Below are positions 1 to 33,835 of a DNA stretch of 33,835 nucleotides, piece by piece. Numbering within the stretch: position 1 is the stretch's first letter; each line of letters starts with the position of its first letter. The translations under genes and the position numbers were made by a program. This DNA is from Gammaproteobacteria bacterium (GTDB lineage: Bacteria; Pseudomonadota; Gammaproteobacteria; GCA-001735895). Location of the stretch: the NCBI GenBank assembly GCA_024232855.1, contig JAAEPH010000028.1:1-33835 (forward strand), in the 5' to 3' direction. Under the pieces are notes generated by a model. That model saw nothing but the letters and a program-made list of their open reading frames with translations. It ran no database searches and had not been told where the DNA came from.

Positions 1-687
1 TCGCCCAGCATCGTCTTCCCCGACGCCGACATGGATCTCGTGATCGACAATACCCTCGCCGGCATCTTCATGAACTGCGGGCAGGTCTGCGACGCGATGA
101 GCCGCCTGATCGTGCACGAGGACGTTTACGACCCGGTCGTGGACCGGTTGGTCGCGGCCACGCAGGAACTGTCGATCGGTCCCGGTATCGACGATCACGA
201 AATTACGCCGCTGGTGTCGGCGAAACAGCTGGATCGCGTTGCCGATTACGTACAAACCGGCAAGGATCAGGGAGTGACCTGCCTGACCGGCGGTAACCGG
301 CTCGACGACCGCCCCGGGCACTTCATCGAACCGACGATCTTCGGCGACGTCACCGCGGACATGCGCATCAACCGCGAAGAGATCTTCGGCCCGGTGCTGT
401 CGGTACTCAGGTTCAAAACCGCGGAGCAGGCGATCGAGATCGCAAACGGCACCGATTACGGCCTCGCCGCGGTGATTTTCACCGACAATCTGTCGACCGC
501 GATGTGGTGCTCCGAGCGTCTCGACGCCGGCCAGGTGCACGTCAATGAATGGGGTGTCGGCGGTATCGAAACCCCGTTCGGCGGCTTCAAGAAATCGGGC
601 TTTCGACGCGAAAAAGGCGTCGAGTCGCTGACCAATTACTACCAGTCGAAGAACGTCGGCTGGAAAATGGTCAAGCCGCCCGCATAA
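1..687 (+). CDS. Aldehyde dehydrogenase family protein, C-terminal part (5' end outside window)
   Basis: The reading frame is open from base 1, so the gene begins upstream; only about the last 228 codons are present. The piece contains the ALDH catalytic-cysteine motif (FMNCGQVCDAMSR, Cys near codon 28 of the fragment), the EEIFGPVLSV block that helps bind the nicotinamide cofactor, and the terminal PFGGFKKSGFRREKG block. These are known ALDH superfamily hallmarks, so NAD(P)+-dependent oxidation of an aldehyde to its acid is expected in the cytoplasm. The substrate cannot be told from this part. A 224-bp stretch (340-563) recurs at 1777-2000 with 14 mismatches and no gaps. No operon partner is visible: the next gene starts 217 bp downstream. 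The family assignment is secure; the specific function is not. Confidence 0.93.
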   Translation, partial: SPSIVFPDADMDLVIDNTLAGIFMNCGQVCDAMSRLIVHEDVYDPVVDRLVAATQELSIGPGIDDHEITPLVSAKQLDRVADYVQTGKDQGVTCLTGGNRLDDRPGHFIEPTIFGDVTADMRINREEIFGPVLSVLRFKTAEQAIEIANGTDYGLAAVIFTDNLSTAMWCSERLDAGQVHVNEWGVGGIETPFGGFKKSGFRREKGVESLTNYYQSKNVGWKMVKPPA

Positions 688-904
688 GACGAGCTACCTG
701 TAGCACGATTTCCGAAACCAGAAAGGCCGTGCGGCTGACGGGACATGTCGGCCCCGACAAACTTTACAAATTCATTCCGTTTGATTTCAACGATAAAATG
801 GATTCAAATACGAGTGATGCGCCTACCGGTGCATAATCAGCCTGAATCAGGTGTTTTTCGCTGGTCGAGCGGCTGCCCCTGCGGACATCAATCGAGATCA
901 TTTC

Positions 905-1753
905 ATGGGAATCGCAAGCGACTATCTACAATTAATGCAAACCATCGGCGCGAAACTGCAGATTCCGCCGGTACGGGAAATCTGCATCGCGCCATTTGAA
1001 GCGGATCCTGTAAAAAGCAGCAAGTTTGGCGCCCTGGTGTTGGCGGATGGCACGGTCGGTCTCACCTATACCGGGCTCGATGACGACTTGCAGGTGTTGC
1101 AGGACCGATGTAAATACGAATCCCTGGTCAATGAGTCACCTGTTCAGATAGCGAGTCTGTATATCAGGGAAGAGAGCTGGAACAAGGTTCTCGGTATGGC
1201 CGCGATTAATGCGATAAGCCAGTACCTGTTCAATCGGGGCGGTTACTCGATACCGACGGGCGGTAAAACGGTGACACACCTGGAGCTCGGTAAAGGAGAT
1301 CACGTCGGAATGGTGGGTTTTTTCCCACCCCTGGTGGAACAGGTGCGCGCATTGGGGCTGCCTTTAACGGTTATCGAACTGGATGAGCAGTGGCTGCAGA
1401 GCGATGACCGGTTCGAAGTCACGATGGAGCCGGAAAAACTAAATGCTTGCAGCAAGATTATCTGTACCGGCACCGTGCTCGTAAACCAGACTATCGACGA
1501 TTTATTGCCCCACTTCAAGAATGCCAGCCAGATATTTATCGTCGGCCCTACCGTGGGCTGCCTGCCCGACCCCCTGTTTGATCGGGGAATTACCCAGCTC
1601 GGCGGCTGCACCGTGCTGGATAGCGCACAATTCATCCGTTTATGGGCGGCTCAGGAAAAATGGCGCGACTCCGCCAGGCGTTATGTGCTGAGTCGTGATT
1701 CGGCTTACCCGGGCTGCGCGCAGCTGCTGAAAAACGCAAGCTTAGTAAAATAG
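905..1753 (+). CDS. DUF364 / putative heavy-metal chelation domain protein
   Basis: Protein of about 282 residues. The frame is also open from a GTG at 851, but ATG 905 gives the more natural N-terminus (MGIASDYLQLMQ). The C-terminal half reads as a Rossmann-like DUF364 domain: a GMVGFFPPLVEQVR segment near residue 140, ICTGTVLVNQTIDDLL near 200, and IVGPTVGCLPDPLFDRGITQLGG near 230. The N-terminal half fits the DUF4213 domain that usually accompanies it. Family members are described as putative heavy-metal chelation or cofactor-related proteins; the reaction is unproven. It stands alone between the ALDH gene and an ALDH fragment. The assignment rests on motif recognition without a search, so the domain call is moderately firm and the role unknown. 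Confidence 0.65.
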   Translation: MGIASDYLQLMQTIGAKLQIPPVREICIAPFEADPVKSSKFGALVLADGTVGLTYTGLDDDLQVLQDRCKYESLVNESPVQIASLYIREESWNKVLGMAAINAISQYLFNRGGYSIPTGGKTVTHLELGKGDHVGMVGFFPPLVEQVRALGLPLTVIELDEQWLQSDDRFEVTMEPEKLNACSKIICTGTVLVNQTIDDLLPHFKNASQIFIVGPTVGCLPDPLFDRGITQLGGCTVLDSAQFIRLWAAQEKWRDSARRYVLSRDSAYPGCAQLLKNASLVK

Positions 1754-1776
1754 GGGACAGACTGTACCCCCCCCCG

Positions 1777-2000
1777 TTCGGCGACGTCACCGCGGACATT
1801 CGCATCAACCGCGAAGAGATCTTCGGCCCGGTGCTGTCGGTACTCAAGTTCAAAACCGCAGAGCAGGCGATCGAAATCGCCAATGGCACCGATTACGGCC
1901 TGGCCGCGGTGATTTTCACCGATAACCTGTCGACCGCGATCTGGTGCTCCGAGCGTCTCGACGCCGGCCAGGCGCACGTCAACAAATGGGATGTCGGCGG
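1777..2000 (+). pseudogene. Aldehyde dehydrogenase fragment (internal piece, no start or proper end)
   Basis: This stretch matches bases 340-563 of the ALDH gene at the window start, ungapped, with 14 differences in 224 bases (about 94% identity). Several differences are third-position and synonymous, so it probably derives from a diverged paralogue that evolved as coding sequence and not from a fresh copy. It encodes the EEIFGPVLSVLKFKTAEQA segment but lacks the catalytic cysteine region and the C-terminal block. On the left it abuts a run of nine Cs (1767-1775) directly after the DUF364 gene; on the right it ends at a 131-bp inverted-repeat element. It is a gene remnant and cannot make a working enzyme. 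Confidence 0.9.
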
Positions 2001-2130
2001 GTACTGTCAAGTTAACTGATTTGAGGGCGTACTAAAAGCAGGCTGGTAGTTCTAAGTCATTGATTTCTCGTTGTGGAGAAGGGATACTTGGCCTCATAAA
2101 GTGCATGATTTACGTTAACTTGACAGTACC
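2000..2130. mobile_element. 131-bp element with 17-bp perfect terminal inverted repeats (MITE-like or IS remnant)
   Basis: GGTACTGTCAAGTTAAC at 2000-2016 is repeated exactly in inverted orientation at 2114-2130. The 97 bp between them hold no convincing reading frame. Ends beginning GG and carrying CTGT resemble terminal repeats of some insertion-sequence families such as IS6; this is recalled, not searched. No target-site duplication is visible. The element joins two unrelated truncated genes, an ALDH piece on the left and a Crp/Fnr tail on the right, as expected if deletion or recombination between element copies removed what lay between. Confidence 0.7.
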
Positions 2131-2132
2131 TC

Positions 2133-2360
2133 ATACTGATCTTCTACGAGCGTTTTGGTTACCAGGACGAAGAAGGAAATTCCATCGTCGAGCTCCCCGT
2201 AAAAAGAGGTGAGCTGGCCGAACTCGTCGGCGTTCGTCCCGAATCGATTTCGCGCCTGATCGATCAGCTGCAAAGCGACAAAATAATGCGTTTCAAAGAC
2301 CGCAGGGTTCAGTTCTCGGATGTCGACGAAGTCCTGCAGCAGGCCGGGGTAACGGGTTAG
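2133..2360 (+). pseudogene. Crp/Fnr-family regulator, C-terminal DNA-binding fragment
   Basis: The frame running to the TAG at 2358-2360 encodes about 75 residues with a Crp-type winged helix-turn-helix: an ELPVKRGELAELVGVRP segment, then recognition-helix residues PESISRLIDQLQ, then RVQFSDVDEVLQQAG. There is no start codon with a ribosome site, and the cyclic-nucleotide-binding-like sensory domain is absent; the left edge is the 131-bp inverted-repeat element. The recognition helix (ESISR) differs from that of the intact FNR in this window (ETVSR), so it comes from a different family member. It is a decayed remnant, unless expressed as a fusion from upstream, for which there is no sign. Confidence 0.8.
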
Positions 2361-2372
2361 CCCCGCACTGTA

Positions 2373-2561
2373 TCAGGATAGCCTGGCATGGATCTGGTTA
2401 TCGGTCTCTACAACGTAGTCTCGCGGCGCTTCCAGCACCACCTCCCGCACTTGCGTCGAACGCCCACTGCGTGGATCGCTGCTCTCGATGCGTTTCCATA
2501 CCGAATGCCAGAAATTGCCGCCCAGGGCGCCAAATAACTCGCTGTTGTCGTGTCTGGCCAT
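2373..2561 (-). CDS. Small hypothetical protein (62 aa)
   Basis: A 62-codon frame with a plausible ribosome-binding site (AGGA about 8 bases before the ATG). The product is hydrophilic and charged, with no signal peptide, membrane segment or recognisable motif; it contains GALGGNFWHSVWKRIES near its N-terminus. It converges on the Crp/Fnr fragment and is separated from the divergently placed Sel1 gene by about 175 bp. I do not recognise the family. The good ribosome site and the lack of a competing gene support its being real, but a frame this short in GC-rich DNA could also be chance. Confidence 0.45.
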   Translation of the reverse strand: MARHDNSELFGALGGNFWHSVWKRIESSDPRSGRSTQVREVVLEAPRDYVVETDNQIHARLS

Positions 2562-2736
2562 TTATTGATCCTGAACCCTAATTATTGTCGTAATCGTATC
2601 AGGCGTGAGCGGGCGGCGAATCACCCGTATGGGGTAAACGCGATCTTGTGTTAAATCGGTCACACAGTTGAGAGATCCGATTCGCTATCATCGATGCCTG
2701 GTTTTACATATTTAGGGAGTGAAGGGAGCTGCAATA

Positions 2737-3099
2737 ATGGTGGTTTACGCTGAGGAACGAAGCTGTATTACCCAGTTCGAACTGGGCGAGTTGTTCCACA
2801 AGGGAGACCCCAAATCACGGGATTTTGACGAAGCCTTCAAGTGGTACAAGACGGCCGCCGAAAAAGGATCACGCCAGGCACAGCATCGCCTCGGTATGAT
2901 GTACGCACGCGGGCAAGGCGTGACACAGAACTACCCGCGTTCTTATGCCTGGTGCAAGGTTGCCGCCTTCCAGCACTCCAGGCGCGCCAAACGCAAACTC
3001 AAATGCATCGAATCGAAGATGAGCTGGGAGCAGATTCGACGCGGCAACTGGCTGGCGCAGGATTTCTATGATCGCTTCGTAGCGCCGTACAGCCGCTAG
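2737..3099 (+). CDS. Sel1-repeat (TPR-like) protein, short
   Basis: Protein of about 120 residues with Sel1-like helical repeats: DFDEAFKWYKTAAEKGSRQAQ followed by the strongly conserved LGMMYARGQGV and a third helix NYPRSYAWCKVAAFQ. Sel1 repeats form alpha-alpha solenoids that mediate protein-protein contacts; with about two repeats this is a minimal member. ATG 2737 is preferred because GGGAG lies 8-12 bases upstream; a GTG at 2719 in the same frame has no good site. There is no obvious signal peptide, so a cytoplasmic location is likely. It stands alone, followed on the opposite strand by a CubicO-type remnant. Domain type is confident; binding partner unknown. Confidence 0.8.
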   Translation: MVVYAEERSCITQFELGELFHKGDPKSRDFDEAFKWYKTAAEKGSRQAQHRLGMMYARGQGVTQNYPRSYAWCKVAAFQHSRRAKRKLKCIESKMSWEQIRRGNWLAQDFYDRFVAPYSR

Positions 3100-3111
3100 C
3101 CCGCTAGCCCT

Positions 3112-3243
3112 CCCCTGCAGCACCTGTTCCGACACAGGCTTGAGGCCGGCGCCATAGTTGCCGGTAAAATGGTCACGCCCAGGTCTTTCTCGGGAATCAC
3201 AAAAAACCTCTGTCCACCGTAGCCAGCCCCGGCAATCGCGTCG
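3112..3243 (-). pseudogene. CubicO/beta-lactamase-family serine hydrolase, frameshifted C-terminal remnant
   Basis: On the minus strand, one frame encodes AGYGGQRFFVIPEKDLGVT and the next frame continues FTGNYGAGLKPVSEQVLQ. Joined, they reproduce the usual C-terminal signature of the family (GxGGQxxFVIPExDLVVxxTxGNYG). The frame changes near base 3170, and everything N-terminal, including the SxxK and YxN motifs, is missing. About 70-190 bases further upstream on the same strand a signal-peptide-like stretch (LLLMACLGSAQA, near 3370-3405) occurs in another frame; it may be the decayed head of the same gene, implying a large internal deletion. Too damaged to be functional. Confidence 0.72.
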
Positions 3244-3489
3244 TCTCGCGCAGCCCGCTTGCTGCACCGGGCATATCTCTACACGCGCACCAGATACCGG
3301 TGCTGTGCAAAGGTTTGGTCAACGCAAATCACGGGATCGCGTGGTTCACTGGAATTGGTTACACTGGCCTGCGCGCTGCCCAAACAGGCCATCAACAGCA
3401 ATACCCGGGGAAAGGTGACCAAGGGGGCGCATTGACAAAAAAATCCTGATTCCCGACAGCCGGCAAACCGATTCCAGCAAGAGATAATC
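3244..3489. other. Non-coding, probably decayed DNA upstream of the sulfatase fragment
   Basis: I see no intact gene here. The minus strand contains a hydrophobic signal-peptide-like stretch near 3370-3405, in a frame that stops at about 3280, consistent with the head of the CubicO-type remnant after deletion. No RNA gene, terminator or FNR-type box was found. Confidence 0.4.
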
Positions 3490-3828
3490 ATGAAAAGCAG
3501 CCAACCCAATGTACTCGTTATCCAGGCAGATCAGCTCGCCGCGAAATACCTCGGCGCCTACGGCAACGCGATCGCGGGCACCCCACACATCGATTCGCTG
3601 GCCGATAACGGCGCCGTTTTCGAGAGCGCCTATACCAATTTTCCGTTATGTGCACCGTCGCGCTTTTCGATGATGTCGGGGCAGCTGGCATCGACCATCG
3701 AAGCCTTCGACAACGGCGCCGAATTCACCTCGTCGATCCCTACCTTCGCGCATTGCCTGCGCGCGGACAAGGTCTATTCAAAGTGGGCCTACCAGGGCAT
3801 CGTCGACTACCGTTTTCCGGAGGAGTGA
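3490..3828 (+). pseudogene. Choline-sulfatase-like N-terminal fragment fused to an unrelated tail
   Basis: The first ~93 residues are a sulfatase N-terminus: PNVLVIQADQLAAKYLGAYGN with the metal-binding Asp, TPHIDSLADNGAVFESAYTNFPLC, and the sulfatase signature CAPSR whose Cys becomes formylglycine. The pattern is closest to choline sulfatases, which run to about 500 residues. After LRAD (near base 3768) the sequence leaves the family and continues with KVYSKWAYQGIVDYRFPEE to a stop at 3826-3828. The stop overlaps a strong Shine-Dalgarno for the amidase downstream, so this tail is probably the end of the gene that originally preceded the amidase. An intragenic deletion joined the two. No sulfatase activity is expected. 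Confidence 0.82.
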
Positions 3829-3830
3829 AA

Positions 3831-5180
3831 ATGCCAGGCCTGCGAGAACTTTCCGCGGCGCTGCGCGGCGGCCGGACCACGGCGACCCAACTGGTCGAAC
3901 AGGCGCTTGAACGTGCACGCCAGTCAAAATCGGTGTTCACCGCCATCAACCCGGGACTGGTCAGCCTGGCTTACTCGATCGACCGGGCGCGTAAAAAATC
4001 GCAGATACTGGCACCACTCACCGGGATCCCGATCGCACTCAAGGATTTATTCAACATCCGCAATGAAAAAACCTTCGCCGGCTCAACCGTGCGCAAACAC
4101 TACGCGCAACCCGAAGATGCCGATGCCGAGGTCGTCGCGCCGCTGCGCGCCGCCGGCCTGCTCTTCTTCGGGCGCACCAACATGAGCGAATTCGCATTCT
4201 CGGGGATAGGCAGGAACCCGCACTATGGCACACCGTTGTCGATCTGGGATCGAGATACCGGGTGCCTGCCCGGTGGATCATCGTCCGGCAGCGCGGTCGC
4301 CGTCGCGGAAGGCATAGTCGCCGCCACGCTCGGTTCCGATACGGCGGGCTCATGCCGCATCCCCGCCGCTTTCAATGGCGTGGTCGGGGTCAAACCGAGT
4401 TTCGGGCGCATGTCGCTGAACGGGATTTTCCCACTCTCACCCACGCTCGATGCGCCCGGCCCCATCGCGGTCGACGTCGACAGTTGCTTCATTCTCGATC
4501 AGCTTATGAGCGGCGGCATTTCGCCGGAGGCGGAATTGCCACATCTATATGCGGCCGAACTCGATCAGGTCAAACTGGTCGTTCCGCGGGCGCGCGTGAT
4601 GGAAGACCTCGATGCCGAGGTGAAAACGGCATTCGAGCGATCGCTTGATGAAATAGCGGCCGCCGGGGCCCTGATAGTCGAAGCAGACTTGCCGATTCTC
4701 GATCGCTGCGATGATTTTTTTATCGAACGCCCGGTGGTGGTGCGCGAAGTCTGGTTGCACCACCGGCAAATGCTGGAGCAGCACCTCGACGAATACGATC
4801 CCTTTGTCGGCCAGCGCATGAGCGCGGGCGCCGACATCAGCGACGAGGAACAGCAAGCCCGTTATCGCGAACGGGCGCAACTGGTCAGCGACTTCACGCA
4901 GGATTATGCCGGCCTGCAGACCGATGCCCTGCTCTACCCGACGGTCGCCTGCGTACCGCCGGCGATTTCCGAGACCGAGGACGCCAACGACGCGCGTCGC
5001 GTCAACCTGCGCTGCCTGCGCAACACCGCGACGGTCAACTACTTCGACGGTTGTTCGATGAGCCTGCCCTGTCATGCCCGAGGCGAGGTGCCGGTCGGAC
5101 TGATGCTGTCATCGGCCAACGGTAACGACGAGCAACTGTATCGCATCGCAGCCGCCATCGAATCCACGCTACTCACTTAG
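3831..5180 (+). CDS. Amidase signature family enzyme
   Basis: Full-length amidase of about 449 residues. ATG 3831 follows GGAGGAG (3819-3825) at ideal spacing; a longer upstream frame is not used. The Ser-cisSer-Lys triad is present: Lys in GIPIALKDLF (about residue 71), the cis-Ser in PGGSSSGSA (about 150) and the nucleophile in GSDTAGSCRIPAA (about 174). The family hydrolyses C-N bonds of amides, including aryl and aliphatic amides, ureas and, in GatA, glutamine; the substrate here is not evident. There is no GatB or GatC nearby, so it is unlikely to be the tRNA amidotransferase subunit. It probably had an upstream operon partner, now reduced to a 19-residue tail fused to a sulfatase fragment. 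A second, truncated amidase occurs near 22.3-23.2 kb. Confidence 0.93.
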   Translation: MPGLRELSAALRGGRTTATQLVEQALERARQSKSVFTAINPGLVSLAYSIDRARKKSQILAPLTGIPIALKDLFNIRNEKTFAGSTVRKHYAQPEDADAEVVAPLRAAGLLFFGRTNMSEFAFSGIGRNPHYGTPLSIWDRDTGCLPGGSSSGSAVAVAEGIVAATLGSDTAGSCRIPAAFNGVVGVKPSFGRMSLNGIFPLSPTLDAPGPIAVDVDSCFILDQLMSGGISPEAELPHLYAAELDQVKLVVPRARVMEDLDAEVKTAFERSLDEIAAAGALIVEADLPILDRCDDFFIERPVVVREVWLHHRQMLEQHLDEYDPFVGQRMSAGADISDEEQQARYRERAQLVSDFTQDYAGLQTDALLYPTVACVPPAISETEDANDARRVNLRCLRNTATVNYFDGCSMSLPCHARGEVPVGLMLSSANGNDEQLYRIAAAIESTLLT

Positions 5181-5264
5181 TCGGGATCACGTCCATTTAT
5201 CAACATCCTTGCTCTACTTCTCACTGATCACCGCTTCAGTTGCGACCAGTTCGCTCTTTTCAAG

Positions 5265-5278
5265 TTGATCCAAATCAA
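5265..5278 (+). promoter_or_regulatory. FNR/ANR box upstream of hemN
   Basis: TTGATCCAAATCAA is a perfect match to the FNR consensus TTGAT-N4-ATCAA. Its centre (5271.5) predicts, for a class II activated promoter at -41.5, a transcript start near 5313. A weak -10-like TAATCT lies at 5300-5305, and the leader would be about 22 nt to the hemN ATG. The regulator itself is encoded in this window (16.3-17.1 kb). Confidence 0.88.
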
Positions 5279-5334
5279 TGTATATTCAGCCCAGCGCAGT
5301 AATCTAGGCGCATTAATCAGCCGCAGCAGTTTTA

Positions 5335-6726
5335 ATGTCCAAACCATCTCTTTTTCAGGAAGACCTGATCAACCGTTACGATAGACCGGGTCCTCGTTAC
5401 ACGTCCTATCCACCCGCTACCGAGTTCCACGACGGTATTACCGAAATCGACTATCGCGACTGGGCAAGGCAAAGCAACGAGGAACCGATACCGAAACCCC
5501 TGTCGCTTTACTTCCACATCCCCTTCTGCAGTACGATTTGCTACTACTGCGCCTGCAACAAGGTCGTCACCAAGCGAAAAGAGCGCGCCGAACCCTATCT
5601 GCTGGATCTATACCGCGAAATCGAAATTCAGGCCAGCCTCTTCGATACGGATCGCGAAGTACGGCAGTTACACTGGGGCGGAGGTACACCCGGATTCCTG
5701 TCGCACGACCAGTCGCAGCAATTGATGGAAAAAATCAAGCAGCACTTCTCGCTGAAAAGCGGGGTCGGTAACGAATATTCTATCGAGCTCGATCCGCGGG
5801 TCATCGAAAAAGGCGGTATCGCGCACCTGCGTCGCCTGGGATTCAATCGAATCAGCATCGGCGTGCAGGACCTCGACGAAAGGGTTCAAAAAGCTATCAA
5901 CCGGATTCAAAGCCTGGAGGTCACGCGGGCGATAATCGATGAGGCGCGGCACCATACCTTTCGTTCGATCAATATCGATTTAATTTACGGCCTGCCCCAT
6001 CAAACCCCGCAGAGCTTCTCGACAACCCTGGATCGTATCATCAAACTGGCGCCGGATCGCATCGCCATGTACAACTACGCGCACCTCCCTCACCGCTTTC
6101 CTCCGCAACGGCGTATCCGGCTGGAGGACTTGCCCGGCTCGAATGAAAAGCTCGATATTCTGCACGGCACTATCGACAAGCTCTCGGCCGCGGGCTACGA
6201 GTACATCGGCATGGATCATTTTGCGAGACCGAATGATGAACTTGCGGTCGCCCAACGCGAAGGCAGCCTGCACCGTAACTTCCAGGGTTATGCGGCGCAC
6301 GCACAGTGCGACTCGATCGGCTTTGGCGTTTCCGCGATCAGCCAGGTCAGCGATAACTTCAGCCAGAATACGACCAGTCTCGATGATTACCACGAAAGCA
6401 TCGAACAATCGCGCCTGCCGATAATCCGCGGCTACCGTAGCTCGCAGGAAGATCTGCTGCGCCGCGAGATCATTCAGCACCTGGTCTGTCACTTCAGGCT
6501 CGATACCGGGGAGATCGCGAAAAACTGGGGGATCAATTTCAAGCAGCACTTTACCTGGGAGCTGGCCGGTCTCGCCGGTATGGAAAAAGACGGCCTGTTA
6601 GAACGGGGTAACGATGAAATTACCGTTCTCAGGCCCGGCCGCCTGCTGGTGCGTAATATCTGCATGATCTTCGATCGCTACCAACAACAACCCAACAGCA
6701 AGGGATCATTTTCAAGAACGATTTGA
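5335..6726 (+). CDS. hemN: Oxygen-independent coproporphyrinogen III oxidase
   Basis: 463 residues, the usual length for HemN. This radical-SAM enzyme converts coproporphyrinogen III to protoporphyrinogen IX without oxygen. The cluster motif CSTICYYCAC (CX3CX2C plus the HemN-typical fourth Cys) lies near residue 66; HWGGGTPGFLS, GVQDLDERVQKAINR and IDLIYGLPHQT follow in the usual order. Heme synthesis under low oxygen supports the cbb3 oxidase genes that follow, and a perfect FNR box precedes the gene. The ATG at 5335 gives the normal MSKPSLFQEDLINRYDRPGPRYTSYP start, though no strong Shine-Dalgarno is seen. The gene ends about 100 bp before a hairpin terminator that it probably shares with a predicted small RNA. 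Confidence 0.97.
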   Translation: MSKPSLFQEDLINRYDRPGPRYTSYPPATEFHDGITEIDYRDWARQSNEEPIPKPLSLYFHIPFCSTICYYCACNKVVTKRKERAEPYLLDLYREIEIQASLFDTDREVRQLHWGGGTPGFLSHDQSQQLMEKIKQHFSLKSGVGNEYSIELDPRVIEKGGIAHLRRLGFNRISIGVQDLDERVQKAINRIQSLEVTRAIIDEARHHTFRSINIDLIYGLPHQTPQSFSTTLDRIIKLAPDRIAMYNYAHLPHRFPPQRRIRLEDLPGSNEKLDILHGTIDKLSAAGYEYIGMDHFARPNDELAVAQREGSLHRNFQGYAAHAQCDSIGFGVSAISQVSDNFSQNTTSLDDYHESIEQSRLPIIRGYRSSQEDLLRREIIQHLVCHFRLDTGEIAKNWGINFKQHFTWELAGLAGMEKDGLLERGNDEITVLRPGRLLVRNICMIFDRYQQQPNSKGSFSRTI

Positions 6727-6742
6727 ATAGGTGACGTTTTAA

Positions 6743-6784
6743 TTGATCTAAGTCAATTACGCGGCCGCCTGACAACCCTAATAT
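6743..6784 (+). promoter_or_regulatory. FNR-type box plus -10 element driving a predicted small RNA
   Basis: TTGATCTAAGTCAA (6743-6756) is an FNR-type palindrome lying after the hemN stop codon. TAATAT at 6779-6784 is a good -10 sequence. The box centre is at 6749.5, so -41.5 spacing predicts a start at 6791, exactly 7 bases after the -10. No protein gene lies downstream on this strand before the terminator. Confidence 0.68.
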
Positions 6785-6790
6785 TGCTTT

Positions 6791-6854
6791 CGACTCCTAC
6801 TCTTATACACATTTAGAGTATTTCAGCCGGCACCTCCACGCCGGCTATTTTTTT
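6791..6854 (+). ncRNA. Predicted FNR-dependent small RNA (~63 nt)
   Basis: The predicted transcript runs from the start implied by the FNR box and -10 element to the T-run of a hairpin terminator. It can form a 6-bp stem TACTCT/AGAGTA (6798-6803 with 6815-6820), then the terminator stem. Two C-rich segments, ACTCCTACTC near the 5' end and ACCTCCAC in the terminator loop, could pair with Shine-Dalgarno sequences. FNR-activated small RNAs are known in other bacteria (FnrS in E. coli, AniS in Neisseria, PhrS in Pseudomonas), but I see no clear sequence relation. Its last bases are antisense to the ccoS stop region. The architecture is seen in the sequence; transcription is inferred. Confidence 0.55.
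6825..6854 (+). terminator. Rho-independent terminator
   Basis: AGCCGGC (6825-6831) and GCCGGCT (6840-6846) form a perfect 7-bp GC-rich stem with an 8-nt loop, followed by a T-rich run. It would end plus-strand transcripts from hemN and from the predicted small RNA. Its right arm overlaps the stop codon of ccoS on the other strand. Confidence 0.88.
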
Positions 6855-7021
6855 GCCTGTTCACTTTTGTCATCGACGATGCGATCCTCATCCATCAGGA
6901 TACGATGCGCGGGACCCTCGAGGTCGTCATATTGCCCGTCGCCCACCGCCCAGAGCAATATCCATACAATCAGGCCGAGCAATATCAGCGAGATCGGGAT
7001 TAACAGGTAAATGATTTCCAT
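6845..7021 (-). CDS. ccoS: cbb3 oxidase maturation protein CcoS
   Basis: 58 residues. It has the CcoS pattern: MEIIYLLIPISLILLGLIVW forms one membrane helix, followed by LLWAVGDGQYDDLEGPAHRIL and a charged tail. CcoS is needed to install heme and copper in the cbb3 oxidase. A longer in-frame ORF extends upstream into ccoI, but the start at 7021 is right: its ATG overlaps the ccoI stop codon (TAATG), indicating translational coupling. The gene ends inside the terminator hairpin of the convergent hemN/sRNA unit. No metal-binding site is visible. Confidence 0.95.
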   Translation of the reverse strand: MEIIYLLIPISLILLGLIVWILLWAVGDGQYDDLEGPAHRILMDEDRIVDDKSEQAKK

Positions 7022-9507
7022 TAGCGCGTCAGCCTCAGCGCATTGATGACTACCAGCAGTGAACTCAGCGACATGCCGATCGCGGCAAGCCATGGCGCCA
7101 CCAGCCCGATGGCCGCGACCGGAATCGCACCGAAATTATAAAACAATGCCCAGGCCATGTTCTGCCGGATTACACGGCGCGTGCGGTCAGCCATGTGGAA
7201 GACCTGATCGATACCGTCGAGACGATCGGCAATCAACACGATATCGGCATTGACCCTGGCGAGTGAGCTGGCGCCCGCCGCGGCGATGGAAACGTCGGCG
7301 CCGGCCAGTACCGGAGCGTCATTGATGCCGTCGCCCACCATCAACACCACCGCACCCGCGGTCTGCAAGTCCTGTACGGCCTCCATCTTCTGCTGTGGGG
7401 TCAGACCCGCCCGGCAGTTGCCGATACCGGTTTGCAGTGCGACCTGCCGCGTGGCAGCGGCGCGATCTCCGCTCATGAGGGTGACCGATATGCCCCTGGC
7501 GCACAGGGATTCGATCGTGGTGATAGCATCCTCACGCAACTCGTCGACAAAAGTGAACAGGGCCATGACTTCATCGGCGCACGCCAGAATGACGGCGCTT
7601 AGCGCGTCGCTGTCGATACTCTCCAGCCATTGCCCTGGAATCTCCGCGCAGCTGTTAGCAGTGATGAATTCGCAATTACCGATAAAGTAATCGACATCAT
7701 CGATGCGCGCGTGCAGGCCGCCACCGGCGACACTGAACACCCCGGACAGCTCACGGTCGGCGATGTCGCCCGCCGCGTGCACCAGCGCCCGCGCCAGGGG
7801 GTGCGCAGAGTGCTGCTCTATTGCCGCCGCTATGCCCAGGCACTCGGCGGAATCATAGGGCGCCGCGCTCACCACCTGGCTGAGCACTGGCTTGCCCAGG
7901 GTCAGGGTACCGGTCTTATCGAAGACCACGTGCGTAACATGGTTAAGTTTTTCCAGCGCCGCCGCGCGTTTCACCAGCAGCCCGCAAGCCTGCATCTTGC
8001 CGAGCATCGCGCTGATCGCCGTCGGCATCGCCAGTGACAGCGCGCAGGGGCAACTGACGATCAATACGGCTAACGCAATATCGAACCATCGCTCGGCATC
8101 CTCTATCCACCAGAATATAGCAACGCCGGCAACGACGAGCAGCACGATACTGATAAAACGTGCCGCAACCCGATCGGCGAGAAGCGCCAACGGCGGCTTA
8201 TCCGCCTGGGCGCGCTCGATGCTGCGTTGAATTTCCGCCATCACGGTATCGGCACCAACCGCGCCAACCTCCATCTGCAGCGGATTGGTGACGTTGATGC
8301 TACCCCCGAGTAGACGGTCCCCGGGCTGCTTGTCAAGCGGATTGCTTTCACCATTCAACAGGGATTCGTCCAACGCCGAGAATCCCGAAACAAGAGTGCC
8401 GTCAGCAGGTACCGTTTCACCGGGACGAATCAGCACGCGGTCACCGATCGCCAGCGTCGCGGCCGCCACCGTGGCCTCGCGGTCGCCGTTAGCTTGCAGA
8501 CGCGTCGCCGTCAGCGGCAGCGACTGCACCAGCTTCTCCACCGAGCCCGCGCAGCGCTGACGCGCCATATTTTCAAAATAGCGACTCGCGGACAGAAAAA
8601 ACACGAACATCACGATCGAATCAAAGTAAATTTCGCCATCGCCGGTGAGGGTGGCCATGCAACTGCTCGCAAAAGCGACCAGGATGGCGATGCTCACCGG
8701 AACATCCATGCCCACGCGTCGCTGCGCCAGATCACGCCAGGCGGAGTGGAAAAACGGGATCGCCGCGTAAAACATCACCGGCAGGGTCAGGCCCAGGCTC
8801 AACCAGCGAAAAAAAAACGTGAAGGATTGCTCCATGCCCGACCAGGCGCCGGCGTAAAGGCTGATCGACAACATCATCACCTGCATGCCGAAAAGACCGG
8901 CCACGGCGAGGCGGCGCAGCTGCTGGCCGCGCTGTCGACGATGCAATTCCTGCTGCCGGTTCGGATCGTAAGGCACGGCGCGATAACCGATTTTACGGAT
9001 TGAATGCAATATTTCGCTGAGCCTGATGCGCGAATCGTCCCACCGCACCAGGGCGCGCTGGGTGGCGTAATTGACGCGTACCTGCTCGACTCCGCGCAGC
9101 CCGGCAAGGTATTGTTCGATCAACCAGATGCATGCAGCGCAGGTGATGCCCTCGAGTATCAGGCTGGCTTCGCAGATTTCTGCATCGAGCCGATGCACGT
9201 ACTGCCTCTGGATTTCGGCGGTATCGTAAATCTCGCTCTCGCGAATAAAGTCGGGTATCAGTTCACGGCCGGTCGGCGCGGTTTCGGTGCGCACACGGTA
9301 GAAATTCTCGTGACCGGCAGCAATGATAGCCTGCGCCACGGCCAGGCACCCGTGACAGCACATGGCCCGCTCCGCACCATCGATGGCGAGCCTGAAATCG
9401 AGATCCGGCGACAGCGCCAGCCCGCAATGAAAACAGGCGCCGGCGACGCCCGTTCCACTGTCATCACAACCCGGCATGCTCTCAGATTTGCTTAGGTTCG
9501 ATACCAT
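7021..9507 (-). CDS. ccoI: Copper-translocating P-type ATPase for cbb3 assembly (CcoI/FixI)
   Basis: 828 residues. The N-terminus has a Cys-rich segment (CFHCG, then CCHGC) and a heavy-metal-associated domain with GITCAACIWLIEQ. The ATPase core carries the copper-channel motif SCPCALSLAMP, the phosphorylation motif DKTGTLT and the GDGINDAPVLAGADVSIA hinge motif. FixI/CcoI proteins export copper across the inner membrane for delivery to the CuB centre of cbb3 oxidase. The order ccoI-ccoS on the minus strand, next to ccoNOQP on the plus strand, supports this role over general copper detoxification. ATG 9507 is used; a second Met ten residues later is possible, and neither has a strong ribosome site. 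Confidence 0.95.
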   Translation of the reverse strand: MVSNLSKSESMPGCDDSGTGVAGACFHCGLALSPDLDFRLAIDGAERAMCCHGCLAVAQAIIAAGHENFYRVRTETAPTGRELIPDFIRESEIYDTAEIQRQYVHRLDAEICEASLILEGITCAACIWLIEQYLAGLRGVEQVRVNYATQRALVRWDDSRIRLSEILHSIRKIGYRAVPYDPNRQQELHRRQRGQQLRRLAVAGLFGMQVMMLSISLYAGAWSGMEQSFTFFFRWLSLGLTLPVMFYAAIPFFHSAWRDLAQRRVGMDVPVSIAILVAFASSCMATLTGDGEIYFDSIVMFVFFLSASRYFENMARQRCAGSVEKLVQSLPLTATRLQANGDREATVAAATLAIGDRVLIRPGETVPADGTLVSGFSALDESLLNGESNPLDKQPGDRLLGGSINVTNPLQMEVGAVGADTVMAEIQRSIERAQADKPPLALLADRVAARFISIVLLVVAGVAIFWWIEDAERWFDIALAVLIVSCPCALSLAMPTAISAMLGKMQACGLLVKRAAALEKLNHVTHVVFDKTGTLTLGKPVLSQVVSAAPYDSAECLGIAAAIEQHSAHPLARALVHAAGDIADRELSGVFSVAGGGLHARIDDVDYFIGNCEFITANSCAEIPGQWLESIDSDALSAVILACADEVMALFTFVDELREDAITTIESLCARGISVTLMSGDRAAATRQVALQTGIGNCRAGLTPQQKMEAVQDLQTAGAVVLMVGDGINDAPVLAGADVSIAAAGASSLARVNADIVLIADRLDGIDQVFHMADRTRRVIRQNMAWALFYNFGAIPVAAIGLVAPWLAAIGMSLSSLLVVINALRLTR

Positions 9508-9581
9508 GTTGAAACTGTCTGGTGAATGAAATCATAAAGTGTATAATTGGCCGCCGCTAACAAGGGGAATCTTCATTTCTC

Positions 9582-9595
9582 TTGACATATGTCAA
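9582..9595 (+). promoter_or_regulatory. FNR/ANR box upstream of the Yip1-like gene
   Basis: TTGACATATGTCAA is a perfect palindrome of the FNR type (TTGAC-N4-GTCAA). Its centre at 9588.5 predicts a transcript start near 9630, and AATAAT at 9617-9622 sits at the correct -10 distance. It may also feed read-through transcription into ccoN, and it lies about 75 bp from the divergent ccoI start. Confidence 0.8.
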
Positions 9596-9641
9596 TATTC
9601 AAATGAACTCGACGGGAATAATTCTCGCCGACAAAAAAAAC

Positions 9642-10244
9642 ATGTTTATACAGCACATTATAGGGCTTTTTACCGATCCCATGCGAGAGTGGGTGACGAT
9701 CCGCCAACAATACCGGAGTGGCAGCGGCGGTCTGGTTGGGCATGTCCTCATCCTCGCGCTGATTCCGGCTGTCTCGGGTTACATCGGCACCACGCAGGTC
9801 GGCTGGCGCATCGGCGTCGGCGACCCTATCCGCATTACCGGGGATTCGGCAGCTTCGATCGCAATTATCTACTACGTGGCCCTGCTGGTTGGCATATTCT
9901 CCATCGGCTGGGTCATCCACCTGCTCGGCAAGGTCTACGACGTGAACAAGCCCCTGCCGCTATGCATAGCGCTCGCGGCCTACACCGCTACCCCGTTATT
10001 TTTGATCGGCCTCATGCAGGTCTACCCGGTGCTGTGGCTGAACATGCTGATGGGGCTTCCCGCGCTCGCCTACACGGTCTACCTTCTGTATTCGGGTCTG
10101 CCCATCATGATGGATATCCCTCCTGAGCGCGGCTTCCTCTACTCCTCCGCGGTACTCGCGGTAGGGCTGGTCGCGCTGGTTGCCATGCTGGCGATGACCG
10201 CATTGCTCTGGGGTATGGGCCTGCAACCGGTATTCACCTACTAA
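9642..10244 (+). CDS. Yip1-family / DUF1282-type membrane protein
   Basis: About 200 residues, with five or so hydrophobic segments (for example HVLILALIPAVSGYIG, IIYYVALLVGIFSIGWVI and SSAVLAVGLVALVAMLAMTALL). The N-terminal FTDPMREWVTIRQQ segment and the overall layout fit bacterial Yip1-domain proteins, whose function is not established. Starts at 9582 (TTG, inside the FNR box) and 9603 would lie upstream of the predicted transcript start near 9630, so ATG 9642 (MFIQHIIGLFTDPMREW) is preferred; it also matches typical family N-termini. No good Shine-Dalgarno precedes it. It lies 56 bp before ccoN and may be co-transcribed with it, suggesting a role in the microaerobic envelope, which is inference. 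Confidence 0.8.
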   Translation: MFIQHIIGLFTDPMREWVTIRQQYRSGSGGLVGHVLILALIPAVSGYIGTTQVGWRIGVGDPIRITGDSAASIAIIYYVALLVGIFSIGWVIHLLGKVYDVNKPLPLCIALAAYTATPLFLIGLMQVYPVLWLNMLMGLPALAYTVYLLYSGLPIMMDIPPERGFLYSSAVLAVGLVALVAMLAMTALLWGMGLQPVFTY

Positions 10245-10268
10245 TCACCAACTGATGGATTCACCTGT

Positions 10269-10282
10269 TTGATGCACATCAA
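10269..10282 (+). promoter_or_regulatory. FNR/ANR box immediately upstream of ccoN
   Basis: TTGATGCACATCAA is a consensus FNR site, extended to an 18-bp palindrome GTTTGATGCACATCAAAC (10267-10284). Its centre is only 25.5 bp before the ccoN ATG at 10301 and it nearly touches the Shine-Dalgarno GAGGA. At this position class II activation would start transcription inside ccoN, so repression, roadblock or modulation of read-through is possible. Confidence 0.85.
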
Positions 10283-10300
10283 ACACCGAGGAAGCACTAG

Positions 10301-11722
10301 ATGACAAACACTGAAACCTACAATTACAAAGTAGTTCGGCAATTTTCGATTATGACCATCGTCTGGGGTCTGGTCGGCATGTCGGTCGGCGTATTGATCG
10401 CCGCGCAACTGGCCTGGCCGGTACTCAACTTCGATGTCCCGTGGCTGACCTTCGGCCGTTTGCGGCCGTTGCATACCAACGCGGTCATCTTCGCCTTTGG
10501 CGGTTGCGCCCTGTTTGCTACCTCTTATTACGTGGTTCAGCATACCTGTCACGTCAAACTGGCCTTTCCGGCACTGGCCGCGTTCACCTTCTGGGGCTGG
10601 CAGGCGGTCATACTGCTGGCGGCGATCACGCTACCGCTCGGCATCACCACCAGCAAGGAGTACGCCGAACTGGAATGGCCGATCGACATCCTCATCACGC
10701 TGGTCTGGGTCAGCTATGCGCTGGTGTTCTTCGGCACGATCGTGAAACGCCGCATCCCGCACATCTACGTCGCCAACTGGTTCTTCGGCGCCTTCATCAT
10801 CACCGTCGCGGTACTGCACCTGTTCAACAGCGCCGCGCTGCCGGTCTCCTTCTGGAAATCCTACTCGGCCTACGCGGGGGTTCAGGATGCGATGGTGCAA
10901 TGGTGGTATGGCCACAACGCGGTCGGTTTTTTCCTGACAGCCGGCTTCCTCGGTATCATGTACTACTTCGTACCCAAGCAAGCCGGACGTCCGGTTTATT
11001 CCTATCGCCTGTCGGTGGTGCATTTCTGGGCGCTGGTGTTCACCTATATCTGGGCCGGCCCCCATCACCTGCATTACACCGCGCTGCCCGACTGGGCGCA
11101 GTCGCTCGGCATGGTCATGTCGCTAATCCTGCTGGCGCCGTCCTGGGGCGGCATGATCAACGGCATCATGACGCTGTCGGGGGCCTGGCACAAGCTGCGC
11201 ACCGATCCTGTGCTGCGCTTGCTCATCGTCTCTATTTCGTTCTACGGCATGTCCACTTTCGAAGGTCCTATGATGTCGATCAAGACCGTCAACGCGCTTT
11301 CCCACTACACCGACTGGACCATTGGTCACGTGCACTCCGGCGCCCTCGGATGGGTCGCGCTGGTATCCATGGGCGCCATGTACTACCTGATCCCACGCAT
11401 GTTCGGACGCGAGCTCTACAGTCTGAGGCTGGTGGAGGTTCACTTCTGGACCGCAACCATCGGCATCGTGCTCTACATTACCTCGATGTGGGTCGCCGGC
11501 ATCATGCAGGGCCTGATGTGGCGCGCGGTGAACGAGGACGGCACGCTCACCTACAGCTTCGTCGAGTCGGTTCAGGCGATGCACCCCTATTACATCGTAC
11601 GCACCCTGGGGGGCGCCTTCTTCTTGTTAGGCGCCGTGGTAATGGCTTACAACCTGTGGCGGAGTGTCGCCGACGCAAAGCCCGTCGAGGTTGAAATCCC
11701 TGAACCGGCAAGCGCCCACTGA
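10301..11722 (+). CDS. ccoN: cbb3-type cytochrome c oxidase subunit I
   Basis: 473 residues; the catalytic heme-copper subunit that reduces oxygen to water at low oxygen tension in the inner membrane. It begins with [17 protein letters not shown], typical of CcoN, behind a GAGGA ribosome site. About twelve membrane helices are apparent. Visible ligand motifs are [14 protein letters not shown] (low-spin heme His), [11 protein letters not shown] (CuB His with the nearby cross-linking Tyr of the C-family), GPHHLHYT (CuB His pair) and [11 protein letters not shown] (heme His pair). It is followed by ccoO, ccoQ and ccoP in the standard operon order. Nothing is missing compared with the family. Confidence 0.97.
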
Positions 11723-11742
11723 GTAGAGGACGAGATATCACT

Positions 11743-12357
11743 ATGGCTTCAGCACACGATAAAGTTGAAAAGAACATCGGCCTGATGATCGTCCTGATCA
11801 TCGGCGTCATATCGATCGGCGGACTGGTCCAGATTATCCCGCTGTTTTTCCAGGATTCCCTGACCGAGCCGGTCGCCGGACTGAAACCCTATTCCGCGCT
11901 GCGCCTCGAAGGACGAGACGTCTACGTGCGCGAGGGTTGTTACGTCTGCCACTCGCAAATGATTCGCCCTTTCCGCGCCGAGACCGAACGCTACGGACAC
12001 TACTCGGTTGCCGGTGAATTCGTCTACGATCGCCCCTTCCAGTGGGGTTCGAAACGCACCGGCCCCGATCTGCACCGGGTCGGTGGACGCTACAGCGATG
12101 ACTGGCACCGGGTTCACATGGTAAATCCACGCGACGTGGTGCCGGAATCGATCATGCCGGGTTATCCCTGGCTCGAGGAAAACGCGCTCGATGGCAGCGA
12201 TATCCAGGCAAAAATGGAAACCCTGCGGATCCTTGGTTCACCCTACAGCGACGATGAGATCGAAGCGGCACCCAGGGCACTGGAAGGCAAGACCGAACTC
12301 GATGCCCTGGTCGCCTACCTGCAGGGTCTCGGCACCGAACTGAAGACGAGGAAATAG
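11743..12357 (+). CDS. ccoO: cbb3-type cytochrome c oxidase subunit II (monoheme)
   Basis: 204 residues. An N-terminal membrane anchor ([26 protein letters not shown]) precedes a periplasmic c-type cytochrome domain with one heme-attachment motif, CYVCH, near residue 68, followed by [15 protein letters not shown] and the conserved [16 protein letters not shown]. CcoO passes electrons from CcoP to CcoN. The distal Met ligand is probably in [16 protein letters not shown] lies upstream of the ATG. It is the normal length and sits 20 bp after ccoN. Confidence 0.96.
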
Positions 12358-12359
12358 CG

Positions 12360-12530
12360 ATGACCTTTACCCTGTTTCAATCGATCTGGTCGATCGTGGT
12401 AATGATCACCTTCCTCGGAATCGTCGTCTGGGCCTACAGCGCCAAACGCAAAACATCGTTTGACGAAGCCGCGCGCCTGCCCTTCGACGACGAGCCGCCA
12501 ACCGATAACAACAAACTTTCATCGGAGTAG
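12360..12530 (+). CDS. ccoQ: cbb3-type oxidase subunit CcoQ/FixQ
   Basis: 56 residues, with one N-terminal membrane helix (LFQSIWSIVVMITFLGIVVWAY) and a charged cytoplasmic tail (SAKRKTSFDEAARLPFDDEPP), the normal pattern for CcoQ. CcoQ stabilises the cbb3 complex and has been linked to oxygen signalling in Rhodobacter. The ATG lies 2 bp after the ccoO stop and the stop is 4 bp before the ccoP start, so translation is tightly coupled. The identification rests on position and topology because the sequence is short and variable in the family. Confidence 0.92.
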   Translation: MTFTLFQSIWSIVVMITFLGIVVWAYSAKRKTSFDEAARLPFDDEPPTDNNKLSSE

Positions 12531-12534
12531 GTTC

Positions 12535-13443
12535 ATGGCCGATTTTAATAGCGATTTCTGGCACTGGTATATCGCGATTCTGACTGTTCTCAGCATTCTC
12601 GCCTGCGTCTGGCTGTTGCGCTGGATGACGACGGGATACAAGAAAACTGACACGGTCGAGGACACCGGGCATATCTGGGACGGTGATCTCACCGAGCTCA
12701 ACAATCCGCTACCCCGCTGGTGGCTGGGCCTTTTTTATATCACCATCGCCTTCGGGGGGTTTTACCTGCTGCTCTATCCGGGGCTGGGTACTTTCAGCGG
12801 GATGCTCGACTGGAGTTCCAGGGGCGAGTACGAACAGGAAGTCGAACGTGTCGAAGCCGAGGTCGGTCCGTTGTTTGCGCGTTACCAGCAGACACCCATC
12901 GTCGACCTGGTCAAGGATGAAACCGCGTTCAAGATCGGCGAACGCCTGTTTGCGAATTACTGCACGACCTGCCATGGCTCGGACGCACGCGGTGCGCGCG
13001 CCTATCCGAACCTGCGCGATGGCGCCTGGATCTGGGGTGGAGCTCCGGAAGAAATCAAGACCACCATCATGCACGGCCGCCAGGCGGCGATGCCCGCCTG
13101 GGAAGCTGCGCTCGGCGGCAAAGGCGGCGTCGACGAAATCACCCAGTACGTGCTGAGCCTGTCCGGACGCGCAACCATCACCGAACTGGTCGCCGGGGGC
13201 AAGGAAAAATTCCAGGTCTTCTGTGTCGCCTGTCACGGTGCTGACGGAACCGGAAACAAGGCGTTCGGTGCTCCCAACCTGACCGATGATATCTGGTTGT
13301 ACGGCAGCTCAATCACCCGCATCGGGCAATCGATCGCCGAGGGCCGTAATGGCAACATGCCGGCACAGGGAGAATTTCTCGGTGAGGCCAAGGTACATTT
13401 GCTGGCGGCCTACATTTACGGGTTGTCGCAGGGAAACCAGTGA
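12535..13443 (+). CDS. ccoP: cbb3-type cytochrome c oxidase subunit III (diheme)
   Basis: 302 residues. The N-terminus (MADFNSDFWHWYIAILTVLSI) forms the first helix; the motif DGDLTELNNPLPRWWLGLFYIT begins the second. Two c-type heme sites follow: CTTCHGSDARG near residue 143 and CVACHGADGTG near 229, each with a downstream Met-containing stretch (AAMPAWE; GNMPAQGEFL). CcoP accepts electrons from soluble cytochromes c. A longer frame opens upstream in ccoQ, but the ATG at 12535 gives the normal CcoP N-terminus. Confidence 0.96.
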   Translation: MADFNSDFWHWYIAILTVLSILACVWLLRWMTTGYKKTDTVEDTGHIWDGDLTELNNPLPRWWLGLFYITIAFGGFYLLLYPGLGTFSGMLDWSSRGEYEQEVERVEAEVGPLFARYQQTPIVDLVKDETAFKIGERLFANYCTTCHGSDARGARAYPNLRDGAWIWGGAPEEIKTTIMHGRQAAMPAWEAALGGKGGVDEITQYVLSLSGRATITELVAGGKEKFQVFCVACHGADGTGNKAFGAPNLTDDIWLYGSSITRIGQSIAEGRNGNMPAQGEFLGEAKVHLLAAYIYGLSQGNQ

Positions 13444-13715
13444 ATTCCATGACCCCGGATAAGATACCTTTTTCGCAACAAGCGATCTCGGTGCTGTGGC
13501 CTTCGTTCCTCACCGCGATCGTCGCCACCGGGATTTTCTTTTCGGCTTTCAATCCGCTAGACCTGGCGCCGTTCAATCTCGATATCGATATCAGTCCGCT
13601 GGCCGCCTACAGCATCGGCTTTTTCATCTTCTGGATGCTGGCCACTGTCTCCAGCCTGGGTACGCTTTACTTCACGGTTTCAAACTGTCGCTTTCTCAGT
13701 AAGCAAGGACAATAG
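13440..13715 (+). CDS. Small two-helix membrane protein in the cbb3 operon
   Basis: 91 residues with two hydrophobic segments (SVLWPSFLTAIVATGIFFSAF and AYSIGFFIFWMLATVSSLGTLYF) separated by an acidic loop rich in Asp and Ile. The GTG at 13440 overlaps the ccoP stop (GTGA) and AGGGA lies about 7 bases before it; ATG 13449 is an alternative with poorer spacing. I know comparable small proteins of this type between ccoP and ccoG in gammaproteobacteria but no established function. A role in assembly or stability of the oxidase is inferred from position only. Confidence 0.8.
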   Translation: MNSMTPDKIPFSQQAISVLWPSFLTAIVATGIFFSAFNPLDLAPFNLDIDISPLAAYSIGFFIFWMLATVSSLGTLYFTVSNCRFLSKQGQ

Positions 13716-13740
13716 TTACCCGGCAGCGGGCGGTAATCCC

Positions 13741-15135
13741 ATGGCAACTTCGCAAGAAAATAACGGCGAACAAGTACTTTACGCGGCGCATAAAAAAATA
13801 TACCCGCGCGAAGTCAGCGGCTATTTTACGCGTTTGCGCGTACTGTCGCTGGTTACCCTGCTTGGGATTTACTACGTCACGCCACTGCTGCAGTGGGAAG
13901 GCCGCCAGGCCATACTTTTCGACCTGCCGGCGCGCAAGTTTTACCTGTTCGGATTGACCCTGTGGCCACAGGATTTCATCTACCTCGCCGCGCTGCTGAT
14001 CCTGGCGGGCCTTGCGTTGTTTTTTTTTACCGCGCTACTGGGGCGTATCTGGTGCGGCTACGCCTGCCCGCAAACCGTCTGGACCGAAGCTTACTTATGG
14101 ATGGAACGCAAGATCGAGGGCAAGCGCACGCAGCGCATGAAGCTCGACAAGGCGCCAACCACGGCCAAAAAAATACGCACCAAGGTGCTCAAACATACCG
14201 TCTGGATCGCCTTTTCGCTGTGGACCGGTTTTACCTTTGTCGCCTACTTCACACCGGTCGATGAGCTGGCCAACAAGCTCCTGAGCCTGAGCCTCGGACC
14301 CTGGGAAACGTTCTGGATCCTGTTCTACAGCTTTGCCACCTACGGCAATGCCGGCTTTATGCGTGAACAGGTATGTATGTACATGTGTCCCTATGCACGC
14401 TTCCAGGGCGCCATGTTCGACTCGGATACGCTCATCGTCGCCTACCAACCGGAACGCGGCGAGCCGCGCGGATCGCGGCGGCGCGGTGTTGCGCCCACGT
14501 CGGTCGGGCTCGGCGACTGCATCGACTGCAGCGTCTGCGTCCAGGTATGCCCCACCGGAATCGATATCCGTGACGGCCTGCAGTATGAATGCATCGCCTG
14601 TTCGGCCTGTATCGATGCCTGTGACGAAATCATGGACAAGATGTCCTACCCGCGCGGCCTGATAAGATATACCACCGAAAATTCAGTTCTGGGCAAGGCC
14701 CAGCGAGTCCTGCGCCCGCGCATCATGGTGTACGCGGCAATACTACTGCTGCTGTGTGGCCTGTTGGTTGCCCATATTTCGCAGCGTGTCGCCCTTGATC
14801 TTGACGTAATTCGGGATCGTAATACCCTCTATCGCGAAACCCGCGATGGTTTGATCGAAAACGTCTACACCCTGAAGATACTCAACATGGATTCGCAATC
14901 ACATCGCTACAAGCTGTGGGCCGAAGGCATCGACGGTTTGAAGCTGGCCAGCGACCAGACGGAAATTGTCGTCGAAGCCGGCTCAGTCTATCAAATTGTC
15001 GTGCGCCTGCAGGCGGACGAATTGAACCTCGAGGCACGCAGTGTACCGGTCAGTTTTTACCTGCAGGCCGAGGATAGCAACCACCTGAGCACGGTCGAAG
15101 AAGCACGCTTCGTAGGCCCAGGTGAAACACGATGA
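13741..15135 (+). CDS. ccoG: Cytochrome c oxidase accessory protein CcoG (FixG/RdxA), ferredoxin-type
   Basis: 464 residues. The N-terminal membrane part includes GRIWCGYACPQTVWTEAYLWMERKIEG, typical of CcoG; two cluster motifs then follow, CIDCSVCVQVCPTG and CIACSACIDACDEIMDK, for two 4Fe-4S clusters. After a last membrane helix near residue 330 (IMVYAAILLLLCGLLVAHI) there is an Ig-like periplasmic domain. CcoG is reported to reduce Cu(II) to Cu(I) during cbb3 maturation. It lies 25 bp after the small membrane gene and overlaps ccoH by four bases. All cysteines expected of the family are present. Confidence 0.96.
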   Translation: MATSQENNGEQVLYAAHKKIYPREVSGYFTRLRVLSLVTLLGIYYVTPLLQWEGRQAILFDLPARKFYLFGLTLWPQDFIYLAALLILAGLALFFFTALLGRIWCGYACPQTVWTEAYLWMERKIEGKRTQRMKLDKAPTTAKKIRTKVLKHTVWIAFSLWTGFTFVAYFTPVDELANKLLSLSLGPWETFWILFYSFATYGNAGFMREQVCMYMCPYARFQGAMFDSDTLIVAYQPERGEPRGSRRRGVAPTSVGLGDCIDCSVCVQVCPTGIDIRDGLQYECIACSACIDACDEIMDKMSYPRGLIRYTTENSVLGKAQRVLRPRIMVYAAILLLLCGLLVAHISQRVALDLDVIRDRNTLYRETRDGLIENVYTLKILNMDSQSHRYKLWAEGIDGLKLASDQTEIVVEAGSVYQIVVRLQADELNLEARSVPVSFYLQAEDSNHLSTVEEARFVGPGETR

Positions 15136-15644
15136 AAGCCGCGAACTCGCCGATTCGCAGCTGGAAGCGGGAACCGCTGGTGTGGATGCTGATCGCGATT
15201 CCGCTGGCGTCGGTGATCATGGGCGTGGTCATGATTACGCTTGCAATTCAGTCCTATTCCGGGCTGGTAGTCGACGACTACTATAAAAAGGGCAAGCAGA
15301 TCAACCGCGTACTCGCGCGCGATCAACTGGCCTACGAACTCGGCCTCGCCGCCGCGCTTTCGATCGACGCCTCGAACGGGATCAATATCCGCTTTGATTC
15401 CGGGGTAAGCATTGTCCCGGGCGAGCGCATTGAACTCAAGCTGGTGCACGCGACCATGCCGGGACTCGATCAACAACTGTTTTTCGATAACACATATACC
15501 AGGCCGCTGAAATCATCGCTGAAACTACCAGGGCCCGGACGCTGGAATCTCATCCTGCAAACCCCGGACTGGCGTCTGACCGGCTCGCTGCAGTACCCCG
15601 ATCAACGTAGCGCGCAACTGCTGCCCAACTATAGCGCCGAATAA
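15132..15644 (+). CDS. ccoH: cbb3 oxidase assembly protein CcoH/FixH
   Basis: 170 residues. One N-terminal helix (LVWMLIAIPLASVIMGVVMITLAI) is followed by the FixH hallmark GLVVDDYYKKGKQINRVLARDQ and a periplasmic beta-rich domain with RWNLILQTPDWRLTGSL near the end. CcoH is required for stable assembly of cbb3 and contacts CcoN. The ATG overlaps the ccoG stop (ATGA). Length and motifs are standard for the family. Confidence 0.94.
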   Translation: MKAANSPIRSWKREPLVWMLIAIPLASVIMGVVMITLAIQSYSGLVVDDYYKKGKQINRVLARDQLAYELGLAAALSIDASNGINIRFDSGVSIVPGERIELKLVHATMPGLDQQLFFDNTYTRPLKSSLKLPGPGRWNLILQTPDWRLTGSLQYPDQRSAQLLPNYSAE

Positions 15645-15653
15645 GCTAGACCA

Positions 15654-16424
15654 ATGGAACTCACTTTTGGCGCAGCAGTTATCGTTGGACTACTGGGTTC
15701 GAGCCATTGCATCGGCATGTGCGGAGGTATCGTCGGCGCCCTTAATATGGGCATCGCCGGTAATCCGGGCTCGCGACCGGCTTCGCGATTCGTCTATCAA
15801 CTCGCTTACAACCTCGGTCGTATCAGCAGCTACCTGCTGGTCGGGCTACTGGCGGGATCACTGGGTGCGGGACTGGCTAAACTGGGTGTCAATCCGATTA
15901 CCGGAAAATTGTTCGCCTCCGGCTTCATTATCGCGCTTGGTCTTTATCTCACGAACTGGTGGCGCGGCCTGGCGGTTCTGGAAAAAATCGGATTGAAGCT
16001 ATGGTGTCACATTCAGCCGCTGGGGCAGCGGCTGTTCCCGATTACCAGCCCGCCGCAGGCGTTTTTACTCGGCACACTCTGGGGATGGCTGCCCTGTGGC
16101 CTGGTCTACGCTACCGTGGCCTGGTCCCTGACCACCGCAAACGCCCTGGATGCAGCCCTGCTGATGCTGGGCTTCGGTCTCGGCACGCTGCCGGCCATGC
16201 TGCTCGTCGGCAGCGCTTTCAACTACCTGAGGGACTGGGTAAGAAGCCCGCCGATCCGAACCTCGGCGGGAATCCTGATTATTGCTTTCGGACTTTACAG
16301 TGGGATCAGCGGCCTTTCACGGCCGCATCACCAACATCATACCGACTTGAGCTCGACCGTTTTGCAACAGTCCGGTGAGACATTACTTACCCGGGTGCCG
16401 GCAATTTTTCGCAGCGTGTCGTGA
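15654..16424 (+). CDS. Sulfite exporter TauE/SafE-family (UreH-like) membrane protein of the cbb3 cluster
   Basis: 256 residues with about six membrane helices. Motifs of this subgroup are GSSHCIGMCGGIVGAL at the N-terminus and GWLPCGLVYATVAW in the middle; the paired Cys and His residues suggest metal or thiol chemistry, as in DsbD-like and UreH-like transporters. Proteins of this group often follow ccoH, so a part in copper supply for the oxidase is plausible but unproven. The tail is unusual: after the last helix, a His-rich RPHHQHHTD stretch and about 25 further residues overlap the 3' end of the convergent fnr gene by 88 bp. Confidence 0.88.
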   Translation: MELTFGAAVIVGLLGSSHCIGMCGGIVGALNMGIAGNPGSRPASRFVYQLAYNLGRISSYLLVGLLAGSLGAGLAKLGVNPITGKLFASGFIIALGLYLTNWWRGLAVLEKIGLKLWCHIQPLGQRLFPITSPPQAFLLGTLWGWLPCGLVYATVAWSLTTANALDAALLMLGFGLGTLPAMLLVGSAFNYLRDWVRSPPIRTSAGILIIAFGLYSGISGLSRPHHQHHTDLSSTVLQQSGETLLTRVPAIFRSVS

Positions 16425-17092
16425 TCCAGAATGTCAACTTCTCGCCGGTTGACCCGTAGCACACCGCATTCCTGAAAGCGGGTCAGGGTCCGGCTCACGG
16501 TTTCCACCGCCAATCCCAGATAACAACCGATATCCTGGCGTGACATGGTCAGAAAGAAGGACGTAGCGGAATAACCGCGCGACCAGTAGCGGCAGGCCAG
16601 GTCATCGAGAAAACTGGCGATGCGACCATCGGCGTCCTTGCGCGCCAGCATCAAAACCAGGTTGTGATCACGCTGCATTTGTTCGGCGGTAATCTTGAGC
16701 AGGTTCACGCCTTCCGATTTTGCGGATAAAAAAGCATGCGGAAAGCGGCACACGGAGGTAGTTTCAAGGGTAATGGTCGAAGACATGCGATGCTGCGATT
16801 CGGTTACGTCCATCCCGAAAACATCGCCCGGCAGGTAGAACCCCAGCACTTGCTCCTCGCCGTCTTCGGTCACCATGTAGCTTTTCACGGAACCACTACG
16901 CACCACATAAAAACAATCGGCGTCCTCGCCCTCGCGAAAAACAAATTCGCCCTTGCGGTTGATGCGTTTGGCGTGGCTTAACTGCTGGTACGCATCCTCG
17001 CTATTCAGTAGAACCATGCCGAGGCAACCGCCACGCGGTTCACAGACATGACACTCGTGCACGAGATGACTGGACTGAGCCTGGGTTAACAT
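16337..17092 (-). CDS. fnr: FNR/ANR-type oxygen-sensing transcriptional regulator
   Basis: 251 residues from ATG 17092, which has GGAGGT 7-12 bases upstream; a GTG at 17098 abuts that site and is less likely. The cluster ligands of FNR are all present: Cys14, Cys17 and Cys23 (CHVCEPRGGC) and Cys115, matching the E. coli spacing closely. A cyclic-nucleotide-binding-like domain follows, then a helix-turn-helix RQDIGCYLGLAVETVSRTLTRFQ whose E-xx-SR residues contact TTGAT half-sites. The protein therefore fits the six FNR-type boxes found in this window. The 4Fe-4S form is expected to dimerise and bind DNA when oxygen is low. The C-terminal tail beyond LDHDTLRKIAG is extended and overlaps the convergent TauE/SafE gene. 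Confidence 0.96.
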   Translation of the reverse strand: MLTQAQSSHLVHECHVCEPRGGCLGMVLLNSEDAYQQLSHAKRINRKGEFVFREGEDADCFYVVRSGSVKSYMVTEDGEEQVLGFYLPGDVFGMDVTESQHRMSSTITLETTSVCRFPHAFLSAKSEGVNLLKITAEQMQRDHNLVLMLARKDADGRIASFLDDLACRYWSRGYSATSFFLTMSRQDIGCYLGLAVETVSRTLTRFQECGVLRVNRREVDILDHDTLRKIAGTRVSNVSPDCCKTVELKSV

Positions 17093-17153
17093 AATCACAC
17101 CTCCGACCGATCAAATTTATGGCATTAAGCATGCCTTGTGCACGGAATCGACA

Positions 17154-17174
17154 CCATCGGGGTTTCCCTGATGG
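17154..17174. promoter_or_regulatory. 21-bp inverted repeat between divergent fnr and the sensor kinase
   Basis: CCATCGGGG and CCCTGATGG form nine pairs (one G-T) around TTT. It lies in the 142-bp gap between the divergent fnr and kinase genes, about 60 bp upstream of each. It could be an operator or a cruciform-type element; it does not match an FNR box. No function can be assigned from sequence alone. Confidence 0.35.
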
Positions 17175-17234
17175 GCTTATAGGGGCATTCCAGATACCAT
17201 AGCCACAACACCTAAACTGCGCCAACCAGATCGA

Positions 17235-18881
17235 GTGATCCAACGTCAACCGTTCAACCAGCTTTTCCTGATCATGGCCACGGCGGCGCTGCTGGTTAGC
17301 GCCATTTCGATCTTCAGCCTTTACCATACCGCGATAGAGCAGCATCGCCTGCGCCTGGTAGAAACGGTTAAAAGCCAGGCGCGACTGATCGAAGCCATCG
17401 CCGAGTTCGATGATCTCGATAGTGAAGACAAGAACCCGGAACGTACTCGCAAAACCGTGCTCGAAAAGGTCGCCGCTGCCCATAACGAGTTTGAAGGCTT
17501 CGGCGACAGCGGCGAGTTCGCGCTGGCGCGTCGTGACGGCGATCAGATCGTTTTCGTGTTGAGCCAACGCCATCCCCAGGGGCATCATCCCCAGTCGCAG
17601 ACTCCACGTCCGATTCCATTCAGTGGCCTTTGGGCCGAACCGATGCGGCGCGCGCTTGCCGGTAAATCGGGGGTCCTGACCGGACTCGATTATCGAGGCA
17701 TTGAAGTTCTCGCGGCACATGAACCGGTGTCGATACTCGACCTGGGCCTGGTCGCGAAAATCGACGTTAGCGAAATTCGCGAACCGTTCATACACACGGG
17801 TATGCTCACCATCGGCGCGACGATACTGGTTATATTCATCGCCAGCGGCCTCTTCTTCCGAGTTTCGAGACCGATCGAGCATATCATCGATCAGCAGGCG
17901 GAAACCTTTCGCACGCTCGCTGTAACCGCGCACGAGGGCATCGTCATCGCCAACACCGACGGAATCATCGAATTTGTCAATCCCGCGGTAGAACGACTAT
18001 TCGGTTACAAGCCCGGCGAGCTGCTTGGCCGCTCGGTAAAGTGCCTGATGCCGGATGAACACAGCATGGCCCACGACGGATACATACAAAGATACCTGCA
18101 GACCGGCCTTCCCAGGATCATCGGTACCAGCCGTCAACTGACCGCGCTACGCAAGGACGGCTCGCGGTTTCCGGTCTACCTGTCGATTGGCGACATCAAG
18201 ACCAGCCACGCGCGCCTGTTTGCCGGGGTCATACTCGATATGAGCGAGCAACGACAGCTGCAGCGCGAAATTCTCGAAATCCCGGTGAGCGAACAGCGCC
18301 GAATCGGCCAGGAATTACACGATGGTCTGGGCCAGCAACTCACCGGCCTCGGCTTGCTGGCCACCAGCCTGCTCAACAAGGCCAGTAAACCGGAGCATGA
18401 TCTGGCGGCAAGGCTTGCCAACGGTTTGCAGGAAGCGATTTCCCAGGTGCGTGCCCTGTCGCGTGGTTTGATGCCGGTCGATATTAACGCCGAGGGATTT
18501 GCCAACGCGCTCGAAAACCTGGCAGGTGAGATTCGCTCCCACAGTAATATCCCGGTGTTGCTGACGCTTAACCGGCGGATTCATGTTCTCGACAACACCA
18601 GTGCAATGCATCTTTACCGGATTGCGCAGGAAGCGCTCAACAACGCCGTCAAGCATGCGCACGCAAGCCAGATCCAGATTTCGTTGGGACTCGAAGGCAA
18701 ACGCGGCTGCCTCTCGATACGCGACAATGGCCGGGGATTCGACGGTTCGCCGCAAAAATCCCTCGGACTTGGGCTGCGTATCATGCAGCATCGTTGCGCC
18801 CTGATCGATGCTGAATTTGAAATCAAATCCTCGCATGTTGAAGGCACAGAGGTAAAATGCTATTTCATGATTGAAACCTGA
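17235..18881 (+). CDS. Membrane-bound heme-PAS sensor histidine kinase (FixL-like PAS, NarX-type kinase)
   Basis: 548 residues from a GTG start. Layout: membrane helix at about 9-30, a periplasmic domain to about 188, a second helix at 190-209, a PAS domain at about 225-340, a HisKA_3 dimerisation domain with phospho-acceptor His362 (ELHDGLGQQLTG), and a HATPase domain to the end (N-box EALNNAVKHA, G-box DNGRGFDG, then GLGLRIMQHR). The PAS domain has the FixL heme pattern: His280 in HDGYIQRY (proximal heme ligand) and Arg300 in IIGTSR (position of FixL Arg220, which senses bound oxygen). This points to oxygen or redox sensing. The cognate regulator starts 17 bp downstream, and the gene is divergent from fnr. 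The heme-binding role is inferred from motifs. Confidence 0.88.
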   Translation: MIQRQPFNQLFLIMATAALLVSAISIFSLYHTAIEQHRLRLVETVKSQARLIEAIAEFDDLDSEDKNPERTRKTVLEKVAAAHNEFEGFGDSGEFALARRDGDQIVFVLSQRHPQGHHPQSQTPRPIPFSGLWAEPMRRALAGKSGVLTGLDYRGIEVLAAHEPVSILDLGLVAKIDVSEIREPFIHTGMLTIGATILVIFIASGLFFRVSRPIEHIIDQQAETFRTLAVTAHEGIVIANTDGIIEFVNPAVERLFGYKPGELLGRSVKCLMPDEHSMAHDGYIQRYLQTGLPRIIGTSRQLTALRKDGSRFPVYLSIGDIKTSHARLFAGVILDMSEQRQLQREILEIPVSEQRRIGQELHDGLGQQLTGLGLLATSLLNKASKPEHDLAARLANGLQEAISQVRALSRGLMPVDINAEGFANALENLAGEIRSHSNIPVLLTLNRRIHVLDNTSAMHLYRIAQEALNNAVKHAHASQIQISLGLEGKRGCLSIRDNGRGFDGSPQKSLGLGLRIMQHRCALIDAEFEIKSSHVEGTEVKCYFMIET

Positions 18882-18898
18882 ACCTGCGACGATAGCCC

Positions 18899-19540
18899 AT
18901 GACAAAAATCCTGATAGTCGACGATCATCCCCTGGTACGCACCGGCTTCGCACAGCTGATCGGCGACTGCCCCGACCTCGAGGTTTGCGGCGAAGCCGGG
19001 GACATGGCCGAGGCGCTCAGGCAAATCGATGCCAGCTCTCCGCAACTGGCGATCATCGACTTATCGCTGGCCGGCGGTAGCGGTCTCGATTTGATCGAGC
19101 ATATCAAATCGCGTAACAAGGATATCCTGATGCTGGTGGCATCGATGCACGACGAGACCCTGTACGCCGAGCGCGTACTCGCGGCCGGCGCCCGCGGTTA
19201 CATCAACAAGCAGGAAGCCCAGGAAAGTATTATTCGGGCGATTCGCCAGGTATTGCGCGGCAATGTTTACCTGAGCGAACCCATGACCGAACGCCTGCTG
19301 AACGGCATGGTCGATGCCCCGGTCGAAAAACGCGATATCGAAAGCTTGTCAAATCGCGAACTTCAGGTGTTCGAGTTGATCGGCGAGGGCGTGTCCAGCA
19401 GCCAGATTGCCACCCAACTCAACCTCAGCGTCAAGACCATTGAAACCCACCAGGCCAACATCAAGAAGAAGCTCGGCCTCGAATCGGCGCACGAGTTGAA
19501 CCAGCGTGCGATTCGCTGGGTCATGGACCAGGAATCCTAG
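18899..19540 (+). CDS. NarL/FixJ-family response regulator
   Basis: 213 residues. The receiver domain starts TKILIVDDHPLVRTGF, with phosphorylation site Asp54 in LAIIDLSL and the conserved Lys in GYINKQEA near residue 104. The C-terminal LuxR-type helix-turn-helix is LSNRELQVFELIGEGVSSSQ with IATQLNLSVKTIETHQANI. It forms a two-component pair with the heme-PAS kinase just upstream, so it is expected to bind DNA when that kinase is active. Targets are unknown; hsp20, usp, fnr and the cbb3 operon nearby are candidates. The stop codon runs into a long inverted repeat. Confidence 0.95.
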   Translation: MTKILIVDDHPLVRTGFAQLIGDCPDLEVCGEAGDMAEALRQIDASSPQLAIIDLSLAGGSGLDLIEHIKSRNKDILMLVASMHDETLYAERVLAAGARGYINKQEAQESIIRAIRQVLRGNVYLSEPMTERLLNGMVDAPVEKRDIESLSNRELQVFELIGEGVSSSQIATQLNLSVKTIETHQANIKKKLGLESAHELNQRAIRWVMDQES

Positions 19541-19602
19541 TCCGCATCGCTCACCGTTTTGCGACACCCTCGCGACGTAAAACGGTGAGCGATGCAGGCT
19601 AG
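19537..19602. repeat. Long inverted repeat directly after the response regulator (terminator or REP-like)
   Basis: GCATCGCTCACCGTTTT (19544-19560) pairs perfectly with AAAACGGTGAGCGATGC (19579-19595): 17 bp, 18-nt loop. With mismatches the stem extends through the stop codon (CTAG at 19537-19540 and 19599-19602). No T-run follows, so it may be a bidirectional or factor-assisted terminator, an mRNA-stabilising structure or a REP-like repeat. Its outer part, TAG-TCCGCATCGCTCA, recurs after other genes in the window. Confidence 0.75.
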
Positions 19603-19625
19603 CAGCTACCTGACTGTCCGAATTA

Positions 19626-19639
19626 TTGACCTGCGTCAA
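19626..19639 (+). promoter_or_regulatory. FNR-type box upstream of hsp20
   Basis: TTGACCTGCGTCAA fits the FNR-type pattern TTGAC-N4-GTCAA. The centre at 19632.5 predicts a start near 19674 and a leader of about 40 nt to the hsp20 ATG. The matching -10 (TAGCGT, 19662-19667) is poor, so the promoter should depend strongly on an activator if it is real. Confidence 0.7.
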
Positions 19640-19713
19640 TTCCCTTGTTTTTGAGTCTTGATAGCGTTTTTACCAGCCCTATCTTGGGTGTTACACGATA
19701 AGAGGACAAGCTC

Positions 19714-20160
19714 ATGAATACACAATTGTGGAATCCTTTCCATGAATTCGAAAACCTGCTCGACCGCTACAACAAAAGCAGTGGCGGCGCCATGCGCAAT
19801 TCAGCCGACAGTGATCTGAGTTTTGCGGACTGGGCACCCTCCGTCGACATCGACGAAGATGCGAACCAGTACCTGATCAAGGCCGATCTGCCCGGCGTCG
19901 ACAAGGGAAATATCGACGTCAAGCTGGAAAACGGCATGCTCAGCATCCGCGGCGAAAAAAGCACCGAAACCGAAACCGACAAGGGTGGCAAACACCATCG
20001 ACGCGAACGTTTTCACGGTACTTTCGCACGCAGCTTTACGCTGCCGGATTCGATCGATGCCGACAAGGTCGACGCGGCCTACAAGGATGGTGTACTGACA
20101 CTGGCAATTCCGAAGGTGGAAAAGGCGAGGCCCAAGTCGATCGATATCAAGATCAGCTAG
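19714..20160 (+). CDS. Hsp20 / alpha-crystallin family small heat-shock protein
   Basis: 148 residues, typical of bacterial Hsp20. The N-terminal arm (NPFHEFENLLDRYN) precedes an alpha-crystallin domain from about residue 42 (WAPSVDIDEDANQYLIKADLPGVD) with the conserved LENGMLSIRGEK and a terminal AYKDGVLTLAIPKVE. A C-terminal KSIDIKIS carries the I-x-I motif used in oligomer formation. It is an ATP-independent holdase that keeps unfolding proteins soluble in the cytoplasm. AGAGGA precedes the ATG. The FNR-type box upstream, and the usp gene with its own box downstream, suggest induction in low oxygen, which is inference. Confidence 0.95.
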   Translation: MNTQLWNPFHEFENLLDRYNKSSGGAMRNSADSDLSFADWAPSVDIDEDANQYLIKADLPGVDKGNIDVKLENGMLSIRGEKSTETETDKGGKHHRRERFHGTFARSFTLPDSIDADKVDAAYKDGVLTLAIPKVEKARPKSIDIKIS

Positions 20161-20172
20161 GAGTCTGATTCG

Positions 20173-20202
20173 ACAGGCGGCACGGCAGGTTGTGCCGCCT
20201 GT
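20173..20202 (+). terminator. Hairpin terminator after hsp20
   Basis: ACAGGCGGCAC (20173-20183) and GTGCCGCCTGT (20192-20202) form a perfect 11-bp GC-rich stem with an 8-nt loop, 13 bp after the hsp20 stop. Only a short T tract follows, so termination may be partial. Confidence 0.75.
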
Positions 20203-20251
20203 TCTCCACGTGGCACGCGCAACGACAAGCGCCTGGCAGATCTTGCGGGCA

Positions 20252-20265
20252 TTGACGCATATCAA
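20252..20265 (+). promoter_or_regulatory. FNR/ANR box upstream of usp
   Basis: TTGACGCATATCAA fits TTGAY-N4-ATCAA. Its centre at 20258.5 predicts a start near 20300; CATCAT (20288-20293) matches the -10 consensus at four of six positions. The leader would be about 22 nt and contain GGAG. Universal stress genes are known ANR targets in Pseudomonas. Confidence 0.83.
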
Positions 20266-20321
20266 TTCATCCACCGCCGCAATCACGCATCATTGCATTG
20301 TCATTGCAATGGAGCGATACA

Positions 20322-21161
20322 ATGAAATACAAGAACATACTCATCCATCTGGATCATAGCAGCGGCTGCCGCAACCGCCTCGAAGCCGCCTTCGGCCTGG
20401 CGCGCAAATTCGATGCTCGGGTAATCGGTCTGTTCGTGGTTCCAAATTACATCGTGCCGTCCTATGTTGAAGCCCAGATCAGTGTCGATCTAATCACCGA
20501 CGTCACCGAAAAAGCGATGGCACGGGCCAGCGAGACGCTCGCCGGCTATCGGAAACTTGCCAAAGACACGGGTGTCGATATGCAGGGTCACGTCATCGAA
20601 GGACAACTTATTCCGATTCTGCGTGAACATTCGAAGTATGCCGACCTGCTGGTGCTGGGTCAGGATCATCCCGACGACCCGGACAACGCCAGCTATGGCC
20701 TGGCCGATTCATTGCTGTTCGAAGGCGCCTGTGCCTGCCTGGTGGTACCGCATAGCGGTAAACTCGCCACTCCCGGCAAACGCGTACTGCTGACCTGGAA
20801 CGCGAGCCGCGAATCCGCGCACGCATTGCGCGAAGCCATGCCCTTGCTCAGCGAGGCGGAAACCATCGTGGTGCTGTCGTCGGAACCGGACGATGGCGAT
20901 GACGATCTCGCGCGCGGCCATCCGCACGCCCGCGAACTGGACCGATTTCTCAAGTCACACGGTATCGATGCGGTATCCAGCGGCATCAGTGACCCCGACA
21001 TGAACGCCACCGACGCGATTATCGGCCAGGCCGTGGAAATGAATGCCGATCTAATCGTGATGGGGGCTTACGGGCATGCGCGCCTGCGCGAAATCATTCT
21101 CGGCGGCGTCACCCACGACCTGCTCAAGCAGTCACAATTGCCCTTGCTGATGGCACATTAG
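20322..21161 (+). CDS. Universal stress protein, tandem UspA domains
   Basis: 279 residues with two Usp domains: the first from about 1 to 145 (YKNILIHLDHSSGCRNRLEAAF, ending in DSLLFEGACACLVVP) and the second from about 150 to 279, with the nucleotide-loop-like GAYGHARLREIILGGVTHDLLKQS. The first domain has a weaker form of the G-2x-G-9x-G(S/T) ATP motif. Usp proteins help survival under starvation and energy stress; tandem forms occur in the anaerobic-survival set controlled by ANR. ATG 20322 is chosen because GGAG lies 8-11 bases upstream and the FNR-based promoter predicts a start at about 20300; an earlier TTG in frame at 20298 would precede it. Confidence 0.94.
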   Translation: MKYKNILIHLDHSSGCRNRLEAAFGLARKFDARVIGLFVVPNYIVPSYVEAQISVDLITDVTEKAMARASETLAGYRKLAKDTGVDMQGHVIEGQLIPILREHSKYADLLVLGQDHPDDPDNASYGLADSLLFEGACACLVVPHSGKLATPGKRVLLTWNASRESAHALREAMPLLSEAETIVVLSSEPDDGDDDLARGHPHARELDRFLKSHGIDAVSSGISDPDMNATDAIIGQAVEMNADLIVMGAYGHARLREIILGGVTHDLLKQSQLPLLMAH

Positions 21162-21180
21162 CCCGCATCGGCATCGGTAA

Positions 21181-22179
21181 TCAGCTACGGATGTTGTCGG
21201 CAATCAGGCTCAGAATCTCGAACATCACCGCGGCCGCGAAATGCGCGGTTTGCTTGTTCGGTGAATCCTTGGTCGGCATCAGGCAAACGACATCGCCACC
21301 GATGATATTCTTGCCGCGCACGCAACGAATCAATTCCATCGCTTCATCGACCTGGAAGCCCTGGATACCGCATTCGAGATTGGAGACACCCGGACATACG
21401 GTCGCATCCATGCAATCGAGGTCAAAGGTGATATAGAGTGGCGTATCACCGATACGATCGTTGATCAATTCCATCGTCGCCCGTGGGCCGAGTTCACGGT
21501 AACGCTTGATCGGTATCACTTCGTAACCCAGGTCCGAACTGGTCTTCCACCAGTCGAGCGTGCGCGGATTGCCGCGCATGCCAATCTGTATGCTGTGGGA
21601 AGAATCGATCAAACCCGAACGCACCAGGTAAGCCGCCCAGTGCGCCGCCGATTTCTTTGCGCCGAGAAAATGCGGAATTTGTTCAAAGGCATCGGTGTGC
21701 GCATCGAAATGCAGGAATGCAGCCTTTTTACCCCCGCTGAGCCTGGCGCCCTCACCCGCTATCGCCTGGACAATTCCGCCGGTGATGGCATGATCGCCAC
21801 CGATCGACACGGGTCTTGCGCCGGCCTTGTCGATGGCGCGATAAAACTCGGTCATGCGCTCGATACAGCGCTCGTTGTCATTCGCCTCGGGCAGGGGCAC
21901 ATCGCCCATGTCGCCGATGCGGCAGGCATTCCACGGGTCGAGCTGAAACTCGGTGTGCACCCGGTGCGCCAGCGCCGAGATATCACGCACCGCGCGCGGA
22001 CCCAGGTGCTGATCGCGTTCGGTGGTGCCGTTACCGGTCGAATGCGGCACCCCGACCAGTGCGATATCGAGATTACCCGGGTCGCGTTCGATCGGGCACC
22101 TGAATAGAGATGGAATATCCCACCAATACAGGCTTTCCATCATCATTTTGTCGTCGTTGGATAAATCGCCAGTCATCAT
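21181..22179 (-). CDS. Arginase/agmatinase-family ureohydrolase
   Basis: About 332 residues. The binuclear manganese site is complete: VSIGGDHAIT, AAFLHFDAHTDAF and YITFDLDCMDATVCPG. The family hydrolyses guanidino compounds such as agmatine, arginine or guanidinobutyrate to urea and an amine; the N-terminal part and length resemble agmatinases, but substrate is not fixed by these motifs. Two ATGs (22179 and 22176) follow GAGG on the minus strand; the second has the better spacing. The gene is divergent from an amidase pseudogene and close to a LysW-type operon for arginine- or lysine-like synthesis, so a link with guanidino or polyamine metabolism is plausible. Confidence 0.9.
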   Translation of the reverse strand: MMTGDLSNDDKMMMESLYWWDIPSLFRCPIERDPGNLDIALVGVPHSTGNGTTERDQHLGPRAVRDISALAHRVHTEFQLDPWNACRIGDMGDVPLPEANDNERCIERMTEFYRAIDKAGARPVSIGGDHAITGGIVQAIAGEGARLSGGKKAAFLHFDAHTDAFEQIPHFLGAKKSAAHWAAYLVRSGLIDSSHSIQIGMRGNPRTLDWWKTSSDLGYEVIPIKRYRELGPRATMELINDRIGDTPLYITFDLDCMDATVCPGVSNLECGIQGFQVDEAMELIRCVRGKNIIGGDVVCLMPTKDSPNKQTAHFAAAVMFEILSLIADNIRS

Positions 22180-22261
22180 CAAACCTCGTTTTAACAGGCG
22201 CGCTTACCGAGAAACCGGGCATCGTTTATCTCGCCTGTGCCAATTGGGAATACGCCGATAA

Positions 22262-23195
22262 TAGCGTAAACTCGCGCCTCACCGGCGGCTCCAGTAGCGG
22301 TTCGGCGGCGGCGCTCGGCTTTGGTCTTTGCGCCGCGGCGCTTGGAACGGACACCGGCGGTTCGGTACGGGCGCCGGCCGCATTGTGCGGCCTGGTCGGT
22401 TTCAAGCCGACCCTCGGACGCGTCAGCACCACCGGCGTCATCCCCTTTTCCTGGACGCTCGATCATGTCGGCACGCTGACCCGTAGCGCGGGCGATGCCG
22501 CGACCGTCTTCAATTCATTGCTGCCTGGCCAACCGAAGGTCGCCGCGGTGAACCTTGAGAACCTGGTCATCGGCATCCCGCAAAGTTTCTTCTTCGAGCG
22601 CTGCGACGGCGAAATTCTCGACGGCGTCGATACCCTGATGTGTTTCCTGCGCGAAGCGGGCGCCAGCCTCAAGCCGGTAGCCATGCCGTCGATGCAATAC
22701 ACGCGCACGGTATCGCTCGCCGTACAAATGCCCGAGGCCCTGTCGTTTCACAATCGTTATCTAGAGCAACGCGGCCACCTCTACAGCCAGGATTTTCGAG
22801 CCGGGCTGGCGCTGGGGCAGTGCCTGCTCGCCGAGCAATACATTCGCTCCCGGCGCTTTATCGAAACCTATCGGCGCGATATCGACGCCGTGTTTACCGA
22901 GGTCGATGCCATCCTGACACCGGCGACCCCGGTGATCGCGCCAAAAATAGGGGCAGTCGAGGTCAGCGTCGACGGCATCTCCGAGCCCGCCGGCAACGCC
23001 ATTACCCGCTATACCTCGTTTTTCAACATGACCGGGCACCCGGCAATTACGCTGCCCTGCGGCATGCACAGCGAGGGCTTGCCGTTTGCCGCGCAACTGG
23101 TCGGCAAACACCACGACGACGAGCAACTACTCGAGCTCGCCAGGCGCATCGAATCGGACTTCGGCTTCGAGTTACCGCTGCCTGACCCGGGTTGA
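22262..23195 (+). pseudogene. Amidase signature family, N-terminally truncated
   Basis: The recognisable amidase begins abruptly near LTGGSSSGSAAALG and continues through GTDTGGSVRAPAALCGLVGFK, FSWTLDHVGTLTRS and ILTPATPVIAPK to a normal C-terminus (about 310 residues of the usual 450-500). The catalytic Lys (GxPxxxKD) region and the N-terminal third are missing, so it cannot form the Ser-cisSer-Lys triad. The frame stays open upstream to about 22110, but that part overlaps the start of the divergent ureohydrolase and does not look like amidase. The remaining frame has no internal stops, which suggests a recent truncation. It differs clearly from the intact amidase at 3.8-5.2 kb. Confidence 0.8.
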
Positions 23196-23232
23196 GCTGA
23201 TGTCGTTCCTGCGTAAGCAGAAAGCTCAATAT

Positions 23233-23254
23233 GCGGGTTAGCCGCAAAACCCGC
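23233..23254. other. Small hairpin in the amidase-lysW intergenic region
   Basis: GCGGGTT (23233-23239) and AACCCGC (23248-23254) pair over 7 bp with an 8-nt loop, 38 bp after the amidase remnant. There is no T-run; weak terminator at best. A TAAAAT at 23277-23282 could serve as a -10 element for the lysW operon. Confidence 0.35.
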
Positions 23255-23316
23255 TTGGCGGGGAGCGGGCAAACGCATAAAATACCCGGCTTTCCAGTAA
23301 CCAGGTGAGGTTTGTC

Positions 23317-23481
23317 ATGGGCGAATGTCCGATTTGTGCGGCTGAAGTAGAAGTGGCCAACGATGCAATTGCGGGTGAGTTACTGGTGTGCGACGACTGC
23401 GGCGCCGAACTCGAGTTAAAGTGTGTCGATCCGGTTGACCTGGCCGAAGCGCCGGCCGCCGAAGAGGACTGGGGCCAGTGA
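23317..23481 (+). CDS. lysW: LysW-type amino-group carrier protein with C-terminal Gln
   Basis: 54 residues, exactly the length of Thermus LysW. It has two zinc-binding pairs, CPIC (4-7) and CDDC (25-28), the CGAELELK segment, an acidic stretch, and the LysW-type end EEDWG. In known LysW/AmCP proteins residue 54 is Glu; its gamma-carboxyl is joined to the amino group of aminoadipate or glutamate, which then stays attached during conversion to lysine or ornithine. Here codon 54 is CAG (Gln), followed by TGA. The ATG at 23317 has GAGG about 9 bases upstream. The lysX GTG overlaps the stop. The carrier call is firm from length, motifs and operon; the Gln end is unusual and affects how it is charged. 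Confidence 0.92.
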
Positions 23482-24329
23482 ATGTTGGCTCGTTAAAGAT
23501 CGGCCTGCTGCATTCGCTGATCCGTAAGGAAGAGAAGCTGCTGATCGAGGCGTTTCGCAAAGCAGGTGTCGAGCCGATCATGATCGACGATCGCAAGTTG
23601 ATCATGGATTTTCATTCGGCTCCCGGCATCGACATCCTGGTCGAGCGTTCGATCAACCATTCGCGCGCGCTACACGCGCTCAGACTTTTCGAAAGTGCCG
23701 GCGTGCACTGCGTCAACTCACACAAGGTATCGCAAATCTGTGGCGACAAACTACTCACCACCGCCGCGCTCAAGGACAACGGCATCGCGCAACCGAAATG
23801 CCGGGTCGCCTTCACCGAGGAATCCGCGCTCGAGGCGATCGAGGAACTCGGCTACCCGGTGGTGCTGAAACCGGCAGTCGGATCCTGGGGCCGCCTGCTG
23901 TCCAAGATCAATGATCGCGATTCCGCTGAAACCGTGCTCGAACACAAAACCGTTCTAGGTAGCTATCACCACTCGATTTTCTACATCCAGCAATACGTCG
24001 AAAAGAAGGGGCGCGATATCCGCAGTTTCGTGGTCGGCGACGACTGTATTGCCGCCATTTACCGCAGCTCAGACCACTGGATCACCAACACGGCGCGCGG
24101 CGCAACGGCGAGCAAATGCGATGTGACGCCCGAGGTCGCCGAAATATCGCTGGCCGCGGCGAAAGCGGTCGGCGGCGGTATCGTCGCGGTCGACCTGTTT
24201 GAAAGCGATGACGGCCTGCTGGTCAACGAGGTCAACTACACCATGGAATTTCGCAACAGCATCGATACCACCGGCATCGACATTCCCCAGGTCGTCGCCA
24301 ACTACGTAATTGGTCTCGTCAAACAATGA
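23478..24329 (+). CDS. lysX: LysX/ArgX-type ATP-grasp ligase (charges LysW)
   Basis: 283 residues in the RimK-like ATP-grasp group. The GTG start overlaps the lysW stop. Visible features are [19 protein letters not shown] (nucleotide-binding Lys and loop), the [20 protein letters not shown] segment, WITNTARGA, and the metal-binding [12 protein letters not shown] near the C-terminus typical of LysX. The enzyme activates the terminal carboxylate of LysW with ATP and ligates the alpha-amino group of an amino acid, probably glutamate or aminoadipate. No aminoadipate-pathway genes are seen nearby, which slightly favours glutamate and hence ornithine/arginine; this is inference. Confidence 0.93.
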
Positions 24330-25348
24330 TCAAGGTTTCCATAGTCGGCGCCTCGGGCTATACCGGCGGCGATTTGCTGCGCATTCTGCTGCTCCACCCA
24401 CAGGTCGAGATCCATCAGGTCACGTCGGAACGTCACGCCGGCAAAGCGGTTGCCAGCGTACATCCCAACCTGCGAAAAATCTGCAAGCACAAGTTTGTTT
24501 CGGCGGCCGAGCTCGGGCCCTGCGACGTACTCTTTCTCGGCCTCCCGCATGGCCATATGATGAACCGCCTGGCCGAATTCGAGGCCCTCGCCGATACCCT
24601 GATCGATTTGTCCGCCGATTTTCGCTTGCGCGACAACAACGCCTATGAAACCTGGTACGGGAAATCACACGCCTGTCCCGAAAAACTCGACGGTTTCGTT
24701 TACGGCATCGCGGAATTGCACCGTGAGCAGCTGAAGAATGCAAAGCGTATCTCGGGCGCCGGCTGCAACGCCACCGCGACCATCCTCGCCCTGCACCCGC
24801 TTTACCAGGCCGGGGTGGTCGAGTCCGCCGTGGTCGAGGTCAAGGCCGGTTCGAGCCAGGGCGGCAACGCCGTCAGCGAAGGCAGCCACCACCCGGAACG
24901 CAGCGGCGCGGTACGCTCCTATAAACCGACCGCGCATCGCCACCTCGCGGAAATTCAGCAGGAGCTCGGCACCGACAGGGTTCATTTCTCGGCAACCTCG
25001 ATCGAAATGGTGCGCGGCATTCTCGCCACCTGCCACGTTTTCCTGAACAAGGACCTCGAGGAAAAAGACATCTGGAAGCTGTATCGCGCCGCCTACGGAA
25101 ACGAGCCTTTTATCCGCATCGTCAAAGAACGCAGCGGTATCCATCGCTATCCCGAACCGAAAATACTCGCCGGCAGCAACTTCTGCGACATCGGCTTCGA
25201 ACGCGACCCGCACAGCAACCGCCTGGTCGTTATCAGCGCGCTCGACAACCTCATGAAAGGCGCCGCCGGCCAGGCGGTGCAGGCATTCAACATCGCGCGT
25301 GGTTTCGACGAAACCTCCGGCCTCGAGTTTCCGGGCCTGCACCCCTGA
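24326..25348 (+). CDS. lysY: LysY/ArgC: [LysW]-aminoadipyl/glutamyl phosphate reductase
   Basis: 340 residues. The NADP-binding N-terminus is [17 protein letters not shown]; the catalytic Cys is in [18 protein letters not shown] near residue 148; [32 protein letters not shown] is typical of the LysY/ArgC type found with LysW. The enzyme reduces the acyl phosphate made by LysZ to the semialdehyde while the substrate remains on the carrier. The ATG overlaps the lysX stop (ATGA). Classical ArgC acting on N-acetylglutamyl phosphate is the alternative, but the operon with lysW and lysX makes the carrier-bound reaction more likely. Confidence 0.92.
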
Positions 25349-25360
25349 TCCACAACCCCC

Positions 25361-25996
25361 ATGTGCCGCATACTCTACGCCAGCGCCGCCACCGTGTTTT
25401 CGATCGCGGAAATGCTCGCGCCATTCGCCGAGCTGTCGCGCGATAGCCGTGAATTCCAGGGCCACGGCTGGGGTTGCGCCTGGCGCGAAGGTGAAAGCTG
25501 GAGGCAATACCACGATATCCGCCCCATCTGGGAAGACGATCTGGAACAGTTCGGCAGCAGTAGATTACTGCTGGCACACGCACGCAGCGCATTTCGCGAC
25601 GAGGGCATCTTCGTCGAAAACAACATGCCATTCTCCGATGGCGAATCCATGTTTATCTTCAACGGCGAACTGCGCGGCGTGCGCATCCAGTCGGAAGGCC
25701 GCATCGGCGCCGAAAAAATATACAACTACATCCGGCGCTTCGACAAGGGCGACAAGCTCGCGGCCACCGCCAGGGCGGTCGACATCATCGGCAAACGCAG
25801 CAGCTATGTGCGCGCGATGAACATCGTTCTTTCCGATGGCGGGCAAAGCTGCCTATCCACCACGTATAGCGAAGACCCGGATTACTTCCAGATGCATCAA
25901 AAGCGTGAGGACGACTTGCATCTGGTATGCTCACAACCTTTCGCCGGCGACCGGGGCTGGTCGCGGATCGATAACCACACGACCATAGAACTATGA
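25361..25996 (+). CDS. Class II glutamine amidotransferase-fold (Ntn) amidohydrolase in the lysW operon
   Basis: 211 residues, consisting of the Ntn glutaminase domain only. Met is followed by Cys2 (MCRILYAS), the expected nucleophile after Met removal. Other active-site elements are FQGHGWG, the Arg of LLAHARSAF, and the oxyanion NG in MFIFNGELRG. The Asp that holds the free alpha-amino group of glutamine in GlmS and PurF (SDTE block) appears replaced (GRIGAEKIY), which would suit a substrate whose amino group is in a peptide bond. Comparable stand-alone enzymes such as EgtC cleave gamma-glutamyl amides. With no synthetase domain or partner, likely roles are deamidating the carrier's C-terminal Gln or releasing product from its gamma-glutamyl linkage; both are inference. 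It lies between lysY and lysZ. Confidence 0.85.
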   Translation: MCRILYASAATVFSIAEMLAPFAELSRDSREFQGHGWGCAWREGESWRQYHDIRPIWEDDLEQFGSSRLLLAHARSAFRDEGIFVENNMPFSDGESMFIFNGELRGVRIQSEGRIGAEKIYNYIRRFDKGDKLAATARAVDIIGKRSSYVRAMNIVLSDGGQSCLSTTYSEDPDYFQMHQKREDDLHLVCSQPFAGDRGWSRIDNHTTIEL

Positions 25997-26784
25997 TGCT
26001 GATAAAAATCGGCGGCGGCGAGCAGATCAACCTCGACGCCACCATCGCCGACCTGGCGACACTGGAACAACCGTTTATCATCGTGCACGGCGCCAACGTG
26101 CTGCGCGATCAGCTGGCGCAGCGACTGGGCATGGAGAAAACGATCCTGACCTCGGTGTCGGGGTATAGCAGCGTCTTTTCCGATCAGGACGCAATCGACG
26201 TTATCATGATGAGCTACTCCGGGCTGCGCAACAAGCAGATCGTCGAGCGCTGCCAGCGCAACGGCATCAATGCCGTGGGACTCAGCGGACTCGACGGCCG
26301 CCTGGTACAGGGCGAACGCAACAAGGGCATCCGCGTGCGCGAAAACGGCAAAACCCTGATCAAGCGCGACCTTTCCGGAAAACCCCGTTCGATCAATACC
26401 GCCCTGCTGTCACTGCTGCTGGAAAACGGCTACTGCCCGGTGTTGACGATTCCCATCGTCGACGAGAACGGCTTCGCGATCAACTCCGAAAACGATGATA
26501 TCTTGGCGAAAATCGCCAACGCCCTCGACATCGACTGCGTCATCCAGCTGATCGAGGCCCCCGGCTTTCTCGACGATCCCGCCGACGAATCCTCGCTGGT
26601 CGCGGAAATGACCGTGGCCGAGCTGCACCGCCGCGAAGCCAGTGTCGAGGGGCGCATCAAACGCAAACTGCTGGCGCTGACACGGCTCTGCCAGGACGGC
26701 AAAACACGCGTCATCATCACCGACGGCCGCGGCGAACAACCCATCATCAAAGCGCTCGCCGGCGCAGGGACCCATATATCATGA
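25993..26784 (+). CDS. lysZ: LysZ/ArgB-type amino-acid kinase ([LysW]-aminoadipate/glutamate kinase)
   Basis: 263 residues of the amino-acid kinase family. It begins MLIKIGGGEQIN (phosphate-binding Lys and Gly-rich loop), then FIIVHGANVLRDQ, GLSGLDGRLVQGERNKGIRV, and a C-terminal ATP-site segment including GRIKRKLLALTRL. These are typical of LysZ-like kinases, which phosphorylate the side-chain carboxylate of the carrier-bound amino acid. The first ATG (25993) overlaps the stop of the preceding gene; the second, 25996, is equally possible. Classical N-acetylglutamate kinase is the alternative, but RDQ in place of the usual GG-pocket sequence and the operon favour the LysW form. Confidence 0.92.
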   Translation: MMLIKIGGGEQINLDATIADLATLEQPFIIVHGANVLRDQLAQRLGMEKTILTSVSGYSSVFSDQDAIDVIMMSYSGLRNKQIVERCQRNGINAVGLSGLDGRLVQGERNKGIRVRENGKTLIKRDLSGKPRSINTALLSLLLENGYCPVLTIPIVDENGFAINSENDDILAKIANALDIDCVIQLIEAPGFLDDPADESSLVAEMTVAELHRREASVEGRIKRKLLALTRLCQDGKTRVIITDGRGEQPIIKALAGAGTHIS

Positions 26785-27935
26785 CTGACTACAAAGCACT
26801 CGAACTCGATTACGGCCTGCCGTTACAGCCGAAGCGCGATCTCGTTGCGGTACGCGGCGAAGGCGCCTGCCTGTACGATGAGGCCGGCCGCGAATATATC
26901 GATTTCGCCGCCGGCATCGGCGTCGCCTCGCTGGGCCACTGCCATCCGCAACTGGTGGCGGCGATCCAGCAGCAGGCCGAGACCCTGATCACCTGCCCCA
27001 ATATCATGTACAACGATATTCGTTCGCGACTCCTCGAAAAGCTGGTAGAGATCAGCCCGCAAGGCCTGACCCGCGCCTACCTGTGCAATTCAGGCGCCGA
27101 ATCGATCGAAGCCGCGCTCAAGTTTGCACGCCTGCACAGCGGGCGCACCAACTTCGTTACCGCGATGCGCGGCTTCCACGGGCGCACCATGGGTGCGGTC
27201 AGCGCCACCTACACACCGAAGTATCGCGAGGCCTTCCAGCCGCTGATCCCCGGATTCGATTACGTCCCCTACAACAAGATCGACAAGCTTGACGCCGTGG
27301 TGAACGACAACACCGCGGCGGTAATGCTCGAGCTGGTACAGGGCGAAGGCGGCGTCAATCCGATCCAGGCCGAGTACATAGCGGCGGTACGCAAAATTTG
27401 CAGCGAGCGCGGCGTATTGCTGATCATCGACGAAATCCAGACCGGCTTTTGCCGCACTGGTAGATTTTTTGCCTGCGAACATTTCGAACTGCAACCCGAC
27501 ATTCTCTGCGTGGCCAAGGCCATGGGCGGCGGGGTGCCCATCGGCGCGACCCTGCTGGACACGGCAATCAACGTAGACCCCGGCCTGCACGGCACCACCT
27601 TCGGCGGTAACCCGCTGGCCAGCGCCGCGGCGCTGGCCGCGATCGATGTCTACCAGACCGATAACCTGGCCCAGCGCGCGGCCGAACTCGGCGACTATTT
27701 CGAAACCCGTCTAAACGTGTCGGAGCTGTCACAGGTGCGCGCGCTGCGCCGCCTCGGGCTGATGATTGGAATTGAGCTCAAGCAGAAAGTACAGGACAAG
27801 CTGGCGCAACTGCTGGAGCGGGGAATCATCGCGCTGCCCGCGGGACCGAACGTGATTCGCATGTTGCCGCCGCTGATTGTCGAAAGGCAGCAAATCGATC
27901 GAGTGGTGGATACCTTACGCGAAATCCTCGCCTGA
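26781..27935 (+). CDS. lysJ: LysJ/ArgD-type aminotransferase (class III, PLP)
   Basis: 384 residues. Class III aminotransferase motifs are present: [64 protein letters not shown] and the PLP lysine in [17 protein letters not shown]. It would transfer an amino group from glutamate to the carrier-bound semialdehyde, giving LysW-bound lysine or ornithine. The ATG overlaps the lysZ stop (ATGA), and it is the last gene of the operon; no LysK-type carboxypeptidase to release the product follows. Length is normal. ArgD acting on free N-acetylornithine is the alternative. Confidence 0.93.
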
Positions 27936-28077
27936 AGCGGCGTTAACAGAAAGTAAATTCCACGATCCAAACTATAATTAAATCAATTGGTTTATAAGGT
28001 TATAGCTAACTGTTGTTTTTTGTGAATTCGGTATTCTTTTATACTGCGGGCTTCGCGTATCATTGACCCTCCAAAAC
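27936..28077 (+). promoter_or_regulatory. AT-rich leader and promoter region of pckA
   Basis: This gap is markedly AT-rich against its neighbours. TATAAT occurs at 27972-27977 and TATACT at 28040-28045, both acceptable -10 sequences; no well-spaced -35 can be assigned. No FNR box and no clear terminator for the lysW operon are seen. Confidence 0.45.
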
Positions 28078-29715
28078 ATGTCCACTTCCGCTAATCTAGT
28101 TGAAACGACGATGAACACCTTTCCAGACCTGACAACCTACGGTATTCACGATACCACCGAGGTGATTTATAACCCCGGTTTCGACACCCTGTTTGCCGAG
28201 GAAACGGCGGCGGGCCTGCAAGGGTTCGAAGTTGGCACACTGACCGAATCGGGTGCGATCGCGGTAGACACCGGCGACTTTACCGGCCGCTCCCCCATGG
28301 ACAAGTACCTGGTGCGAGACGATACCACGCGCGATCAAATCTGGTGGTCGGACCAGGGCGAAAATGACAATCATCCCATCGATTCCGACACCTGGGTCAA
28401 GCTGCGTCAACTGGTAACCGATCAACTCCGCGGTAAGCGGCTGTTCGTGGTCGATACCTTCTGCGGAGCCAACCCCGATAGCCGGCTCAAGGTTCGTTTC
28501 GTCACCGAGGTTGCCTGGCAGGCGCACTTCGTCAGCAACATGTTCATTCGCCCCTCAAGTGAGGAACTGGCCGACTATGTTCCCGATTTCGTGGTTCTGA
28601 ACGGCTCCAAGACATCCAATCCGGACTACCGGGCAATGGACATGAACTCGGAAAACTTCATCGCCTTCAACATGACCGAGGGTATCCAGATTATCGGCGG
28701 CACCTGGTATGGCGGTGAAATGAAAAAAGGCATGTTCTCGATGATGAACTACCTGTTACCGCTCAGGGGCATGCCGTCCATGCACTGCTCGGCGAACGTC
28801 GGCGAAGAAGGTGACGTCGCGATCTTTTTCGGGCTTTCGGGAACCGGCAAGACGACCCTGTCGACCGACCCCAAACGCCGCCTGATCGGCGATGACGAGC
28901 ACGGCTGGGACAATGACGGTATCTTCAATTTCGAAGGCGGTTGCTACGCCAAGACGATCAATCTCAGCGCCGAAGACGAGCCCGACATCTACCGCGCGAT
29001 CCGCCGTGACGCCCTGCTCGAAAACGTCGCCGTCGATGCCGATGGCAAAATCGATTACAGCGATAGCTCGAAAACCGAAAATACACGCGTGTCGTACCCG
29101 ATCTACCACATCGACAATATTGTAAAGCCGGTCTCCCGGGCCGGTCACGCCACCCGCGTCATCTTCCTCACCGCGGATGCCTTCGGCGTTTTACCACCGG
29201 TCTCCATGCTCACGCCGGAACAGGCGCAGTACTACTTCCTGTCGGGTTTCACCGCCAAGCTTGCCGGCACCGAGCGCGGCATCACCGAACCCACGCCGAC
29301 ATTTTCGGCCTGCTTCGGAAAGGCCTTCCTGTCGTTGCACCCGACTCGTTACGCCGAGGTGCTGAACCAGAAGATGGCGCAGTTCGGCAGCCAGGCCTAC
29401 CTCGTCAACACCGGCTGGGACGGTAGCGGTAAACGTATCTCGATCAAGGCGACTCGCGCTATCATCGACGCCATCCTGGACGGTTCGATCGATTCGGCGG
29501 AAGTGACCACGCTGCCGGCATTCAAGCTCACTGTTCCGCTCGAACTACCCGCCGTGGACGCTGCCATACTCGACCCGCGCAACAGTTACGGTGACGCTTT
29601 CGAATGGGAGTCGAAGGCTAACCGGCTTGCGCAATTGTTTATCGACAATTTCGATCAGTATACCGATACCGCGGGTGGTAAAAAGCTGGTATCCGCGGGT
29701 CCGATACTCGACTAG
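28078..29715 (+). CDS. pckA: Phosphoenolpyruvate carboxykinase (ATP)
   Basis: 545 residues. PckA converts oxaloacetate and ATP to phosphoenolpyruvate, the entry step of gluconeogenesis. Diagnostic motifs are the P-loop [11 protein letters not shown] near residue 255, LIGDDEHGW, the substrate-site stretch [14 protein letters not shown] near the N-terminus, and [22 protein letters not shown]. The frame is open from a TTG at 28063; ATG 28078 is preferred, and ATG 28111 ([12 protein letters not shown]) is a real alternative closer to known N-termini. No good Shine-Dalgarno precedes either. The gene is probably monocistronic; a palindromic repeat follows 22 bp after the stop. Confidence 0.96.
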
Positions 29716-29737
29716 TCTGCGAGTGATTCCCGGGGAA

Positions 29738-29864
29738 GTTCTCGCGGAGGCGCGGAGACGCGCGGAGAGATAGCGGGCTATCGAAGTTTGAGTAGATATC
29801 CCCCGGGCACCCACCTTGCAAAAAACCTCAGCGTTCCCCTGCGTCTCCGCGCCTCTGCGAGAAC
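29738..29864 (-). repeat. Palindromic repeat, copy A (127 bp)
   Basis: Arms GTTCTCGCGGAGGCGCGGAG... (29738-29761) and its inverse at 29841-29864 match over 24 bp with one difference. The interior, read on the minus strand, aligns with copy B near 32.8 kb (shared CTGAGG, GGTGCC-GGG, ATATC, CGATAGCC, CTCCGCGCG). It lies 22 bp after pckA and 65 bp before the hydrolase gene. It is probably a target or product of the REP-associated transposase encoded at 32.0-32.7 kb. Confidence 0.85.
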
Positions 29865-29929
29865 CTTTTTGACGAGTCTCGCTTCTCGGGACTTGCCTCC
29901 TCCTGGCCCTGGCAGGCAAATAAGGCTAG

Positions 29930-31927
29930 ATGAAAGAAGCAAGCTTCGAAATTCTGGAGAACGAGTGGATCCCGTTAGCGGACGGGCGCAAGCTGTCCGC
30001 GCGCATATGGCTACCCAAGGGCGCTACCAAAAAACCCTTACCCGCCATCCTCGAGTACCTGCCCTATCGTAAACGCGACGGCACCGCGCAACGCGATGAC
30101 AGCACCTACCCGCATTTTGCCGCGGCGGGCTATGTCGGGGTACGCGTCGATATCGCCGGCACCGGTGAATCCGACGGCGACTGGGACGACGAGTACTCGG
30201 CGCGTGAACTCGCCGATGGCTGCGAAGTCATCGAGTGGATTGCGCAGCAGCCCTGGCGTGACGGCAATCTCGGCATGATGGGCATCTCCTGGGGTGGTTT
30301 CAACAGCCTGCAAATTGCGGCGCTGAAACCGGCCGCGCTCAAGGCCGTTATCGCGATCGGCACCACGGTCGATCGCTACAACGACGATATTCACTATAAA
30401 AACGGTTGCCTGCTGTATTCCAATTTCTCCTGGTCGAGCACCATGCTGTGCTACGCGTCGCAGCCACCGGACCCGGAACTGGTCGGCGATGGCTGGCGCG
30501 AAACCTGGCTACACCGACTCAATACGCAACCCTTCCCGCTCGCCAACTGGCTCGCGCACCAGCGCAAGGATGAATACTGGAAACACGGGTCGATAAGCGA
30601 AGACTATGCCGCTGTCGAGATCCCCGCGCTGGTCATCTCCGGCTGGGCCGACGGTTACATCAACGCCCCGCCCGCGGCCGCGGCGAATCTCGCCAATGCA
30701 AAGGCGATCAATGGCCCCTGGATTCACAAATATCCGCATATTGCGCTGCCGAAACCGCGTCTGGACTTCATCAACGAGGCAATCAACTGGTGGGACAAAT
30801 GGTTGAAGGCCAGCGATAACGGCGTCGAAAATTTGCCCGCTTATCGCGCCTATATTTTGGAAGAATCCAAACCGCTGCTGCGCCATGAAGTCGAACCGGG
30901 TCGCTGGGTGGCGGAGTCGGAACTGCCGGCCACGGGTTCGCGCGCGCGTAACTATTACCTGGCGCCGAATCGACAATTGCTCGACATTCCCGGCCGCAGC
31001 CGCGACAAGACACTGGCGTCGCCACAGGATTGCGGTTCCGCCTGCGGTGAATTTTTTACCGTCAAACCCGATGGCGAAATGCCGGCGGATCAGCGCCGTG
31101 ACGATTCCGGTTCGCTGGTATTCGACAGTGGCAAGCTGCACCAGCCGATCGAGATCCTGGGGCGGCCGCGACTGCGTCTGAAGCTCTCGATCGACAAGCC
31201 GCTGGGCAACATAGCCGTGCGTTTGAATGACATCCACCCTGACGGTAACGTTTCGCGAGTCAGCTGGGGTGTTATTAATCTCGCCCATCGCGACGGCAAT
31301 GAAAATCCACATCCGATGACGCCGGGACAATCGGAGTCAATCGAAATAGAACTGAATGAATGCGGTTACCGCTTCATGCGCGGTCACAAGATGCGGGTCG
31401 CGATCTCCACCAGTTACTGGCCCATGGTAATGCCCCCTCCGGAAATTGTTACCGCGACAATCCGCCTGGGCCCGGACTCGGTCATCACCCTGCCGGTACG
31501 GGCGGGAGTCGATATCTACGAGCTGGCGCAGCCGAAAGATGAAAACCCACTCGTCGAGTACCAGCAGAAATTGCCGGATCTTCACCGCCGCTGGGTTGAA
31601 CGTAATTTTCAGACGGGTAGATCGCACTACCGCGTTATCGACGACACCGGCGAGATCGAAGTACCCGGCCACGGCATGTGCAGCCGCCATCGGCACGATG
31701 AACGCTGGACTATCGCCGCCGACGACCCGCTCAGTTACCGCGCCCTGAGTCGCTATATCTGCTGGATGAGCCGCGGCGACTGGTTGATCCGCACCGAGGC
31801 CGAAAGCGAGATGCGCTGCGATGCGGATAACTTTTACATCAAGGCCACGGTTCGCGCCTACGAAGGCGAAGAGCTGGTCAATGAACGCGACTGGGAAGAA
31901 ATCACGATCCCGCGCGATAATATCTAG
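29930..31927 (+). CDS. CocE/NonD-family hydrolase (X-Pro dipeptidyl-peptidase S15-like)
   Basis: 665 residues. The N-terminal alpha/beta-hydrolase domain contains PAILEYLPYRKRDGT, VRVDIAGTGESDG, and the nucleophile elbow MMGISWGGF (Ser near residue 123); the acid is probably Asp in ISGWADGYI and the base His in GPWIHKYPH. The C-terminal part (from about 330) is a beta-rich jelly-roll domain like that of CocE. The family cleaves esters or acyl-prolyl peptides; the substrate here is unknown. There is no signal peptide, so it is probably cytoplasmic. It stands alone between palindromic repeat copy A and the transposase, flanked by inverted repeat copies. Confidence 0.88.
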   Translation: MKEASFEILENEWIPLADGRKLSARIWLPKGATKKPLPAILEYLPYRKRDGTAQRDDSTYPHFAAAGYVGVRVDIAGTGESDGDWDDEYSARELADGCEVIEWIAQQPWRDGNLGMMGISWGGFNSLQIAALKPAALKAVIAIGTTVDRYNDDIHYKNGCLLYSNFSWSSTMLCYASQPPDPELVGDGWRETWLHRLNTQPFPLANWLAHQRKDEYWKHGSISEDYAAVEIPALVISGWADGYINAPPAAAANLANAKAINGPWIHKYPHIALPKPRLDFINEAINWWDKWLKASDNGVENLPAYRAYILEESKPLLRHEVEPGRWVAESELPATGSRARNYYLAPNRQLLDIPGRSRDKTLASPQDCGSACGEFFTVKPDGEMPADQRRDDSGSLVFDSGKLHQPIEILGRPRLRLKLSIDKPLGNIAVRLNDIHPDGNVSRVSWGVINLAHRDGNENPHPMTPGQSESIEIELNECGYRFMRGHKMRVAISTSYWPMVMPPPEIVTATIRLGPDSVITLPVRAGVDIYELAQPKDENPLVEYQQKLPDLHRRWVERNFQTGRSHYRVIDDTGEIEVPGHGMCSRHRHDERWTIAADDPLSYRALSRYICWMSRGDWLIRTEAESEMRCDADNFYIKATVRAYEGEELVNERDWEEITIPRDNI

Positions 31928-32022
31928 CCCTGTGTCAATATCCCGTGATTTATTTTTAACAATCAGGGGGCAATGACGTATTATTATCAGAATGCTGTTT
32001 TGGCAGTTAACGAGCTTTTTAT

Positions 32023-32709
32023 ATGGCAAGATTACCGCGCTACTCAATAGTAAATCAGCCACAGCACATTATTCAGCAGGGCCGTGACGGACAGCAGGTC
32101 TTCTTCGAGGAACAGGATTACCAGTACTTTCACGACTGCCTCGATGCCGCGGCATACAATTATCGGCTCAGGGTGCACGCCTACGTGCTGATGCCGGATC
32201 ACGTCCATATGCTGGCGACACCCGCCAGTACCGGCAGCATTTCGAGAACCATCCAGTCGATCGGTCGTAATTACGTGCAATATTTCAACGAGTGCTACCA
32301 GGGTAGCGGCACGCTCTGGGAGGGCCGTTACCGCGCGACCGTGCTCGACGGCAGGAATTACCTGCTGACCTGCAGCCGCTACATCGAGCTCAATCCGGTT
32401 CGTAACCACCTTGTCGACAAACCCGGCGACTACCGCTGGAGCAGTTATGCTCACAATGCTCGCCGCAAGACCGATGAAATGATCAGCCCGGCGCGCGAGT
32501 ATCAACGCCTGGGCGTCGACGACAAGGAGCGCGCCAGGGCCTATCGCAGCCTGTTCAAACAAAAGATTGGCGACGCACAAGCACAGGAAATCACCGAGGC
32601 CACGCTCAAAGGCTGGGTTCTGGGCGATGCCAGGTTTGCGCGCAAAATCGAAACCCTGAGCGGCCGGCGCGCCACCCAGCTGCCGAAGGGGCGCCCCAAA
32701 GGCAGCTAA
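32023..32709 (+). mobile_element. REP-associated tyrosine transposase (RAYT, Y1/HUH family)
   Basis: 228 residues. The protein begins MARLPRYSIVNQPQHIIQQG, as RAYT proteins do, and has the HUH metal site in YVLMPDHVHMLATP near residue 62, followed by IGRNYVQYFNECY, GTLWEGRYRATVLDGRNYLL and YIELNPVRNHLVDKPGDYRWSSY; the catalytic Tyr lies in one of these central segments. RAYTs are single-copy, domesticated relatives of IS200/IS605 transposases that process REP palindromes as single-stranded DNA. A palindromic repeat begins 29 bp after the stop, and an inverted copy lies about 2.3 kb upstream; no complete insertion-sequence ends are seen. Intact and probably functional. Confidence 0.93.
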
Positions 32710-32738
32710 TTGCCTGACCCGCGTGCACTTTCCAGGGC

Positions 32739-32877
32739 GGTTCTCGCAGAGACGCGGGGAGCGCAGAGATCGCTGAGGGCATGTTGCGGGGTAGGTGCCT
32801 GGGCATCTCTATATCAACTACGATAGCCTCTTTATCCCTCCGCGCGCCCTGCGCTCCCCGCGTCTCTGCGAGAACCT
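32739..32877 (+). repeat. Palindromic repeat, copy B (139 bp)
   Basis: The terminal arms at 32739-32766 and 32850-32877 are perfect 28-bp inverted repeats beginning GGTTCTCGCAGAGACGCGGG. The interior resembles copy A in the opposite orientation. It lies 29 bp downstream of the transposase gene, as expected for a RAYT-associated palindrome. Confidence 0.9.
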
Positions 32878-32906
32878 TTATTACGTAATCCTGCGTAGTC
32901 GACCCG

Positions 32907-32926
32907 CTGATGAGCGATGCGGGCTA
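32907..32926 (-). repeat. Stop-codon-linked short repeat (TAGCCCGCATCG type)
   Basis: On the minus strand the thioesterase stop codon begins TAGCCCGCATCGCTCATC. The same 12-mer TAGCCCGCATCG includes the stop of usp (21159-21170), and TAGTCCGCATCGCTCA includes the stop of the response regulator (19538). It may be a dispersed 3'-end repeat or part of terminator structures. Confidence 0.5.
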
Positions 32927-33373
32927 GCTCGGGCGGGAACGGGCTATGGCGACGAAGGTTGCTTTGAGGATTGCCTGCGGTAGGTCGCCGACGGTGATTT
33001 CGAGCGCCAGCCTGCCTTTCCCGCGATCGCGAAATTGCTGTAAAAACGATTGCCGCTGTTCGGCTGTCGCCTGGCAATGGCACGCGAGGGCGGCTTTGAC
33101 CGGGGCGCGATAGGATATTTCAGCCCTTCCAACCACCAGGTCCGCATCCATGGAAAGCTCGTCCATGATATGCGTACACAGGGCCCATCCGCTGAGCACG
33201 GCAAGCGAGTAAATACTGCCGGCAAAGCCGGTGCCGTGAATATTGATGTTGGCTTCCAGCGGCGCGCTAACCCGGATCTCTTCCTGGCTCAGGCTGTCGA
33301 TCGAAAACTGCATCGCCTCACTGAGCGGGATGGCGCCAAGAATCTTTTGCGTCAGGGCAACGGCAGCCGACAT
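32924..33373 (-). CDS. YiiD_C-type hotdog-fold thioesterase
   Basis: 149 residues. The sequence IPLSEAMQFSIDSLSQEEIRVSAPLEANINIHGTGFAGSIYSLAVLSGWALCTHIMDE is characteristic of the putative thioesterase domain at the C-terminus of YiiD; NIHGTGFAGS is the conserved core, and the C-terminal half (AEISYRAPVKAALACHC, GRLALEITVGD) completes the hotdog fold. A cytoplasmic acyl-CoA or acyl-ACP thioesterase function is inferred. Start at 33373, with GAGG about 9 bases upstream. A 35-codon frame ends 1 bp before its start. The stop codon is part of a short repeat shared with other genes here. Confidence 0.88.
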   Translation of the reverse strand: MSAAVALTQKILGAIPLSEAMQFSIDSLSQEEIRVSAPLEANINIHGTGFAGSIYSLAVLSGWALCTHIMDELSMDADLVVGRAEISYRAPVKAALACHCQATAEQRQSFLQQFRDRGKGRLALEITVGDLPQAILKATFVAIARSRPS

Positions 33374-33374
33374 T

Positions 33375-33482
33375 TCAATAGCCTCGCTGAATGTCCGCCC
33401 CGGGGTGATGGCGCAACAACTCCGTCCGCAGATCTTCGTCTTTCATCCAGCCTGACATTTTGATATCGAGTAACAGCGCCAT
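33375..33482 (-). CDS. Very short ORF (35 aa) ending just before the thioesterase
   Basis: The frame starts MALLLDIKMSGWMKDEDLRTELL and ends at a TGA one base before the thioesterase ATG (TGAAATG), with AAAGAG just upstream. The pattern of a Trp-containing helix followed by LRHHPGADIQ resembles the first residues of some D-2-hydroxyacid dehydrogenases, so it may be a truncated head of such a gene, or a leader peptide coupled to the thioesterase. I cannot decide; it is below the size where sequence alone is convincing. Confidence 0.35.
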   Translation of the reverse strand: MALLLDIKMSGWMKDEDLRTELLRHHPGADIQRGY

Positions 33483-33835
33483 CTCTTTCTCATTGTCTAT
33501 TTACTAACGGGCGGCGTGATGATTCGATCGCAACCCCGGGCAGACGAGCGCCAGATTGAATCCGACGCCTGCGCGCGGCATCATACTGCGCCGCGCAGAT
33601 CGGGTAAACCTTCAACCTAGAAAACGCAGTAGGATCACGAAAGTCTGCACACCAAAAGTAGGCGCTTTAGGCGAGCGAGCGATTGATTCATCGGTATGCC
33701 GCATCACTAGCTATATGAAAAAAGTGCTTATCACCAATAAGGTGACCAGCGGAACGCCGCCCGCTTTTTTTTCATTACGCTATCTAACCCGGAAAATTCA
33801 TAAATATGCACAATCTCGCTTGTCTATTGATTCCA
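33483..33835. other. Stretch without a clear gene at the window's end
   Basis: No coding region, RNA gene or repeat is convincing here. A frame starting ATGAAAAAAGTGCTTATC at 33715 is open to the window edge (40 codons) but has no ribosome site and cannot be judged. A weak hairpin AGCGG/CCGCT (33748-33752 with 33761-33765) followed by eight Ts could be a terminator; that would argue against the frame being coding. Confidence 0.4.

Follow-up and report, generated by a model that had tools for sequence, protein, structure and literature searches.

The window, that is, the whole 33,835-nucleotide stretch analysed here (contig JAAEPH010000028.1 of the gammaproteobacterial assembly GCA_024232855.1), carries a forward-strand operon of six packed genes in the order lysW-lysX-lysY(argC)-GATase-lysZ-lysJ, most of which are joined by overlaps of a few bases. 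The first gene (23317..23481) encodes a LysW-like amino-group carrier of 54 residues with two CxxC knuckles, recognized by both the lysW model TIGR01206 (57.3 bits, cut-off 53.2) and PF21344 (56.7 bits, cut-off 27). It is followed by a LysX-like ATP-grasp ligase, the type that loads the amino-acid substrate onto LysW (23478..24329; TIGR02144, 340.9 bits, cut-off 275.6), and by a LysY/ArgC-type [LysW]-acyl-phosphate reductase (24326..25348; TIGR01850, 398 bits, cut-off 233.6). Downstream of the GATase gene lie a LysZ-like [LysW]-aminoadipate kinase (25993..26784; NF010659, 254.4 bits, cut-off 223) and a LysJ/ArgD-type aminotransferase (26781..27935; TIGR00707, 453.9 bits, cut-off 410). The window operon contains no lysK, and none of its genes matches the LysK model NF003367.

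The fourth gene (25361..25996, forward strand) opens with an ATG start and encodes a 211-residue protein beginning MCR, an Ntn enzyme of the class II glutamine amidotransferase (GATase) fold. It is a real gene, with a GC3 of 0.74 like that of its neighbors, both ends packed tightly against the adjacent genes, and 63–83% identity to counterparts in other genomes. The protein falls below the gathering scores of Pfam GATase_6 (16.9 bits, cut-off 27) and GATase_4 (15.4 bits, cut-off 23), and its best EgtC model score, against TIGR03442, is 48 bits with a cut-off of 218.65; two other members of the GATase clade reach 40–43 bits with this model and likewise remain below the cut-off. No synthetase domain is present in the protein.

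The first-pass annotation of the window had noted that the nucleophilic cysteine, the arginine pocket, and the Asn-Gly oxyanion hole of this protein are kept, and all three are invariant in an alignment of 103 GATase homologues: Cys2, directly after the initiator Met (codon 25364..25366), Arg75 of the HARS block, expected to hold the alpha-carboxylate (25583..25585), and Asn101-Gly102 (25661..25666). Arg3, His73, and the stretch Asn87-Asn88-Met-Pro-Phe are also invariant. Directly before the oxyanion hole, Phe100 (25658-25660) replaces the His of the usual HNG motif, giving FNG in 103/103 homologues. The annotation had further claimed that GRIGAEK (residues 113-119; 25697..25717) stands where an Asp-containing block would be expected. 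This block is kept across the homologues, and Gly116, at the canonical Asp position, occurs in every one of the 102 sequences in which that column is present. For comparison, 16 relatives of the ordinary class II GATase type were taken from gammaproteobacterial genomes; in these the block reads G-x-T-D-S-E with an invariant Asp, one of them ending TDTE and one CDSE. Profile–profile alignment places GRIGAEK on GNTDSE (99.7% probability, E 1e-25), matching Gly116 to the Asp and Glu118 to a Glu also found in ordinary members. By this alignment, the protein lacks the Asp of the GlmS Asp123 position, which binds free glutamine by its alpha-amino group, and has Gly116 there instead; no acidic residue, which would have counted against the annotation, was found at that position. 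With Gly116 universal in the clade and the Asp invariant in the ordinary relatives, loss of the Asp is fixed in the whole clade and is not due to chance.

The AlphaFold model of the protein has a mean pLDDT of 94.4, and its nearest solved structure is EgtC (PDB 4zfj, 4zfk, 4zfl; Z 26, rmsd 1.7 over 198 residues, ~22% identity), followed by matches to GlmS (Z 22) and PurF (Z 20) that place it in the class II GATase (Ntn) fold. In a pocket of the GlmS type, an Arg holds the alpha-carboxylate of the substrate and an Asp holds its alpha-amine. Retention of the Arg together with loss of the Asp would therefore fit a C-terminal residue, which has a free carboxylate and a nitrogen engaged in a peptide bond, such as the last residue of LysW. 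The class II GATase domains of GlmS and PurF share the fold, the Cys nucleophile, the Arg, and the Asn-Gly with the window protein, but differ from it in carrying a synthetase domain, the Asp, and the HNG motif.

The carrier encoded in the window ends in AEEDWGQ, and its last codon, CAG for Gln (23476-23478), overlaps the GTG start codon of lysX. In the pathway as known, the substrate is joined through its amino group to the gamma-carboxyl of the C-terminal Glu of an EDWGE motif, and in a haloarchaeal carrier this last Glu is essential, the E54A substitution leading to auxotrophy (PMC10433800). The C-terminus of the window LysW is EDWGQ, not EDWGE, and, judging from the chemistry, a Gln-ended LysW would need to be deamidated before LysX can load it.

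The amidase gene at 22110-23195 lacks the first ~145 residues of its intact 453-residue homologues (L040, L042), and a dioxygenase-like gene that lies between the amidase and agmatinase-like genes in L040 is missing from the window. A deletion seems to have brought its two flanks together, and the amidase gene at 22110-23195 is probably either broken or a misassembly. At 3490-5180, a 510-residue amidase ORF, in which the first ~80 residues are not amidase sequence, is overlapped in another frame by the beginning of a sulfatase gene (112 residues, PF00884); this region has the look of either a junction or the remnant of a gene. In the close relatives L040, L042, and L044, agmatinase-like, dioxygenase-like (PhyH type by eye), and amidase genes lie upstream of lysW (about 1700-6200), and their products might act on the compound released from the carrier.

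The LysW operon is rare in its class. Among 369 gammaproteobacterial genomes, the GATase clade and LysW occur in the identical four genomes and in no others, all other GATase matches being distant YafJ/EgtC-like proteins. A wider scan of genome contigs found 190 relatives, of which 80 were kept; they come from Gammaproteobacteria, Ignavibacteria and other Bacteroidota, KSB1, Calditrichota, Gemmatimonadota, Planctomycetota, and one Woesearchaeota bin. All 80 loci carry lysX, lysY, lysZ, or lysJ within 6 kb of the GATase gene (60 of them carry all four), and no M20 gene lies within that distance in any of them. At three loci (L067, L070, L080), a Gln-ended lysW, lysX, lysY, and the GATase gene are present, with lysZ and lysJ not nearby, which counts against the function proposed below. 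No relatives of this GATase were found on plasmids. A search of the literature available without subscription found no paper joining LysW with a glutamine amidotransferase, and a prior description may exist.

In Thermus and Deinococcus, the product is released from LysW by LysK, a zinc-dependent M20 hydrolase. Judged by its translations, locus L102 encodes enzymes for almost every step between 2-oxoglutarate and lysine, in the order lysW, homocitrate synthase-like, aconitase-like large and small subunits, isocitrate dehydrogenase-like, lysX, lysY, GATase, lysZ, and lysJ, with no LysK; on a Deinococcus plasmid, a corresponding set of genes is accompanied by an annotated [LysW]-lysine hydrolase, and the GATase is absent. 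In 40 genomes containing the GATase, LysK (NF003367) was found above its curated cut-off in none, the named controls being positive; this speaks against a LysK hidden elsewhere in the genomes searched, although most of them are metagenome bins, so the absence may partly reflect incompleteness. One genome (G401) had no M20 match at all, and four others (G400, G391, G387, G396) had none above 30 bits, so no LysK-, ArgE-, or DapE-like enzyme is evident in these five; G387 also had no lysA match. The exclusion recurs within Gemmatimonadota, where L191, L195, and L231 have LysK and no GATase and the reverse holds for the other complete operons. No operon or genome examined was found to contain both. 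For Caldithrix abyssi, the lysine locus as published comprises only LysWXZYJ and Hcs, the remaining homologues being dispersed across the genome (PMC5317091).

The last residue of the carrier varies between these systems. Among the 79 GATase operons with a visible carrier, the window included, Glu is the last residue of 53 carriers and Gln that of 26, with no other residue occurring. On the GATase tree, the Gln/Glu end changes 10 times by parsimony, with at least six of the changes forced by well-supported branches. All 11 distinct LysK-type carriers (L139, L141, L142, L143, L191, L195, L206, L208, L210, L231, L242) are Glu-ended, as are the four carriers aligned in PMC10433800. Within one Gemmatimonadota order, the LysK operons L191, L195, and L231 have Glu ends and the GATase operons L194, L199, and L205 have Gln ends. 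The comparison, a small one of 10 LysK-type with 79 GATase carriers, gives a Fisher p of 0.025, which becomes 0.019 when the class I systems described below are added; both values are uncorrected for descent. An association of Gln ends with the GATase and of Glu ends with LysK is suggestive only. With Glu already at the end of most carriers in GATase operons, the general job of the enzyme cannot be deamidation but can be product release; Gln ends would then be tolerated, since this enzyme could open the Gln amide too.

From the active-site residues, the fold, the place in the operon, the exclusion of LysK, and the carrier ends, we infer both the substrate and two reactions for the 25361..25996 product, which we propose to be a [LysW]-gamma-glutamyl hydrolase. 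We consider it likely that this GATase is a dedicated enzyme of LysW that stands in for LysK and also matures Gln-ended carriers; its main job is probably product release, deamidation being a second activity of the same thiol enzyme. Cys2 would attack the gamma-carbonyl of the last residue of LysW to form a gamma-glutamyl thioester, while Arg75 would hold the free alpha-carboxylate of that residue, the missing Asp being needless with the nitrogen in a peptide bond. If the finished diamino acid departs through its alpha-amino group, it would be freed as the product and LysW-Glu regenerated, which is the step performed by LysK elsewhere. If ammonia departs instead, a Gln-ended carrier would become the Glu-ended form that LysX can load. 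In either case, hydrolysis of the thioester would yield LysW-Glu. Because its carrier ends in Gln, the window organism would need both activities. The suggestion of the first-pass annotation that the substrate is a Gln or gamma-glutamyl residue at the end of a peptide is supported, as far as genomic comparison can tell, by the pocket, by LysW-gene neighborhoods in 80/80 loci, by the exclusion of LysK, and by the switching of the carrier end between Gln and Glu.

Several other assignments were weighed against this one. If the GATase only deamidated Gln-ended LysW, the product would be released by an unlinked ArgE- or DapE-like M20 enzyme. The Gln end of the window LysW, which should not be loadable by a carboxylate-dependent ATP-grasp ligase, speaks for such a maturase, and the window genome does encode ArgE-like and DapE-like enzymes of the M20 type, for which LysW adducts might be substrates, a point that we count against our own proposal. 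Yet the GATase is retained with the 53 carriers that already end in Glu, and, besides the lack of LysK above cut-off in all 40 genomes, five of these have no M20 match above 30 bits to take over release. Maturation as the main role was rejected on the Glu-ended majority, and we regard the maturase reading as a whole as unlikely. The converse, in which the GATase merely takes the place of LysK and deamidation of the Gln end is spontaneous or the work of some other enzyme, appears equally improbable. It fits every Glu-ended operon and the comparison of L102 with the Deinococcus operon, but leaves unaddressed why Gln ends arise repeatedly in the GATase clade and are unseen with LysK; moreover, a Cys-dependent Ntn enzyme that opens a gamma-glutamyl amide is expected to open a Gln amide as well, and no other amidase is constant in the GATase operons.

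A repair or proofreading enzyme that clears LysW mischarged with ammonia or a wrong amino acid would account for the presence of the GATase with both Gln- and Glu-ended carriers. Release would then fall to an unrecognized enzyme, but no release enzyme is left in otherwise complete operons such as L102 or in the genomes without M20 matches, making this role very unlikely. Least credible, and in our judgment highly improbable, is a conventional amidotransferase that hydrolyses free glutamine and passes the ammonia to an operon partner. Cys2, Arg75, the Asn-Gly pair, and the class II fold itself are those of such enzymes; however, the residue that should hold the alpha-amine of free glutamine is Gly in all homologues with that column, the synthetase domain is absent, and the amination step of the pathway is already served by LysJ. 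The first-pass annotation had likewise judged ammonia transfer to a partner less likely on the missing synthetase domain, and our analysis concurs. Release in place of LysK, with maturation of Gln-ended carriers as a second activity, thus remains the assignment that we prefer.

As for the compound made by the operon in the window organism, lysine is a first guess. In an alignment with a Deinococcus LysX, the window LysX keeps the GSWGR motif and the AAA-type 10-residue stretch, a motif resembling the aminoadipate type. The genome also encodes lysA (512 bits), argB (250 bits), dapE, and argE. Arginine as the obvious product is weakened by the dedicated argB and argE, and synthesis of lysine through the LysW route alone is weakened by lysA. 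Homocitrate synthase was not found above cut-off in the window genome, and is present in the Ignavibacteria loci and in L102.

The proposed enzyme can be set beside several known systems. With LysK of Thermus, Deinococcus, Sulfolobus, and haloarchaea, it would share the reaction and the place in the pathway, lysW, lysX, lysY, lysZ, and lysJ being common to both; LysK, however, is an M20 zinc hydrolase unrelated to the Cys-dependent Ntn fold. EgtC of ergothioneine biosynthesis shares with the window GATase a Cys2 Ntn fold without a synthetase domain, and it cleaves a gamma-glutamyl amide, as the window GATase is proposed to do. Its substrate is a small molecule with a free glutamyl alpha-amine; unlike EgtC, the window GATase has Gly in place of the amine-holding Asp and is encoded in a LysW operon. 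In species with Gln-ended Pup, Dop both deamidates this end to Glu and removes the tag from isopeptide bonds (PMC8599861). The same logic, with one enzyme for both steps, is proposed here for the GATase and LysW, although Dop, a relative of glutamine synthetase, works with ATP/phosphate whereas the GATase is a thiol Ntn enzyme, and Pup tags proteins whereas LysW bears an amino-acid intermediate.

A further parallel comes from LysW clusters on plasmids of Streptomyces (L244:10722-11285, L245:10725-11288, L246:10751-11314) and Rhodococcus (L247:14700-15272), which encode a class I GATase/peptidase C26 protein (PF00117, 75.9 bits) unrelated to the window GATase. No M20 hydrolase is in view in these four clusters, and three of their four carriers end in RDWGQ, the Rhodococcus one ending in RDWGE; several Streptomyces plasmids nearly identical to L244 were left out of this count. 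The clusters look like a second, unrelated replacement of LysK, and they repeat the link between a thiol gamma-glutamyl hydrolase and a Gln-ended carrier with different proteins. We lean somewhat towards the view that a thiol amidase of the amidotransferase kind has independently replaced LysK twice, once from class II Ntn enzymes and once from class I/C26 proteins, and that the carrier may be encoded in amidated form and activated by its own release enzyme, in a maturation cycle like that of Pup and Dop.

If the function proposed for the window GATase is true, a GATase family that lies below the Pfam and NCBIfam cut-offs would gain a function, and the last step of LysW-type lysine or ornithine synthesis would be filled in Ignavibacteria, Gemmatimonadota, Calditrichota, and some Gammaproteobacteria, which have LysWXYZJ without a linked LysK. 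The pocket suggests a readable rule, in which a kept Arg and a lost Asp indicate a C-terminal peptidyl Gln or Glu as the substrate. Processing of the released product by the agmatinase-like, dioxygenase-like, and amidase enzymes encoded beside the operon in the close relatives could explain why organisms that already make lysine and arginine maintain an extra LysW pathway, and Gln-ended LysW would be the amino-acid-carrier counterpart of Gln-ended Pup.
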